This document shows, one piece after another, positions 1-64,000 of a stretch of DNA of 64,000 nucleotides (its first letter is position 1; each line of letters starts with the position of its first letter). Under the pieces are notes generated by a model that worked only from the letters and a program-made list of their open reading frames with translations, was not told where the DNA came from and did not search any database. The position numbers were made by a program, and so were the translations under genes. Source of the stretch: Methylovulum sp. (GTDB lineage: Bacteria; Pseudomonadota; Gammaproteobacteria; Methylococcales; Methylomonadaceae). Where the stretch lies: NCBI GenBank assembly GCA_030653435.1, contig JAURZI010000063.1, positions 1 to 64,000 of the forward strand, read 5' to 3'.

Positions 1-2
1 TG

Positions 3-173
3 GTCGACCGGCTACTGGGCGAGCTGCAAGCGGTCATCAAGCCGCTGGGCAAGCTGTTCGGGCATGTGCAGGGCGTGGGCGGCTCGACCATCCTGGGCAG
101 CGGCGAAGTGGCGCTGATTATTGATGTGGCGGCTTTGCTAAAACAGCAAGGGCAAAATTCGGTTTCAGTTTGA
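3..173 (+). CDS. cheA: CheA chemotaxis histidine kinase, C-terminal fragment
   Basis: This is an open frame from the window edge to TGA at 171-173, giving the last 56 residues. The visible stretch ([42 protein letters not shown]) is the typical end of the CheW-like P5 domain of CheA, which docks CheW and receptors. The motif [14 protein letters not shown] distinguishes CheA from free-standing CheW. The stop lies about 83 nt before the receptor gene start, so the two probably form one operon with the downstream che genes. Most of the gene lies outside the window, so kinase domains cannot be checked. Confidence 0.8.
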
Positions 174-256
174 GATGGTGGCCCGGATATCTTGCTGATC
201 AGCAAAATCAATGGCATTACCCCGACTTTTTAATAAATTGTATCAGGAGACGCACG

Positions 257-3200
257 ATGAAATTATTAGATTTTTTTACCCATCGCAACCGGCAAGACGA
301 GATCGCCCGGCTGCAATTGTTTTTAGAAAAAAACAGCCATGGCGTTATGTTCTTTGATGCCCGGTTGAATATTTCCAGTGCTAACTCTTCAGCAGTTAAG
401 TTGTTTAGGCAGCATCGCTTGGCTGTTGAGCAAGTAATGCTGGATTTTGACACACAAAACCTTGTTGGCGCGAGCCTGGTCAATTTTACTGCCATCCCGA
501 CTCAGGTCTTTTCAGAGCTGCGTAAACAGCATAAAAGCTGGACCAGTACCTTATCGCTAGGCGAGGAAAAATTTCATGTCTCGCTGTTGCCGTTAGCCGA
601 TGATCGGGGTATTTTTAAAGGTGGGGTGTTCGAACTTTGCTGCACGACAGAGCATTTGAAGCTGGAGACGGACGCAGATAGGTCGAGATCGGTGCTCCAG
701 AATATGGCGATGCCGGTAATGACCTGCGACCTTGACCGCCGCATCACGTCGGTCAATCCTTCGTTGATTAAGCTATTAAGCCAATATAAGGCTGAGCTGC
801 AAAAAGCTTTTACCGGTTTCGACCCTGAACAGCTGATAGGCGTTAATATCGATACCTTCCACCGTAATCCTGAAATACAAAAGCGCATTTTTGCCGAGCC
901 CAACAAAATGCCGCACCAGGCAATCATTCAAATTTTGGAAATGTCGTTTAATTTAACCGTGTTTCCTGTGCTGGATAAGCAGCGGAATATTAACGGTTAC
1001 GCGGTGCAATGGCTAGATTGCACCGTGGAAATGAAAGCTATAGCCGAAATTAAACGGGTCACCAATGCCGCGATAGCCGGACAACTTAACGAGCGCATCA
1101 ATACCGCTGGGTTTAGTGGTGCGACCCAAGAGTTTGGTGGTTCGGTTAACCAGTTGCTGGATGCCATCGTGCAACCGTTCCATGTTGCGGCAGATTATGT
1201 GGGACGCATAGCTAAGGGCGATACGCCGCCGATAATTACCGAGACTTATAGCGGCGATTTCAATGCCATCAAGAATAACCTGAATCTGGCCATTGACGCC
1301 ATCAACCAACAGGCGGCCGTGGCCCAGTCCATAGCCGATGGTGATCTGTCGGTCAATATCAGCGTCCGTTCGGAAAACGATGCCGTGGGCAAGAGCTTGG
1401 TCAAGGTTGTCGGCGTGCTGCATGGCTTACAGCAAGAACTCCAGCGCCTTACCGAGGCCTCCCAATGCGGGCAGCTGTCCGAGCGGGGCAAGCCGGGGCA
1501 GTTTAACGGCGCGTATGCCGATATTATCGGCGGCGTCAACCAGATGCTGGACGCCATTCTCATTCCGATAGGCGAAGGTAACCGCATACTCGCACAGATT
1601 TCCGGCGGCAAGATCGACGAACTGGTCGTGCAAACTTATCAGGGCGACCACGAGCGCATGAAACAGTCCGTCAACAATGTCGCGACGACGCTACAAGCTT
1701 TACAACAAGAATTCCTGCGCCTTACCGAGGCCTCCAAGGGCGGGCAGCTGTCCGAGCGGGGCAAGCCGGAGCAGTTTAACGGCGCGTATGCCGATATTAT
1801 CGGCGGTGTCAACCAGATGCTGGACGCCATTCTCATCCCGATAGGCGAAGGCAACCGCATACTCACGCAGATTTCCGGCGGCAAGATCGACGAGCTGGTC
1901 GCGCAAACTTATCAGGGCGACCACGAACGCATGAAGCAGGCCGTCAACAATGTCGCGACGACGCTACAAGCTTTGCAACAAGAACTCCTGCGCCTTACCG
2001 AGGCGTCCAAGGACGGGCAGCTGTCCGAGCGGGGCAAGCCGGAGCAGTTTAACGGCGCGTATGCCGACATTATCGGCGGCGTCAACCAGATGCTGGACGC
2101 CATTCTCATCCCGATAGGCGAAGGTAACCGTATTTTAAGACGGATTAGCGGCGGCGACCTGCGAGAAAAGGTGGACATAGCCTGCAAAGGCGACCACGAC
2201 AAGATGAAGCAAGCCGTTAATGGCGTGCATACTTGGTTGGCTGAATTGATAGCCTATGTTACCAAGATTGCTAATGGCGATATGACCGCTGATATGGGGA
2301 AGGCGTCCAGCGATGATCAGATTCATGAATGGTTGATGTTGCTCAAGCAAAATATTCAAGCCTTGGTGACGGATGCCAATAGGCTATCGGTTGCCGCCGT
2401 TGAAGGGCGTTTACAAGAACGTGCCGATGCCGGGAAGCACCAAGGCGATTTCCGCAAAATCATCTCCGGTGTTAACGATACCTTGGATGGTATTGTCCTG
2501 CCGCTCAATGAAGCCATTGAGGTGCTGATGTTAGTGGAGCAGGGTGATCTGAGCCGAACCGTTAAAGGCGACTACAAAGGCCAACTCGGCGATTTTAAAA
2601 ACTCCGTTAACAATACGATTGCCAGACTTTCGCAAACGATCACTGATGTCATGGTTGCAGCCGACCAGCTGGGTAATGCATCAGGTCAAGTCAGTGCGAC
2701 CTCACAAGCCTTGTCTCAAGCCTCCAGCGAACAAGCGGCAGGTGTTGAGCAAACCAGTTCCAGCATTGAAGAGATGTTGTCCAGCATCAATCAAAATGCG
2801 GAAAATGCTAAAATAACCGACGCAATGGCAGGCAAAGCGGCACAAGATGCAGGTCAGGGCGGCGTGGCGGTTAAGCAGACCATGGAGGCGATGAAGGATA
2901 TTGCCGCCAAAATCGGCATCATCGACGACATTGCCTATCAGACCAACATGTTGGCGCTCAATGCGGCAATTGAAGCGGCCAGAGCAGGGGACCACGGCAA
3001 AGGTTTTGCCGTGGTGGCGGCGGAAGTGCGTAAATTGGCGGAACGTAGCCAGGTGGCGGCCAGAGAAATCGGTAAACTGGCGGAAACCAGCGTCAAGATC
3101 GCAGAAAATGCCGGTAAGTTATTGGATGATATCGTGCCCAGCATCATCAAAACCTCGGATTTGGTGCAGGAAATTGCTGCCGCGTCGCAAGAGCAATCGA

Positions 3201-3478
3201 CAGGCGCTAGCCAGATTAATACGGCGATGAACGAGATGAACCGGATCACCCAACAAAACGCGTCTGCCAGTGAAGAACTGGCGGCTACTGCCGAAGAAAT
3301 GACCGGCCAAGCCGAGCAATTGCAAAATTTGATGGGTTTCTTCAAGATTGCAGGTAGCAGCGCATCGTTAGATCGTTTCACACCTAAACAACCACACAAG
3401 CCGGAAACAGCGAAGCCGGTTGCTCCTGTTGGTTACAGCCCTCGCGAATTCGATATCAGCAAATTCGGAAAGTTTTAG
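257..3478 (+). CDS. Soluble methyl-accepting chemotaxis protein with PAS and repeated HAMP-like linker
   Basis: The ATG at 257 follows the ribosome site CAGGAGA and gives 1073 residues; an upstream in-frame ATG at 170 has no such site and overlaps the cheA stop. Two PAS-like domains occupy about residues 15-115 and 135-260. A long array of HAMP-like units follows (about 265-800), each with a GVNQMLDAI...P motif and a GDH..MKQ.VN motif. Residues 391-624 are a near-identical 91-residue repeat, 2.6 copies. The C-terminal signalling hairpin is at about 800-1030, with the conserved tip [20 protein letters not shown] that binds CheA and CheW. No membrane segment is visible, so this is probably a cytoplasmic receptor sensing an internal signal through PAS. 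There is no NWETF-type CheR/CheB tether at the C-terminus. The ligand is unknown. Confidence 0.93.
1427..2130 (+). repeat. 273-bp tandem coding repeat, 2.6 copies, inside the receptor gene
   Basis: Unit starts are at 1427, 1700 and 1973, exactly 273 bp (91 codons) apart. The third copy diverges after about 2130. Copies differ at only scattered positions, for example [10 protein letters not shown] versus [10 protein letters not shown], so expansion is recent or kept uniform by recombination. The frame is maintained throughout. Confidence 0.95.
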
Positions 3479-4090
3479 GGACGGGCGGCAGGCCCGCCGC
3501 AACCATCATCGGCGTTAAAGCCTGATGGGTTTTATAAACCTGTCAGGCCAGTTTTCCGTAGCAGTATCAAGCTTGCTCCCGCCGTTTCAGGCACATCCCG
3601 CCCTCATCGTTCATGTCGCCCCCAGCTTATTGCTGCCTGGACACCAGTCATACAGCATATTTTGTTGATGACACAGCAGCGGGGGATTATTCGGTTGCTT
3701 GCCCTTTGGGTGCCCACAGCGCATCAAGTTAAGCACAAGGTTTTTGAACTTGCCCGGCGTGGTTCCGCGATTGCCTAAATAATCAATACAAATCAATATA
3801 TTAATGTCTTTGTTGGGTCGTGGGGTAAACCCAGGCAACAGTTGGCAAGCTTAAATTTAAGCAAGACTTTTCACTGCTCACCGGCAGTAAAGGTTTTTGG
3901 CACTGCAATTGCAATTTCTTGTTCAGGCTAGCCATGAGGAAGGGAGGTACGGGGAGACCCTGCATGCCACCCTCGCCAATGTGCGAATGCCTAAAGTGAT
4001 GATATGCGCTATTACGGAACCGGATCCGATACCTCAATTGAGTTGACGGGAATCTTAATGGTGAGACGCAACCACAACAAAGAGATGGCT
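3479..4090. other. Intergenic region without a supportable gene
   Basis: About 610 bp separate the receptor and the sulfatase. A short GC hairpin (GGGCGG-CAGG-CCCGCC, 3483-3498) follows the receptor stop but has no T-run, so it is only a weak terminator candidate. Short minus-strand frames (75 and 78 codons) exist, but I recognise nothing in them and see no ribosome site. It may be decayed coding sequence. Confidence 0.5.
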
Positions 4091-5608
4091 ATGAGTATAT
4101 TAAAACTTAACGGCAGAGATTTTATCCTGCTGTTTCTTTTGCTGTTTGGCCTGTCCGCACAGGCGAAACAGCCCAACATCGTGTTTATCTTGGTGGATGA
4201 CCTGGATACCGAAGTATTTAGTCACGCGGACAAGGTCAATGCCCTGATCACTGCACAAGGCACCCAATTCGCCAACCACTTCGTGAGCATGTCGCTGTGC
4301 TGCCCGTCTCGGGCATCCATATTAAGAGGGCAATACGCACATAATACCGGCATCTATACAAATGTTTTGCCGGGTGGCGGATTTGCCAAGTTTTATAGTA
4401 CCGGTCTGGAAAATTCGACGGTGGCTACCTGGCTACAGGATGCCGGATACCGCACTGCGCTGTTCGGCAAATACCTTAACGGCTATCCGGACAGACAGTC
4501 AGGCTTAACCTATATTCCGCCGGGCTGGAGCCATTGGATTAGCCCCAATGGCGGTAAACCCTATGACGAATACAATTATTCCCTAAACGAAAATGGTAAA
4601 ACCGTTGCTTACGGCAACCAGGATGAGGACTATCTGGTCGATGTGCTATCGAATAAGGCCGTCTCATTTATTAGAAATACCAAGGCGCATTATCCTAACA
4701 AACCTTTTTTTATGTATGTTGCGCCGTATGTCCCCCATGCGCCAGCAACGCCGCCGCGCCGATACGACCATGATTTCCCCAATATAAAAGCGCCACGTCC
4801 GGCATCGTTTAACAAGGCTATCATCGGTGACAAGCCCGCCTGGCTACGGGCAAAACTTTCTCTCACTGGGAAGCAGATCAAGCGTATAGATAGGCTGTAT
4901 CAAAAACGGATGCAGACTATGCTGGCGGTTGGTGATCTGGTGGAGAATGTGGTCAATGTCCTGAAGGAGTTGGGTGAACTAAACCATACCTATATTATTT
5001 TTACCTCCGACAATGGCTTTCACCAGGGTCAGCACCAATTCAATTCGGGTAAGAACACGGCGTTCGAAGAAGACATTAAAGTGCCGCTGGTCGTGCGCGG
5101 TCCGGGCGTTCCTGTAGGAGCATCCGTCAATGCCATCACCGCCAATGTCGATTTTGCACCGACGTTGGCGGAAATAGCAGGCGTTACGCCCCCAAGTTTC
5201 GTCGATGGCCGGTCTTTGGGCGCTTTCTTGGCGGGTTCCGCGCCGACGGCATGGCGTCTGGCCTTACTGCTGGAGCACGGCGGCCCCAGCATTACGTCCG
5301 GCACTGCCGGTGGTCTGTTGGAGCCTCAAGACCCTTACGATATCCAGGCGGAAAAAACCGGCGAGAGCCCTATCTTTGTTGGGCTACGTTCCAAGGCGCA
5401 GGCTTTTGGTTCCCACGGCCCCATTAACTATGTCGAATACGACACCGGCGAACGCGAGTTGTATGATCTGTCGGTAGATCCTCATCAGCTTAACAATACT
5501 TATTCGACAGCGGATTTGGTGTTAAAGGACAAGCTGAAAGCTTATCTGGCGTCATTGTCAGGGGCTTCCGGGCAGGCCTTGCGCGACGCCGAGCAAACCC
5601 CGCCGTGA
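4091..5608 (+). CDS. Secreted sulfatase (N-acetylglucosamine-6-sulfatase-like)
   Basis: The chosen ATG at 4091 gives 505 residues beginning with a clear signal peptide (MSILKLNGRD, then an FLLLFGLSAQA core and cut site). Earlier in-frame ATGs exist (4085, 4061, 4004) but would bury the signal peptide. The alkaline-phosphatase-fold sulfatase signature is present: PNIVFILVDD for metal binding, and LCCPSRASILRG with Cys70-x-Pro-Ser-Arg74, where the cysteine is converted to formylglycine. FTSDNGFHQGQH supplies further metal ligands. The motif set resembles the GNS/arylsulfatase group that removes sulfate from glycans, but the substrate cannot be fixed. It would act in the periplasm or outside the cell. 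No formylglycine-generating enzyme is seen in the window. A second sulfatase lies at 12019. Confidence 0.9.
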   Translation: MSILKLNGRDFILLFLLLFGLSAQAKQPNIVFILVDDLDTEVFSHADKVNALITAQGTQFANHFVSMSLCCPSRASILRGQYAHNTGIYTNVLPGGGFAKFYSTGLENSTVATWLQDAGYRTALFGKYLNGYPDRQSGLTYIPPGWSHWISPNGGKPYDEYNYSLNENGKTVAYGNQDEDYLVDVLSNKAVSFIRNTKAHYPNKPFFMYVAPYVPHAPATPPRRYDHDFPNIKAPRPASFNKAIIGDKPAWLRAKLSLTGKQIKRIDRLYQKRMQTMLAVGDLVENVVNVLKELGELNHTYIIFTSDNGFHQGQHQFNSGKNTAFEEDIKVPLVVRGPGVPVGASVNAITANVDFAPTLAEIAGVTPPSFVDGRSLGAFLAGSAPTAWRLALLLEHGGPSITSGTAGGLLEPQDPYDIQAEKTGESPIFVGLRSKAQAFGSHGPINYVEYDTGERELYDLSVDPHQLNNTYSTADLVLKDKLKAYLASLSGASGQALRDAEQTPP

Positions 5609-5660
5609 TTACGGCGTCTTGCATGGCGACTTAGCGAGTGTATTAATTAGCGTGCGGCCG

Positions 5661-5737
5661 GTAGGGCGCGCCACGCGCGCCTTTCCCGATGCTTGAATAA
5701 CGTACTTAGCGCTAATGGCGCGCACGGCACGCCCTAC
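5661..5737. repeat. REP-like palindromic intergenic repeat, family 1
   Basis: Arms GTAGGGCGCGCCACGCGCGCC (from 5661) and TGGCGCGCACGGCACGCCCTAC (to 5737) are imperfect inverted copies around a 30-35 nt spacer. Relatives occur at 16915-16980 and 21891-21924. It lies between the convergent sulfatase and dehydrogenase genes, a usual place for REP elements. Confidence 0.75.
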
Positions 5738-5843
5738 AGTCGCTCAACTTGTTACATGCTCATCATCGTACGCGTCTAGCCTTTGTCGTTTTAAGCGGGG
5801 AATGCCGAGGTATTTCCATATTGGAGCTTTGCGCGGGGCAGGC

Positions 5844-6674
5844 TTAAATTTTTCTGAGCAGACTGTCCAGCCAAGCTGCCGGTAAGATGCGTTTAAGGGT
5901 CGCAAACAAATAAGTCGGAAAAGTGACGTAATAACGGATTTTAGGCCGTTTTGCTTCCAGGGCGTGGATGACTTTTTCCGCCACGGCCTGCGCGGGCAAG
6001 GTAAACGGAGCGGCTGCCCCTGTTTTTTGTAAGCGTGCTTCGAGGGTACGGTAGGTTTCTTTATGAAAGCTATGCGCGGGATCGATGTTGCGTTGATAAA
6101 GTATGAAAGCATTTTTGCGGAAATCGCTGAGTATCGGGCCGGGTTCTATCAGCGAAATATGGATATTACTGCCGTGCAATTCCAGACGCAGTGTGTCTGC
6201 CAAACCTTCCAACGCGAATTTGCTGGCGTTATAAGCGCCGCGATATTTCATGGCAACCAACCCCAGGATTGAACTGTTATAAATAATGCGTCCATGGCCC
6301 TGTTTACGCATAACCGGTAGAACTAAGTTGGTCAGTTCATGGGTTCCGAAGAGATTGGTTTCAAATTGAAAGCGCAAGGTCTCGCGGCTTAAGTCTTCAA
6401 CAGCGCCGGGTTGCCCGAATGCAGCATTGTTAAAGAGCGCGTCCAGTTTGCCGTGGGTCGATGCCAGGGTTTGATTAACGGCTGCCCGGATGCTGCCGCT
6501 GTCAGCCAAATCCAGTTGTATCGAGGTAAACCCCGAATCGGTCAAGCGCTCAACATCCGCAACATGCCGTGCTGTGGCAATAACATGATGCCCGCGTTCC
6601 TTTAGCGCGAGGGCGCTGGCATAGCCGATGCCCGTAGAGCAGCCGGTGATTAATATGGTTTTTGTTGGCTGCAT
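5844..6674 (-). CDS. Short-chain dehydrogenase/reductase
   Basis: The protein has 276 residues and the classical SDR layout. ILITGCSTGIGYA near residue 7 is the dinucleotide-binding TGxxxGIG loop. LDLADSG (about 55) is the acidic cofactor strand. LFNNAAFG is the NNAG-type motif. NSSILG supplies the catalytic serine and YNASK the tyrosine-lysine pair. EPGPILSDF follows the PG motif. The C-terminal segment (ALEAKRPKIRYYV, YLFATLKRILP) resembles SDRs acting on lipophilic or acyl substrates, but the substrate is unknown. The ATG at 6674 lies only 7 bp after the stop of the DUF4124 gene, so the two are co-transcribed. Confidence 0.9.
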   Translation of the reverse strand: MQPTKTILITGCSTGIGYASALALKERGHHVIATARHVADVERLTDSGFTSIQLDLADSGSIRAAVNQTLASTHGKLDALFNNAAFGQPGAVEDLSRETLRFQFETNLFGTHELTNLVLPVMRKQGHGRIIYNSSILGLVAMKYRGAYNASKFALEGLADTLRLELHGSNIHISLIEPGPILSDFRKNAFILYQRNIDPAHSFHKETYRTLEARLQKTGAAAPFTLPAQAVAEKVIHALEAKRPKIRYYVTFPTYLFATLKRILPAAWLDSLLRKI

Positions 6675-6681
6675 TGGGGGA

Positions 6682-7272
6682 CTACTGTGGGGCTAATTCT
6701 TGTTCGTTAAAGTAAAAGCTTTTCGCGCTGCTGCAATCAACTAAAAACACCAGGCTAGTGGGGGTGCTTTTTTCATTGAGCTCCACGGCTTCAACACGGG
6801 TACATTCGCCAGTTGCCAGCGCGTTTTCTGCGGCTGCCCGCCTCATGCGTTCAATCTCCGGCAACCGTGTTTCATAGCGCTTGACTAAAGCCGTGAGTTT
6901 GTCGGGCGCGTATGGCGGTATCGCGAAAGCTGAAAATTTGCCAGGATTGTTTTTGATGAATTGCTGGTTTTTTTGGCTTTCATCGGCGGCTTCCTTAAGC
7001 ATGGCCTGCTTGCGTTGCTCTGCCAATTGTTCTGCCAGCTTTTGCTGTTCCAGTTTCGCCTGCTCTTCCTGCTGCTTTAACAGCGCCTGCTTTTGTAATT
7101 CATCGAGATCGGTGGTGCTTCCCGTTTTAAGGTCAATTTCCTCATTGTTGTAACCGCTTTCACAGGGATGTGAACGATAAACTTTTTTACCGTCGGCATC
7201 TGTACATTTATAGACTTCGGCGGTAGCGCAGGTGGAAAAAATGCTGATTAATAGAAGGAATATAAATTTCAT
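6682..7272 (-). CDS. DUF4124-containing secreted coiled-coil protein
   Basis: The protein has 196 residues. A signal peptide (MKFIFLLLISIFSTCATA) is followed by the DUF4124 pattern EVYKCTDADGKKVYRSHPC at about residues 19-37. A charged, glutamine-rich coiled coil (about 60-110, many KQ, EQ and QKLAEQ repeats) follows, and then a C-terminal domain with two cysteines (GECTRVE and VDCSSAK) that could form a disulfide. DUF4124 proteins are periplasmic and have no defined biochemical role. It is first in a two-gene unit with the downstream dehydrogenase. Confidence 0.85.
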   Translation of the reverse strand: MKFIFLLLISIFSTCATAEVYKCTDADGKKVYRSHPCESGYNNEEIDLKTGSTTDLDELQKQALLKQQEEQAKLEQQKLAEQLAEQRKQAMLKEAADESQKNQQFIKNNPGKFSAFAIPPYAPDKLTALVKRYETRLPEIERMRRAAAENALATGECTRVEAVELNEKSTPTSLVFLVDCSSAKSFYFNEQELAPQ

Positions 7273-7599
7273 GTTGCCCAGCCAGGTTGTGTAAATAATA
7301 AAGACCGCGTTAGGTTAGCTTTCAAATCATATTGATGTTGCCGGTTTATTGCAAACGCAGGGATGCTTTCCGTGTCTCGGTAGCGGCGAAGTCTATAGCA
7401 AACATCTTGTTAGCGCTATTTTTATGGATGTGCATAAAAATGTTCATTCCTTTACAAGTACCCGACTGCCAGAATATGATAATAAGACGCGCATATACAG
7501 GCACAGTCTGTTGCCATTGACGACATGGGCTGCTTCCAGGGTGCCTGGAGGACAATGGCGGTGATGACGTGACATTTTTTAAACATGACAGGAAAGGAC
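7273..7599. other. Divergent promoter region between DUF4124 gene and cheY
   Basis: About 330 bp lie between two divergently transcribed genes, so promoters for both must be here. I see no convincing gene. The AGGAAAGGA ribosome site at its right end (7590-7598) fixes the cheY start at 7600 rather than the upstream in-frame ATG at 7585. Confidence 0.5.
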
Positions 7600-7977
7600 A
7601 TGGCAAAAACCATATTGATTGTTGATGATTCTGCAAGCTTTAGACGTGTTGAGGTGATGACGTTAAGTGGGGCCGGTTACGAGGTTATCGAAGCCTGTGA
7701 TGGTCTGGATGCCTTGAACAAACTTAACCAGATAGGGGCAAAAAAAGTTCATTTGATTATTTGTGATGTAAATATGCCAAATATGGGCGGTATAGAGTTT
7801 GTAACGGAAGTTAAGCAAAATCCGAAATTTAAATTTACGCCGGTTATGATGCTGACCACTGAAGATTCAGATACGATAAAACAGGAAGGGCGTGCTGCCG
7901 GTGCAAAAGCCTGGATGGTAAAACCCTTTAAGTCTGAACAGATGCTCAATGCTGTAGCAAAGTTGATTTTGCCTTAG
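7600..7977 (+). CDS. CheY-like single-domain response regulator
   Basis: The protein has 125 residues and is only a receiver domain. The acidic pair is in ILIVDDS (Asp9-Asp10), the phospho-acceptor Asp56 is in IICDVNMP, the switch threonine is in MLTTED, and the lysine is in MVKPF. A strong ribosome site (AGGAAAGGA) sits 1-9 nt upstream. With CheD and CheB next door and CheA upstream, it is likely the CheY partner of this chemosensory cluster, carrying the signal to the flagellar motor or to another output. A motor-switch role is inferred from context. Confidence 0.9.
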   Translation: MAKTILIVDDSASFRRVEVMTLSGAGYEVIEACDGLDALNKLNQIGAKKVHLIICDVNMPNMGGIEFVTEVKQNPKFKFTPVMMLTTEDSDTIKQEGRAAGAKAWMVKPFKSEQMLNAVAKLILP

Positions 7978-8173
7978 CGTTTATTCTCTGTGCGTTTTGC
8001 CTAAGCCAAACGTTTTAAACACATGCCCGGCTTGTTATGTCTGAAAGCCCTAAATGCAGCTATCCCACCTAAAAGTGGCGGCTGTTTTTATCCAAATCCT
8101 AAACGGTGATGGATAAGGTATTCTTCAGGGCCAATGCTGACGCACAGTCACAACTAATTGTTATAGAAACAGG

Positions 8174-8758
8174 ATGATGCGGGATTTTACAATGATAAAT
8201 CCAAACGTCGGCGACAGGCTTGTGCACGGCTATGCCGACACCGAATCGGCGAGGTCCAGTGATGTCGTTGAAGTATTCCTTAATCCCGGCGAGTATTTCG
8301 TAGGCGGGCCGGGTTTTCAGGTACGCACCTTATTGGGTTCGTGCGTGTCGATTGTCTTATGGCATCCTATATTTCGGTTTGGCGCCATGTCGCATTATTT
8401 GTTATCGTCCCGATCCGGCAGGGTGATGACCTCAGGCGGGTTCGCTTCCGGGCAAAAACTCGATGGTAAATATGCCGATGAGGTCTTGGCATTGATGGCG
8501 GGCGGGCTGCGGGATGCGAACATACCCATTGCCGAATGCCAAGCCAAGATTTTTGGCGGCGGCAACATGTTTCCTACCCGAATGGCACGCGACCAGCTTG
8601 ATATTGGTTTAAAAAATGGGGAAACAGGGAAGAGGCTGCTTGCGGGTTACGGTATCCCGGTGGTGTCGGAAAATCTGTTTGGCACCGGTCATCGGGAAGT
8701 TATCTTTAAGCCCCGCAATGGTGATGTATGGGTGCGCCAGGTTAAGCTGGATGCTTAA
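8174..8758 (+). CDS. cheD: CheD chemoreceptor glutamine deamidase
   Basis: The protein has 194 residues with CheD family motifs: FLNPGEYFVGG; TLLGSCVSIVLW with the catalytic cysteine; GAMSHYLL with the catalytic histidine; and KIFGGGNMF further on. CheD deamidates specific glutamines of chemoreceptors and can interact with CheC or CheB. The ORF can start at ATG 8174, 8177 or 8192; AACAGG just upstream is close to the first two, so the start is uncertain by a few codons. It sits between cheY and cheB on the same strand, consistent with a che operon, although gaps of about 200-250 nt separate the genes. Confidence 0.93.
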   Translation: MMRDFTMINPNVGDRLVHGYADTESARSSDVVEVFLNPGEYFVGGPGFQVRTLLGSCVSIVLWHPIFRFGAMSHYLLSSRSGRVMTSGGFASGQKLDGKYADEVLALMAGGLRDANIPIAECQAKIFGGGNMFPTRMARDQLDIGLKNGETGKRLLAGYGIPVVSENLFGTGHREVIFKPRNGDVWVRQVKLDA

Positions 8759-9009
8759 GGCCAGTCATTGCCATTGAGTTCGTGTGGTCATGTTTACGGT
8801 TTTTATATGCATTAGTGCCATAAAAATCGAAAACTTAACGGTTAAGAGCATAAGCTTATTAACATATTAGGGCGATGTCCCCCCCGTTCCCGCTTTTAAG
8901 GAAAGGAATAGCCCCCAGATGGTCATCGATATTAGCAAGGCCAGCTTAGTTCCGGGCGCTTAAGGTGCTGCACTGGCGGCGCCGATAATCGAGCAATTAG
9001 CAGGCAAAA

Positions 9010-10059
9010 ATGATAAAAGTATTGATAGTCGATGATTCGGCTGTGGTGCGGCAGGTGTTGTCGGCGGTTTTATCTAAAGATCCGCAGATCAAAGTCATTG
9101 CAACGGCTGGCGATCCTCTTATCGCTAAAGATAAGATGGCGCTGGAGTGGCCTGATGTGATCGTGCTGGATATTGAGATGCCGCGCATGGATGGTATTAC
9201 TTTTTTGAAAATCATCATGGCTGAGCGGCCGACGCCAGTTGTTATTTGTTCGACATTGACCGAAAAAGGCGCCGAAACGACGCTGCAAGCGATGGCTGCC
9301 GGAGCGGTTTGTTATGTGACGAAACCGAAGCTGGGCCTCAAGGATTTTCTTGCGGATTATGCCAACGAATTTATTAGCAGTGTGCGGATTGCTTCTCAAG
9401 CGAGGCCCAGGCGGTTTGTTTCTACCCAACCAGCCAAGCCGCTTGAACAATCCGGATATCCCCCCGTTTCTAGTCCGGCCATGGCGCATACGACGGAAAA
9501 GATCGTAGCCATAGGCACTTCGACAGGCGGCACCCAGGCGCTTGAAGTGGTGTTGACGGCACTGCCGCGCGTGTCGCCCGGTATTGTCATTGTGCAGCAT
9601 ATGCCGGAAAAATTTACCGCCTCATTCGCCAACCGGCTAAACCAGCTATGCGCCATCGAAGTGCGCGAGGCCAAGGATAGGGACAGGGTCATCCCCGGAT
9701 GTGCGCTGATTGCGCCCGGCGGCTTGCACATGCGCTTAACGCGCAGCGGCGCTTACTATTATGTTAATGTGTTTGACGGGCCCCCGGTGAACCGCCATAA
9801 GCCTTCTGTAGACGTATTGTTTAAATCAGCCGCACAGGTTGCCGGACGCAATGCGTTGGGTATTATCATGACCGGCATGGGCGATGATGGGGCAAGGGGT
9901 TTACGGGATATGCACGATGCGGGTGCTTATACCGTGGCGCAAGATGAAGCGAGTTGCGTAGTTTTCGGCATGCCTAAGGAGGCGATAAAACTGGGTGCTG
10001 TGGATACCGAGCAAGCGCTTGAGCGCATTTCTGCCGAGATCATACGTTTTACAAAATAG
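9010..10059 (+). CDS. cheB: CheB protein-glutamate methylesterase
   Basis: The protein has 349 residues, the normal CheB length. The N-terminal receiver (1-120) has Asp9-Asp10, phospho-acceptor Asp54 in [10 protein letters not shown], and Lys105. After a proline-rich linker (about 132-160) comes the methylesterase domain with the catalytic triad Ser171 (GTSTGG), His197 (QHMPE) and Asp293 (GMGDDGA). APGGLHMR and [12 protein letters not shown] are also standard. CheB removes methyl groups from receptors, and may deamidate them, in adaptation. No cheR is visible in the window. Confidence 0.95.
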
Positions 10060-10291
10060 GCCGTGCCACATCCTCATCCTGCCTTGCTTAGGATTTGGTA
10101 AACAATGGCGTCCTGCAAGGCTCTGAACAGTTACCCATCAGATGGCTTCCCGGTCGCTGCTATAACGGGTTTGCCGCTTTTGAAGCCGATAGCATCTTCG
10201 TGCCAAGTCGAAAATGACAGCTACAGTAACCGGCCTGTAATGAATTATTGTTACTCTGGGAATTCCAATCACACTCGAATTGCTGAGATTA

Positions 10292-11338
10292 ATGATGAAT
10301 AAAAATGTACAGATACTGGGCTCTGTTGTATTAGGCTTGATGGTTAACCTGCCGATGTCAACGGCTAATGCCAGCTCATTCTCATTTGGCCTGTGGGGCG
10401 ACATGCCTTATGCCAAAAATGGCGATGGTCTTAAAACTGAAGAAAAAATGACCCGTTTGGTTGATGACATGAACGCATCAAAGCTGGCCTTTACGGTATT
10501 TGATGGCGACACCAAAGATGGTAGCTCGTTATGCACGGATAGCGCACTGGGACAAGAATCCATCGATTTCTTTAATACTGTTAAAGCGCCAACGGTTTAT
10601 ATCTTGGGCGACAACGAATGGACCGATTGCCACCGTATTAATAACGGCAGCTATAACGGATTGGAGCGCCTTGACTATCTTCGCCAAACCATGTTTGTTG
10701 ACGAGTTCAGTTTCGGCCAAACTAAAATGAAATTGCACCGTCAAGGTCCTGCGAAAGGCTTGTACTCGGAAAATTCACGTTGGGCGCATGGCGGCGTGGT
10801 TTTCGTGGGCCTGAACGTGCCGGGCAGCAACAACAATAAAGTCAACGACGGTGAGTGCACCACATCAAAAACCCTCCGCACCCAAGCAGAATGTGATGCT
10901 GATAATGCAGAATATCTGGCGCGCGATGCGGCCAATATTTCGTTTTTGCGCGAATCTTTCCAAGTCGCCAAAAACCGCAATGCCGCCGGCTTGATGGTTG
11001 TTATGCAAGCTGATCCCGTTTTTGACTTGCCAGAAACAGAAACAGTCAACGAAAGGACGTCAGTGGTTGATGGCCTGCCACCACATGAAGGATACGATGC
11101 TTTTTTGGCGGCATTGACCGAAGAAACCAAAGCGTTTAGCGGCCAAGTGGTTTTGGTACATGGCGACACGCATTTTTACAAAGTCGATAAGCCACTGGTT
11201 ACTCAAGCGGATCTCGTTAAAAACTTTACCCGCGTTGAAACTTTCGGCAGCCCGAATTTGCATTGGATCAAAGTATTCGTTAATACCAAAAATCCTAACG
11301 TGTTCACGTTCCAACCGATGATAGTCCCAGGAAACTAA
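10292..11338 (+). CDS. Secreted calcineurin-like metallophosphoesterase
   Basis: The ATG at 10292 (or 10295) gives about 348 residues starting with a signal peptide (NKNVQILGSVVLGLMVNLPMSTANA). Metal-binding motifs of the calcineurin-type fold can be read in order: LWGDMPY, FDGDTKDG, YILGDNEWTDC and VHGDTHFY. These match the D-x-H/GDxxD/GNH(D/E)/GH set with substitutions, including GDNE in place of GNHD. Several cysteines (SSLCTD, WTDCHR, GECTT, AECDAD) suggest disulfides. It probably hydrolyses a phosphate ester in the periplasm; the substrate is unknown. It stands alone, with a hairpin at 11401 after its stop. Confidence 0.75.
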   Translation: MMNKNVQILGSVVLGLMVNLPMSTANASSFSFGLWGDMPYAKNGDGLKTEEKMTRLVDDMNASKLAFTVFDGDTKDGSSLCTDSALGQESIDFFNTVKAPTVYILGDNEWTDCHRINNGSYNGLERLDYLRQTMFVDEFSFGQTKMKLHRQGPAKGLYSENSRWAHGGVVFVGLNVPGSNNNKVNDGECTTSKTLRTQAECDADNAEYLARDAANISFLRESFQVAKNRNAAGLMVVMQADPVFDLPETETVNERTSVVDGLPPHEGYDAFLAALTEETKAFSGQVVLVHGDTHFYKVDKPLVTQADLVKNFTRVETFGSPNLHWIKVFVNTKNPNVFTFQPMIVPGN

Positions 11339-11400
11339 ATATTTCTGTCTGACAGCAAAGCCAGGGCGCACGGCAACCGTGCACCCATAGCCTGAAAGAA

Positions 11401-11421
11401 GCGCCGCACACCTTGCGGCGC
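11401..11421. terminator. Perfect GC hairpin after the phosphoesterase gene
   Basis: GCGCCGCA and TGCGGCGC form an 8-bp perfect stem with a 5-nt loop, 63 nt after the stop. No T-run follows on the plus strand. On the minus strand it is followed by TTCTTTC. It is plausible as a weak or bidirectional terminator. Confidence 0.45.
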
Positions 11422-12018
11422 TTCAACATCTGCCATCCGCATAGTGATTTTGTTGGCCAATTATGCAGCAGACTATCTCCGGTTTACGGTTGTTATGCTT
11501 TATGTACGCATTGCGTATCTAAAGGGCCTAACTATGGCCGATCAGAGCATAGCTGCGGCATTCCGGTATTAGTCCAGCCCCTGAGCCTCGCCGGGTCGAC
11601 CAACACCACCAAGGCTTGTTCCTGCATACGCCATAGCACGATGACTTTTGTGCCTATGAAGAATCTTCTCCTCATGAATACTCAAATCTTCATAAAGAAT
11701 CTTCTATTGATAGCTTGTCCCGCTTAATGTATCTTCGTGCCCAGGACGTCAACCGCCAGATCCGTTTCAACACTTGCCTATGCCGCCAAGATCCCCGGTT
11801 TTTCGGTGTTTCTGACCTTGCCTTGTCGAATTAACAACAACGCTAGGTGATCGGCAATCTTCTTTCGTCGTCCTGATGGCATGCCTATAAATATCGCAAT
11901 TATTTTACTGCCGCCCACCTGTCGGGGAAGGCGGAACCCTGCGGTAACAACCTGAAAAGTTGCGAAACAGACAATTTTCCAATCATACTGGATGTTAAAG
12001 CATCCAAAGGATATAAAA
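11422..12018. other. Intergenic region with no supportable gene
   Basis: About 600 bp lie upstream of the second sulfatase. Short frames occur on both strands. A minus-strand stretch near 11575-11645 reads VIVLWRMQEQALVVLVDPARLRGW, which looks protein-like but has stops nearby, so it may be a decayed gene. AAAGGA at 12006-12011 is the ribosome site of the next gene. Confidence 0.4.
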
Positions 12019-14217
12019 ATGCTACGCGATGACAAAAAACACGCACAAGGGCTAGCGGCTGCGGCGAGAGGGGAAGACGCCCGGAACAACTTACGGAAAT
12101 GGTGGGGCGGCATGTTGGCTGTTGCCTGTGTCTGTGTTGCCGCTAATGTCCCGGCGGCGGTTAAACCCAATATCCTGTTCATCGTCATGGACGATATCGG
12201 CGTAGACCAGATGAAAGTGTTTGGCTACGGCGGCGCTACGCCTGCGAACACGCCGAATATCGATGCAGTCGCCCATGCCGGTGTCCGCTTCGGCAATGCC
12301 TGGACGATGCCGACCTGTTCGCCTAGCCGCGCGACTTTTTTCCAGGGACGTTACCCGTTCCGCACCCATGTCTTTAACGCCATCGTCTCGCTGGATTTGG
12401 CCAACTCGCAGGTATCGCCTTTTGAGACTACAACGCCGAAAATTTTAAAACGGCAAGGTTACCGCAATGGCGTTTTCGGAAAAATGCACTTGTCCGGCTC
12501 AGACCTTAATCCCGCCAACAACCCGTTGGGCGATCAAGTCATGCACGATTTGGGCTGGGATTATTTTACCGGTTACCTGGACGGCGGGCCTTATCCTATC
12601 GATACGACGGCGGGCGGGGTCGGCGCGGCTGGAACCTACCAATGCGGGTTTGTAGCAAATAAAACCGATGATCCCGGCAATGGCGCTGATACCGGCGCTT
12701 GTTACCGGGCTGACGATAGCTGTGGAGAAATATCGACGGCTACCGCCGCGACGCCGGGGCGGGCCTGTCTGGAAAAAGGCGGGATTTTTGTGCCCAATCA
12801 GGCTTGCCAGTCGCCGCGTCCCGACAATCTCGATTTTAGCAAACAAAACGGCTATTACACGGGCTCATGGGTGATTAATAACAAGAATGGTGCAACGCAA
12901 ACCCTGCCCGCATCCAGTGTTAAAACTCGTGGTTACCGGACTGTTCTGGAAACCGATCTGGCGGTGGACTGGATAAAAAAACAGCCTGTTGACCAACCCT
13001 GGATGACCAGCGTTGGTTATTCAGCCGCCCATACGCCATTACAGCCGCCACCGATGGCATTATTGCCTGCGGGTTCCACGCAGACGGGGGCTTATAATTG
13101 CACCGACACTAGGCAAAATCGTATCCTGACCAACCAGACCATAGAAGCGATGGATCATGAAATCGGCCGTTTGTTGGTCGAGACCGGCATCGCCGGTTAT
13201 AAAGCCGACGGTAGCCTGGATTATCAGCCTGAGAGCAGCAACACTGTCGTTATTATCGTCGGCGACAACGGCACTTATGCGCCCAGCGTCAAAGCACCGT
13301 TCAATCCGCAGCGATCCAAGGGCTTCCCTTACCAGACCGGAGTCTGGGTACCGCTGATTGTCGCAGGACCGATGGTTAACACGCCCGACCGCACCGTCAC
13401 GCACATGGTCAATTCAGTGGATTTGTTCCAGTTGTTTGGTGAGTTGGCGGGTGTCAATGTCCATGATGTCGTGCCCAAATCGCATACCTTGGATGCCAAG
13501 GCTATGCTGCCGTACTTGCTGACAACGGATGCAAAAAGCATACGCACGACCAATTACACCGAAATGGGCGCCAATATTGCTACTGCAGGGGTCGCCCCGC
13601 CGCCTTGTGTGATTCCGGCGGTCAATAGCTGTGTGCAGGTTTTTCCGCAAAAAGGGGTTTGTGAGGATCAGGGCGGTGTCTGGTATGGCGCTAACGGTGT
13701 TGCCGGTACGGAAGGCTTAAGTTCATGCTGCGCCGTCAACGATTACCTCAAGGCTAACGGCCAGCCGGAAGTCCAGTTATTGGCCAGCTCGCAGAAAGCC
13801 ATACGCAATAATAATTTTAAGCTCGTGCAGCTGGCCCGTTTCAATTGTGAAACCAACCAGACGGATACGGTTAACGAGTTTTACCGTATCAACGAAGCGG
13901 TGCCGGTACCCAAGCTGGACAATGCCAACGCCGAGTTGTTGCAACAGCCGCAGTTGACGCCGGTACAGCAGCGTAATTACCAATCTTTATTGGCGGAACT
14001 TGAGGGTTTGCAAAATACTGCGGTCAGCTGTCCTGGTGACGGCAACCTGGATTTGGTCGTCAACAACAAGGATCTCGAAAACTGGCAAACTTTCAGTACC
14101 TCGAACGGCGGTCATTCCAGTTGGTACGATTTTAACCTTGACGGCCTCACTAACGAAGATGACCGCTTGATTATCGAGCAGAACTTCGGCAAAAAATGTA
14201 AGGCTTCAGGGTTATGA
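12019..14217 (+). CDS. Secreted sulfatase with dockerin-like C-terminal calcium repeats
   Basis: The ATG at 12019 (ribosome site AAAGGA 7-8 nt upstream) gives 732 residues. A hydrophobic export segment (MLAVACVCVAANVPAA) follows a long charged N-terminus. The sulfatase signature is intact: NILFIVMDDIG for metal binding and TCSPSRATFFQGR with Cys100 in CxPSR for formylglycine. GKMHLSG and VGDNGTYAP continue the fold. Cysteine-rich inserts (about 210-265 and 520-570) are unusual. The last 60 residues carry two EF-hand-like loops, PGDGNLDLVVNNKDLENW and DFNLDGLTNEDDRLI, the pattern of type I dockerin calcium repeats, bracketed by cysteines. Such a tail could anchor the enzyme or fold on calcium outside the cell. 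The substrate is unknown. Confidence 0.88.
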   Translation: MLRDDKKHAQGLAAAARGEDARNNLRKWWGGMLAVACVCVAANVPAAVKPNILFIVMDDIGVDQMKVFGYGGATPANTPNIDAVAHAGVRFGNAWTMPTCSPSRATFFQGRYPFRTHVFNAIVSLDLANSQVSPFETTTPKILKRQGYRNGVFGKMHLSGSDLNPANNPLGDQVMHDLGWDYFTGYLDGGPYPIDTTAGGVGAAGTYQCGFVANKTDDPGNGADTGACYRADDSCGEISTATAATPGRACLEKGGIFVPNQACQSPRPDNLDFSKQNGYYTGSWVINNKNGATQTLPASSVKTRGYRTVLETDLAVDWIKKQPVDQPWMTSVGYSAAHTPLQPPPMALLPAGSTQTGAYNCTDTRQNRILTNQTIEAMDHEIGRLLVETGIAGYKADGSLDYQPESSNTVVIIVGDNGTYAPSVKAPFNPQRSKGFPYQTGVWVPLIVAGPMVNTPDRTVTHMVNSVDLFQLFGELAGVNVHDVVPKSHTLDAKAMLPYLLTTDAKSIRTTNYTEMGANIATAGVAPPPCVIPAVNSCVQVFPQKGVCEDQGGVWYGANGVAGTEGLSSCCAVNDYLKANGQPEVQLLASSQKAIRNNNFKLVQLARFNCETNQTDTVNEFYRINEAVPVPKLDNANAELLQQPQLTPVQQRNYQSLLAELEGLQNTAVSCPGDGNLDLVVNNKDLENWQTFSTSNGGHSSWYDFNLDGLTNEDDRLIIEQNFGKKCKASGL

Positions 14218-14391
14218 ACAACGGGTTTTGCACGATGGCCTGGGCGGTCTTGTCCTGATCGGCAATGAAGTTACGCTACGGCGTTTTGCGTAGTGATATA
14301 AAATATGTCCAGATAGCGCTACTGTTAAAGGTAGCGCAGTGGACGATTTTTATACCCTGCACCCATACGATCATAAATAACTGGAACTTAT

Positions 14392-16836
14392 ATGGCTACC
14401 TGGCTAGACACCTGTCAACAACAACTCGCCCGTTTGGAAAAAACTTCAGTATTGGCCGATAAACTGGTGACCTTGTGCAACAAAACCGAAGTCGATATTG
14501 CGCCTGAATTAGTGCAAAAACTCAATGCCGAGCATCCGCGCTTAAACCAGCAATTGGAGCGTTTACGCGCCAACCGTTTTGAGGTTGCCGTGATCGGTCT
14601 GGAAAAAGCGGGTAAAAGCGCCTTGCTGAATGCGTGGTTGGGCCAGGAAATCCTGCCTTCGGCGCGGGAGCGCTGTACCTTCACCAGCACCGAAATCTGG
14701 TCGGCGCAAACGGAGCAGGACCAATCGCTGTCTATCCAATATTACAGTAAGGAAGAAATCAGCAAACTGCAGCATCAGCGTCGTGATGCTCTCGCCAGCG
14801 CCCTGCTGAGCGACAAGGAGAAAAAAGAAATCCAGGAAGATTACGAGGATACCGAAAAAAACCTGTCGGCGATCTACGAATTTTCGCGGCAAAAAAACGG
14901 TTTCACGCAAGCCTTCATCGACATCAGCGAAATCAACGAACATCTGCAATCGGCGATTTTTAAAAACCGCGCCCAGTCGTTGGCGATCAAACGCATCCAG
15001 CTCAAGACCGTGCGCTTGCGTAGCGACCGGGACATTATTTTCCATGATGTGCCGGGTTTTAATTCCGGCATACTGATGCACGCCGAACAGGCGATAGATC
15101 GGTTAAAAAACTGCGACGCAATCATCTACGCCAAGGAAATGAAGCAGCCCTCGATCACCGGCCCGGAAAAAGACATGCTGCTGGTCGCGGATGCCGAAGA
15201 TCCCAGCATCCGCGTATCGGACAAGATCTTTGTCGTGCTGACCCAAGCCGATGCCTTGGATGACCAGATCGACTTTAAGGACACTTACGAGAAGCACAAG
15301 AATTACTGGCCAACCGTACCAGAACGGCGCTTGATTCCGGTTTGCGCCCGTTCGCATCTGGTCGAGTTCGGCATCCCGTCGGAAGATACGCTCAGGCGCT
15401 CCAAAAGCGCTGACGATAAACTCAAGTTGAAAAAAATCGGCATTACCGACGGCATGCCGTTATTAAAAGACGCGGTCAATTTTTACATCGACCATGAACG
15501 TGCCGAGGTATTAAAAAAGCGCTGTGATGCACTGGTTGGCAATATGCGCCATTATGCCGGTGAAATTCTGATGAAGCTGGAGCCTATCTACGGCAGTACC
15601 GTGATCAGCGAGAGCCAGGAAGACGATTTGTTGGGCAAGGAATTCAACCAATGGTGGGGCCGTGAATGGCAACGCATCAAGAAAGATTTCGATGTCTGGT
15701 ATGCGGAAAGCATACAGGGACGCAAAGAAGCCGATGCCCTGGGCGCGGAACACGAAGAGCTGGCGGCCCTGCATGCGGCTTACGACCAAAAAATAGAATT
15801 GTTGCTGACGCATTTGAGCACGGCGCAGCCGGAGGAGTTAAAACGGATTTATACCGCCGGCGGCACGATGTCGATGCCGGATGCGCGTGAAGGCAATTAC
15901 AAAATTCGCGAAGAGTTGTTTCGGGAGATCCAGCAAAAATTTGAAACCGAGATGACCGACCAATTAGCCCAGGCTTTGCAGGCGTTGATCGACCAAATTG
16001 TCAACAAAACTCAGGAATTATTGTGGGATACCGAGGATGTGCGTAAAAACCTGCTGCATTCGCATATTGACGAAGGCATAGAGCAGGCGCGTATCCGCCA
16101 CGGTTTTCAGGTGTTATTTTTGCGCTTTGGCCGCGTTGCCGTCGAAGTGTTCATCGCCAAGCCCTTGCAGGCGCGGGAACGCTTATTGAACGAGCGCGCC
16201 GCCGAAATCAAGACCTTGGAAGCGTTTTATCAGGGCATGGATAAGGAGAAATTCCAACAGGAAGGTCGTTTAACCCATTATTTGCGCTATGGTTTATGGG
16301 AAAAAGCCCTTGGCGGCATCCCGGCGCTGGTCGGCAAAACCGCCAGGGCCGCCGTTAAAGCCGCGAATACCCAAGATATGGCCGAAGTGGCTGCCGCCGA
16401 AGTCGCGGCAACGGCGAGCCGGAGCAGCCGGACGGCTAAGGCGGTTATTATCCAAGACGTGCAGGATGCGGTCGGCATGGTTAAAAAAGATCCGGACGAG
16501 TCGGTGAAATACGTGGAACCCGTCAATTTCGAACAAGTAGTCGAAGAAATTAATGGCGATTTGGCGGCGTTGCAGGATTATTTAAAGAACAGCGTGTTTT
16601 ATGCCGCCGGGTTTATTACCTATTGCAACCAGGAACTGGAGCGTATCCGCAACCGCTTTAAGGAAATGGAAGATAATGAACGCCAATGGATAGGGCTGAT
16701 ACGCACCGCGGTAAAATACGAACGCAACCCTAAAATCCCTTATAACATCGCCCATTCCAAACGTGATTTCCGCATGCGTAGAGAGATTGCGCGTGAGATC
16801 AAAGAAGTTCGGGAAAGTTATGGACAGGTGCATTAA
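14392..16836 (+). CDS. Dynamin-like GTPase
   Basis: The protein has 814 residues. The G1 P-loop is GLEKAGKS (69-76). Thr residues in CTFTSTE (about 93-99) fit the switch I region. DVPGF (about 219) is G3. VVLTQAD (about 280) is a variant G4. Long helical stretches follow (EKKEIQEDYEDTEKN, EELAALHAAYDQK), as in the stalk of dynamin-family proteins, with a possible amphipathic or hydrophobic paddle near VLFLRFGRVAVEVFIAKP (about 575-595). Bacterial dynamin-like proteins remodel or protect membranes, and some act in phage defence. No partner GTPase or other defence gene is adjacent, so the role here is unknown. Confidence 0.8.
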   Translation: MATWLDTCQQQLARLEKTSVLADKLVTLCNKTEVDIAPELVQKLNAEHPRLNQQLERLRANRFEVAVIGLEKAGKSALLNAWLGQEILPSARERCTFTSTEIWSAQTEQDQSLSIQYYSKEEISKLQHQRRDALASALLSDKEKKEIQEDYEDTEKNLSAIYEFSRQKNGFTQAFIDISEINEHLQSAIFKNRAQSLAIKRIQLKTVRLRSDRDIIFHDVPGFNSGILMHAEQAIDRLKNCDAIIYAKEMKQPSITGPEKDMLLVADAEDPSIRVSDKIFVVLTQADALDDQIDFKDTYEKHKNYWPTVPERRLIPVCARSHLVEFGIPSEDTLRRSKSADDKLKLKKIGITDGMPLLKDAVNFYIDHERAEVLKKRCDALVGNMRHYAGEILMKLEPIYGSTVISESQEDDLLGKEFNQWWGREWQRIKKDFDVWYAESIQGRKEADALGAEHEELAALHAAYDQKIELLLTHLSTAQPEELKRIYTAGGTMSMPDAREGNYKIREELFREIQQKFETEMTDQLAQALQALIDQIVNKTQELLWDTEDVRKNLLHSHIDEGIEQARIRHGFQVLFLRFGRVAVEVFIAKPLQARERLLNERAAEIKTLEAFYQGMDKEKFQQEGRLTHYLRYGLWEKALGGIPALVGKTARAAVKAANTQDMAEVAAAEVAATASRSSRTAKAVIIQDVQDAVGMVKKDPDESVKYVEPVNFEQVVEEINGDLAALQDYLKNSVFYAAGFITYCNQELERIRNRFKEMEDNERQWIGLIRTAVKYERNPKIPYNIAHSKRDFRMRREIAREIKEVRESYGQVH

Positions 16837-17238
16837 TGAGTGGCGTGCGATACGGCATCCTACTCCCATTTGATCGATAAAACGCAACCGGTAACGCCTA
16901 CCGTCACACGAAACGTAGGGCGCGCCGCGCGCGCCTTTTTCGGTACCGAGCCGCCGATGGCGCGCGCAGCGCGCCCTACTGTGGGAAAAGACTGAATAAT
17001 AAAGCATACGATTTTTCACGCAGACGGGAGTAAGCGAGGCTAACAAAGGGCGGCCTCTTTTCCCTAATCTTCATAGGTTTTTCCGGCTGGATTTGTTGCT
17101 TATCTGTTAAAATGTCATTAAAAATAACTATCTTAAGCACTTTTATCAGACACTCCTTACCTGCTTGATTACCTCCATACTCTGAAATACAGGAGTTTCG
17201 GGTCTGGCAGTATGGCAAACCCATACAGGTAAATCTTT
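16837..17238. other. Intergenic region containing a REP-like element and the next gene's promoter
   Basis: About 400 bp without a supportable gene. It holds the palindromic repeat at 16915-16980 and the leader of the ETR1-like gene. Confidence 0.5.
16915..16980. repeat. REP-like palindromic intergenic repeat, family 1
   Basis: Arms GTAGGGCGCGCCGCGCGCGCC and GGCGCGCGCAGCGCGCCCTAC are near-perfect inverted copies. This is the cleanest copy of the family also found at 5661 and 21891. A loop of about 20 nt separates the arms. Confidence 0.8.
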
Positions 17239-20200
17239 ATGCAAGACGCAATTGATTTTCTATTCGGTACTGAAGGCATGATGCCGCACGGCTATTGTTT
17301 TCTATGGAACCCTTCCTTGCTATGGCTGTTGGTCATATCAAATTCAGTGACGGCGCTGTCTTATTTTTCCATTCCTTTGGCCTTAGGCTTTTTTGCTTAC
17401 AAACGCAAAGACATTAATTTTAAATGGATGCTGCTATTATTCAGTGTCTTTATTTTTGCCTGCGGTATCACACATGTCTTATCGGTCGTCACTATCTGGA
17501 CCCCGGTCTACGGTTTGAATGGCTTGGCCGAGGCCTTTACGGCGCTAGTCTCGGTGGCAACTGCGGTGCTGTTATGGCCGCTGATCCCCAAAGCTTTACG
17601 GATCCCCAGCCCGTCCAGTTTAATGCGGGCGAATGCCCGGCTTGAAGAAGAGATCCTTTACCATAAAGCCACCAAGGCGCAATTAAGCCAGCTCAACACG
17701 GAATTGGACAGGCTGGTTGACGTTAGAACCCAGGAATTGCAGGCGAGTGAGTTCCGCTGGAAATATGCCATCGAAGGCTCCGGTGACGGTCTTTGGGACT
17801 GGAATATGATTGACAGCACGGTATTTTTTACGAAGCGCTGGAAGGAAATGCTCGGCTTTAGCGAAGATGAGATCGGCAATGGCCTGGAGGAATGGGAACA
17901 GCGCATCCACGCTGAGGATAAGGCGCGCACCTTCGCTATCGTACAGGATTATCTCGACGGCAAGATCCCGGTTTATGTTTGCGAACACCGTGTCCGCTGC
18001 AAAGATGGCGGTTATAAATGGATCCTCGACCGCGGCATCGTCGTTAGCCGTAGCGAGGACGGCAAGCCCTTGCGGATGATCGGTACGCATACCGACATCA
18101 CCGAGCGCAAGTTGGCGGAACAAAAAAACCAACAACTGGGCAATATCCTCGAACAGTCGATCAATGAAATTTATATCATCAACAGTAAAACGCTAAAGTT
18201 TGAACATGTTAACCAGGGGGCAATCAGCAACTTGGGTTATAGTCTGGACGAGCTTAAGCACATGACGCCGACAGACATTAAGCCAGAGCTGGAACTTGGA
18301 GTATTCAGGGATCTTATCAAGCCGTTATTGGCCGGCGAACAAAACCAATTAAGGTTTGACGCTATCCATCAGCGCAAAGATGGCACACGTTATCCGGTTG
18401 AGGTCTGCTTGCAAATATATCACAACGACCCCGATTACCTGGTCACGATCTGCCTGGATATTAGCCAGCGTAAAGAGATGGAACGCAGCTTGGTGGATGA
18501 ACGTAATTTATTGTCCAATTTGATTGATAACATTCCCGACCATATTTTTTATAAAAATACCGCAGGCGAGTATGTGATGTGCAATAAAACCGTCTCTAGC
18601 CATTTTGAGGAATCCGTTGGAAGCATCATAGGCCGTAATGATTTTGATCTTTTTGCCCCGGAATTGGCCCGGCTTTTCAGGCGGCAGGATGCTGATTTGC
18701 TCGCCCAGGACCAAGCTTGCGTCAACAAGGAGACAATCAGCTTTCCTAATGGCAAACAGGCTGTGTTGGAAACCTTCAAAACGCCACTTAAAGATAGTGA
18801 TGGCAACGTATTGGGCTTGATCGGCATCAGTCGTGATGTTACCCAGCGTAAAGCGCATGAAGAAAAAATCAGCCGCCTGAGCAATTTCTACGCCTGTCTG
18901 AGTAAAATTAACCATGCCATAGTGCATATCAATAACCAGAAAGAATTGTTTGCTACCGTGTGTGCGGTCACAGCCAGCCTGCAGCATGTCAAACTGGCCT
19001 GGATTGGTCAGCCTGACCCCTTATCGCGTTTCCTTATTCCTGTCTCTGTCGCGGGTGAAACCCAGGAATATCTGACGGGCCTAGTCGTTTCGGTTGACCC
19101 TGACGTACCGGAAGGTCGAGGCTCTATGGGTATTGCCTATCGTGAAAACCGCATTGTAACCGTCAATGATTTTCAGGCCGAGGTCGGCACAACGCCCTTA
19201 CGCGCAGAAGCCGACAGCCGTGTTGTTTGGGGGGCGAGTTGCTCCGTTCCCATTTTGCTAAATCAGCAGCCTTATGCGGTGCTTAATGTGTACAGCAACG
19301 AAAAAGATTTTTTTGACGCGGCAGTGCTGAATTTAATGGCAGAGTTAAGCCGTGACTTATCATTCGCGCTGGATTCTTATGCCCATGAGGCGGCGCGCCG
19401 TTTTGCCGAAGAGCAACTGGAGCTATCCGCCAAGGTGTTTCGTCAAAGCCACGAAGCCATTATCATCACCGACAAAGACAATAACATCGTGTCGGTCAAC
19501 CGGGCGTTCACCAACATCACCGGCTATCAGGAACAAGAGGTCATAGGCAAAAAACCGAAGATTCTGTCCGCAGGTCGGCAGGATAGGGAATTCTACCGTG
19601 TGTTGTGGGACGCCCTGCTTAAAAACAATTTTTGGCAAGGCGAACTATGGAACCGGCATAAAAACGGCACGGTTTACCCTGAATGGTTAACCATTAGCGT
19701 GGTGCGCGATGAAGCCAACGAGATCGTCCATTATATAGCGACATTCACCGACATTACGCTGCATAAGGCGGCGGAACAAAAGATTGAACATTTGGCCCAT
19801 TACGACGTATTGACCAATCTGCCTAATCGTCTCTTGCTCAAATCGCGGGTGGATTATGAATTGATTGTCGCGGAACGCTATGAAAAAACCTTTGCCTTGT
19901 TATTCATTGATTTGGATCACTTTAAAAACATCAATGATTCTTTGGGGCATTCCATCGGCGACCAGGTGCTGGTGGCTGTGGCTGAGCGCTTGCTTGCCTG
20001 CGTCCGTGAAGAAGATACCGTGGCGCGCTTGGGCGGTGATGAATTTAATATCCTGCTCGCTGACGGCAATGGGAATGCGGCGGCCCTGGTCGCCAACAAA
20101 GTGATAACGGCATTGAGCGCGCCCATTCTTTACCAACAGTATCAGTTGTACATCACCGCGTCGATAGGCATAGGCATTTATCCCGACAATGGCGATAGTT

Positions 20201-21096
20201 ATGAGACCTTGTCTAAAAATGCAGACACGGCGTTATATCAAGCTAAAAAACACGGGCGCAACCAATATCAGTTTTTTACCCCGACCATGCAGCAACAGTC
20301 CGAAAGGCGCATGCAAATTGAGCATGATTTAAGGCATGCCATAGCCCGCAATGAGTTGCTGGTTTATTTCCAACCCCAGGTGAACACGCAAACCGGGCAA
20401 ATTAATGGCGCAGAAGCGTTGCTGCGCTGGCAACACCCGGTTTGGGGCATGGTTTCGCCAGTTGAATTTATACCGGTGGCCGAGGAGTGCGGTTTAATCT
20501 TGCCTATAGGGGAGTGGGTGCTGGATCAGGCCGTCGCCGAAGCGCGGCAATGGCATGACGCTGGCTTTCCGCTAACGGTAGCCGTTAATTTGTCCCTGGC
20601 GCAATTTAGGGCCAATACCTTGTTTGGAAAAGTGCAGCAAACGCTGGAGCGTCATCAGATGCCGGCGCAATACCTGGAACTGGAACTGACTGAAAGCATC
20701 GCCATGCAGAATGCCGTGTTGGCGATAGAGATCACTGAGCAATTGTCCAGGCTCGGCATTAAACTGTCGATTGATGATTTTGGCACCGGCTATTCATCAC
20801 TGAGTTATCTGCAACGCTTTTCATTGCACAAGCTCAAGATAGACCAATCTTTCACGAGAAGCATGGTCGGCAACAAGGACAGTGAAAATATCGTTGACGC
20901 GATCATTAGCCTGGCAAAAAGCCTAAATTTAAAAACCATTGCGGAAGGGGTTGAAACCAAACAGCAACTGGCATTATTCCGGCAAAAAGCGTGTGATGAA
21001 ATCCAGGGCTATTACTTCAGCAAACCCATTCCTGCCGTTGAGTTTGTAGCCTTGATGAAGCGAGGCCTGGATGCTGGTTTAAGCGATAGCGGTTAA
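17239..21096 (+). CDS. Ethylene receptor-like sensor fused to PAS, GAF, GGDEF and EAL domains
   Basis: The protein has 1285 residues. The N-terminus (about 20-120) has three membrane helices closely matching the ethylene-binding domain of plant ETR1: SYFSIPLALGF (cf. AYFSIPLEL in ETR1) and ACGITH, giving Cys75 and His79 in the C-x-x-x-H copper site. The position of ETR1 Asp25 is Asn35 here. Next come a coiled coil (130-165), three PAS domains (about 170-535, each ending in a D-I-T/S-x-R-K type PAC), a GAF domain (545-690), a fourth PAS (705-830), GGDEF (835-1000) with intact GGDEF and an RxxD inhibitory site (REED), and EAL (1020-1275) with GAEALLRW, ELTES, IDDFGTGYSSL and AEGVET. Both cyclase and phosphodiesterase motifs look intact, so it could make or break c-di-GMP. 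Ethylene sensing is inference. Confidence 0.9.
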   Translation: MQDAIDFLFGTEGMMPHGYCFLWNPSLLWLLVISNSVTALSYFSIPLALGFFAYKRKDINFKWMLLLFSVFIFACGITHVLSVVTIWTPVYGLNGLAEAFTALVSVATAVLLWPLIPKALRIPSPSSLMRANARLEEEILYHKATKAQLSQLNTELDRLVDVRTQELQASEFRWKYAIEGSGDGLWDWNMIDSTVFFTKRWKEMLGFSEDEIGNGLEEWEQRIHAEDKARTFAIVQDYLDGKIPVYVCEHRVRCKDGGYKWILDRGIVVSRSEDGKPLRMIGTHTDITERKLAEQKNQQLGNILEQSINEIYIINSKTLKFEHVNQGAISNLGYSLDELKHMTPTDIKPELELGVFRDLIKPLLAGEQNQLRFDAIHQRKDGTRYPVEVCLQIYHNDPDYLVTICLDISQRKEMERSLVDERNLLSNLIDNIPDHIFYKNTAGEYVMCNKTVSSHFEESVGSIIGRNDFDLFAPELARLFRRQDADLLAQDQACVNKETISFPNGKQAVLETFKTPLKDSDGNVLGLIGISRDVTQRKAHEEKISRLSNFYACLSKINHAIVHINNQKELFATVCAVTASLQHVKLAWIGQPDPLSRFLIPVSVAGETQEYLTGLVVSVDPDVPEGRGSMGIAYRENRIVTVNDFQAEVGTTPLRAEADSRVVWGASCSVPILLNQQPYAVLNVYSNEKDFFDAAVLNLMAELSRDLSFALDSYAHEAARRFAEEQLELSAKVFRQSHEAIIITDKDNNIVSVNRAFTNITGYQEQEVIGKKPKILSAGRQDREFYRVLWDALLKNNFWQGELWNRHKNGTVYPEWLTISVVRDEANEIVHYIATFTDITLHKAAEQKIEHLAHYDVLTNLPNRLLLKSRVDYELIVAERYEKTFALLFIDLDHFKNINDSLGHSIGDQVLVAVAERLLACVREEDTVARLGGDEFNILLADGNGNAAALVANKVITALSAPILYQQYQLYITASIGIGIYPDNGDSYETLSKNADTALYQAKKHGRNQYQFFTPTMQQQSERRMQIEHDLRHAIARNELLVYFQPQVNTQTGQINGAEALLRWQHPVWGMVSPVEFIPVAEECGLILPIGEWVLDQAVAEARQWHDAGFPLTVAVNLSLAQFRANTLFGKVQQTLERHQMPAQYLELELTESIAMQNAVLAIEITEQLSRLGIKLSIDDFGTGYSSLSYLQRFSLHKLKIDQSFTRSMVGNKDSENIVDAIISLAKSLNLKTIAEGVETKQQLALFRQKACDEIQGYYFSKPIPAVEFVALMKRGLDAGLSDSG

Positions 21097-21111
21097 CCGG
21101 TAGGCGTAGGG

Positions 21112-21165
21112 TAGGCTACCGGTGCTGGTATCTGGGAGAGCTTCAGACCTTAAGCCGGTAGCCTA
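21112..21165. terminator. 11-bp inverted repeat between convergent genes
   Basis: TAGGCTACCGG (21112-21122) and CCGGTAGCCTA (21155-21165) are a perfect inverted pair. The second arm overlaps the 3' end of kdpE. The loop is about 32 nt and no T-run is obvious, so termination between the convergent genes is only possible. Confidence 0.3.
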
Positions 21166-21838
21166 TGCCCGATTCCGTCAGCAAATACTGCGGCTGGGTC
21201 GGGTCGGTTTCCAATTTTTGCCTGAGCTGGCTCATGTAAATCCGCAGATAATGCGAATTATCCCGATAAGACGGCCCCCATACTTCCTTGAGCAGGTATT
21301 GGTGCGTCAACACCTTGCCGGCGTTTTTCACCAGCACCGAGAACAACCGGTACTGGATAGGCGTCAGGTGGATGTCACGGTCGCCTACCCTGATCTGGCG
21401 CTTCATTAAATCGACATGCAGCGCACCGGTAGTGAACACGCCGTCCTGATCCTGCGCCGGACTGCTGACTGAATGGCGTAGCGCCACGCGGATCCGGGCC
21501 AGCAGTTCGCCCAGACCGAACGGCTTGGTCAGATAATCATCCGCCCCCGCATCCAGGGCGTCTATTTTATGCTGTTCGGTGCTGCGGGCGGACAAAATAA
21601 TGATCGGCATCGCCGACCATGCGCGTATGTTTTTGATGACGTCCACGCCGTCCATATCAGGTAATCCCAGATCAAGGATGATGAGGTCGGGTTTGCGTAC
21701 ACCGGCTTCGACGAGGCCTTGCCGTCCGCGATCAGCTTCATACACTTTGAAGTCATGGGCGCTAAGGCCGGTGCGCAAAAACAGGCGTATCGCCGGGTCA
21801 TCTTCGATCACCACAATTACAGGGCTAGTCTGGGCCAT
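21143..21838 (-). CDS. kdpE: KdpE response regulator
   Basis: The protein has 231 residues. An OmpR-type receiver (VVIEDDPAIR; phospho-acceptor Asp in ILDLGLPDMDG; LTKPFG) is followed by a winged-helix DNA-binding domain (LTPIQYRLFSVLVKNAGKVLTH ... YMSQLRQKLE ... GIGYRL). This closely follows KdpE. In E. coli, KdpE activates kdpFABC when KdpD phosphorylates it. It lies downstream of kdpD on the same strand with a 112-nt gap holding a REP-like hairpin. The kdpFABC genes lie about 6.5 kb away on the same strand. Confidence 0.93.
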   Translation of the reverse strand: MAQTSPVIVVIEDDPAIRLFLRTGLSAHDFKVYEADRGRQGLVEAGVRKPDLIILDLGLPDMDGVDVIKNIRAWSAMPIIILSARSTEQHKIDALDAGADDYLTKPFGLGELLARIRVALRHSVSSPAQDQDGVFTTGALHVDLMKRQIRVGDRDIHLTPIQYRLFSVLVKNAGKVLTHQYLLKEVWGPSYRDNSHYLRIYMSQLRQKLETDPTQPQYLLTESGIGYRLKV

Positions 21839-21890
21839 GGCCGTCCATCAATGGGGTTGCGTGAATGTCGTCCTCTGCGCTTAAAATCGT

Positions 21891-21924
21891 CTTCGTAGGG
21901 CGTGCCCGGCGCGCCCTACGAAGA
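21891..21924. repeat. REP-like hairpin, short form of family 1
   Basis: CTTCGTAGGGCGTGCC and GGCGCGCCCTACGAAG pair over 15 of 16 positions around a very short loop. It lies between kdpD and kdpE and could affect transcript level of kdpE. Confidence 0.75.
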
Positions 21925-21950
21925 AAAGAAAAACAGGAGTATGGCTGTTA

Positions 21951-24677
21951 TTACTCATCCATCATCGGCGGCGCATGGGTCAGCGGGATGGTGAACGAAA
22001 AGGCCGCGCCGCCCGTCTTCCGGTTTTGCGCCTGGATGCTCCCGCCATGCGCTACAACAATGGCTTTGCAAATAGCCAAACCTAAGCCCACCCCGCTTTG
22101 GGTCGCTTCGGGCTGGACACGGTAAAATTTTTCAAACAACTTACGTTCAAAGCCTGCCGGAATGCCCGGCCCCTGGTCGGCCACCGTGATATCCACGGCA
22201 GCGGTAGACGCTTCCGCGCTGATGGTCAACGCGCTGCCTTCCGGCGTGTAACGCAAGGCATTTTCCAATAGGTTGACCAACACTTGTTCGATCATCACGG
22301 CGTCTACATACACCATCGTCATGCCATCCGGCAATTTAACACTTACCGGACGGCCTGCCAGACGTTTTTGCAAGCGCGTCAACACGACGCCGACAATTTC
22401 GTCCAGCGGATACCATTGTCTGTTCAATTCCACCGCACCCGCATCCAGACGGGCCATATCCAGAATATTATTGACCAAGTTCGACATCCGTTGCGCTTCA
22501 TCGTAAATGGCGCGGCTTAGTTCAAGCTTGTCGGCCTCCTTGAGGTTTTGGGCTTCCTCCACTAAGGTGCTGGACGAGCCGACGATAGTTGCGAGCGGCG
22601 TACGCAAATCGTGGGAAATGGAACTGAGCAGCGAATTACGTAGGCGTTCGGCTTCCATTTCCACCTGGACTTTTCGGGCTTGCTCGGTCAGGCGCACACG
22701 GGTAATCGCCTGGGCAATCTGTCCGAGAAAAGTCTCCAGTAACTTCTGTTGTTCGGGCAGGAACACCCTGCGCAAATTAACCGGCAGTAAAACCAGCACC
22801 CCCAGCGTAGTCTCTTTATTGCTGAGTGGAAAATAAATGGCTTCTGCACCCGGCAAGGTGTTAGTGCCTTGGCCTGCGATTTCGTTATGGTCCATGACCC
22901 ATTGCGCCACGCTGAGGTCTGCTGCATGCAGGGATTCCGGCATATCCGGCCCCTGCGGATAACTGATGCGCCCATTGGCGTCGGGAAAAAGAATGACATT
23001 CCGGCTGCCGAATTCCGAATAAAGATGATGCACGGCGGTGCGGACGATGTCATGTTCGCTCTGGCTGGCGGTCAGATCCTTGCTCATCGCGTACAGCACC
23101 GTCGCACGCCGCTCCCTATGCCCAGCCACCTTGGCCTGGGAACGCACATTGGCCATCAGGTTGCTGATTAACATCGCCACGGTTAACATCGCCAGCAGCG
23201 TCACCAGATATTGGCTATCGGACACCGAAAAACTGAAATAAGGGGTCACGAAGAACAGGTCGAATATCGCCACGCCAAGGAAAGAGGCCAAGATGGATGG
23301 GCCGCGACCGAAACGCGTGGCAATAAAAACCACGCCCAGCAAAAACACCATAATCAAATTAGCCAACTCAAACCGGCCGAACATCAGATAAGACAGGATC
23401 GTGCTGGCGATAGTCACCGCCACGGCCCAGACATAGCCTTTTATAGTCTTATTGCGTGATCCCGGTTTGCCGCTAAGCCCAGGCAACGGTTTTTTTCGGT
23501 ACAGGGACGGCTCGGCTTTATTAGCGTTCTTGTCGGGTCTGGGGCTGCCCAACAGATAGAGGTTGATGTTATGGGCATCGCTAATCAGCATGTCCACGAC
23601 CGAGCCCAGCAACAAACGTTTCCAGCCCCGGCGGGTCGGTTTGCCCATGACGATCTTGGTGACATTCCGTTCATTGGCCAGCTTGATGATGGCGGCGCTC
23701 ATATCGGGCGCACTCAAGGTCACGGTTTCGGCGCCCAACTGCTCGGCTAGCCGCAAAATACGCAACACGCCATCGCGTTGCTCCGCCGACAAGCGTTGCA
23801 GTTCCGGCGTTTCCACATATACGACCAGCCATTCGGCCCGCAGGCTGTTGGCGAAGCGCTTACCGGCGCGGACCAGCCGTTCGGACAAGCCGTTCGGGCC
23901 TATGCACACCATAATGCGCTCACTGACTTGCCAGACTTCGCGAATAAAATGATTGTCGCGGTAGTCCAGCATCTGGGCATCGACACGGTTGGCGGTTTGC
24001 CGCAACGCCATTTCCCGCAGGGCGATCAGATTACCCTTGCGGAAAAAGTGTTTGACGGCTTCCTGCGCCTGTTGCGGCAAGTAAACCTTGCCGTCTTTAA
24101 GCCTGGCCAGCAGTTCGTCGGGCGGCAAGTCCACCAGTTCGAGTTCGTTGGCCTGTTCAAACACGGTATCCGGCACGGTTTCCCAAACCCGTATGCCGGA
24201 AATCTGGCTGATGTCGTCATTGAGGCTCTCCAGGTGCTGTACATTGAGCGCCGTATAGACATCAATACCGGCATCCAGCAGTTCTTCGATGTCCTGCCAA
24301 CGCTTGGGGTGCCTGCAACCCTGGGCATTCGTGTGCGCCAGTTCATCGACGAGGATGATTGAAGGTTTGCGCTTGAGCGCCGCATCCAGGTCGAACTCAT
24401 GCAATACCGTGCCCCGGTATTCAATTTGCCTGGTCGGCAATATGTCCAGCCCTTCCAGCAACGATGCTGTATCCTTGCGCCCATGCGTTTCCACCAGGCC
24501 AACGACAATGTCTATATTTTCCGCCCGTTTTTCCCGGGCGGCCAGCAACATCGCGTAAGTCTTGCCGACGCCGGCCGCCGCGCCAAAAAAAATCTTCAGC
24601 CGTCCACGGCTGGCGAGGCTTTGGTCGCGCTCGACGCGGGCTAGTAATTCGTCTGGGTCGGGGCGCTCATTGTGCAC
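21951..24677 (-). CDS. kdpD: KdpD osmosensitive K+ channel histidine kinase
   Basis: The protein has 908 residues from a GTG start at 24677; the nearby ATG is out of frame. The N-terminal KdpD domain has the P-loop GAAAGVGKT (32-40) and VDELAHTNAQG. A UspA-like domain follows (RIMVCIGPN, IVMGKPTRRGWKRLL at about 330-350), then four close membrane helices (about 400-500), a GAF-like region, and the histidine kinase core with SSISHDLRTPLATIVGSS (H-box), N-box LLENALRYTPEG and DQGPGIP/GVGLGLAICK. It senses low K+ or turgor and phosphorylates KdpE. The gene order NhaD-kdpD-kdpE on one strand suggests shared control of cation uptake and efflux. Confidence 0.95.
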   Translation of the reverse strand: MHNERPDPDELLARVERDQSLASRGRLKIFFGAAAGVGKTYAMLLAAREKRAENIDIVVGLVETHGRKDTASLLEGLDILPTRQIEYRGTVLHEFDLDAALKRKPSIILVDELAHTNAQGCRHPKRWQDIEELLDAGIDVYTALNVQHLESLNDDISQISGIRVWETVPDTVFEQANELELVDLPPDELLARLKDGKVYLPQQAQEAVKHFFRKGNLIALREMALRQTANRVDAQMLDYRDNHFIREVWQVSERIMVCIGPNGLSERLVRAGKRFANSLRAEWLVVYVETPELQRLSAEQRDGVLRILRLAEQLGAETVTLSAPDMSAAIIKLANERNVTKIVMGKPTRRGWKRLLLGSVVDMLISDAHNINLYLLGSPRPDKNANKAEPSLYRKKPLPGLSGKPGSRNKTIKGYVWAVAVTIASTILSYLMFGRFELANLIMVFLLGVVFIATRFGRGPSILASFLGVAIFDLFFVTPYFSFSVSDSQYLVTLLAMLTVAMLISNLMANVRSQAKVAGHRERRATVLYAMSKDLTASQSEHDIVRTAVHHLYSEFGSRNVILFPDANGRISYPQGPDMPESLHAADLSVAQWVMDHNEIAGQGTNTLPGAEAIYFPLSNKETTLGVLVLLPVNLRRVFLPEQQKLLETFLGQIAQAITRVRLTEQARKVQVEMEAERLRNSLLSSISHDLRTPLATIVGSSSTLVEEAQNLKEADKLELSRAIYDEAQRMSNLVNNILDMARLDAGAVELNRQWYPLDEIVGVVLTRLQKRLAGRPVSVKLPDGMTMVYVDAVMIEQVLVNLLENALRYTPEGSALTISAEASTAAVDITVADQGPGIPAGFERKLFEKFYRVQPEATQSGVGLGLAICKAIVVAHGGSIQAQNRKTGGAAFSFTIPLTHAPPMMDE

Positions 24678-24746
24678 AGGTTATTTCCACATTGTTAATG
24701 TAGGTACCATGGCTGCCCCCTATATTTGCCTTTGAAACAACTAGGA

Positions 24747-26249
24747 TTAGAAGTAGCGGCTATTAATAAGAAAATGCGTTAGGATGCTGGCGATATAGCC
24801 CAAAATAATGACAGGCGTCCACTTTAAATGGCTGGCAAAAGTATAAACCCCCTTGGTTTGCCCCATTAAACCGACTCCGGCGGCAGAACCGACGGACAAC
24901 ATGCTGCCGCCTACACCGGCTGTCAATGTTACTAGCAGCCATTGGCCTTGAGAAATATCGGGTGCCATAGTTAGCACTGCCAGCATAATCGTGCCGTTAT
25001 CAATAAAGGCCGAAGTGATGCCAACAAGAATGTTGGCCACAGTGGGATTCATTTCCCCGTACAAGTGTTGGGATGCTAGGCCCAGATAGCCAATAAAGCT
25101 TAATCCGCCAACAGCTACCATAACGCCATAAAAAAACAGTAGGGTATCCCACTCCAGGTTGGCAACTTTATTGAATACATCAAACGGTTGATCCAGGTTA
25201 ACTTCTTTTTTTGCCAATGCTCTTGGGTTATTCATGTATTTCATTGGTGCAAAATAATCGATCTTGGCAACTACCGTATCACGGGTGGCCTCATGCGCTG
25301 AGTTGATATTATGAGATGGTGTTTTTTGCATGTAATAACTAAAGAATTTGAGGTAGGTCAGTCCAAGCATCATACCTGCCGCAGGAGGGAGGTTGAGAAA
25401 GTTTTCAAAGCAGGTTGCCGTGGCGATTGTAAGTGCGAATAAGACTATGATGACAATACCGCCCCGCTTCATAGGTTGCGATTCCTTTACAGGCGCTGGT
25501 TTTTCTTTGGGAATAAAAAAGTGCATGATAGCGGCAGGCACTGCCAAGTTGACGACAGCGGGAATCAGCAACGAAAAGAAATCCTTAAACGGTACTACGC
25601 CTTTTTGCCAAACCAAAAGTGTGGTGATGTCACCAAATGGACTGAAAGAGCCACCAGCGTTAGATGCCACAACTATATTGATGCAAGATAGCGTAACAAA
25701 GCGTGGGCTGCTTTTTCCCATAGCTAAAATCACCGATCCCATAAGCAGGGCAGTAGTCAGGTTATTACAAACGGAGGAAATAAAAAAAGCCTGAAAACCG
25801 GTAATCCAGAACAACTGACGATAACTGAAATTTTTACTTAACAACCAGACACGCAAGCGCTCAAACACGCTACGGTCTTCCATGGCGTTCAGATAAGTCA
25901 TCGAAACCATGATAAAAAGAAACAACTCCGCGTAAGCTTCCAGACTGGTGCGGAATGCAATCCCCGCCTGTTCACTCATCCCGCCGCGGGCATAAACGGC
26001 AGCGATTAATATCCATATTACGCTTGCGGCAAATACCATGGGCTTAGATTTGCGTAATTCAGTAATTTCCTCGGTCATCGCAAGGAGATAGGCGATGGCA
26101 AACAAAATTAAAATAAGATAACCAACCCAGTGTTGTGTTAGGTCAAGCGGTTGGCTGGAGCTGCCAATGATTGTTTCGGCTGCTAAAGAGAGCGAAGGAA
26201 TGCCAAGAAATAATAAAACTTGCAGGAATAGCACAAAGCATTTGATCAT
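24747..26249 (-). CDS. nhaD: NhaD-type Na+/H+ antiporter
   Basis: The protein has 500 residues with about a dozen hydrophobic segments. An N-terminal signal-like segment (LFLQVLLFLGIPSLSLA) precedes the first helix. Conserved NhaD/ion-transporter features are FISSVCNNLTTALLMGSV, SNAGGSFSPFGDITTLLVWQKG, FIDNGTIM and GGSMLSVGSAAGVGLMG. NhaD exchanges Na+ or Li+ for H+ in the inner membrane. The start at 26249 has AGGAGC upstream. The stop lies 69 nt from kdpD, so read-through into kdpD is plausible. Placement among kdp genes suggests joint sodium/potassium homeostasis. Confidence 0.9.
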   Translation of the reverse strand: MIKCFVLFLQVLLFLGIPSLSLAAETIIGSSSQPLDLTQHWVGYLILILFAIAYLLAMTEEITELRKSKPMVFAASVIWILIAAVYARGGMSEQAGIAFRTSLEAYAELFLFIMVSMTYLNAMEDRSVFERLRVWLLSKNFSYRQLFWITGFQAFFISSVCNNLTTALLMGSVILAMGKSSPRFVTLSCINIVVASNAGGSFSPFGDITTLLVWQKGVVPFKDFFSLLIPAVVNLAVPAAIMHFFIPKEKPAPVKESQPMKRGGIVIIVLFALTIATATCFENFLNLPPAAGMMLGLTYLKFFSYYMQKTPSHNINSAHEATRDTVVAKIDYFAPMKYMNNPRALAKKEVNLDQPFDVFNKVANLEWDTLLFFYGVMVAVGGLSFIGYLGLASQHLYGEMNPTVANILVGITSAFIDNGTIMLAVLTMAPDISQGQWLLVTLTAGVGGSMLSVGSAAGVGLMGQTKGVYTFASHLKWTPVIILGYIASILTHFLINSRYF

Positions 26250-26325
26250 TCAGAAAGCTCCTAAGGATAGATGATGATTAGTAAAAGATACATCAATATA
26301 ACAAACTATCAGTAGTCATGATAGC

Positions 26326-26373
26326 AGCCATCATGCACACCAGCGTCAGTGCAACCAGCAATATCGTCCATGC
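26326..26373 (-). pseudogene. 48-bp kdpB relic
   Basis: This stretch matches the kdpB coding sequence at 30098-30145 at 43 of 48 positions in the same orientation. Its translation ([14 protein letters not shown]) matches the KdpB helix [14 protein letters not shown]. Nothing beyond it matches. It lies between nhaD and the K+ channel gene and is probably the remnant of a second kdpB copy or a small recombination scar. Confidence 0.6.
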
Positions 26374-26527
26374 TTAAGACAATAATCCCTACCGGTGAAA
26401 AAGGTGTGATAGCCATTCAGTTTTCCGTTAAATCAAAAATTAGGCCACATTAATAACTGAAGTTATCCAGCAATAACATGTTATCAGTAATGTGGTAAAG
26501 CTTAATTTGGAACTGAGTATTGTTGGC

Positions 26528-27010
26528 TTAACTGAACTGCGTTGAAGTCAGCTGTTTTTCGAGCACATCCATACGCTCGTGCAACCGGGCTAACTCGGCA
26601 AGAATCCGATCTTCTCCGGTTTGAATGTCACCGGCCTCCTGTTCAATGCGTCGGACGTTCTCTTCCAGGACATCCATATATCTGCCGATTAGTGTCACTG
26701 AAACCATTGCCGTGAACAATGAAAAAAACACCAGCCCAAATAAAATCAATGCGGCCGCTAACAAGCGCCCAAAAAAGGAAACCGGCACCACATCACCAAA
26801 ACCGACATGGGTCATCGTCACCCAGGCCGACCAGATGCCATCTAAGAGGGAGTTGATGTTCGGATCGATTAAAAAAAGCAGCAATCCGACCACCAAGGCC
26901 ACCATAACCGCAAGCAAGACCAAATAACCCAATTTCCTGGATCTGAAAAGGTCGATTATCAGGCGATTCCCCCAAAGAACCGCATTATGGCATTCAGCTA
27001 ATACGCGCAT
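26528..27010 (-). CDS. Two-TM potassium channel-like protein
   Basis: The protein has 160 residues. TM1 is at about 28-48 (LVLLAVMVALVVGLLLFLI), then a pore helix and a filter-like loop TMTHVGFGDVVP (67-73 is THVGFGD, a variant of TVGYGD), then TM2 at about 83-108. The C-terminus (115-157) is a coiled coil (DVLEENVRRIEQEAG, ILAELARLHERMDVLEKQL), likely the tetramer-forming cytoplasmic part. The AGGAGAG ribosome site is well spaced. Histidine and phenylalanine in the filter mean K+ selectivity is likely but not assured. It is part of the potassium region. Confidence 0.8.
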   Translation of the reverse strand: MRVLAECHNAVLWGNRLIIDLFRSRKLGYLVLLAVMVALVVGLLLFLIDPNINSLLDGIWSAWVTMTHVGFGDVVPVSFFGRLLAAALILFGLVFFSLFTAMVSVTLIGRYMDVLEENVRRIEQEAGDIQTGEDRILAELARLHERMDVLEKQLTSTQFS

Positions 27011-27045
27011 TTTTTGCTCTCCTGTCTAATGTGTTGTTGGACATA

Positions 27046-27414
27046 TCAGGCCACCCGCTCCGCGCAATAGGCCAATAGATGCGCTTGGCATGGGCTGTTC
27101 GGGGTAGAAGGCAGGGTCATGGCCTTTGGCAACCAGGATTGGTGCATTTTAACGCCTGCATTGGACATCAGTACGACTTCTACATCAGGGATGGCGCCGA
27201 TAAATTTGATTAATTTAAGTGCGGCTGGATGGGTCAGTTTGAGGCAAATTTTGGGTTTGACACTATGTTCGGTGATAAAACGGACTAAGTCGCCGAGCCC
27301 GGCGGGCGTGTTTTTGAAAGGTCTGGACAGGATGACTGCATCCTTGCCCAACAAGGCCACTAGCCATTCGTTTTGATCAGTGTTGTCGATTCCTACGTAA
27401 CATCGGTCGTTCAT
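27046..27414 (-). CDS. Degenerate IS110-type transposase N-terminal domain, standalone
   Basis: The ATG at 27414 gives 122 residues; the upstream ATG at 27456 lacks a better ribosome site. The sequence starts YVGIDNTDQNEWLVALLG, followed by PAGLGDLVRFI, a VEVVLMSNAGVKMHQSW strand and QAHLLAYCAER. This is the outline of the IS110-family DEDD N-terminal domain (VGID..., then ...V.NP..., then DA..LA..AE). The first Asp remains, but the expected Glu (here CLKLTH) and the later Asp residues are lost, so it should not be catalytic. No C-terminal transposase domain follows. It may be an insertion remnant or a domesticated protein. The family assignment is by eye. Confidence 0.4.
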   Translation of the reverse strand: MNDRCYVGIDNTDQNEWLVALLGKDAVILSRPFKNTPAGLGDLVRFITEHSVKPKICLKLTHPAALKLIKFIGAIPDVEVVLMSNAGVKMHQSWLPKAMTLPSTPNSPCQAHLLAYCAERVA

Positions 27415-27587
27415 TGTTTTACCCTGAGTTGTTAAAAACATGCTCAGTTTATGCAAATGCTTGTAAAAATGTTGTTAATATTTAGGCTCTGTATGTGTTT
27501 TAAGGTCTTTTTAAGTCACCGCCTCAAAGTTAAAAAATCGGGGAAGAAAAACGGGTATTTTGACCTATACTTTAGTAAATTTTCGAT

Positions 27588-27669
27588 TTTTCGTAGGTAC
27601 GCATCGCGTACCTTTTTAGCATGGTGATAAAAATCAATGTAAAAGGTACGCGATGCGTACCTACGAAAA
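27588..27669. repeat. 29-nt perfect inverted repeat, nested palindromes (family 2)
   Basis: The left arm 27588-27616 and right arm 27641-27669 are perfect reverse complements over 29 nt, with a 24-nt spacer. Each arm itself contains the palindrome GGTACGC-ATC-GCGTACC. A degenerate relative with similar right-hand flank (ATTGTGAC-GT ... AGTATA) is at about 54505-54612. The structure is typical of paired REP or MITE-like elements. The 378-bp gap around it (27457-27834) holds no supportable gene. Confidence 0.85.
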
Positions 27670-27834
27670 GTTGTAAAAACTGTATTGTGACTGTGCGAAG
27701 TATATAAACTTGCTGATCTGGGAGTGCAAACTCAGGTTTGTACTCCCAGAAAAGGCATTTGAAACCTTTAGCATCCAGCATTCAAAAAGACCTTGAAAAC
27801 CCATCCCGGTGTCTGGCTAGCTATGAAAATCCCC

Positions 27835-28134
27835 TCAGTAGGCACCGCCAACCAGCTTTTGCTCGCCGATAATGTTACCGTTTGCCAAGTCGCACAGCAC
27901 GAGCCAGCCTGAACCATCGCGCATCTCTATCTCATAACTGCCCAAAAAGTCGCCGTGCAGATAACGTATCCGTTGTTTGTCTAGCATGCCCGGATGCAAG
28001 AGCAATGCCCCGTGTCGGCAGGGTTCGAGGTAAACCTTGCTGGCAGGCAGGGCATAGCGGCCGGTGATATTGACCTCGGCGCCGGCAGCCTGCACAGAAG
28101 CCGCCAGTATCAGTAAGCTGTAGCGTAATTTCAT
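27835..28134 (-). CDS. Small secreted protein downstream of kdpC
   Basis: The chosen ATG at 28134 follows AGGAGT and gives 99 residues with a signal peptide (MKLRYSLLILAASVQAAGA). The mature part (about 80 residues, with YLEPCRHGALLLHPG, GSYEIEMRDGSGWLVLCDLANGNII) is reminiscent of PepSY-type small periplasmic domains, which end in a D..TG.I pattern, but the match is loose. Two cysteines may pair. It lies 14 nt after kdpC on the same strand, so it is likely transcribed with the Kdp operon. Its role is unknown. Confidence 0.7.
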   Translation of the reverse strand: MKLRYSLLILAASVQAAGAEVNITGRYALPASKVYLEPCRHGALLLHPGMLDKQRIRYLHGDFLGSYEIEMRDGSGWLVLCDLANGNIIGEQKLVGGAY

Positions 28135-28148
28135 CGAGGACTCCTGGC

Positions 28149-28724
28149 CTAGCGCATGGCGTCCAGCGCCAGATTCAAGGCCAACACATTGACTCGTGGC
28201 TCCCCGAACAGCGACCATTGGCGGTTTTCGGTATGTTCCGCAACCAAAGCGCGAATTTTTTCCGCCGGAATATGGCGCGCCTTGGCAACGCGGTTGACCT
28301 GGTAAGCCGCAGCCGCCGGACTGATATGCGGATCCAGCCCGCTGCCCGATGCGGTAACCAAATCGACCGGTATCGGCGCTTTATTGTCAGGATCGGCTGC
28401 TTTAAAGGCTTCAATTCGCGTTTTAACGGCATCAACTAAAGCCGGATTGGTCGGCCCCAGGTTTGAGCCGCTGGAAGCCCCGGCATTATAAGGGAATGGG
28501 CCGGTTGCGGAAGGTCGGCCCCAAAAATGACCAGGGCTGCTGAACGGCTGTCCGATCAGCCGGGATCCCGCCGCCTTGCCGTTTTCGGCTGTTATTAAGC
28601 TGCCGTTAGCCTGGTTAGGGAACAGCAGTTGTGCCAAGCCCGTCACCAAGGCGGGATAAACCACACCGGTCAATACGGTGAACATCACAAACAATATAAC
28701 CGCAGGTTTTAAATGCTTAAGCAT
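28149..28724 (-). CDS. kdpC: Potassium-transporting ATPase subunit C (KdpC)
   Basis: The protein has 191 residues from ATG 28724, which has AAGGAG 7-8 nt upstream. One N-terminal helix ([23 protein letters not shown]) is followed by the KdpC extracytoplasmic domain: [69 protein letters not shown] and [12 protein letters not shown]. KdpC stabilises the KdpFABC complex and aids K+ binding. It lies 11 nt after kdpB. Confidence 0.97.
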
Positions 28725-28735
28725 TGCCAACTCCT

Positions 28736-30808
28736 TTAAACAAGGCCCAGCGTGACCAGAACCAGGTCAATCGCCTTAATGCCAATAAATGGGACTATCA
28801 ATCCGCCTACGCCGTATATCAACAAATTGTTTTGCAATAGTGTGGCGGCGCCGACGGGTTTGTACTTGATACCTTTTAAAGCCAAGGGAATCAATGCCAC
28901 GATAATTAAGGCATTGAAGATGACCGCCGATAAAATCGCGCTGGCGGGTGTCGCCAGCTTCATTACGTTCAGCACATCCAGCACCGGATACGTGGTGGCG
29001 AAGGCGGCGGGGATGATCGCGAAGTATTTGGCGACATCATTGGCGATGCTGAAGGTCGTCAAGGCGCCGCGCGTCATGAGCATTTGTTTGCCGGTCTCGA
29101 CGATTTCAATCAATTTGGTGGGGTTGGAGTCCAAATCCACCATATTGCCTGCTTCCTTGGCGGCTTGCGTGCCGCTGTTCATCGCCACGGCGACATCCGC
29201 TTGCGCCAGTGCCGGGGCATCGTTGGTGCCGTCTCCGGTCATCGCCACCAAACGGCCTTCGGCCTGGTACTGGCGGATCAGTTTCAGCTTAGCCTCCGGC
29301 GTCGCTTCGGCCAGAAAATCATCGACTCCCGCCTCGGCGGCAATCGCGGCGGCGGTTAAACGGTTGTCGCCGGTAATCATGATGGTCTTGATGCCCATTT
29401 GGCGCAATTCGGCAAAACGCTCTTTGATGCCGCCTTTGACGATGTCCTTGAGTTCGATCACACCCAGCACCCGTGCGCCATCGGCAACGACCAGCGGCGT
29501 GCTGCCGCGCCGCGCCACGTCATCGACTAATTTCCGAAACTCTACCGGAAATTTCCCGCCCAGCTCTTCAACATGCCCGCGTATGGCGTCGGCTGCGCCT
29601 TTGCGTATTTGCCGTCCTTCAATATTGACGCCGCTCATGCGGGTTTGGGCGCTGAAATGCACAAAGGTCGCACCCAGGGACTGCACATCGCGTTCCCTAA
29701 ACCCGTATTTTTGCTTGGCCAGCACGACCACGCTACGCCCTTCCGGTGTTTCGTCCGCCAATGACGCCAGCTGCGCGGCATCGGCAAGGTCTTTATCGGT
29801 AATGCCTCGTGCGGCGATAAAAGCGGATGCCTGCCGGTTACCCAGCGTAATCGTACCGGTCTTGTCCAGCAACAGCACGTCAATGTCGCCAGCCGCTTCC
29901 ACGGCCCGACCGGATGTCGCGATGACGTTTTTCTGCATCATCCGCCCTATACCTGCTACACCGATGGCGGATAATAAGCCGCCTATCGTGGTCGGGATCA
30001 GACAGACCAGCAAGGCCACCAGTACGGTAATGGTGATCGGTTGTCCCGCACCTGAAGTGGCTACGGAGTAAAGGGAAAACGGCAACAAGGTCACGGTAGC
30101 CATCAGGAACACCAGCGTCAATGCAACCAGTAATATCGTCAATGCGATTTCATTGGGCGTTTTTTGCCGCTTCGCGCTTTCAACCATCGCAATCATGCGG
30201 TCTAAAAACGCTTCGCCGGGGTTAGCGGTGACCCGCACGACCAGCCAGTCCGACAACACCCGCGTACCGCCAGTCACCGAGCTGAAATCGCCGCCCGATT
30301 CGCGGATCACCGGCGCGCTTTCGCCCGTGATCGCGCTTTCGTCGACGGACGCGACGCCTTCAATGACTTCGCCGTCACCGGGGACAAAATCCCCCGCTTC
30401 TATCAGCACCACGTCTCCGCGCCGTAAACCGGAACCCGCGACCTTGGAATAGTTCGCGCCATAACGCGGCTCATCGAGCTTTTTTGCGGCTATGTCGCGT
30501 TTGGCGCTACGCAAAAACGCCGCCTGCGCCTTGCTGCGCCCTTCGGCGACCGCTTCGGCAAAGTTGGCGAACAACACCGTGCCCCATAGCCATAACGAGA
30601 TGGATAAAATGAACATGGCGGGTTCTTCACCGTTCCCGTCAAGAGCCAGCACCCACAGCAGCGTGGTCAGCAGGCTGCCGATATAAACGACAAACATCAC
30701 CGGGTTTTTCCATTGCTGCTGCGGTGCTAGTTTACGGAAGGCATCGACCAGGGCTGCGCCCAGGATTTGTGTGTCGAATAAAGACATCGAACTTGATTGA
30801 TTACTCAT
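28736..30808 (-). CDS. kdpB: Potassium-transporting P-type ATPase subunit B (KdpB)
   Basis: The protein has 690 residues, the usual KdpB length. It has the P-type ATPase phosphorylation motif [12 protein letters not shown], the actuator motif [24 protein letters not shown], and the hinge motif [17 protein letters not shown]. Membrane segments lie at the N-terminus, around [18 protein letters not shown], and at the C-terminus. KdpB hydrolyses ATP to drive K+ uptake through KdpA. The start at 30808 has GGAGAC upstream. A 48-bp copy of part of this gene survives at 26326. Confidence 0.97.
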
Positions 30809-30831
30809 GTTGTCTCCACTTCATATTCTGA

Positions 30832-32649
30832 TTACTTTGACGATGCAACGCCGATCATTTGCAAATGCTCAACCACAGGCCCTAATGCCAAGGCGGGCAC
30901 AAAGGTCAGCGCACCGACCATCAGCACCGTGCCGATCAACAGCGCCACAAATAGCGGGGTATGTGTAGGCAATGTCCCAGGGCCCACGGGCACTATTTTT
31001 TTCGCCGCCAAGGAGCCCGCGATGGCGAGCACCGGCACGGCCAGCCAATAACGTGAGAGCAGCATCGCCACACCCAGCATGGCGTTATAGAACGGCGTGT
31101 TCGCCGACAAGCCGCCAAATGCACTGCCGTTGTTGTTGCCCGCCGACGAGAACGCATACAGCACTTCACTGAAACCGTGCGCTCCGGGATTGAAGACGGA
31201 GCTCTTGCCGACATCCACCATGACGGCGAGCGCCGTGCCGCCCAATACCACCAAGGGCGGGATCAAAATGACGACTGCCGCCATTTTCATCTCATAAGCT
31301 TCGATTTTTTTGCCCAGATATTCGGGGGTGCGGCCTATCATCAGACCGGACACAAACACCGCGACGATGGCAAACATCAGCATGCCGTACAGCCCTGAAC
31401 CCACGCCGCCGAAAATCACTTCGCCCAGTTGCATCAGCCACATCGGTACCATGCCGCCAATCGGAGTAAACGAATCGTGCATGGCATTGACTGAACCGTT
31501 GGAAGCGGCAGTCGTTGCCAGCGACCATAGCACGGAGTTGGTGATCCCGAAGCGGGTTTCCTTGCCCTCCATATTGCCGCCGGATTGGGTGTCGCTCGCC
31601 GACTGGTCGACAATCATACGGGTCAGTGCCGGGTTGCCGCTTTGCTCAGCTGGCACCGCAACAAAAATCAGTGCCACAAAGATCAGCGTCATTGCCGCCA
31701 GTATCGCCCAGCCTTGCCGGGTGTCACCGACCATCATGCCGAAGGTGTAGCACAGCGCGGCGGGTATCAGCAGGATAGCCAGCATTTCCAGGAAGTTGCT
31801 CAACGGGGTCGGGTTCTCCAAAGGATGCGCCGAATTGACGTTAAAGAAACCGCCGCCGTTGGTGCCCAGTTGCTTGATGGCCACTTGTGAAGCGGCAGGC
31901 CCCACCGCTACGGTCTGCTCCTTGACTTCGACCGTTTCCAACACCGGCTTGCCAGCGGCATCTTGCAAAGCCACACCATCCGCACCCAGTTTAGGCTGCT
32001 CATAACTGACGGTTTCAAGCAACGACACCGTTTGGTAAGGCTTAAAAGTCTGTACCACACCTTGTCCGACCAGCACCAATGCCAAAACCAACGACAGCGG
32101 CATCAGGATGTACAAGGTGCTGCGGGTCATATCCACCCAGAAATTGCCGATAATATCGGCTTTACGCCGGGTAAAGCCTCGGATCAGTGCGACCAGTGTC
32201 GCCATGCCCGCTGCGGCGGAGACAAAGTTTTGTACAGTCAGCCCCAGCATTTGGGTCAGATAACTCATGGTTACTTCACCGCTATAACCTTGCCAATTAG
32301 TGTTGGTGGCGAAACTGACGGCGGTGTTAAATGACGAGTCAGGGCTGATGTTGGGCAAGTTTTGCGGATTCAAAGGCAAAGAGGCTTGCAGGCTTTGCAA
32401 ACCGAATACCGCTAGGAAACCCAATAAGTTAAACACCAGCATGGCAATGGCGTAATCTGTCCAGCGCATCTCTTGCTTTGGGTTTACGCCACTCAAACGG
32501 TAAAGTAACGCTTCGAATGGAGCCAACACGCGGTTCAGCCACACCGGTTCGTCTTCATAGACCCTGGCCATATACCAACCTAGCGGTTTCGCCAGGGCTA
32601 CCAAGGTGACCACAAATAAGGCACAGGTAAAAAAACTGTTGTTAGTCAT
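30832..32649 (-). CDS. kdpA: Potassium-transporting ATPase subunit A (KdpA)
   Basis: The protein has 605 residues with about ten membrane segments. The four filter-like regions of KdpA can be read, including SFATNTNWQGYSGE, IKQLGTNGGGFFNVNSAHP, TTAASNGSVNAMHD and FSSAGNNNGSAFGG. KdpA binds and conducts K+ and resembles the SKT channel-like transporters. Its ATG shares the A of the kdpF stop (TGATG), so translation is coupled. Confidence 0.97.
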   Translation of the reverse strand: MTNNSFFTCALFVVTLVALAKPLGWYMARVYEDEPVWLNRVLAPFEALLYRLSGVNPKQEMRWTDYAIAMLVFNLLGFLAVFGLQSLQASLPLNPQNLPNISPDSSFNTAVSFATNTNWQGYSGEVTMSYLTQMLGLTVQNFVSAAAGMATLVALIRGFTRRKADIIGNFWVDMTRSTLYILMPLSLVLALVLVGQGVVQTFKPYQTVSLLETVSYEQPKLGADGVALQDAAGKPVLETVEVKEQTVAVGPAASQVAIKQLGTNGGGFFNVNSAHPLENPTPLSNFLEMLAILLIPAALCYTFGMMVGDTRQGWAILAAMTLIFVALIFVAVPAEQSGNPALTRMIVDQSASDTQSGGNMEGKETRFGITNSVLWSLATTAASNGSVNAMHDSFTPIGGMVPMWLMQLGEVIFGGVGSGLYGMLMFAIVAVFVSGLMIGRTPEYLGKKIEAYEMKMAAVVILIPPLVVLGGTALAVMVDVGKSSVFNPGAHGFSEVLYAFSSAGNNNGSAFGGLSANTPFYNAMLGVAMLLSRYWLAVPVLAIAGSLAAKKIVPVGPGTLPTHTPLFVALLIGTVLMVGALTFVPALALGPVVEHLQMIGVASSK

Positions 32650-32738
32650 CAGAATTTCTCCGGATAAAACAGCGCGGCGATCAGATAAACGAACACGCCC
32701 AGCGCCAACACGCCACTTAATAAATACATCCAGCTCAT
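32649..32738 (-). CDS. kdpF: KdpF small subunit
   Basis: This is a 29-codon gene. The peptide begins MSWMYLLSG and ends FYPEKF, with a single membrane helix between (GVLALGVFVYLIAALF). The YLI.AL.YPE.F ending is the KdpF signature. It overlaps kdpA by one base at the stop and overlaps the upstream small gene by four bases (ATGA). In E. coli KdpF stabilises the KdpABC complex. Confidence 0.92.
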   Translation of the reverse strand: MSWMYLLSGVLALGVFVYLIAALFYPEKF

Positions 32739-32827
32739 AATTGCCCCCTTAACTTTTCACAGGCATAAACCAGTGCGACGGTGACGGCAAAAAAAACGAC
32801 TGTCAATACAATATAGATGCTACTCAT
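32735..32827 (-). CDS. 30-residue membrane peptide upstream of kdpF
   Basis: An ATG at 32827 with GAGGGTGG upstream encodes 30 residues: MSSIYIVLTVV, a hydrophobic helix continuing to VALVYAC, then a basic tail EKLRGQL. Its TGA overlaps the kdpF ATG (ATGA), so it is translationally coupled to the Kdp operon and probably its first gene. Similar short one-helix proteins ending in a cysteine plus a charged tail precede kdpF in other gammaproteobacteria, to my recollection. The function is unknown; an accessory role in KdpFABC assembly or a leader peptide is possible. Confidence 0.75.
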   Translation of the reverse strand: MSSIYIVLTVVFFAVTVALVYACEKLRGQL

Positions 32828-32895
32828 AAAACCACCCTCTACATAAAATGATTGGAGCACGGCGCTGGTTTAAACGCCATTATCAATACAGCAAA

Positions 32896-33201
32896 CTACA
32901 GTCTATTCTTAAACGGGGTAAAAAAACTGTAAAAATTAAAGCCTAAATGATAAAACTGTCCCGATGCCACGCAGTGGTTATAGAAATCCGCAAAACCAGG
33001 CACGATTCGGTTTATGTCTGTGTCGCTTAATATGTTGGTCGTTACCGCCAAGCCATAAAGGCAGGCTATGCGTAGGAAAGGATTGTGGGCCGTAGATGCC
33101 GCATGAAGCATGGCGTCCAGAGCTGCACAGGAGTGTCCGGATGATAGGATGTAAAGTTCATGGCATGGGGATGGCGCGTAGCCCATGCTTATAAAGGTCA
33201 T
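32896..33201 (-). CDS. Possible hypothetical protein upstream of the kdp operon
   Basis: An open frame of 101 codons with ordinary amino-acid composition (ALDAMLHAASTAHNPFLRIACLYGLAVTTNI). I recognise no family and see no strong ribosome site. It lies in the 400-bp divergent promoter region between the kdp operon and the CPA2 antiporter, so it may be a chance frame. Confidence 0.3.
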   Translation of the reverse strand: MTFISMGYAPSPCHELYILSSGHSCAALDAMLHAASTAHNPFLRIACLYGLAVTTNILSDTDINRIVPGFADFYNHCVASGQFYHLGFNFYSFFTPFKNRL

Positions 33202-33226
33202 TTAATTAACCTCGATATAGGTTTAT

Positions 33227-34753
33227 ATGGAATTGATATGGATAGCCCCGGCATATTTGGCTGGATTGATCGTCAGCCGCTTATATTTTCCGCCGCTAGT
33301 AGGTTATTTGCTGGCGGGTTATGTGCTGTATGCCTTGGGGGTTAAGGCGGATGGCGCACTGGCGCACGTAGCGGATATCGGTATTGAATTGCTGTTGTTT
33401 ACCGTAGGCTTAAAGCTGAAACTCGGTTCCTTGCTAAAACGGGAAGTGCTCAGTGTCGGGGGCTTGCATTTGCTGATAGTCACTGCGGTGTCTATTGTTG
33501 TTTTTTTTGCTTTTGGCGGACATATATCCGGCGGCCTAGTCTTGGGCGTCAGTCTGGCGTTTTCCAGTACGGTGCTTGCTATTAAAGTGTTGGAAGATAG
33601 CGGTGAGCTGTCCACGATGTACGGGCGCGATGTACTGGGCATTTTAATCTTGCAGGATATCGTCGCCATCGGCCTGTTGGCGTTCACCAACAACAAACAG
33701 CCTACGCTATGGGCGTTCGGCTTATTGTTGCTGCCGTTGCTTAGGCCTTTCGCCCATCGTTTGCTGAATGCCAGCCGCGATGATGAATTAAAGCTGCTGT
33801 TAGGGGTGTCGTTGGCGCTCGCGGGTGGCATGTTGGCCGAATACGTCGGCATTTCCAGCGATCTGGGCGCGCTTTTGATGGGCGTCATGTTGGCAGGTCA
33901 TGCCGATATAGAGGATGTCGCGGATAAATTATGGGGTTTGAAAGAAGCTTTTCTGGTCGCTTTTTTCCTGCAAATCGGCTTGACCGGTTTGCCGGGATAT
34001 GACGAAATTTTACAGGCATTAGCCTTGCTGGCCCTGCTGCCGTTACAAGGCGGGCTTTTTTTCATGCTGTTCCTGCTGGTGGGTTTACGGGCACGGACAG
34101 CATTTGTGTCCTCGCTGGCCCTAATGACCTATAGCGAGTTTGCGCTGATTACCTCGGATGCCGTTGTGGCCGCTAAGTTGCTGCCTCCGGTTTGGCAATC
34201 CATTATCGGATTGGCGGTAGCGCTTTCGCTGGCGGTTGCCGCGCCGCTCAACCATTTTTCCCATCGCTTGTTTTCCCTGCTGGAACATTTATTGGTGCGT
34301 TTCGAAAGGAAAGTTGACCATCCCGACAGGTTGCCCAGCAGCATAGGCGTCGCCGAATGGCTGGTGGTGGGTATGGGGCGCACCGGCTTGTCCGCCTATC
34401 TGGCCTTCAATCGCCAAGAGATGCGGGTGTTGGGATTGGATGCCGACCCTGCGGTATTGCAGCGATTGCTCGCCGATGGACGGCGTGTGTTGTATGGCGA
34501 TGCTGAAGATGCAGAGCTATGGGACAGGCTACCCCTGGTTAGAATCAAGGGCATTATCCTGACTGTGCCTGAATTTGAAGTCAGATGCTCGGCAATCATG
34601 CAATTGAAAGCACGCCAATACAAAGGCCATATTGGCACGGTCTGCTTCGATGCCAGCGAAGAAAGCGAACTGTACCGCCTGGGAGCGAGCTCCGTCATCC
34701 ATCCCTTGATGGAAGCGGGCAAGCAATTGGCTGGGCGTATGCTGGAGCCCTAA
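33227..34753 (+). CDS. CPA2-family cation/proton antiporter with RCK (TrkA-N) domain
   Basis: The protein has 508 residues. About 12 membrane helices (1-355) include GYLLAGYVLYALGV, ADIGIELLLFTVGLKL, GVSLAFSSTVLAIKVLED and GILILQDIVAIGLL, all typical of Kef/YbaL-type monovalent cation:proton antiporter-2 proteins. After a cytoplasmic linker, an RCK N-terminal Rossmann domain starts at EWLVVGMGRTGLSAYLAF (about 383) with the nucleotide loop GxGxxG; VLYGDAEDAELWDRL and GASSVIHPL follow. It probably exports K+ under control of a bound nucleotide. It is divergent from the kdp uptake operon, so import and export genes face each other. Confidence 0.9.
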   Translation: MELIWIAPAYLAGLIVSRLYFPPLVGYLLAGYVLYALGVKADGALAHVADIGIELLLFTVGLKLKLGSLLKREVLSVGGLHLLIVTAVSIVVFFAFGGHISGGLVLGVSLAFSSTVLAIKVLEDSGELSTMYGRDVLGILILQDIVAIGLLAFTNNKQPTLWAFGLLLLPLLRPFAHRLLNASRDDELKLLLGVSLALAGGMLAEYVGISSDLGALLMGVMLAGHADIEDVADKLWGLKEAFLVAFFLQIGLTGLPGYDEILQALALLALLPLQGGLFFMLFLLVGLRARTAFVSSLALMTYSEFALITSDAVVAAKLLPPVWQSIIGLAVALSLAVAAPLNHFSHRLFSLLEHLLVRFERKVDHPDRLPSSIGVAEWLVVGMGRTGLSAYLAFNRQEMRVLGLDADPAVLQRLLADGRRVLYGDAEDAELWDRLPLVRIKGIILTVPEFEVRCSAIMQLKARQYKGHIGTVCFDASEESELYRLGASSVIHPLMEAGKQLAGRMLEP

Positions 34754-34761
34754 GCCAATGC

Positions 34762-34923
34762 TTACATGGGCTTCCTGTTATCAGACCCCAGCAGCAGGAT
34801 AATGCCGATCAGCGGGGTGAGTAGCAGGGAGCCGAAAAAATAGCCCCAAAAACCGAATTTTTTGTTGATGCCAAATATGCCCACCAAAAAACACGCCATC
34901 ATATACGCTAGCCATGCCAACAT
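34762..34923 (-). CDS. 53-residue two-TM membrane peptide
   Basis: The ATG at 34923 is preceded by CCGGAGTGAA and lies 3 nt after the stop of the receptor gene, so translation is coupled. The peptide has two hydrophobic segments (MLAWLAYMMACFLVGIFG and FFGSLLLTPLIGIILLLG) around a short NKKFGFWG loop, with a polar end SDNRKPM. The F.G...LTP..G pattern resembles small superinfection or phage-shock-like membrane peptides, but I cannot name a family. It ends the GC-rich module. Confidence 0.65.
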   Translation of the reverse strand: MLAWLAYMMACFLVGIFGINKKFGFWGYFFGSLLLTPLIGIILLLGSDNRKPM

Positions 34924-34926
34924 GAT

Positions 34927-36135
34927 TCACTCCGGGTCAATTGTGTTAAATTTTCCATTCACCATTTCCTTGATCACTATTTTTTTGTTGGTAATCCGGC
35001 TATGCCGGTCGAACACATAGCCGTTGTAGCCGTTCTTATAGCCAAACTGCAAGGCCGCCGCGACGCGTATCGGTACGGTGGAGCCGGCCAGTTGGTAGGC
35101 GGAGGCCAGCACCTTGACCGCCTCGTAGCCCTGGAAGGCATAATAGCCCGGTTCGTAGCCGTAGGCCTGCCTGAAGTTGTCGATAAAGGCCTGCGTCAGC
35201 GGCGGCGTGGCCGTGCTGTCCTTGGCAAACACGGACGCCACGAATAGCCGGTTGGCGGTGTGGTGCGACCAGCGCCACACGTCCTCGTCATCCAGCGCCT
35301 CGCTGCCCAGGATCGGTTTGTCTACGCCCATGTCGCGTAGCTGTTCGACCATGGCCGCGCCCCGTTCGCCTTTGGCCGCCACCACCACGGCGTCAAAGTC
35401 CTGCTGCATCAGCTGGTAGATGGTACCCGTGGTGCTACTCAGGTTGCCGGCGAGCTTGTCTTCTTCCGTCTCAAAAAAGGAACGCGTGGCGATCAGGTCA
35501 AAATTCTCAGGCAGGGCGCTGACGAAGCTTTCATAAAAGCCCAGGCCGTATTCGCTACGGGCATAGAGCACGACCAGCTTGTACAACCGGTGCGTCTCCG
35601 CATAGCTGACCAGCGCGTCGGCGAAGGCCTGGTCGGTCGGGACGATGCTGAAGGTGTATTTGAACTTGGGGGCGGTCAGCGCCGAGGATGTCGCGACTGC
35701 GGAGATGAACAGCACGCCGTTGTATTCGTAGCTGATGGAGGCCGGTATCGCCGTGGCCGACGATGAGTGGCCGACCACGGCGACGATGTCGCGTGCCGCC
35801 GACACCGCCAGCCAGGTGTCTTCGGCGTCGTCCGCGGTGCCGTCGTCATACTCGTGCAGCACCAGCTTGCCGAGGGTCTCCTGCCCGTCCGACACCAGCC
35901 GGATGCCGGTGCGGTTGGTCTCGCTGGCGGCCAGCTTGACGCCGTCCAGGAAGCTTTTTTCGCGCAGCAGATCCCAGACCACGGCGACATGGATCTCCGG
36001 CCGGTTTTGCCGGGCGAGTTCGGCGCGGCGCTGCAACGCGTAGTCGTAGGACAGGTAATAGCTGTACAGGCCCTTCGCCGCCAGCAGCACGATCACGGCC
36101 AGAACGGCCAGCGGTCCCCGATAGTTCTTGCCCAT
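34927..36135 (-). CDS. Membrane-anchored LivK-like (type 1 periplasmic binding fold) receptor protein
   Basis: The ATG at 36135 is 2 nt after the stop of the SPFH gene and gives 402 residues; upstream in-frame codons overlap that gene. One N-terminal helix (GPLAVLAVIVLLAAKGLYSYYL, about 7-28) anchors it. The rest is a periplasmic-binding-protein type 1 domain like amino-acid or urea ABC receptors: EIHVAVVWDLLREKSFLDGVKLAASETN, DIVAVVGHSSSATAIPASISYEYNGVLFISAVATSSALT, LVVLYARSEYGLGF, AFIDNFRQAYGYEPGYYAFQGYEAVKVLA. No ABC permease or ATPase is nearby. The ligand and signalling partner are unknown. Base composition is clearly GC-richer than the flanks. Confidence 0.8.
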   Translation of the reverse strand: MGKNYRGPLAVLAVIVLLAAKGLYSYYLSYDYALQRRAELARQNRPEIHVAVVWDLLREKSFLDGVKLAASETNRTGIRLVSDGQETLGKLVLHEYDDGTADDAEDTWLAVSAARDIVAVVGHSSSATAIPASISYEYNGVLFISAVATSSALTAPKFKYTFSIVPTDQAFADALVSYAETHRLYKLVVLYARSEYGLGFYESFVSALPENFDLIATRSFFETEEDKLAGNLSSTTGTIYQLMQQDFDAVVVAAKGERGAAMVEQLRDMGVDKPILGSEALDDEDVWRWSHHTANRLFVASVFAKDSTATPPLTQAFIDNFRQAYGYEPGYYAFQGYEAVKVLASAYQLAGSTVPIRVAAALQFGYKNGYNGYVFDRHSRITNKKIVIKEMVNGKFNTIDPE

Positions 36136-36137
36136 GC

Positions 36138-36953
36138 TTATTGGCCGGCCGCCCCGCCCAGGATAATGGGCAGCTGGCCGCCGCCATTGCCGATCACCAC
36201 CATCTTGGCGTTGGTCGATGCCGCCAGAGCCTGGGTGGCCTGGATGCCTTGCCATTTGAGGATGTCCGGCGACAGGGATTTGCTGACCGTGGTGTTGTAT
36301 TGGCTGATTCCGTCCGCCTCGATTTTTTTCCGCTTGCCTTCCTGTATTTCCCGGTCTATCCGGTATTGGTAGGCCTCGGCCAGCTGTTTCTGCTCGATCT
36401 TGGTCTCAATCGCCGCTTCAACCGGCTTGGGCAGCACGATTTGCCGCAACACCACGTCCTCGATGACGATGAAGTTGGTTTCGATCTCCGCTATGGTTTT
36501 GGTGATCATGTGGTGCAGGCCTGCTTCGTTGCTGTACAGCTCCTCAAGGGCCATTTTGCCGACCAGGATACGCATCGTGTTTTCCACTTCCGGGAAGACG
36601 ATCTTTTCCAGGTAGTCGGGGCCTATTTGCTGGTGCAGCACGCCCAAGGCGTTGCGGCGCGGGTAGTAGCGGACGGACAGCAGCAGTTCTATTTTCAGGC
36701 CTTCCGCGGTCAGCACAAAGAACGAGTAGCTTTTTTGCTGGATGCGCGTGTCGTAGATGGTCATCTTGTTCCACGGGTAGACGATGTGGAAGCCTTCCTT
36801 GAAGGTCCGGTCGGTCACGGTGCCGCCGGCGAAGCGCCGGTACAGCACGCCTTCCTCGCCGGCCTTGATGGTGATGAAGATCAGCGGTTGGAAATAGACC
36901 AGCAGCAGGGCAAAGATGATCGCGGAGGTTATCAAAGCGGGTAAGTGGCGCAT
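36138..36953 (-). CDS. SPFH/prohibitin-family membrane protein
   Basis: The protein has 271 residues. One N-terminal membrane segment (ALITSAIIFALLLVYFQPLIFITI) is followed by an SPFH (band 7) domain: IKAGEEGVLYRRFAGG, FKEGFHIVYPWNKMTIYDTRIQ, ELLLSVRYYPRRNALGVLHQQIG, then a long helix with VEAAIETKIEQKQLAEAYQYRIDRE typical of prohibitin/HflK/C-like proteins. Such proteins form ring or scaffold assemblies in the membrane. It lies directly upstream of and coupled to the LivK-like receptor, an unusual pairing. Confidence 0.88.
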   Translation of the reverse strand: MRHLPALITSAIIFALLLVYFQPLIFITIKAGEEGVLYRRFAGGTVTDRTFKEGFHIVYPWNKMTIYDTRIQQKSYSFFVLTAEGLKIELLLSVRYYPRRNALGVLHQQIGPDYLEKIVFPEVENTMRILVGKMALEELYSNEAGLHHMITKTIAEIETNFIVIEDVVLRQIVLPKPVEAAIETKIEQKQLAEAYQYRIDREIQEGKRKKIEADGISQYNTTVSKSLSPDILKWQGIQATQALAASTNAKMVVIGNGGGQLPIILGGAAGQ

Positions 36954-37084
36954 AATGGCTTAAAGTCCGCACACCGGTCAGGGGGCAACCCGCCGCCCTG
37001 GGTGGGCAAGGCGTTATGGTTAAAGGGGCGCCCTGCGGACGGCCGGGGTCGGCCACAGGGCTTTGGGAGGGGTGCCGGCCTCGG

Positions 37085-37579
37085 TTATGCGGCGGCTTTT
37101 TTGTTTTCGGCGGCGACCGTGGCGACTATTTTGCCTTCTTTCAGTTGTTCGGCATAATACTCGCGCACGCTTTTGGGGTCAAAGGTCAAAAACGTGCCGC
37201 CTGATTCAAAATGCTGGATGAACACCTTGCCTATGGCATAGGTCGATGCGCCCGCCATCAACGGCAGGGTCACCGCGCCTATGGTGGTGCCGATCACGGG
37301 GATCATTTTGCTGAGCCCGGCAAACAGCGGTGCGAACGAGGTCGGGAAACTGCCGCCGACCAAGGCGCCCAAAAAGTTTTTGACCTTGCCTTCCATGAAG
37401 GTGACGCCGTACAGATGGCTCATCCTCCTCAGCATTTCCACCTGGATGGCGGAGATGGCCAAAAAGTCAAACAACGGCACTGGCACCAGGCCAGCCGCCA
37501 TCGACACGTACATGCTCTTCTTGACCAGTTCCTGGGCGTCTTCGTAAGTATTAATTTCTGCTTTTACCAATTTTGTCAT
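37085..37579 (-). CDS. DUF697-family membrane protein
   Basis: The ATG at 37579 (GAGGAGA 5-6 nt upstream; a GTG one codon earlier is an alternative) gives 165 residues. The pattern A..LV...M..SM.AGLVPVPLFDFLAISAIQVEMLRRMSHLYGV, then FLGALVGGSFPTSF and MIPVIGTTIGAVTLPLMAGASTYAIGKVFIQHFESGG, matches the DUF697/YcjF-like group with three hydrophobic segments. It precedes the SPFH gene by 131 nt on the same strand and is probably the first gene of this module. The role is unknown; homologous domains are often fused to GTPases. Confidence 0.8.
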   Translation of the reverse strand: MTKLVKAEINTYEDAQELVKKSMYVSMAAGLVPVPLFDFLAISAIQVEMLRRMSHLYGVTFMEGKVKNFLGALVGGSFPTSFAPLFAGLSKMIPVIGTTIGAVTLPLMAGASTYAIGKVFIQHFESGGTFLTFDPKSVREYYAEQLKEGKIVATVAAENKKAAA

Positions 37580-37774
37580 CACACTCTCCTCAGTTCATTT
37601 ATGGGTTAACCTCGACCGCGTCTACACGACGGTTTTAGGATAATAAATATAGTTAGTCCTAGCAAGCTTTAATTTTTTAAAAATCATTCACTTAAACACA
37701 GTCGCTGCACACAGGTCAGCAGTTTCTATGCATGCCGGATTATACGTGCAAATAATCTTGGGCGTTAGTCTCAT

Positions 37775-38308
37775 TCATAGGTGAAGTAACACATAAACCG
37801 CCCCGGTGCCACCGTCTTTAGGCGCAGCCGAACAAAAGGCCTGGACATCTGGATGTTGCCTCAGCCATAAATTGAGATTATTTTTTAAAATGGGGTAATG
37901 GTCCGGTGAACGGTAACCTTTGCCGTGCACGATGTGCACACAACGGCAACCTTCTTTGGTGCAGCATTGCAGGAATTTCAACAGTTGTTGCTTGGCGTCA
38001 TTGCTGCTCAAGCCATGCAGATCTATTTCCGCATCCAAGCCAAAATAACCCTGGCGCAGCTTGGTCAACACATTTTTTTGCATGTCCGAACTGACAAAGC
38101 TTAACGTGTCTTCCCGACCGACGCTGGCAATATCCGTGTCAGCCACGCCGGTCAAATGCTCGTGTACGTTAAGCGCAGGCCGTTTAGGGTATGGTTTAGG
38201 TTTGCCTTGCGGCGTTACAGGCACTTTGTCGTTTTTTACAGAACGCACTTTCCCTATCGTTTCGCGAAATAAATCACTCTCTTCTGAAGTCGGGATTTTT
38301 TTTGTCAC
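37775..38308 (-). CDS. Smr-domain protein
   Basis: The protein has 177 residues from a GTG at 38308. The N-terminal half is charged and variable. The C-terminal Smr domain (about 90-175) has the two signature motifs DLHGLSSNDAK and VHIVHGKGYRSPDH, and ends in GGTGAVYVLL. Small Smr proteins of this type (SmrA/SmrB group) are nucleases; SmrB cleaves mRNA at collided ribosomes. Which subgroup this belongs to is not certain. It is divergent from surE. Confidence 0.88.
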   Translation of the reverse strand: MTKKIPTSEESDLFRETIGKVRSVKNDKVPVTPQGKPKPYPKRPALNVHEHLTGVADTDIASVGREDTLSFVSSDMQKNVLTKLRQGYFGLDAEIDLHGLSSNDAKQQLLKFLQCCTKEGCRCVHIVHGKGYRSPDHYPILKNNLNLWLRQHPDVQAFCSAAPKDGGTGAVYVLLHL

Positions 38309-38382
38309 GAAAGCTGATTTTGTAGGTTATAGTTGCTAATATGTTTGATTTTATAGCTTATTCTGCTTTAGGGCGACTGATA

Positions 38383-39129
38383 ATGCATATTTTGTTAAGC
38401 AATGATGACGGTTACCTGGCCGAAGGCCTTTGTGCATTGGCAGATGCTCTCCGCCTGCATGCCGACATTTCAGTCGTTGCGCCCGATAAAAACCGTAGCG
38501 CGGCAAGCAATTCATTGACCTTGGAAATGCCTTTACGGGCTTATCCTGCCGATAATGGTTTTATTAAAGTCGATGGCACACCTACCGATTGTGTCCATCT
38601 GGCCATTACCGGCTTATTGAAAGAAGAGCCGGATATGGTGTTTGCCGGGATTAATCATGGCTCCAATTTAGGTGATGACGTGCTGTATTCGGGCACAGTC
38701 GCCGCCGCAACGGAAGGACGTTTTTTAGGGTTGCCGGCGGTTGCCATCTCCTTAGTGGGTAGCAACCCTGTACATTTCAGCACTGCGGCACAGGTAGCCG
38801 TCACGATACTCAAACAATTGCTCAACAAACCGTTGCCGCAAGACACTATCCTTAATATCAACGTGCCGGATGTGCCGTATCATGCCCTAAACGGTTATCA
38901 GGCGACCCGGTTGGGGCAGCGCCATAAATCGGAACCCGTCATCACTGATAAAGACCCGCGCGGACGGACAATTTATTGGGTGGGGCCTCCTGGCGCTGAA
39001 CAGGACGCAGGTCCCGGAACGGATTTTTATGCGATTAATGCCGGTTACGTATCCGTCACGCCATTGCAGCTGGATTTGACTTGGTATGATAGGCTGAATG
39101 ATTTAAAGCTATGGCTACCCAAGGAGTAA
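38383..39129 (+). CDS. surE: SurE 5'/3'-nucleotidase
   Basis: The ATG at 38383 gives 248 residues starting [11 protein letters not shown]; an upstream ATG at 38341 is less likely, since SurE proteins begin at this [10 protein letters not shown] motif. Metal-binding Asp-Asp is in SNDDG, and [25 protein letters not shown] is the conserved second motif. [17 protein letters not shown] and [11 protein letters not shown] are also typical. SurE removes phosphate from nucleotides in stationary phase. It lies 5 nt upstream of pcm, the usual order. Confidence 0.96.
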
Positions 39130-39134
39130 TTAAT

Positions 39135-39794
39135 ATGATGCCACACTTGCAAGGCATAGGCATGACTTCACCTCGTACCCGCGAGCGCATGATTAAGCGC
39201 TTGTCCGAGCAGGGCATCAATAACCCTGCGGTATTGGATGCGATGCGTAACACCCCTAGGCATATTTTCATGGATGAAGCATTGGCGAGCAGGGCTTATG
39301 AAGATACGGCGTTGCCGATAGGCTTTAACCAGACGATTTCTCAACCTTATATCGTTGCCAGGATGACTGAGCTATTGCTCGAATCAGGCCCGCTTTCCAA
39401 GGTGCTGGAAATAGGCACCGGTTGCGGTTATCAGACGGCAGTTCTGGCGCAGCTGGTCGGCCATGTGTACTCGGTTGAGCGCATATTGCCTTTACAAAAA
39501 AAAGCGCAGGCGCATTTATGGGATTTAAAGCTTAAAAATATCAGCTTTATGTATGGTGACGGCAGTTTGGGTTGGCCCGATTATGCGCCATTTGACGGCA
39601 TCCTGGTATCTGCCGCGCCTTTGACATTGCCTGAGGTGTTGTTGCAGCAAATGGCGGTCGGCGGTGTCATGGTGATCCCTATTGGCGCAAGCGGCAGGCA
39701 GACCCTGCAACGGGTGACGCGCACTGCCGACACTTACAAAGTTGAAGCACTGGATGCCGTCACTTTTGTGCCTTTTTTGCCGGGAAAAGAATAA
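39135..39794 (+). CDS. pcm: Protein-L-isoaspartate O-methyltransferase
   Basis: The ATG at 39135 has AAGGAG 8 nt upstream and gives 219 residues; an earlier ATG at 39111 lies inside surE. Motifs are [47 protein letters not shown] (substrate loop) and the SAM-binding [16 protein letters not shown]. It methylates damaged isoaspartyl residues so they can be repaired, using S-adenosylmethionine. It is coupled to surE. Confidence 0.96.
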
Positions 39795-39828
39795 AGTCAA
39801 AGGTAACAGGCAAAGCTATGCCGCCAGC

Positions 39829-40653
39829 TTAGCGTGACTTGTCCAATAATTCGATAACCGCCCGTGTGTCAGGGCGGACACCCCGCCAGATAAAAAAGGC
39901 CTCGGCAGCCTGTTCGACCAGCATGCCCAAACCGTCCAGGCTTTTTGCCGCATGTTGCGACCAACCCCAGCGCACAAATGCTGTGGGCTGGTTGCCATAA
40001 GCCAGATCGTAGCAAACACCGTGTTTGGCGAGCAGGTTTTCCGGCAAAGGCGGCAATTGGTCGCTCAAGCTGGCCGAGGTCGCGTTCAAAATCAAATCGT
40101 ATTGCTGTCCGGCCAATGCGGCAAAACCGCAGCCTGTGACTGTAGTCATGTCGCTGAACTCTGTCGCCAGATTGACGGCTTTATCAATGCTGCGGTTGGC
40201 TATCGTCAGCGAGTGTGGCGTTTGCTGGCATAGCGGCGCAATAATGCCTCGACTTGCCCCGCCGGCACCGAGGATTAAAATTCTGCTGCCGCTTAACGCG
40301 ATGCCGTGGTTTAACATTAAGTCGCTAACCAACCCGCAGCCATCGGTGTTGTCGCCGAGGATGCCGCCGTCTTCTTGTAATACGAGCGTGTTGACGGCTT
40401 TGCTTAAGCCTGCGCGTCCGGTATTTTTGTCCGCATAAGCCCAGGCCAGTTCTTTTAGCGGCACGGTACAGTTCAAGCCTTTGCCGCCTTGACTAAAAAA
40501 AGCGTCGGCAGCGTCGGTAAATGTTTCTGCCGGGACTTCCTGGGCAACATAGCTGAGTGATTGCCCGGTTTGTTCGGCAAACAGTTGGTGTATGCGCGGT
40601 GATTTGCTGTGTTGGATAGGTTGCCCAAACACAGCATAGCGGTCGATAGCCAT
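39829..40653 (-). CDS. aroE: Shikimate 5-dehydrogenase
   Basis: The ATG at 40653 (GGAGCA upstream; an ATG one codon earlier is possible) gives 274 residues. The substrate site is read in SKSPRIHQLF, NCTVPLKELA (catalytic Lys) and GDNTDGCGLV (Asp). The NADP loop is LILGAGGASRG, followed by IANRS. LILNATSASLSD and YGNQPTAF complete the pattern. It catalyses dehydroshikimate reduction in aromatic amino-acid synthesis. Its start overlaps the stop of the preceding membrane-protein gene (ATGATG), so the two are coupled. Confidence 0.95.
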   Translation of the reverse strand: MAIDRYAVFGQPIQHSKSPRIHQLFAEQTGQSLSYVAQEVPAETFTDAADAFFSQGGKGLNCTVPLKELAWAYADKNTGRAGLSKAVNTLVLQEDGGILGDNTDGCGLVSDLMLNHGIALSGSRILILGAGGASRGIIAPLCQQTPHSLTIANRSIDKAVNLATEFSDMTTVTGCGFAALAGQQYDLILNATSASLSDQLPPLPENLLAKHGVCYDLAYGNQPTAFVRWGWSQHAAKSLDGLGMLVEQAAEAFFIWRGVRPDTRAVIELLDKSR

Positions 40654-41183
40654 CATTGCTCCTGTTTGGCCTTCCAGACTTCCCATAGGATAGTCATGGC
40701 GACAATCACTAGCGCAATCAGCAACTCTATCCACAGAAAATGCTGGGTGAATGCGGCAATCACGGCGGATACGCCCAGAAACAGCCCCACCACGCTAAAG
40801 CGCCAGCCCACGCGCAAGCCGTCAAGCATGGCTGCTAGCGATAAGATCAGCAAAATGACCAAGCCTGCGTCTTCCGGGTGGATGCGGCCGGATTTTTCTA
40901 CCAGGAATGCGCCGCCGACTACCACTAGCGTCGTAAACCAATGCAGCGATTGTTTCCTCAGGATGATCTTGAAATCATCGGTGCGGTATTTGGATTGCCG
41001 CCAGCCGATAAAAATGGCGCAAACGGCAAACACCACCACCATAATGAGCCAATAACCGAAACCGTCAGCCGGTGAAAAATCGGTGATACCGATGCCCACC
41101 AGCGACAAGATCAGTAATAGGATTAAAACCGCTTCTTCAAAATGAAATATTTTTTTATCGTTTATTATTATATTTTCAGACAT
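40653..41183 (-). CDS. Inner-membrane protein of unknown function
   Basis: The protein has 176 residues with about five hydrophobic segments (AVLILLLILSLVGIGI, WLIMVVVFAVCAIFIGW, WFTTLVVVGGAFLVEKSG, GLVILLILSLAAMLDGL, VVGLFLGVSAVIAAF and LLIALVIVAMTIL). The N-terminus is acidic and the C-terminus basic. I do not recognise the family. It overlaps aroE by a few bases and starts 39 nt after hemB on the same strand, so hemB, this gene and aroE may be one transcript. Confidence 0.85.
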   Translation of the reverse strand: MSENIIINDKKIFHFEEAVLILLLILSLVGIGITDFSPADGFGYWLIMVVVFAVCAIFIGWRQSKYRTDDFKIILRKQSLHWFTTLVVVGGAFLVEKSGRIHPEDAGLVILLILSLAAMLDGLRVGWRFSVVGLFLGVSAVIAAFTQHFLWIELLIALVIVAMTILWEVWKAKQEQ

Positions 41184-41222
41184 GTGATGGACTCCTCTTC
41201 TTAATGATGGGAAGTAACGCGT

Positions 41223-42281
<1,059 letters not shown>

Positions 42282-42375
42282 TTAACAGCCTATGGGTACA
42301 GGGAATATTGTAACAGTCTATACATCGGTACTTGAAAAAGCTAAGCATTGTACAGGTTTAATTTTAGAGGATTTT

Positions 42376-43020
42376 ATGAACGCTAAGCACTTTATATTAT
42401 TTGGTTTATTTGCAGTATTTTTATTGTTAATGCCGGTGACCCGTTCCGTGGCGGACGATTTATTGCCACCCCAACAAGCCATACACACGGCTTCCACGCA
42501 ATTACAGGCAAAGTTGCAGGATAAATCCTTTACGAAAGATTTCTCAAAAATTACCGAGTATGTCCAGGAAGTCATTTACCCGCACACGGATTTCGATAGA
42601 ATTGCCGCCTTGGTGCTGGGTAAACTCTGGAAATCAGCAACGAATGATGAGCGCGAGCGTTTTAAAAAGGAATTCCAGACCTTGTTGGTCAGAACTTATT
42701 CTCGTGCGTTTGTCGAGTTTAAAGAGTGGACCGTGCGTTTTTTGCCACTGGAAATGGAAACCGATGCCGCGAAAGTCATCGTAAAGACCCAGGTCTTGCA
42801 GCCGGGCATCCAGCCTATAGCTGTCGATTACCGGATGGCGCTACATAATGGCGAATGGAAAGCTTACGATATTATGATTGAAGGTGTCAGTCTGGTGACT
42901 AATTACCGCACGACTTTCAGCACGGAAGTGCAAACAAAGGGCTCGTTAAATGCCGTGATTGATGGGCTGGCCAAACGGAATGCCGAAGCGCTGGCCGCAA
43001 AATCGACTAACCATTCCTGA
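42376..43020 (+). CDS. MlaC/Ttg2D-family phospholipid-binding periplasmic protein
   Basis: The ATG at 42376 (AGAGG at 42366-42370) gives 214 residues with a signal peptide (MNAKHFILFGLFAVFLLLMPVTRSVA). The body follows MlaC: TYVxxxIYPHTDFDRIAALVLGKLWKSAT, ERFKKEFQTLLVRTYSRAFVEFKE, and VDYRMALHNGEWKAYDIMIEGVSLVTNYRTTFSTEV. MlaC carries phospholipids across the periplasm. No mlaA, B, D, E or F is adjacent, so this solitary copy could instead be the hopanoid-associated paralogue HpnM, which shares the fold. Confidence 0.87.
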   Translation: MNAKHFILFGLFAVFLLLMPVTRSVADDLLPPQQAIHTASTQLQAKLQDKSFTKDFSKITEYVQEVIYPHTDFDRIAALVLGKLWKSATNDERERFKKEFQTLLVRTYSRAFVEFKEWTVRFLPLEMETDAAKVIVKTQVLQPGIQPIAVDYRMALHNGEWKAYDIMIEGVSLVTNYRTTFSTEVQTKGSLNAVIDGLAKRNAEALAAKSTNHS

Positions 43021-43111
43021 AAGGCAGGCAACAAAAGATACTAGCCATAACACGATCCAAGGCTTAGCACGATAAAGCCATAAGCGCCCCTAGACCCGCC
43101 GTTCCTCTGCA

Positions 43112-44086
43112 ATGATCGATTACCAGCCTTTATACGACAGCTTGCTTGACGTGCAGGCCGATGCCTGGGTTCAGCGCTTGCCCGGTGCTATCGCCCAGGC
43201 GTTTGATGCCACTAAACACGGGGACTTGGCAAGGTGGCAAACGATTGTCGCCAATTTGCCCGAATTAACGGCCAGCCGCCGCCTGCCTGATGCCGGCATG
43301 ATGCAAATCGGCGGCTATGCCGAGGTGAGCGATGAGGTTCGGAGCGGCCTTGAGCAGCAGCTTAAAGGGTTGGCGCCCTGGCGTAAGGGGCCTTATAGCC
43401 TGTTCGGCATCACTATCGACACGGAATGGCGGTCCGACTGGAAATGGGACCGGCTAAAAAATCATATTGCCCCACTGGCATATCGTCGGGTGCTGGATGT
43501 AGGGTGTGGTAATGGCTACCACTGCTGGCGAATGTTTGGTGCCGGTGCCAAAATGGTCGTGGGTATCGACCCGCTGTTGCTTAATGTCATGCAGTTCCAT
43601 GCGGTTAGAAAGCTGTATGGGGAAGCACCGGTCTACGTGTTGCCTTTCGCGCTGGAAGATGTGCCGGGTAATTTGAAGGCCTTTGACACGGTATTTTCGA
43701 TGGGCGTTTTGTATCATCGGCGTTCGCCTATAGACCATTTGCTGGCTTTAAAAGACTGTTTGCAACCGGGCGGCGAGCTGGTGTTGGAAACACTGGTCAT
43801 TGACGGCGGTTTGGGCGAAGTGCTGCTACCGGAAGACCGCTATGCGAATATGCGTAATGTCTGGTTTTTACCCAGTTGCGACACCCTGGTCAGCTGGATG
43901 AAGCGCTGCGGCTTTACCGGCATGCGCGTCGTCGATGTGACGACGACGACTGTTGCAGAGCAACACAGCACGGCGTGGATGCCGTTCCATTCGCTCCACG
44001 ATTTTCTCGACCAGCAAAATCCTCGGTTGACTTGTGAAGGTTTGCCCGCCCCCAAACGGGCGATAATTATTGCTAATAGTGCGTAG
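43112..44086 (+). CDS. cmoB: tRNA U34 carboxymethyltransferase
   Basis: The protein has 324 residues, close to the CmoB norm of about 320. Features are WRKGPYSLFGITIDTEWRSDWKWDRL, the SAM/carboxy-SAM site VLDVGCGNGYHCWRMFGAGA, FDTVFSMGVLYHRRSPIDHL and YANMRNVWFLPS. CmoB transfers a carboxymethyl group from carboxy-S-adenosylmethionine to 5-hydroxyuridine at the tRNA wobble position. CmoA, its usual partner, is not in the window. Confidence 0.96.
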   Translation: MIDYQPLYDSLLDVQADAWVQRLPGAIAQAFDATKHGDLARWQTIVANLPELTASRRLPDAGMMQIGGYAEVSDEVRSGLEQQLKGLAPWRKGPYSLFGITIDTEWRSDWKWDRLKNHIAPLAYRRVLDVGCGNGYHCWRMFGAGAKMVVGIDPLLLNVMQFHAVRKLYGEAPVYVLPFALEDVPGNLKAFDTVFSMGVLYHRRSPIDHLLALKDCLQPGGELVLETLVIDGGLGEVLLPEDRYANMRNVWFLPSCDTLVSWMKRCGFTGMRVVDVTTTTVAEQHSTAWMPFHSLHDFLDQQNPRLTCEGLPAPKRAIIIANSA

Positions 44087-44116
44087 ATCGGCTTTGCTAG
44101 GCTGAGGTTATAGATA

Positions 44117-45028
44117 ATGGGACGATACGACCAACGTAAAGGTAAAAGGGCCGGGCGATATAATCCGGCTAAAGGCAAAAGCAATGACGGCGTTTATGTG
44201 CTGGTCGTCATTATCCTGATGTTGCTTGCCGGTGCCGGTGGTTTTTTTGCCAAACAGTTGATGGACGGGCTTAAGGATGATTCCGGTTCCGGGGTGCGGA
44301 CTTTGGTGCTGCCGCCTGAGAGTGCAAGCATGGGTTTTGCTGGGGCGCCGGGCACGGGAGACGTGCAGCAGCAGGCTGCCGGCCGGACAAACCCAGGTGC
44401 TGTGGATGATGGCATGGAAACCTTGCCGCCGGTCGAACAGCTGGCAGCCTTGCCGGAGCTTGACAGCAGCGATGCGGCGGTTCGGCTAGCGATTACGCAG
44501 GCCGCGCCGGAACTTGCCCCGTGGCTGGCTACCGGACAGTTAATCAGGGCGTATATGACGGTTGTCAACGACTTTTCCCAGGGCCAGATAATCGCCAAGC
44601 ACATGCGTTTTCTAAAGTTAGGCCAATGGTTTACCGTTAGCCAGAACAACGGTACGTTGGTGATGGCGGCTAGCAGTTATCACCGCTATGATCCACTGGC
44701 GCAAGCCATCAATGCCATTGATGCACCGGCCATAGGGGCAGTCTACAAAAAGTTCCAGCCATTGCTGCTACAGGTTTTTAGCGAATTCAGTTATCCGCCG
44801 GAATATCATTTGGAGGATATATTCAACAAAGCGGCGGCAGAAATTTTAGCGGCGCCGGTGTTGGACGAGCCTATCGCCTTGGTAAGATTCCCGTCACACT
44901 ACAAATTTGCCGACCCCCAACTGGAAGCATTAAACCCGGTGCACAAGCAGATGATACGCATGGGGCCTCAGAATACCCGCATCATCCAGAATAAAGTACG
45001 GTTGCTGGTTAGCGAAATAGGCGGGTAA
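44117..45028 (+). CDS. DUF3014-containing inner-membrane protein
   Basis: The protein has 303 residues. A very basic N-terminus (MGRYDQRKGKRAGRYNPAKGK) precedes one membrane helix (VYVLVVIILMLLAGAGGFF, about 27-45), then a low-complexity linker (about 50-110) and a C-terminal DUF3014-like domain (LPPVEQLAALPELDSSD, LAPWLATGQLIRAYMTVVNDFSQG, YHRYDPLAQAINAID, FSYPPEYHLEDIF, KMIRMGP-like ending). DUF3014 has no assigned function. It lies 31 nt after cmoB and may be co-transcribed. Confidence 0.82.
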   Translation: MGRYDQRKGKRAGRYNPAKGKSNDGVYVLVVIILMLLAGAGGFFAKQLMDGLKDDSGSGVRTLVLPPESASMGFAGAPGTGDVQQQAAGRTNPGAVDDGMETLPPVEQLAALPELDSSDAAVRLAITQAAPELAPWLATGQLIRAYMTVVNDFSQGQIIAKHMRFLKLGQWFTVSQNNGTLVMAASSYHRYDPLAQAINAIDAPAIGAVYKKFQPLLLQVFSEFSYPPEYHLEDIFNKAAAEILAAPVLDEPIALVRFPSHYKFADPQLEALNPVHKQMIRMGPQNTRIIQNKVRLLVSEIGG

Positions 45029-45077
45029 TGATATTTTTTATAACACAATTCAATGTGTTGCAGTTATTTTAATTATT

Positions 45078-45106
45078 TTGTCATGTACAGGGCCACCGAT
45101 TTAAAT
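45078..45106 (+). promoter_or_regulatory. Candidate sigma-70 promoter of tRNA-Lys
   Basis: TTGTCA (45078-45083, five of six matches to the -35 consensus) and TTAAAT (45101-45106, four of six) are 17 nt apart, about 20 nt before the tRNA 5' end. Confidence 0.45.
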
Positions 45107-45126
45107 TACAATGCCCGCATTAGTTT

Positions 45127-45202
45127 GGGGGGTTAGCTCAGTTGGTAGAGCAGTGGACTCTTAATCCATAGGTCGAGAGTTCGAGCCTCTCACCCCCCAC
45201 CA
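45127..45202 (+). tRNA. tRNA-Lys (CTT)
   Basis: The 76-nt sequence folds as a full cloverleaf: GGGGGGT pairs with ACCCCCC, the D arm is GCTCAGTTGGTAGAGC, the anticodon stem GTGGA/TCCAT encloses loop CTCTTAA with anticodon CTT, the T arm carries GTTCGAGCC, and CCA is encoded. Its 3' 45 nt (45158-45202) are duplicated at 54164-54208, showing that it is the integration site of the downstream element; the tRNA is kept intact by the attL copy. Confidence 0.97.
45158..45202 (+). repeat. attL: tRNA-proximal attachment site
   Basis: The 45-nt core starts in the anticodon loop (CTCTTAATCC) and runs through the encoded CCA. It is identical to 54164-54208; flanking bases differ on both sides. Confidence 0.93.
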
Positions 45203-45271
45203 TGTAATACACTGACAATAAAGGATTATTTTCAGCAAGCTATCGGTAAAAAACACGCAATCATTCCGGCG

Positions 45272-45289
45272 AGGCACCAAATAGGGCAC
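45272..45289 (+). repeat. 18-nt subterminal repeat, left copy (candidate integrase arm site)
   Basis: AGGCACCAAATAGGGCAC occurs here, 69 nt inside attL, and again at 54026-54043, about 120 nt inside attR. It contains GGCAC twice with a short spacer. The position at both element ends fits integrase arm-type binding sites. Confidence 0.5.
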
Positions 45290-45345
45290 CATGCCGGTTG
45301 CTAACCTGCGTCTGTCCGGCTTTCAGCGGACTGGAGTTTTTTATC

Positions 45346-46512
45346 ATGGCCACTATCCGAAAAATACAGCGTCAATCCGATGTTGTCTACAAAGCAATCA
45401 TCAAAGACCGTTTCGGCAAAACGGTTAAATCAAAAACCTTCCCAAAAAAAACCGATGCTAAAATCTGGGCTGACCGCATCGAGTCAAACCAGGACGCTAT
45501 CGAAGCCTACGGCACCAAGGGCGCTAAAATGACCTTTGCTGAGCTGGTAGACGAATACATGATGCAATGGCAAGGAAAAAGCCTGGCTCAACAGCAATCA
45601 AGGGCGCTGTACTGGTCCGAACAATTCGGACAATACCAACTGGATGAAATCAACGCCGACAAGATCAGAACGGCTTTAAAAACGTTGCAGTCAGGCAAGT
45701 GCAACGTCGGTAATGGCCGGGGAAAAAACGCTGGCGCTATTAAAACCCTCGACAAAATCCGTTCCAGTACGACCGTAAACAGGTATCGAGCCGTGTTATC
45801 GGCCATTCATAATTACGCCTTCAGACAAGGCTATATCACTTCAAACCCGGTTAAAAAAACGTCAAGTCTACCCTCGCCTAAAGGCCGTGTGCGCTATTTG
45901 TCGGACGTGGAGCGGGAAAGGTTACTTGCCGCTTGCCAACAGTCCGAATGGCCGCGCTTGTATTTGCTGGTATTGATGGCGATGACTACCGGCATGAGAA
46001 AATCCGAGCTGCTCAGGCTCACCTGGGCGGATATTGACTTTGATAACGGCTTAGCCTTTCTGGATGACACCAAGAACGGGGAGCCGCGCGTCTGTCCTAT
46101 TCCTGCGCCCACCTTGGCTGAAATAAAACGCTTTAGGGGCTTGGGTGCGGCCTTGGTGTTTCCTTCCCAGCTCAAGCCTGACCAGCCGTTTGAATTCAAA
46201 AAGCATTGGCAAAAAGCCTTGGATGAAGCCAAGGTGCAAGATTTTGTTTTTCATTGCCTACGGCATGACTTCTGTTCCTCGCTGGCGATGCACGGGGCGA
46301 CCCTGGCCGAGATTGCCGAATTGGCCGGACATGCAGACTACCAAACGCTATACCCATCTATCGGTGAAACACAAGCAAAAAATAGCCGAAGAGGTCATGC
46401 AAAAGGTCTTGAAGTACAGCGTATAATCAAATTAGCCAAGCCTAGCTCGACGGGGCGAAAGCCGGTTTTCTCAGCCGGTTGGCTTGGTTTCTATCGTGAG
46501 AATTGCACTTGA
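45346..46512 (+). CDS. Tyrosine site-specific integrase, C-terminally frameshifted
   Basis: The ATG at 45346 (GGAG at about 45332) gives a 388-residue reading. An arm/core-binding N-terminus (MATIRKIQRQSDVVYKAIIKD) is followed by the catalytic domain with Arg218 (TGMRKSELLRLTW), HCLRH (303-307) and LAGH (326-329). After GHAD the frame reads into unrelated sequence. The expected ending TTKRYTHLSVKHKQKIAEEV, with the catalytic tyrosine in RYTHLS, is present in the +1 frame, ending at TAA 46424-46426. A 1-nt insertion or an 8-nt deletion near 46330-46340 explains this. As written, the enzyme lacks its nucleophile, so it is probably inactive unless the ribosome shifts or the base call is wrong. 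It lies next to attL, as expected for the element's integrase. Confidence 0.85.
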   Translation: MATIRKIQRQSDVVYKAIIKDRFGKTVKSKTFPKKTDAKIWADRIESNQDAIEAYGTKGAKMTFAELVDEYMMQWQGKSLAQQQSRALYWSEQFGQYQLDEINADKIRTALKTLQSGKCNVGNGRGKNAGAIKTLDKIRSSTTVNRYRAVLSAIHNYAFRQGYITSNPVKKTSSLPSPKGRVRYLSDVERERLLAACQQSEWPRLYLLVLMAMTTGMRKSELLRLTWADIDFDNGLAFLDDTKNGEPRVCPIPAPTLAEIKRFRGLGAALVFPSQLKPDQPFEFKKHWQKALDEAKVQDFVFHCLRHDFCSSLAMHGATLAEIAELAGHADYQTLYPSIGETQAKNSRRGHAKGLEVQRIIKLAKPSSTGRKPVFSAGWLGFYRENCT

Positions 46513-46524
46513 GAGGTGTTATTT

Positions 46525-47145
46525 ATGTATGGCTTTCCAACGGATGAAGCAATGAATTGTTTCATAGAATTAGCCAAGGATTCTTCGACTAAGGCGAGAA
46601 ATGATGAAAAGGAAGAAAACGCACTAGCTTGGATTGGCTTGTTAGACGGCTTTTTTTTAGAAAAACTGATTGCACGTTATGACCAGGGCGAAAAAGAAGC
46701 TTTGTTGCATATTATTAATCATTGCATATGGGCAAAAATTGATGTGCCGGAACGGTTTGCAGATGCTTTTGGTGAGGCTGTTTTTAAATGGCAAAAAGCC
46801 GAAGTACCAAGCTTGGATAAGGCATTTGATGTTGAACGGCCAAAAGGTGAGCACATAAATGCGAGAAAAAAGAAACTTCGTTTAATGCGGCGTGTTCATC
46901 TTGCCGTGGAAACGCTTCACAAAGAAGGCAGACCAATCAATAAAATCTTATATCAAGAAGTTGGTGAACAGTTTCATATTGGCGGAACGCTTGCCGAAAA
47001 TTATCACAAAGAGTCTAAAAATACAGATGCGGCGGTTGATAAACTCACCGATGATGTTTTGAAATCCAGAGTTTTCAAGCTTCGAGAAGATGATGAGTAT
47101 AAAAATTGGGTTCAGGCAATATCAAAAATTCCGCAAAAAAAATAA
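46525..47145 (+). CDS. Hypothetical protein of the integrated element
   Basis: The ATG at 46525 has GAGAGGTG 7-14 nt upstream and gives 206 residues. The sequence is helical and charged, with no signal peptide or membrane segment. A basic stretch (INARKKKLRLMRRVHLAVETLHKEGRPINKILYQEVGEQFHIG, about 112-155) could form a DNA-binding helical domain. I do not recognise the family. It follows the integrase by 12 nt and has a lower GC content than the chromosomal genes nearby, which fits acquired DNA. Confidence 0.75.
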   Translation: MYGFPTDEAMNCFIELAKDSSTKARNDEKEENALAWIGLLDGFFLEKLIARYDQGEKEALLHIINHCIWAKIDVPERFADAFGEAVFKWQKAEVPSLDKAFDVERPKGEHINARKKKLRLMRRVHLAVETLHKEGRPINKILYQEVGEQFHIGGTLAENYHKESKNTDAAVDKLTDDVLKSRVFKLREDDEYKNWVQAISKIPQKK

Positions 47146-47233
47146 TTTTGCGGGACTGATTATTTAACTACTTCCCTATGATGCACCTAGCGTAATCAAA
47201 CGCTGTTAATTTCTTTAACTTAAAGGTGAAATC

Positions 47234-47452
47234 ATGCAAGACCAAACACAAACCACATTAGACGAGGTTGTTACCCCTGACAGCCTCGTCAAACAACACC
47301 CCGACAAATTCACAAAACCCCAAATCACTTGGCTGTTACGCAATCGCCATAGGAACGGCCTGGAAAAATCCGGTGCGGTTTCGATGGTGGGGCGTAAATT
47401 TTACATCAACACGCCAAAATTTACGACCTGGCTGTTATCTCAAAATTCTTAA
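47234..47452 (+). CDS. AlpA/excisionase-like small regulator
   Basis: The protein has 72 residues; AAAGGTGAAATC precedes the ATG. The pattern DSLVKQHPDKFTKPQITWLLRNRHRNGLEKSGAVSMVGRKFYINTPKFTTWL resembles small helix-turn-helix proteins of integrated elements (AlpA/MerR-like excisionases), with a helix, a turn and a beta-wing ending in an aromatic W..L. Such proteins act as excisionase or activate satellite genes. The assignment is by pattern only. Confidence 0.6.
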   Translation: MQDQTQTTLDEVVTPDSLVKQHPDKFTKPQITWLLRNRHRNGLEKSGAVSMVGRKFYINTPKFTTWLLSQNS

Positions 47453-47543
47453 TCTAACCCGATTGACCTGAAGTGTACAGGGCGCGGATCGCCTTGCAGG
47501 TCTACCGATAGCAAATCCGATTAATCATTTTTGAGAGACAGAC

Positions 47544-47843
47544 ATGACCACAAACACCGAAAACACCTTAGCGCTATTGCCGCTTGAACCTGGGTTATTG
47601 CTCAAACGTATCGCTGACGGCGGCCATTCTGGAGAGTTTTTAGCTGATGCCTTCCTGAGTGCTTACCGCACAGACAAGCCTTTTCCGCATAGTTTAGGCG
47701 AACTTATCAAACTCGATGCCGAAGGTTTTCGGCTCTTTCATCAAGTCCTACATATACGGCATGTCCGCCCAAGGCTTTCTGACGATGCCTTGTACGAGAT
47801 AGAACAACAGATTCAAGCTATTGTTGCAGGTGGTGCACTATGA
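47544..47843 (+). CDS. Small hypothetical protein of the element
   Basis: The protein has 99 residues; GAGAGACAGAC precedes the ATG. It is helical (LLLKRIADGGHSGEFLADAFLSAYRTDKPFPHSLGELIKLDAEGFRLFHQVLHIRHVR) with no membrane segment. No family is recognised. Its last four bases (ATGA) overlap the next gene's start, so the two are translationally coupled. Confidence 0.75.
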   Translation: MTTNTENTLALLPLEPGLLLKRIADGGHSGEFLADAFLSAYRTDKPFPHSLGELIKLDAEGFRLFHQVLHIRHVRPRLSDDALYEIEQQIQAIVAGGAL

Positions 47844-48226
47844 ATGCCAAGCAAGACACCCAAAACCAACCAGAAGCCATTGGCCGGCCTACCGGAAAAG
47901 CAGGATTCGGCGCACCAAAAACCAGCACCGCTTTGTTCATGATGTTTGAAGCGGCTGCAAAAAGCCTAACCCAAAAAGAGCTTGAATACTTGGTTAGGCT
48001 GAATAGTCATGCCCAATTGGAGGCTGCAAATTTAGCCATTAGCCTTCAAACGATAGGTGCCCTGATTTATAACGTAGAGCCATTTGAAGCGCCGTCCAGC
48101 GATAGTATTGGGCAAATGCTTTGGAGCCTTTCAAGCCAGCTTGATCATATAGCGGGCTTGATTGAGGTGTCTTCTAATGCGTCTTATCAACTTAAAGCGC
48201 TTAAAAATCAAAATCAACACACATAA
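47840..48226 (+). CDS. Small hypothetical protein of the element
   Basis: The protein has 128 residues, with its start overlapping the previous stop by ATGA. A glutamine- and glycine-rich N-terminus precedes a helical body (ALFMMFEAAAKSLTQKELEYLVRLNSHAQLEAANLAISLQTIGALI). The function is unknown. Overlap with the 99-residue gene suggests a two-protein unit. Its 3' end reaches the minus-strand terminator-like hairpin at 48231. Confidence 0.75.
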   Translation: MNAKQDTQNQPEAIGRPTGKAGFGAPKTSTALFMMFEAAAKSLTQKELEYLVRLNSHAQLEAANLAISLQTIGALIYNVEPFEAPSSDSIGQMLWSLSSQLDHIAGLIEVSSNASYQLKALKNQNQHT

Positions 48227-48259
48227 AAAAGCCTCGAACCTTAACCAAAAGCCCGAGGC
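48225..48259 (-). terminator. Minus-strand intrinsic terminator-like hairpin
   Basis: On the minus strand, GCCTCG and CGAGGC pair around a 17-nt loop, followed by six T (48230-48225). A second inverted pair, TGCAATCCA/TGGATTGCA (about 48263-48271 and 48310-48318), and a TATAAT at 48297-48292 on the same strand lie upstream of it. No minus-strand gene is present, so it may end a small antisense RNA. Confidence 0.45.
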
Positions 48260-48340
48260 CGTGCAATCCATTTGCCACCAAACGCAAGGCTATTATAAGC
48301 CGGTGCCGTGTGGATTGCATCCCCGGATTGGAGATTTACA

Positions 48341-48688
48341 ATGCAAAACCCAACAAAAACCAACGCATTCGCCACGAATTTTAATCATCGTTTGAGTGAC
48401 AAACTGGACGCAAGCTCCACCAAGCTATACGAATGCTTAAATCCGGCGCTAGAGCGAGCCGCCAGTATTTGCGACTTAATGGAAGTCGCCTTTGGATGCG
48501 GCATGGAAAATGAGCTAAGTAACCTATGGCGAGCCGCCCAAGCCATTCGTTTTGAAATTCTGGATGCTCAAGCCGTCCTGAATGCTTATGTTGATGGCGC
48601 GAGTACTACGCCAGGTGGCAATCAATCCGGTGCCGAAGACGAAAGCGTTACCGACGATGGAAAAATAAATGCGCGGCTTGCTCTCTAG
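48341..48688 (+). CDS. Small hypothetical protein upstream of the primase
   Basis: The ATG at 48341 has GGAG 8-9 nt upstream and gives 115 residues; an upstream ATG at 48308 lies in the structured leader. It is mostly helical, with an acidic low-complexity tail (GGNQSGAEDESVTDDGK). I do not recognise it. It lies 18 nt before the primase gene, so the two are probably co-transcribed. Confidence 0.7.
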   Translation: MQNPTKTNAFATNFNHRLSDKLDASSTKLYECLNPALERAASICDLMEVAFGCGMENELSNLWRAAQAIRFEILDAQAVLNAYVDGASTTPGGNQSGAEDESVTDDGKINARLAL

Positions 48689-48706
48689 GCAAGGATAAAG
48701 TCAATC

Positions 48707-50980
48707 ATGCACCAATTAGAGACCGCGCGAAATACGCCAGGTACCGCTATTCAACAGCCTGAATCGCGGCTAGATTATGCCTTAAAATACATAAAACTTG
48801 GTTGGCCTGTGTTGCCGCTACACTGGATTACTGACAATGACCGGTGTTCGTGTGGCAAACCTGATTGTAAACCAGGTAAACACCCGTTGACGAAAAACGG
48901 TGTTAAAGATGCCACTATCAACCCGGAAGTAATAACAACTTGGTTTTCAAGGTGGCCTTACGCCAATATCGGCATTGCCACCGGCAAAGTTTCAGGCATT
49001 CTGGCATTGGACATTGACCCACGGCACGGCGGCGATGATTCGCTTGACGTGATCATTCAAAACAACGGGCGTATTCCTGATGACGTGATGGCTATCACGG
49101 GATCAGGCGGAAAGCATTATCTGTTCAAATACCCTGAAAAAATCGGGCGCTGTTCAACGAATTTATGGCCTGGAATCGATACGCGGGGCGATGGCGGTTA
49201 TATCGTTGTCGCGCCATCTAATCATATCAGCGGTAACGCGTATTTTTGGGACGCTGAAGCTGACCCGCTAGACGGTGCGGTTTTACCGAATGCGCCGGAT
49301 TGGTTGTTGAATCGGTTGAGCGATACCCGTAAACAGCCCGCGATAACACCGGCGATTGAAAAGCCGCTTACTGATAGCGAGATAAAACGTATCCGTAAGG
49401 CTTTCGTTTATATTCCGGCGGACGACCGGGAGCAATGGCGTACTGTTGGCATGGCGCTACATGCCAGCGGCGCGGGGGATCAGGCTTTTGGTTTATGGTG
49501 CGAGTGGTCACAGCAGTCCGATAAATTCAACCTGAAAGATCAGCGGCGCGTGTGGGATTCATTCAAGGCCGATGGCGGGATTACTTTGGCGGCGCTCTTT
49601 GGTATTGCCAAGGCTAACGGTTATGTACCGCCTGAGACAAGACCGCCAGAGCCGCCGTTATCTGCTTATGAGGCGGGTAGCCAAGAGGCAGATAACGCGA
49701 AAAATCCGGGTAAAGCAAAGCAGAGGAAACGCGCCGAAAAACAGCAAGTCGATTCCAATGCCGTTTTAAAGTTGCTGAAACGGTATGTCTTTTTAAAAAA
49801 TCATAATCGAATTTACGACACCGTTACCCGAAACGAATTAAGCCGTGATGGTTTCGACGGTTCCTATCTGCACATTTTTCCGTCTGACAAGCCGTCTGAG
49901 ATTTTTTTAACTGACCCTGAAGCCGTCAAGGTCGATGGCTTGATTTATCTGCCTGGCGAAAAGCATAACCCGGTTAAGCGGAACGGCGCGGTGCTTTGGA
50001 ATATTTGGCGAAAACCTGATATTAGCCTGCCCGATGAGGCAACGCGGGAAGATGTTGAAACCTGGTTGGAGCATTTGGATTACTTGTATCCAGTACAGTC
50101 CGAGCAAAATCATATCTTAGACTGGATGGCTAGTACCCTGCAATTTCCTCAAACCAAAATCAATCATGCCTTACTGATTGCCGGAACAAGCCGCGTTGGT
50201 AAGGATATGTTATTGAACCCGTTACGTTATGGACTGGGTGCTGCGAATGTGTGTGAGCCGCCAGCGGGCGAGCTGAAAGAGTCCTTCACTGATTACCTGC
50301 ACCATAGCAAGCTGGTCATCTTCCAAGAGATTCAAACCTTTGAAGGCCTGAACCTTGAGAACAAATTAAAGCCGATGCTGGCAGCTCCGCCGGACATGCT
50401 GAGAGTGCGGTTGTTTGGGCGCGGGTTTTACGAAACACCCAACATTGTGCAGGCCGTATTTATGTCGAATTATCGCGATGCGCTGCATATTTCAGAAGGC
50501 GATGGCCGTTATTTCACCGTCTGGACGAGTGCAAAGCCATTGAGTAAAGATTATTACAGCGACTTATGGCAATGGCTTGAGGATCGCGGCAATGGTCTTG
50601 TGGTGCGTTGGTTGCTCAGTCGGGATATTAGCGGATTTAACCCAAAGGCACCGGCACCTTTGACACGGTTTAAATCGCTGATGATGGAAACCAGCAAGTC
50701 ATCGTTGCGGCAACAAATTGAAGACATGGTGGCGGCGATGGATTATCCATTCAATGTTGATTGTGTGCGGTCACTTGATGTTTACAAGGTCATGCGTGAG
50801 AAATATTCCAGCAAGTCGATTGCTTCGGTTTTGACTGAGATTGGTTGTAGCCAAAGGGAATGCAGAAGGTCTGGTGGGAAGCGTGAAAAGTTTAGCTTGT
50901 TTGCAGTACGCAACGATGAGCAATGGCAGGCTGTTTCATCAATAAAATGGATTGATGAGTATGACAAGCGGAAAGATTAG
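48707..50980 (+). CDS. PrimPol primase/polymerase-helicase replication protein
   Basis: The protein has 757 residues. The N-terminal bifunctional primase/polymerase domain (about 25-215) has a cysteine cluster (CSCGKPDC, 47-54), LDIDPRHGG (Asp102 and Asp104, metal binding) and TGSGGKHYLF (131-140). A PriCT-2-like segment (PADDREQWRTVGMALHASG, about 245-305) follows, then a linker (KQRKRAEKQQ) and a virus-type helicase region with Walker A AGTSRVGKD (about 492-500), VIFQEIQTF (Walker B-like) and AVFMSNYRDAL, as in DUF5906/SF3-like helicases. This combination replicates satellite and plasmid-like elements. The stop at 50980 is followed by the repeat-rich region. Confidence 0.88.
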   Translation: MHQLETARNTPGTAIQQPESRLDYALKYIKLGWPVLPLHWITDNDRCSCGKPDCKPGKHPLTKNGVKDATINPEVITTWFSRWPYANIGIATGKVSGILALDIDPRHGGDDSLDVIIQNNGRIPDDVMAITGSGGKHYLFKYPEKIGRCSTNLWPGIDTRGDGGYIVVAPSNHISGNAYFWDAEADPLDGAVLPNAPDWLLNRLSDTRKQPAITPAIEKPLTDSEIKRIRKAFVYIPADDREQWRTVGMALHASGAGDQAFGLWCEWSQQSDKFNLKDQRRVWDSFKADGGITLAALFGIAKANGYVPPETRPPEPPLSAYEAGSQEADNAKNPGKAKQRKRAEKQQVDSNAVLKLLKRYVFLKNHNRIYDTVTRNELSRDGFDGSYLHIFPSDKPSEIFLTDPEAVKVDGLIYLPGEKHNPVKRNGAVLWNIWRKPDISLPDEATREDVETWLEHLDYLYPVQSEQNHILDWMASTLQFPQTKINHALLIAGTSRVGKDMLLNPLRYGLGAANVCEPPAGELKESFTDYLHHSKLVIFQEIQTFEGLNLENKLKPMLAAPPDMLRVRLFGRGFYETPNIVQAVFMSNYRDALHISEGDGRYFTVWTSAKPLSKDYYSDLWQWLEDRGNGLVVRWLLSRDISGFNPKAPAPLTRFKSLMMETSKSSLRQQIEDMVAAMDYPFNVDCVRSLDVYKVMREKYSSKSIASVLTEIGCSQRECRRSGGKREKFSLFAVRNDEQWQAVSSIKWIDEYDKRKD

Positions 50981-50985
50981 CGGTT

Positions 50986-51269
50986 AATCCGTCCCGTGTC
51001 CCCCTATTTTACCCAATGGGGGGACGGATAGGGGGACAGGTTGTAAGGCTTGGTATTTATGGGCTAAGTGTCCCTTTGTCCTGTTGTCCCTCTATTTTTA
51101 TGCGTATGTTATTTTTTATAAGAAAAAAGGAATAAAGGGACACGGTAATACTGTTCAGGAGAGCGACCTAAAAAAATAGAGGGACAACGGGACGGATTGC
51201 CTTCAAAGCCACGCCGCACATGGGCTGTAGCCGTCCCGTAATTGTAGAAAATGAGCTAATCCGTCCCGT
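50986..51269. other. Repeat-rich non-coding region, candidate replication origin
   Basis: The 12-mer AATCCGTCCCGT occurs at 50986-50997 and 51258-51269 and inverted at 51187-51198; partial copies are at 51231 and 51021 (inverted). A perfect 17-bp inverted repeat has arms at 51083-51099 and 51172-51188 (GTTGTCCCTCTATTTTT). A 10-bp pair is at 51068-51077 and 51134-51143 (GTGTCCCTTT). An AT-rich stretch (51100-51125) lies between. The location just after the replication protein gene fits an origin with initiator-binding sites. Confidence 0.5.
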
Positions 51270-51300
51270 TATATCTGGACGGGAAACAACGAGAAAAACT

Positions 51301-51495
51301 ATGAGTAATTTTGATTTATCTACACATATTAGTAAATATAATCATAGACTTAACCGCGATATACGCGCCGTTCAACAGCGTAAGGTGTGTTATTCATGCG
51401 GAAAGGGATTCTGCAAGCGTAAAGGACGCGAAAAGGCGGCAATCGTGATTAATGCACCTAGCTGGTTTGCTTGCCAACAGTGCGCGAACAAATAG
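51301..51495 (+). CDS. Small zinc-ribbon-like protein
   Basis: The ATG at 51301 gives 64 residues; longer readings start inside the repeat region. Two cysteine pairs, CYSCGKGFC and ACQQC, separated by about 25 residues with a basic KRKGREK stretch, look like a small zinc ribbon. It could bind nucleic acid. I recognise no named family. Confidence 0.6.
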   Translation: MSNFDLSTHISKYNHRLNRDIRAVQQRKVCYSCGKGFCKRKGREKAAIVINAPSWFACQQCANK

Positions 51496-51836
51496 AACGG
51501 TGTTGATGCTGTGGTCTTGAAGGTGGGGGCGGGTAAATCTCTATGGCTTAGCCCTTCCTTTGCGTCGCCCTAATGATGTGTTCGCGTTTGAGTAATTAAA
51601 TAGAGAAAACCCACAAGGGGGGGGGGGTAATTAATCTCTGGGGCTTGCCTAACCCTTTGCGTTCCCTTAGCTAAATTTTTGCTAGGCACGCTGTGAATAC
51701 AAAAAGCCAACTTGATGGTTATAAGCCTTGGTCATCTTGTGGTTAGCTGTACATGCAAGGCCGATACATGACCGCTACCCTTTGGCTTAGTTAATAAGGG
51801 CGCGGGTGCAACACTTAACTTTAATGAGTAAACACT
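51496..51836. other. Non-coding stretch of the element with a long G run
   Basis: About 340 bp without a supportable gene. It contains a run of at least 11 G near 51616 and two similar segments (CCCTTCCTTTGCGT and ACCCTTTGCGTTCCC). The G run is a likely site of sequencing or length variation. Confidence 0.5.
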
Positions 51837-52112
51837 ATGAGCAATTTAACGAACAAAGAAATAGAACACACTAGAGCCGCGTACATCGCCGGACGTGACG
51901 CAATAATTAAACAGCTTGGCAAAGATGCCCCAATGGAGGACATTGCGGATGTGGTCTTACTGATGGCGCATAGCGTCTTGACTGGCTATGAACAGTTGGA
52001 CGCCAGGTCAGCTCTACACAATGCAGACACCTTTCATAAGCGTCTTAGGCTGGTAATTGAAGATAGTCAAAAAAACGTGACAAATAATAGTTACGCTGGA
52101 CGGTTAATGTGA
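51837..52112 (+). CDS. Small hypothetical protein of the element
   Basis: The protein has 91 residues and is helical (EIEHTRAAYIAGRDAIIKQLGKDAPMEDIADVVLLMAHSVLTGYEQLDARSALHNADTFHKRLRLVIED). No membrane segment and no recognised family. It overlaps the next small gene by four bases (GTGA), suggesting coupling. Confidence 0.65.
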   Translation: MSNLTNKEIEHTRAAYIAGRDAIIKQLGKDAPMEDIADVVLLMAHSVLTGYEQLDARSALHNADTFHKRLRLVIEDSQKNVTNNSYAGRLM

Positions 52113-52291
52113 AGTTGACCACATTAAAAAATCGTATTAAAGCGTGTATCGGCAAATTTTTCGGGTTTGAACCAGCTGTCAAACTCAGTGTAATTGAGCG
52201 AAATTTACTCAAAATGGGCTATAGGCGCACCGATGCAAAACTAATTATGTTTGCTTATAAAAAGGCGGTAAAAATGTCTCTATATAATTGA
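52109..52291 (+). CDS. Small basic hypothetical protein
   Basis: The protein has 60 residues starting at GTG 52109, overlapping the previous stop. It is basic (MKLTTLKNRIKACIGKFFG, RNLLKMGYRRTDAKLIMFAYKKAVK). It may bind DNA or be a small structural helper. No family is recognised. Confidence 0.55.
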   Translation: MKLTTLKNRIKACIGKFFGFEPAVKLSVIERNLLKMGYRRTDAKLIMFAYKKAVKMSLYN

Positions 52292-52444
52292 TATATAAGT
52301 AAAAATGTAGTAATATTGCACTAGCTTTTATGGCGTGGGATGCCTCATAATAGTTAGCGATTTTTGCTAAGATTTGATGCCAAGGCGAGATGCTGGAATC
52401 ACTTCGATAAAACATTTTTAATTTAATTTTTATCAGGAAATACC

Positions 52445-53731
52445 ATGAACAGCATTAAAATTTTTAAACACGTCACACCGCGCATTTTTCAATCCATCAT
52501 TGCGCTTTCATTGATCGTGATCGCCTCACAATTCGGCTACGCCACTTCACCTGATGATTTAGCTTTTGGTGGTGCTTTGGTTGTCGGCATGGGCGAAACG
52601 ACATGGCATGACATAAATGCCCTATTAGAAAAACAAGGCAAAGCATTCGAGGAATTCAAGAATAGGAATGATGAAAAGATCAGTTCGCTTGAACGGGATG
52701 TCATCAATTTTTTTAAAAAGGCAAACCGCCCCAAAATGGGCGATAGTTCTGATTATGCTTTCGGCTTTGACGAAAGCAAAAGCGACTTGGCTACGTATAT
52801 CCGTAGCCGTGGCGAAACTAAAGGCATGTTTTCCAGTTCTGGCCCCGATGGTGGTTGGATGGTTGCCCCGGTATTAGCTAACGGAATTGGCACTATTGTC
52901 CGCAATGCTTCCGCACTCAGGGAATTGGTAACCTTTGTGCCGATGGAAGTCGGTGGCTCATATGAAGAGGTTATCAGCACTACACCTGTAGGGGCGGTTT
53001 GGGTTGGCGAGACTCAAGCAAGACCGGCAACGGCCACGCCACAATTGGTTAAAGTGACAACCGAGCTTCACGAGGAATATGCCGAGCCCGTCATTAGCCA
53101 AAAATTGGCGGATGATAGCGGCGTGGCGATGGTTGATTTTTTAGTTAACGAATCATCAATCAGCTTTAGCGAGGCCGAAGAACGGGCTTTGTTTTATGGT
53201 GATGGCATCAACAAACCGCGCGGACTGGATACCATCCCAACCGAATCAACGGAGGATAGTAGCCGTGCCTTTGGAACCATTGAACACATTGCCACGGGCA
53301 CTAGCGGCGCATTTGCAACGACAGCTTCTTTTGATGCGGTCAAGAAAGTCTTTTACCGCTTGCGGGCTGGATACCGAAAAAATGCAAAATGGGTTTGCAA
53401 TTCAGAAACCGCACTTGAACTCAGCAAATTAAAGGACGGTCAAGGCAATTACTTATGGGATGAAGGCAGCGTGAAAGACGGAACACCGCCAACGCTCTTA
53501 GGTAAGCCGGTTGTCATTTGCGAAACAGCTCCAGGCATAGCGGCGGATGCCAAAGCATTATGGTTTGGCGATTGGGATCAGGCTTTAAGAGCTATTGAAC
53601 GTCCTGGTAATAAAGTCCTTCTTGACCCTTACATCGATAAACCAAACATTAGGGTTTATGTTTACCGCCGAATCGGTTTGAATCTTAGGAACTCAAACGC
53701 TATCAAGTGCCTGAAATTCTCTGCCAGCTGA
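52445..53731 (+). CDS. HK97-fold phage major capsid protein with N-terminal signal-like segment
   Basis: The protein has 428 residues; AGGAAATACC precedes the ATG. After a hydrophobic segment (FQSIIALSLIVIASQFGYA, about 15-33) comes a coiled coil (KAFEEFKNRNDEKISSLERDVINFF, 65-92), as in the scaffolding delta domain of HK97-type capsids. Then the capsid fold begins: GGWMVAPVLANGIGTIVRNASALRELVTF, WVGETQARPATATPQL, VSELHEEYAEPVISQKLADDS, ALFYGDGINKPRGL and FGDWDQALRAIERPG. The usual neighbours (portal, prohead protease, terminase, head-tail genes) are missing. The N-terminal hydrophobic segment is atypical for a capsid protein. A terminator follows at 53801. Confidence 0.85.
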   Translation: MNSIKIFKHVTPRIFQSIIALSLIVIASQFGYATSPDDLAFGGALVVGMGETTWHDINALLEKQGKAFEEFKNRNDEKISSLERDVINFFKKANRPKMGDSSDYAFGFDESKSDLATYIRSRGETKGMFSSSGPDGGWMVAPVLANGIGTIVRNASALRELVTFVPMEVGGSYEEVISTTPVGAVWVGETQARPATATPQLVKVTTELHEEYAEPVISQKLADDSGVAMVDFLVNESSISFSEAEERALFYGDGINKPRGLDTIPTESTEDSSRAFGTIEHIATGTSGAFATTASFDAVKKVFYRLRAGYRKNAKWVCNSETALELSKLKDGQGNYLWDEGSVKDGTPPTLLGKPVVICETAPGIAADAKALWFGDWDQALRAIERPGNKVLLDPYIDKPNIRVYVYRRIGLNLRNSNAIKCLKFSAS

Positions 53732-53800
53732 TAAAAACCATGCTTAAATCTGTGCCCTGCTAAACAACAGCGGGGCATTCACAAAACCAAGAAGTATCCA

Positions 53801-53826
53801 AAACCGGCCTAGTGCCGGTTTTTTTC
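53801..53826 (+). terminator. Rho-independent terminator after the capsid gene
   Basis: AAACCGGC and GCCGGTTT form an 8-bp stem with loop CTAGT, followed by a run of T, 70 nt after the capsid stop. Confidence 0.85.
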
Positions 53827-54025
53827 GTCTTTAAATTAAGTGAACGCATAGTCAGTCTATTGTCGGCGTGCACAACCCGAACATACAGCAGAGAAGACAT
53901 AAGCTTGATTAATGTAATGAGTTTCATGAGCCGTGGCTAGCGTTTTTGGTGTGATTGCGACCTTGGGAATAATTGGTCCAAGGTCAAGCATACCGACCTC
54001 TGCATCAATAACCCCAAGGTCAAAA

Positions 54026-54043
54026 AGGCACCAAATAGGGCAC
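54026..54043 (+). repeat. 18-nt subterminal repeat, right copy
   Basis: Identical to 45272-45289 (AGGCACCAAATAGGGCAC) and in the same orientation. It lies 120 nt before attR. Confidence 0.5.
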
Positions 54044-54163
54044 TGCGCCAGACAAAAACAAGCACTTTTAAACACATTGAAACACTTTGTAACTTATGTT
54101 AATCTATTGTTTGAATAAGGGTTTTAGCGTGTTTCAGAGTGTTCTAATATACTATTAGTCCCC

Positions 54164-54208
54164 CTCTTAATCCATAGGTCGAGAGTTCGAGCCTCTCACC
54201 CCCCACCA
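54164..54208 (+). repeat. attR: second copy of the tRNA-Lys 3' end
   Basis: A perfect 45-nt copy of 45158-45202, without the rest of the tRNA. It marks the far end of the element. Confidence 0.93.
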
Positions 54209-54217
54209 AATAAAACC

Positions 54218-54249
54218 AAAGCCTTACATGAACATGTAGGGCTTTTTTT
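54218..54249 (+). terminator. Terminator, probably the native end of the tRNA-Lys transcript
   Basis: AAAGCCTTACATG and CATGTAGGGCTTT pair (one G-T pair) around AA, followed by a T-run. It starts 10 nt after attR and would have followed the tRNA before insertion. Confidence 0.85.
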
Positions 54250-54636
54250 ATGCCTGTTGCCCACAAATAGCGGGTGGGCATTGCGGGGTTGCTATGGGAT
54301 ATCAGGTAATGGCAGCTTGCTGCGTCGGAGAAGGCGCGCGGCAGGACCTACAGGTCAGGGCGCCCGGAAATAAGCCGAATAGTTGCAAAATACCGGATTT
54401 AACTGTGGGCAGTGGCGCTAGGGCGTGGGATGATAACAACACTGCGTCCAGATAGCGGTTGGTTAGGCTTCACACGCTTATGTTTTAAGAGGCACAATCT
54501 TTCGCAGGGTAAGCATCGCGTACCGTTTGTGCTGAATTTATCATCATCTCTTTAAAGGTGCGCGGATGCCTACATTGCATAAAAACCGAATTGTGACCGT
54601 CCAGAGTATAGGCTCCAAATCCCAGGGATAACCATC
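54250..54636. other. Intergenic region with a degenerate family-2 repeat
   Basis: No gene is supportable here. From about 54505 to 54612 the sequence resembles the 27588-27700 repeat region: GTAAGCATCGCGTACC, then AAAGGTGCGCGGATGCCTAC, then ATTGTGACCGTCCAGAGTATA, matching the order and flanks of the perfect copy. Confidence 0.55.
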
Positions 54637-55014
54637 ATGCGTAAAAACATCTTAATTGTTGACGACCACACCGATTTGAGGCAGCTGGTGTCCATCACAT
54701 TGGAGTGCTCGAATTACCGGCTTTCCCAAGCGGCGAGTGCTGACGAGGCGCTGCGTTGTATTGAAGACGTCCAGCCTGATTTAATGGTGCTGGATGTTAT
54801 GATGCCAGGAGAAATGAACGGCTATCAGTTATGCGAGAAAATTAAAAAACATACGCAATATCAATCTATTAAAGTGATTTTATTAACCGCCAGAGGGCAG
54901 CAAGCCGATATTCAGGAGGGTATCAGGGTCAAATCGGATGCTTATCTGGTCAAGCCGTTCAGCCCGTTGATGCTGCTAAAAAAAGTGGATGAGTTACTGG
55001 ATGGCGATGAGTGA
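54637..55014 (+). CDS. Single-domain response regulator
   Basis: The protein has 125 residues, a receiver only. Asp9-Asp10 are in ILIVDD, phospho-acceptor Asp53 is in VLDVMMPGEMNG, threonine is in LLTARG, and lysine is in LVKPFSP. It is closely similar to the receiver of the next gene (86 of 121 residues identical by hand count), so the pair arose by tandem duplication. It may be phosphorylated by the CHASE kinase at 56436. Confidence 0.92.
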   Translation: MRKNILIVDDHTDLRQLVSITLECSNYRLSQAASADEALRCIEDVQPDLMVLDVMMPGEMNGYQLCEKIKKHTQYQSIKVILLTARGQQADIQEGIRVKSDAYLVKPFSPLMLLKKVDELLDGDE

Positions 55015-55166
55015 CGCGCTGGCAACGCAAAAGGTTTATACAACAGCCGGGCTGCCTGAAACCCTAGCGCCCAAGCGGGTATGCCGAAAAAAGGGTTAAC
55101 TTGGCTGCTCTCTACGCCCTTATAATCGTAAAGAAGATTCAGTAAGATGGGAGAGAAATAACCATA

Positions 55167-56405
55167 ATGGGTAAAAAAATTTTAATAGTTGATGATTGCG
55201 ATGAGCTACGGCAGCTGGTGACTCTCGCGTTGGATTGCCCGCATTATCAGCTGTCGCAAGCTTCCAGCGCCGATGAGGCGTTACGCTCGCTGGCCGGTGA
55301 CCGGCCTGATTTAATCGTGCTGGATGTCATGATGCCGGGCAAAATGAATGGCTACCAACTCTGTGAATTTGTTAAAAATAACCAACCTTATCGGTCGCTT
55401 AAAGTGGTTTTATTAACGGCCAGAGCCCAGAAAGCCGATATTCAGGAAGGCATCAGGGTCAAATCCGATGCTTATTTAGTTAAGCCGTTCAGCCCGTTGT
55501 TGTTGCAAAAAAAAGTGGCCGAATTGCTGCGTGATGGCAGTGGCGTCATCATGGCAGCAAGCCCGGCAAAACCTCAAGAAGCTAAAGCCACTATACCGCA
55601 AGACAATACCACACTGGAGCTGGTCTTCCCGCCACGACCGTCTGTACTCGTGAACATCCAGCAAGAAATGGCCAAGGCTAATCCCAGCGTCCCTTATGTT
55701 GCCCAGCAAATTGCAGCCGATATCACGCTATCCGCTGCCTTATTGCGTACGGTCAATTCGCCCTTTTACGGTTTACGGAATAAAGTGAGCTCAGCTGCGG
55801 ACGCCATCAACCTGATCGGCCTGACCCGAACCCTGCATCTGGTCATGGCTGTGTCCGTGCGTGAGCACGTACCTTTGCCTAAAGGTCTGGAACACTTCTG
55901 GGATGACACATCGAAAGTCGCCACCATGGGGGCCAGCATCGCCAAGAGTTTGAAGCTGGACGCCAACCTCGCCTATTTGATGGGCTTGTTCCATGATGCC
56001 GCCGTTCCGCTGATGGCGACAAAATACCCCGATTATTTAAGCGCTTTTCAGCAGTTCCACCATTATGAACAGGAAATCCATGAAGCAGAAAACGCCCGAT
56101 ACAATATGAACCATGCCATGCTGGGCAGCCTGATGGCGCGCGCCTGGTATTTGCCGTCTGAACTCATTCAGGCCATCAAGATCCACCACAGCCATGACCT
56201 GTTTGACATGGGTTTGGATAGCAACATACTCAATTTAGTTTGCGTCTATCTGATTGCCGACCATATCGGTGACCGCCTCAACGGTGATCTGGATGTGCAT
56301 TTTGCCCTGTTGGAAAGCAAGATACGTCATTATCTGAATTTAACGGATGAAACCCATTACCAGATGGTTTTCGATAGGGCTTTGGACAGCATTAATGAAG
56401 TATAA
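55167..56405 (+). CDS. Response regulator with HDOD domain
   Basis: The protein has 412 residues. The receiver domain (1-122) has Asp53 in VLDVMMPGKMNG. A linker (125-155) leads to an HDOD domain (about 156-375): LPxRPSVLVNIQQEMAK, VAQQIAADITLSAALLRTVNSPFYGL, ISSAADAINLIGLTRTLHLVMAVSV, and LFHDAAVPLM. HDOD is an HD-like fold that often lacks enzymatic residues and links signalling to regulation. GAGAG precedes the start. It is transcribed with the sensor kinase 30 nt downstream, its likely phosphate donor. Confidence 0.92.
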   Translation: MGKKILIVDDCDELRQLVTLALDCPHYQLSQASSADEALRSLAGDRPDLIVLDVMMPGKMNGYQLCEFVKNNQPYRSLKVVLLTARAQKADIQEGIRVKSDAYLVKPFSPLLLQKKVAELLRDGSGVIMAASPAKPQEAKATIPQDNTTLELVFPPRPSVLVNIQQEMAKANPSVPYVAQQIAADITLSAALLRTVNSPFYGLRNKVSSAADAINLIGLTRTLHLVMAVSVREHVPLPKGLEHFWDDTSKVATMGASIAKSLKLDANLAYLMGLFHDAAVPLMATKYPDYLSAFQQFHHYEQEIHEAENARYNMNHAMLGSLMARAWYLPSELIQAIKIHHSHDLFDMGLDSNILNLVCVYLIADHIGDRLNGDLDVHFALLESKIRHYLNLTDETHYQMVFDRALDSINEV

Positions 56406-56435
56406 GGCTTGCGCTAAAAACATAGCACACACACC

Positions 56436-59372
56436 ATGAATAACAGCAGCGCTACCGGCACCGGCAAAAAAAATCTCCGCAGGATAAGGTCATTGATCCT
56501 GTCAGGACTCGTGTTGGCGGTCGCCTTGACGGTGACCCACACGCTGTATGACAGCGCCCGGCAAGCGGCGGCACAGGAACTGCAAGCCAATTTCAATTTT
56601 CGCGAGCATGAAACTATCGCACGTATCCAGCAACGTATGACGGTTTATCAGCAAGTGTTGCTGGCGGCTCGAGGGCTGTTCATTGCATCGGAAAATGTGG
56701 ACCGTAACGAATTCAGCACCTATATCGCCTCGCTGGACATAGACCAGAATTATCCGGGCATTCAGGGGGTCGGATACGCCGCGGCCATCCCGTCGGCGCA
56801 AAAAAACCGGCATATTACCGGTATGCGTAAGCAAGGTTTTCCCGCTTACTCGCTGTACCCGGATGGTGAACGCGAACTGTACTCCGCCATCGTTTTTATT
56901 GAGCCCTTTAGCGGGCGCAACCTACGCGCTTTCGGCTACGACATGTATTCCGAGCCGGTGCGCCGCGAGGCGATGGTGGCGGCGCGTGACGAGAACCGCT
57001 TGACAATTTCCGGCAAAGTGATCCTGGTGCAAGAAACCGACGGGCACAAGCAAGCCGGGTTTTTGATGTATTTGCCCGTGTACAAAAATCAGCTGCCGTA
57101 TACGACACCGGCAGAGCGCCTCGCCAATATTGCCGGTTGGGTCTATTTGCCTTTTCGCATGGGCGATTTGATGGCGGGCTTGGAGGGTGAGCGGAATCTG
57201 GAAATGGATCTGGAAATTTATGATGGCAATGAGCCGTCAGCAGCGGCGCTGTTGTACGATAAAGACGGTATCCGCGTGGCCGGGAATGGGGCTGTATCGC
57301 GTTTGCAATCGACCCGACAGTTAATGGTCGCCAACCGCCACTGGACCATCACTATTAGCGCACTGCCTGAGTTTGCCGCGCGGATGGACCAAAATAAAGC
57401 GGGGCTTATCGCCAAGACAGGGATCACGCTTAGCCTGTTATTGACCTTGTTGACCTTTTCACTGACTAACAGTCGCGAACGCGCGATATATATTGCCGGA
57501 GAAAAAACCGGCGAGCTGATAAAAAATGCCGCAGACATGCGCTTGTTGCTGGAATCCACCGGCGAAGCCATCTACGGCATTGATATGCAGGGGAATTGCA
57601 CCTTCGCCAATGCCAGCTGCATTAAAGGGCTGGGCTACCAAAGCGCCGACGATTTGCTCGGCAAAAACATGCAGGGTTTGATCCACTATAAAAAAGCGGA
57701 CGGTTCGCCGCTTAGCGTGGAAGACTGTTTGATTTTTCTCGCTTTCAAGAGCGGACAGAAAGTCCATATCGTCGATGAGGCCATCTGGCGGGCTGACGGC
57801 TCGTGCTTCCCCGCCGAGTATTGGTCGTATCCGCAATATCTTAACGGCCAAGTCGTCGGCGCGGTGGTCACGTTTATAGACATCACGGCCCGCAAAAAAG
57901 CCGAAAACAACATCCGCGAAAGCGAGGAACGTTTGAATCTGGCCTTGCAAGGCGTCGGCGACGGCGTCTGGGACTGGAATATACAGACGGGTAGCATGCT
58001 GTTTTCCAAAGGTTTTAACGAATTGCACGGTTTTGCCGAAAGCGAATTCGGCAAAACGGTTGACGACTGGATCAGTCGTATTTACCCGGATGATTGGCCG
58101 GCGCTGGCCAACTGTTTGCAGGCTTATTTGACGGGCGAAACCGGCAGTTACCGGGCGCGGTTCAGGGTGTTATGCAAAAACAACAGCTATATGTGGGTGC
58201 TGGGGCGCGGCATGATCGTCAGCCGCACGGCGGGCGGGGAGCCCCTACGCATGGTCGGCACTCATACCGACATAACCGAGCAGATCCAGGCCGAACAAAC
58301 GATAGACGAAAACAAGCAGGATCTGGATGCCGTGTTTGCCCAAATTCCTGACGGCATCGTCGTGTTTGATCATCAGGACAAGGTCTCCCATGTCAATGAC
58401 ACGTTCTGCAACATGATCGGCTTACAAAACCAGCAGTTGCTCGGCATTGACGAAGCCGCGTTCAACGCGATGCTGCTGGAGCGCAGGGTCAATGACGACG
58501 ATAACCTGGACAACAAAAGGCAGGCGGTTTTTTCGATCACCAGCACGACCAACACGTCATCCAACCTGATGACGCTGCAACGCACATTGATTGGGCTTAA
58601 CCAACGCCGCATCAGCCACATCCTGTATTTTCGCGATATTACCAACGAGTCGCTGGTCGAGCGCATGAAAAGCGAGTTCGTCTCCACGGCAGCGCACGAA
58701 CTGCGTACGCCGATGTCCATCATCTTCGGCTACTCCGAATTGCTACAGCAACAAACCTTCGACGAAGCCGCGCAAAAGCGCATGATGACCGCGATTAACG
58801 AGCAATCGAAAAGCATCATTAATATCTTGAATGAACTGCTGGATATTGCCCGTATAGAAGCGCGGGCGGGCAAGGTGTTTAATCTGGAGCTGATCCGGCC
58901 GGCGCCGCTGATACAGGAACTGGTGGACAGCTTTATGATGGCCGGGGACGAGCGCCGCCCGCATTTGCACCTGAATTCGGCCTTGCCTGAGCTGATGCTC
59001 GACAGTGAGAAAATCAAGCAAGTGCTTAAAAATTGCCTGAGCAATGCGTTCAAGTTTTCGCCTGCGGATCAGGACGTCAATCTCTACGTCGACATGGCCG
59101 AAACCGAAGGCAAGCCGGCAGTCGCTATCGCTATTGAAGACCACGGCATCGGCATGACGCCGGAGCAGCTTGACCGGGTTTTCGAAAAGTTTTATCGCGC
59201 CAACACGTCGGGCAAGTCTCCCGGAACAGGGTTAGGCATGGCGCTGGTGAAAGAAATCATCGAACATCACAACGGCAGCGTGCAAATCAACAGTGAATAC
59301 GGCAAAGGCACGACAGTGACGCTTTATTTGCCGGTACCCGAAGGTGCGCCGGCCTTGTCTGCCACAGGTTAG
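56436..59372 (+). CDS. CHASE-PAS sensor histidine kinase
   Basis: The protein has 978 residues. TM1 (about 18-36) leads to a periplasmic CHASE domain (about 60-290), with FIASENVDRNEFSTYIASL, YPGIQGVGYAAAIP and MVAARDENRLTISGKVILVQETD. TM2 is at about 328-345. Three PAS regions follow (about 365-490, 500-620 and 625-740). The kinase core has the H-box EFVSTAAHELRTPMSIIFGYSELL, ALKNCLSNAFKFSP (N-box), EDHGIGMTPEQL and GTGLGMALVKEIIEHHNG. It has no receiver of its own, so the upstream single-domain or HDOD receiver is the likely partner. The CHASE ligand is unknown. Confidence 0.93.
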   Translation: MNNSSATGTGKKNLRRIRSLILSGLVLAVALTVTHTLYDSARQAAAQELQANFNFREHETIARIQQRMTVYQQVLLAARGLFIASENVDRNEFSTYIASLDIDQNYPGIQGVGYAAAIPSAQKNRHITGMRKQGFPAYSLYPDGERELYSAIVFIEPFSGRNLRAFGYDMYSEPVRREAMVAARDENRLTISGKVILVQETDGHKQAGFLMYLPVYKNQLPYTTPAERLANIAGWVYLPFRMGDLMAGLEGERNLEMDLEIYDGNEPSAAALLYDKDGIRVAGNGAVSRLQSTRQLMVANRHWTITISALPEFAARMDQNKAGLIAKTGITLSLLLTLLTFSLTNSRERAIYIAGEKTGELIKNAADMRLLLESTGEAIYGIDMQGNCTFANASCIKGLGYQSADDLLGKNMQGLIHYKKADGSPLSVEDCLIFLAFKSGQKVHIVDEAIWRADGSCFPAEYWSYPQYLNGQVVGAVVTFIDITARKKAENNIRESEERLNLALQGVGDGVWDWNIQTGSMLFSKGFNELHGFAESEFGKTVDDWISRIYPDDWPALANCLQAYLTGETGSYRARFRVLCKNNSYMWVLGRGMIVSRTAGGEPLRMVGTHTDITEQIQAEQTIDENKQDLDAVFAQIPDGIVVFDHQDKVSHVNDTFCNMIGLQNQQLLGIDEAAFNAMLLERRVNDDDNLDNKRQAVFSITSTTNTSSNLMTLQRTLIGLNQRRISHILYFRDITNESLVERMKSEFVSTAAHELRTPMSIIFGYSELLQQQTFDEAAQKRMMTAINEQSKSIINILNELLDIARIEARAGKVFNLELIRPAPLIQELVDSFMMAGDERRPHLHLNSALPELMLDSEKIKQVLKNCLSNAFKFSPADQDVNLYVDMAETEGKPAVAIAIEDHGIGMTPEQLDRVFEKFYRANTSGKSPGTGLGMALVKEIIEHHNGSVQINSEYGKGTTVTLYLPVPEGAPALSATG

Positions 59373-59400
59373 CGGGTAGCCGCCGAAATATGCAAGGACA

Positions 59401-59430
59401 TTGTTATTCTGTCTTTTTTTCTTTTATACT
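59401..59430 (+). promoter_or_regulatory. Candidate sigma-70 promoter of the mtdB pair
   Basis: TTGTTA (59401-59406) and TATACT (59425-59430) are 18 nt apart, 40 nt before the mtdB start. The -10 has five of six consensus bases. Confidence 0.5.
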
Positions 59431-59470
59431 TGTTTGTTAATGACAACCAATATACCCACAGTGAGCAATC

Positions 59471-60379
59471 ATGGAAAAACCATTCATCTTACACATGCTG
59501 ACCACCGCTAAAAATTTAAGCCCGTTTGACGTTAATATGGCTGTCGATGCGGGCTGGGTTACGGCATTGCCTTATATTAATGTTGAACCTAGCGAAGTTC
59601 AGGGCTTGGTGCAAGATGCCATTTTTTCGCGCAGTACAAAAAACTTAAAGCGTACCGGCATTTTTATTGGCGGGCGCGATACCAAACAAGCGATGGATAT
59701 GCTCAAAACCGCCAAGCGCTCGATGGTGCCGCCCTTTGAAGTGTCCGTTTTTGCCGATCCCAGCGGCGCTTTTACGACGGCTGCCGGCATGGTTGCCGCC
59801 GTGGAGCGCGAGCTGGTGGCAAAGTTCAACACGACGCTGGAAGGCAAAAATATTCTGGCCTTGGGCGGGACCGGCCCGGTCGGTCAGGTCGCCGCCGTGA
59901 TTGCGGCGCAAGCCGGTGCCCATGTCAGGATTATCGGTAGGCAATTGGAGAAGGCGCAAAACGTGGCTGATCTTTGCAATAACGAATTCGGTGACGGCAA
60001 GATTGCGATCACTGCGGGCGCCGATGCCGATAAAGCGGAGTATATAAAAACTGCCGATGTCGTTTTTGCCACCGGTGCGGCAGGTATCGAGCTATTGAGC
60101 GCCGAATTGATTGCCACGGCCGCACAGCTGAAAGTCGCCGCCGATGTCAACGCCGTTCCACCGGCCGGCATCGCAGGCGTCGATGCTTTCCATAACGGCA
60201 CGCCGATTGAAGGCTCAATCAGCGGTGCAGTCGGCATCGGTGCGTTAGCTATCGGTAATGTCAAATATCAGACCCAGAATATTTTGTTGAAAAATATGCT
60301 GGATAGCGACAAGCCGATATTTCTGCATTTTGAGCATGCTTTCTCGGTAGCGAGAGATTATATTAAATCCAAAGCCTAA
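59471..60379 (+). CDS. mtdB: NAD(P)-dependent methylene-tetrahydromethanopterin dehydrogenase, copy 1
   Basis: The protein has 302 residues, the usual MtdB length. The N-terminus (FILHMLTTAKNLSPFDVNMAVDAGW) and SVFADPSGAFTTAAGMVA are diagnostic of MtdB rather than the MtdA (H4F/H4MPT) enzyme. The Rossmann loop is LGGTGPVGQVAAV (about 130), and AADVNAVPPAGIAGVD and GAVGIGALAIGNVKYQTQ are conserved. MtdB oxidises methylene-H4MPT in the formaldehyde oxidation pathway of methylotrophs. A good sigma-70-like promoter lies upstream. The next gene is a paralogue. Confidence 0.92.
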   Translation: MEKPFILHMLTTAKNLSPFDVNMAVDAGWVTALPYINVEPSEVQGLVQDAIFSRSTKNLKRTGIFIGGRDTKQAMDMLKTAKRSMVPPFEVSVFADPSGAFTTAAGMVAAVERELVAKFNTTLEGKNILALGGTGPVGQVAAVIAAQAGAHVRIIGRQLEKAQNVADLCNNEFGDGKIAITAGADADKAEYIKTADVVFATGAAGIELLSAELIATAAQLKVAADVNAVPPAGIAGVDAFHNGTPIEGSISGAVGIGALAIGNVKYQTQNILLKNMLDSDKPIFLHFEHAFSVARDYIKSKA

Positions 60380-60402
60380 CCCACCATTTAAAGAGGTTCT
60401 CA

Positions 60403-61308
60403 ATGGAGAAACGCAGCATACTTCACATGCTTGACCCTATGCCCAATAACAGCCCATTTGATGTCAATATGGCGCTGGATGCCGGGTTTGATGTGCTGAT
60501 GCCCTACAGCAACGTCAAGCTGGACAGTGTTTACGGCTTGACCCAAGATGCTATTTTCTCCCGTGGCCCAGCTGGTGTGAAGCGCACCGGCCTCTTTATC
60601 GGTGGCCGCGATTTGGGGCTGGCTATGGACATGTTGAACACCAGCAGGCAGGCCATGGTGCCGCCGTTTGAAATATCCGTTTTTGCCGATCCCAGCGGCG
60701 CATTCACAACGGCAGCGGCCTTGGTTGCCTGTGTTGAAAAAGAATTGCACAAACATCACGGCAAAACCCTTAAGGATTGCACGGCCTTGGTGTTTGGCGG
60801 TACTGGGCCGGTCGGCATCGCTACCGGCGTCATTGCTTCGCTGGCAGGCGCCCAAACTGCGCTGGTCGACCATTTGTCCATCGACACCGCAGCAGATGTC
60901 GCCAAAGCTTATAACCGCCGGTTTGCCGCCACGCTGACGGGGGCTTGCGCCCGCTCGGAGGCGGAAAAAATCCAACTCCTCAACAGTGCAGATATTGTTT
61001 TTTGTACGGCTAAGGCAGGTATCCAGGTGTTAAGCGCGGCGGCACTTAAAGAAACCACACGCCTTAAAGTGGCTGGCGATGTCAATGCGGTGCCGCCGCT
61101 AGGCATCGAAGGCATCAAACTCAATGATTCGGGCGCAGCGCTGCTGCATGCTGTCAATGCGCCGGGAGCTGTCGGTGTTGGGGCGCTGGCGGTCGGCAAT
61201 GTTAAATACCAGCTGCAACATGCGATGTTAAGGTTGATGCTGGAAACCGAGCAGCCTTTATACCTTGATTTCAGGGCTGCTTTTGCTAAAGCCAGGGGGA
61301 TAGTGTAA
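60403..61308 (+). CDS. Methylene-tetrahydromethanopterin dehydrogenase, copy 2 (MtdB paralogue)
   Basis: The protein has 301 residues, following copy 1 by 23 nt with AGAGG before the ATG. It keeps SILHMLDPMPNNSPFDVNMALDAGF, SVFADPSGAFTTAAALVACVEKEL, FGGTGPVGIATGV, GDVNAVPPLGIEGI and GVGALAVGNVKYQLQ. It is clearly related to copy 1 but diverged across the nucleotide-binding half, which may mean a different cofactor preference. Tandem mtdB genes are unusual as far as I know. It could be the conventional MtdB, with the first copy as the variant; sequence alone does not decide. Confidence 0.88.
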   Translation: MEKRSILHMLDPMPNNSPFDVNMALDAGFDVLMPYSNVKLDSVYGLTQDAIFSRGPAGVKRTGLFIGGRDLGLAMDMLNTSRQAMVPPFEISVFADPSGAFTTAAALVACVEKELHKHHGKTLKDCTALVFGGTGPVGIATGVIASLAGAQTALVDHLSIDTAADVAKAYNRRFAATLTGACARSEAEKIQLLNSADIVFCTAKAGIQVLSAAALKETTRLKVAGDVNAVPPLGIEGIKLNDSGAALLHAVNAPGAVGVGALAVGNVKYQLQHAMLRLMLETEQPLYLDFRAAFAKARGIV

Positions 61309-61430
61309 ACAAGGCGTGGGGGTTCAACGCAAACCTGTCATCAGAGGACTCGGAGCCTACAAGCGATAACGGAGATAAACACTGTTCTTTGGGCATCAGG
61401 GTCATTGCCGCAACAGCAGATGTAACAAAC

Positions 61431-62111
61431 ATGAGCCGACATGACAGAATATTATTTGCGGGTGATCCACATGGAAACTTTAAACCTCTGATAGCCGCCG
61501 TGCATAAACATCGACCTGAAGCTGTGGTTTTACTCGGTGATTATGACCTGGATCTGCCTTTGGATATTTGTCTACAGGACATAATCGGCTTAACCGAAAT
61601 TTGGTGGATAGCCGGTAACCATGATTTCGAAACCCCCGGCAAATATAAAAATCTGTTTCATTCCGCCTTGGCCGATAAATGCTTACACTTGAGGGTCGCC
61701 GATATTGCCGGGTTAAGAATTGCCGGTCTGGGCGGTATATTTCTAGGTCGGGTCTGGTATCCGCCGCAACCGCCAAAATGGCGCAATAAGCAGCATTACT
61801 TGTATCAGCAGCCCCCCCATGTCAAAAATGCAGAGCTGTCGTTAAAATACCAATCGGCAATCTGGCATGATGAGTTTGAAATCTTGAAAAAACTGAAGGC
61901 CGACATTCTGGTCAGCCATGAAGCGCCAGGCTCGCATCGGCACGGTTTTTCAGTGATTGGTGACTTGGCGGCGGCAATGGGTGCAAAACACATTTTTCAT
62001 GGTCATCTTCATGAGAATTATGCCCGTACCATAAAAAACAATATCCATGTGTTTGGTGTCGCCAATATGGCGGTCACCGATTTGCTGGGCAACACCTTAA
62101 GCGAGCCATGA
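61431..62111 (+). CDS. Calcineurin-like metallophosphoesterase
   Basis: The chosen ATG at 61431 gives 226 residues; a TTG at 61389 is an upstream option and neither has a clear ribosome site. Metal motifs are ILFAGDPHGNF (GDxHG), VVLLGDYDLDL (GDxxD), WWIAGNHDFE (GNHD), ILVSHEAPGSHRHG and HIFHGHLHENY (GHxH). This is a complete set, so the phosphoesterase fold is certain, while the substrate (nucleotide or lipid phosphate) is unknown. Its TGA overlaps the P450 start (ATGA), suggesting coupled translation. Confidence 0.9.
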   Translation: MSRHDRILFAGDPHGNFKPLIAAVHKHRPEAVVLLGDYDLDLPLDICLQDIIGLTEIWWIAGNHDFETPGKYKNLFHSALADKCLHLRVADIAGLRIAGLGGIFLGRVWYPPQPPKWRNKQHYLYQQPPHVKNAELSLKYQSAIWHDEFEILKKLKADILVSHEAPGSHRHGFSVIGDLAAAMGAKHIFHGHLHENYARTIKNNIHVFGVANMAVTDLLGNTLSEP

Positions 62112-63544
62112 CCCACATTGGCGCGCCGGCTACGGCGGTGTCCCTAAACCACTTTATCACTCCCCTTAACACAATACGCATGACCGACTTTATCCCACCC
62201 TTTCCGATACGGCACAAAAAAAACCTGGGGCCGCTGGACACCTTAAAGTATGCTCGCCGCGACCTGCTGTCTATCTGGCCTGAAAGCGCGTTTGACCGGC
62301 AGTTCATGGCCACTAAAATTATTAACAAGTCGATTTTTATCGCAAACCATCCTGAAATTATCCGCTATGTGTTGTTGACCAATCACGCCAATTATGAAAA
62401 AAAGAGCCCGTTGATGCGTAAAGCGCTGGAGCCTTTACTAGGCGATGGCTTATTTATCAGCGATGGTGACACCTGGCAAAAGCACAGGAATTTGGAAGCG
62501 CCGCTATTCGGCAACGAACAGGTCGCCAAATACAGCGACATCATGATTAAGACTACCGAAGAGCGGGCACAGTCATGGGCCAGGTTCAAACCGGGCGAGA
62601 CTATTCACGTTTTGCCGGAAATGGGGCAATTAACGGCGGAAATTATTTGCCGCACATTGTTCGGTAACCAGCTGGGCGCAGCGCAGGCGACGCAAGTGGT
62701 CAAAAGTTTTGCCGAATATCAGGCGGCCATCGAACAAATGGATGTCAACACTTTTTTCGGCTTGCCTAGCTGGATTCCGGGGTTAGGCATGGGTAAAGGC
62801 GCTAAAGCAGCAAAAGCCATCCATCACATCGTCGATAAGGTCATTGCCGAAGGCATTAAAAGCGACAACAAAGACTCGCTGCTAGGGCATTTTTTGCGTT
62901 TGCACGGCAAAAAGGATGTGCAGGACTCGCTGACTAAACAACAAATCCGTAATGAACTCATCGTGCTGTTTATGGCAGGCCATGAAACCACGGCAAACAC
63001 GTTGGCCTGGGCATGGTATTTGATTTCACAATGCCCGGACGTTGAGCAGCGTTTGCATGACGAGGTTGATGCCGTACTGGGCAACCGCTCGGCCACTTTT
63101 GCAGATGTTGCCAAATTAACGTATACCCGTGCAGTCATCGAAGAAACCATGCGTCTTTATCCGCCAGTGCCTATTTTGTCGCGCGAAGCCAGCGCCGACG
63201 ACACCATACGCAGACGCCATATTCCGGCGGGTTCGATCATGTTGGTCGTGCCTTGGTTATTGCATCGCCATAAGCAATATTGGCAACAACCCGACCATTT
63301 TATCCCCGAGCGTTTTCTCGATGATGCGCCGGTCAAGCCGGATAAGTTCACCTATATTCCGTTTAGCGTAGGCCCTAGAGTTTGTATCGCAAAATTCTTC
63401 GGCACCGTTGAAACGACGCTGTGCCTGGCTATCCTGGCCCGGCAATTTCGCTTGCGGGTGCCTGAAGGGCATCAGGTCACGCATGAATGCCGGTTAACGC
63501 TGCGGCCTAAAGACAATTTGCCGATGCAGATCAGCCCACGATGA
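62108..63544 (+). CDS. Cytochrome P450
   Basis: The protein has up to 478 residues from ATG 62108, overlapping the previous stop; ATG 62180 (MTDFIPPFP) would give 454 and fits common P450 N-termini. P450 motifs are all present: I-helix AGHETTANT, EETMRLYPPVP (ExxR), ERFLDD, and the haem loop FSVGPRVCIAKFFG with Cys426 (full-length numbering). The middle resembles bacterial CYP102-like or fatty-acid hydroxylase P450s, but no reductase domain is attached. It needs ferredoxin and reductase partners not seen here. It lies between the phosphoesterase and acyltransferase in a tightly coupled unit. Confidence 0.92.
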   Translation: MTHIGAPATAVSLNHFITPLNTIRMTDFIPPFPIRHKKNLGPLDTLKYARRDLLSIWPESAFDRQFMATKIINKSIFIANHPEIIRYVLLTNHANYEKKSPLMRKALEPLLGDGLFISDGDTWQKHRNLEAPLFGNEQVAKYSDIMIKTTEERAQSWARFKPGETIHVLPEMGQLTAEIICRTLFGNQLGAAQATQVVKSFAEYQAAIEQMDVNTFFGLPSWIPGLGMGKGAKAAKAIHHIVDKVIAEGIKSDNKDSLLGHFLRLHGKKDVQDSLTKQQIRNELIVLFMAGHETTANTLAWAWYLISQCPDVEQRLHDEVDAVLGNRSATFADVAKLTYTRAVIEETMRLYPPVPILSREASADDTIRRRHIPAGSIMLVVPWLLHRHKQYWQQPDHFIPERFLDDAPVKPDKFTYIPFSVGPRVCIAKFFGTVETTLCLAILARQFRLRVPEGHQVTHECRLTLRPKDNLPMQISPR

Positions 63545-64000
63545 AAACAACCGGCCTGCGATTTTTTAACGATAAGGCGTGGCGCAAAAAACAGCTGCGC
63601 TATTGGCTAAGCGACCCGTTCTGGGGCAGTCTGGACTACGCCTGTCATTATGGGTTGCGACATTTGCCGATTAGCGTCAACGCCGCGATAGGTGCTTTTT
63701 TAGGCCCGCTTGCGGCACAATACCGTTTTAAAATTGACAACGAACGCGCCGGTAATAACCTGGCGGTGTTACGGCCCGACTTGAACGGGGCTGCACGGGA
63801 AAAAATGCTCAGGCAGATGTGGCAAAACATAGGCCAGTCGATGTCCGAGTATTCGCTGTTGGATAAAATTTATGCGGATAATCGGGTCAGCATAGAAAAC
63901 AGCAGCTATCTACAGCCTTTGATAGCAGAAAAGCAAGCCGTTATCTTTGTGTTTGCACACACCGGCAATTGGGAAATATGCGGTAATTATGTCATCGACT
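63541..64000 (+). CDS. Lipid A-type acyltransferase (LpxL/HtrB family), partial at window end
   Basis: The ATG at 63541 overlaps the P450 stop (ATGA) and the frame runs to the window edge (153 residues seen). YWLSDPFWGSLDYACHYGLRHLPISVNAAIGAFLGPLAAQYRFK, NNLAVLRPDLNGAAREKMLRQMWQNIGQSMSEY and FVFAHTGNWEICG (HxxxxE, the acyltransferase motif) match lauroyl/myristoyl transferases of lipopolysaccharide assembly. The C-terminus lies outside the window. The coupling to a P450 hints at lipid modification. Confidence 0.85.
   Translation, partial: MKTTGLRFFNDKAWRKKQLRYWLSDPFWGSLDYACHYGLRHLPISVNAAIGAFLGPLAAQYRFKIDNERAGNNLAVLRPDLNGAAREKMLRQMWQNIGQSMSEYSLLDKIYADNRVSIENSSYLQPLIAEKQAVIFVFAHTGNWEICGNYVID

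Follow-up and report, generated by a model that had tools for sequence, protein, structure and literature searches.

The window, by which we mean the whole 64,000-nucleotide stretch of Methylovulum sp. contig JAURZI010000063.1 that was analysed, carries at 17239-21096 on the forward strand an open reading frame that begins with ATG and encodes a multidomain protein, laid out as follows.

17239..21096 (+): open reading frame, 1285 aa, in the order ETR1_N, PAS repeats, GAF, PAS, GGDEF, EAL (ORF and Pfam scan)
17317..17604 (+): ETR1_N, ethylene-receptor-like membrane domain, residues 27-122 (Pfam PF25487, E 1.7e-35)
17341..17343 (+): Asn35, helix 1, in place of Asp at the ETR1 Asp25 position (alignment)
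17461..17463 (+): Cys75, at the ETR1 Cys65 copper-ligand position, invariant in 58 relatives (alignment)
17473..17475 (+): His79, at the ETR1 His69 copper-ligand position, invariant in 58 relatives (alignment)
17530..17532 (+): Glu98, helix 3, in place of Lys at the ETR1 Lys91 position, swap partner of Asn35 (alignment, 25-91 coupling)
17821..18090 (+): PAS fold, PAS_3, residues 195-284 (Pfam)
about residues 300-420: further PAS (Pfam)
18526..18852 (+): PAS fold, PAS_4, residues 430-538 (Pfam)
18940..19374 (+): GAF domain, residues 568-712 (Pfam)
19453..19758 (+): PAS domain, residues 739-840 (Pfam)
19795..20265 (+): GGDEF diguanylate cyclase domain, residues 853-1009, with GGDEF and the inhibitory-site RxxD (REEDTVARLGGDEF) intact (Pfam, motif scan)
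20326..21027 (+): EAL phosphodiesterase domain, residues 1030-1263, with EALLRW, VNLS, LELTE, DDFGTG, LKID and EGVE intact (Pfam, motif scan)

The membrane domain scores 121.6 bits against the ETR1_N profile, for which the Pfam cut-off is 27, and an AlphaFold2 model built from 58 aligned sequences places it in three helices (residues 25-55, 62-87 and 91-112) at a mean pLDDT of 89. A sequence search of the PDB returned no solved structure resembling this domain, and a fold search of the PDB with the model gave zero matches at E 0.001. At the other end of the protein the output is GGDEF-EAL only, with no histidine kinase or kinase-like domain found by Pfam, and since the GGDEF motif, the RxxD site and every EAL motif that was checked were found intact, the protein would be expected to act as an enzyme with both c-di-GMP activities. 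The host genome contains one match to the AMO/pmoA family (E 1.4e-130), its nearest relatives by name are Methylococcaceae, Methylobacter and Methylovulum, and the window gene and the pmoA-family gene lie on separate contigs (C37 and C143). Around the open reading frame we also see a KdpE-like response regulator and KdpD-like sensor kinase on its 3' side, on the opposite strand (21143-24677, -), and, upstream, a dynamin-like GTPase (14392-16836) and a sulfatase (11992-14217), none of which has an apparent connection to the ETR1_N finding.

The residues of the putative ethylene site were read by alignment to Arabidopsis ETR1. The numbering that results agrees with the published ETR1-AzoEtr1 pairs D25=D35, C65=C75, H69=H79 and K91=K98 (PMC11819568). 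ETR1 positions 25, 32, 35, 36, 62, 65 and 69 fall on N35, Y42, I45, P46, I72, C75 and H79 of the window protein, which therefore retains six of the seven ethylene-binding residues, the exception being Asn35 for Asp25; the region around position 91 aligns free of gaps. The initial annotation had described an ETR1-like ethylene-binding domain with the copper-site Cys75 and His79, Asn35 at the Asp25 position and a GGDEF-EAL output in place of a kinase, in a methanotroph, and in all these respects our analysis agrees with it. It had also taken Asn35 to be a change that might weaken or alter binding; the residue is as described, but the picture of a single change is incomplete, for Glu98 at the Lys91 position had been overlooked. 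The tie that it proposed between a putative alkene or ethylene ligand and methane monooxygenase would be a candidate role.

In ETR1, Asp25 is grouped with Cys65 and His69 in the copper site (PMC12643061) and is thought to position His69, with a modelled bridge to Lys91 of helix 3, a residue itself involved in receptor output (PMC11819568; PMC13012798). The D25A mutation abolishes binding (PMC11819568; PMC13012798), whereas the D25N receptor still works, its affinity reduced about 100-fold, and earlier mention has been made of natural variation at the site (PMC13012798). The outputs of bacterial ETR1_N proteins are likewise known to be varied (PMC7700396). The existence of Asn variants, the Asp-Lys bridge (as a model) and the diversity of bacterial outputs are thus already known, and the interesting part is the coupled swap described below; in the literature searched we found no report of a paired 25/91 change or of ethylene receptors in methanotrophs, and priority is not established. 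Work on ethylene perception is still concerned with how Asp25 contributes to high-affinity binding and how Lys91 relays the signal.

The residues at these two positions were surveyed across ETR1_N domains drawn from 70 loci in a scan of genome contigs and from whole-genome Pfam searches of further samples: the host's own genome, phylum and family, the phylum and class of an Obscuribacterales genome, and the phyla of one Phycisphaerales, one Verrucomicrobiales and one Geobacteraceae genome. Removal of duplicates left 379 aligned domains, 34 of which have lost Cys65 or His69 and 345 of which keep both. Among the intact domains the 25/91 pair is D/K in 252, N/D in 31, D/R in 11, N/E in 8, E/K in 7, D/N in 5, G/K in 4, and N/K, N/R and H/L in 3 each, with others rarer still. 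Asn variants at Asp25 reportedly exist (Azhar et al. 2023), and as to how common they are, a question raised with the initial annotation, Asn occupies position 25 in 51/345 of these domains. An acid stands at position 91 in 39/345, and every one of the 39 has Asn25; among the 283 domains in which position 25 is Asp or Glu, position 91 is never acidic (Fisher p 2.8e-25 for the association, computed on the first 280 domains and ignoring kinship). The acid is not obligatory, since 12/51 Asn25 domains are without it, and a base is kept at 91 in 6/51.

The same association emerges when relatedness among the sequences is taken into account. Mean-field direct coupling with sequence weighting places 25-91 above all others among 3925 column pairs (z 10.6, and z 11.3 on a larger set), and mutual information with background correction places it fifth. 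By direct coupling it is still first when either the methanotroph or the other main Asn/acid group is removed (z 8.4 and 8.7), and falls to rank 12 (z 4.7) when both are removed. Judged from these alignments, positions 25 and 91 are certainly a coupled pair; the 39 of 39, the 0 of 283 and the top coupling together indicate that Asn35 is one half of a coordinated swap, from Asp/Lys to Asn with Asp or Glu. The history of the swap was followed on trees computed without columns 25 and 91, which leave about 100 columns and most forks unresolved. The Asn/acid label requires six changes on these trees, of which well-supported branches force two, and on the first tree every gain falls on an Asn25 lineage. 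A single Asn/acid clade is not formally rejected (AU test, p-AU 0.068), and supported pairs were too few for an independent-pair test. From the trees, several origins of the swap are likely but not proven.

The Asn/acid class to which the window protein belongs is a minority among the surveyed domains. It accounts for 7 distinct domains in the sample of the host's own family, for one domain in the wider cyanobacterial phylum sample, and for 16/20 domains in the sample drawn from the class of the Obscuribacterales genome, where it is the main form. A tie between the swap and methanotrophy was considered and rejected on this last count. A tie to the output domain was rejected as well: a motif scan finds the Asn/acid pair with both histidine kinase and GGDEF-EAL outputs, so the swap is a feature of the sensor rather than of the output.

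The host genome itself holds four ETR1_N proteins besides that of the window (Pfam):

L334, 2473-5058 (-)
L334, 7595-11143 (-)
L335, 2592-5096 (-)
L336, 3814-7632 (+)

All five end in GGDEF-EAL, with 0 histidine kinases among them, and by their 25/91 types two are Asp/Lys, two Asn/Glu and one decayed. The decayed copy, at L336, is 64% identical to the window protein over its entire length, and has Asn at 25, Gln at 91 and Gln replacing the copper His; to judge by these residues it combines a sensor that has decayed with a GGDEF-EAL enzyme that is still intact. Decay therefore does occur in the window protein's subfamily, as does loss of a copper ligand in the 34/379 domains noted above, and one might suppose that the window protein too is worn out, its membrane part a mere anchor and its PAS and GAF domains the ones that sense. 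We regard this as very unlikely, given that Cys75, His79, Tyr42, Ile45, Pro46 and Ile72 are all retained, and that the Asn35/Glu98 pair is itself conserved in orthologs 83-70% identical to the window protein.

Overall, we put at about one in two the probability that the window protein is a sensor of the ethylene-receptor family in which a coordinated swap of two residues has re-wired the predicted copper site, and which controls c-di-GMP. Its most likely role, as far as residues and motifs can indicate, would be to sense small alkenes in a Cu(I)-dependent manner, through a site whose chemistry is altered. In canonical receptors the carboxylate sits on helix 1, as Asp25 bridged to Lys91; here it would have moved to helix 3, as Glu98, facing the Asn of helix 1. 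On the simplest reading Asn35 and Glu98 would still pair across the helices, now as amide and acid, while Cys75 and His79 would still bind Cu(I), and the copper in turn a small pi-ligand such as ethylene. The swap would then keep the copper site usable and alter its charge and its pull on helix 3. Consider a cell in which such a ligand arrives at the copper: the altered polar pair, which would tune affinity, might transmit movement to helix 3 and from there to the PAS/GAF linker, and this linker could shift the balance between GGDEF, where c-di-GMP is made, and EAL, where it is broken, in one direction or the other. The natural physiology to expect would be biofilm, as for an ethylene-binding relative with the canonical pair (PMC11819568).

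By analogy, the ETR1 mutants count against this explanation, D25A through its lack of binding and D25N through its lowered affinity. The Asn25 domains that lack an acid at 91 (12/51), and the single origin that the AU test does not reject, weigh on the same side. One could equally argue from D25N, and from the natural variants noted before, that Asn at 25 simply makes the window protein a weaker ethylene receptor, one tuned to high ethylene near pMMO. That account, which we hold to be unlikely, leaves Glu98 aside, and a base at 91, rare among natural Asn25 domains, is what the D25N mutant keeps: the mutant shares Asn25 with the window protein but retains Lys91 (PMC13012798), which the natural class loses. 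Because Asn35 comes with Glu98, and the double change is a family-wide rule, the published affinity of a single D25N mutant is not directly transferable. Since paired residues near the copper site have been swapped together, the window protein, on the evidence of its family, need not be simply a weakened receptor. A related possibility, doubtful in our view and yet worth stating, is that Asn25 with acid at 91 would mark a separate functional class with a changed copper environment, responding to a non-ethylene ligand or working by a different switch through the acid in helix 3, and reached more than once by paired change.

Retention of the copper ligands, combined with alteration of the residue tied to ethylene affinity, might also suggest that the protein senses Cu(I) itself, or a copper pi-ligand other than ethylene such as CO, acetylene or propene. 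Methanotrophs need copper for pMMO, and ETR1_N is enriched in the host's own methanotroph family, being carried by 73/121 genomes, with up to six copies, as against 33/397 in the phylum sample. Nevertheless, we consider this quite improbable. The class does not track methane oxidation, because Asn/acid is the main form (16/20) in the cyanobacterial-side class related to Obscuribacterales; two canonical Asp/Lys copies reside in the same genome; and an ORF and Pfam scan of the window found no copper gene adjoining the open reading frame. The scan found no adjoining alkene-metabolism gene either, and no gene neighbours are conserved across the ortholog loci.

The re-wired small-alkene sensor that we favour can be set beside receptors already described. 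Like ETR1 and the plant receptors, the window protein has a three-helix membrane domain, Cys and His as copper ligands, and the Tyr, Ile, Pro and Ile of the site; unlike them it has Asn for Asp25, Glu for Lys91 and a GGDEF-EAL output without a kinase. AzoEtr1 of Azospirillum brasilense is, like the window protein, a bacterial ETR1_N protein with residue numbering 35, 75, 79 and 98, and it is a receptor that alters biofilm; it differs in having Asp35/Lys98, a histidine kinase output and an adjoining response regulator, and it binds ethylene with high affinity (PMC11819568), whereas ethylene is a putative ligand of the window protein. SynEtr1 (slr1212) and GeiEtr1/2 of cyanobacteria are further bacterial ETR1_N proteins, which affect biofilm and motility; in contrast to the window protein, GeiEtr1/2 retain all seven binding residues, and SynEtr1 signals through a kinase (PMC6682694).

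A natural class that replaces the 25/91 pair as a unit amounts to evolutionary proof of coupling, drawn purely from comparing sequences, and its members are ready-made receptors for a direct test of the Asp25/Lys91 pair. The host genome, with its two Asp/Lys, two Asn/Glu and one decayed copy, all on GGDEF-EAL enzymes, lends itself well to a comparison of what the individual copies sense.

Other pairs at 25/91 also occur with Cys and His intact: His/Leu in Methylovulum relatives (L017, L144, L238), Gly/Lys in one genus of the host's family (L219, L221, L233), and Glu/Lys in Rhodocyclales and some methanotrophs (L022, L026, L027, L030, L037, L147, L225). Finally, a canonical ETR1_N gene in a metagenome bin titled Klebsiella pneumoniae (L024, CAMDGF010000004.1) clusters by identity with betaproteobacterial ones, and the title of that bin is probably wrong.
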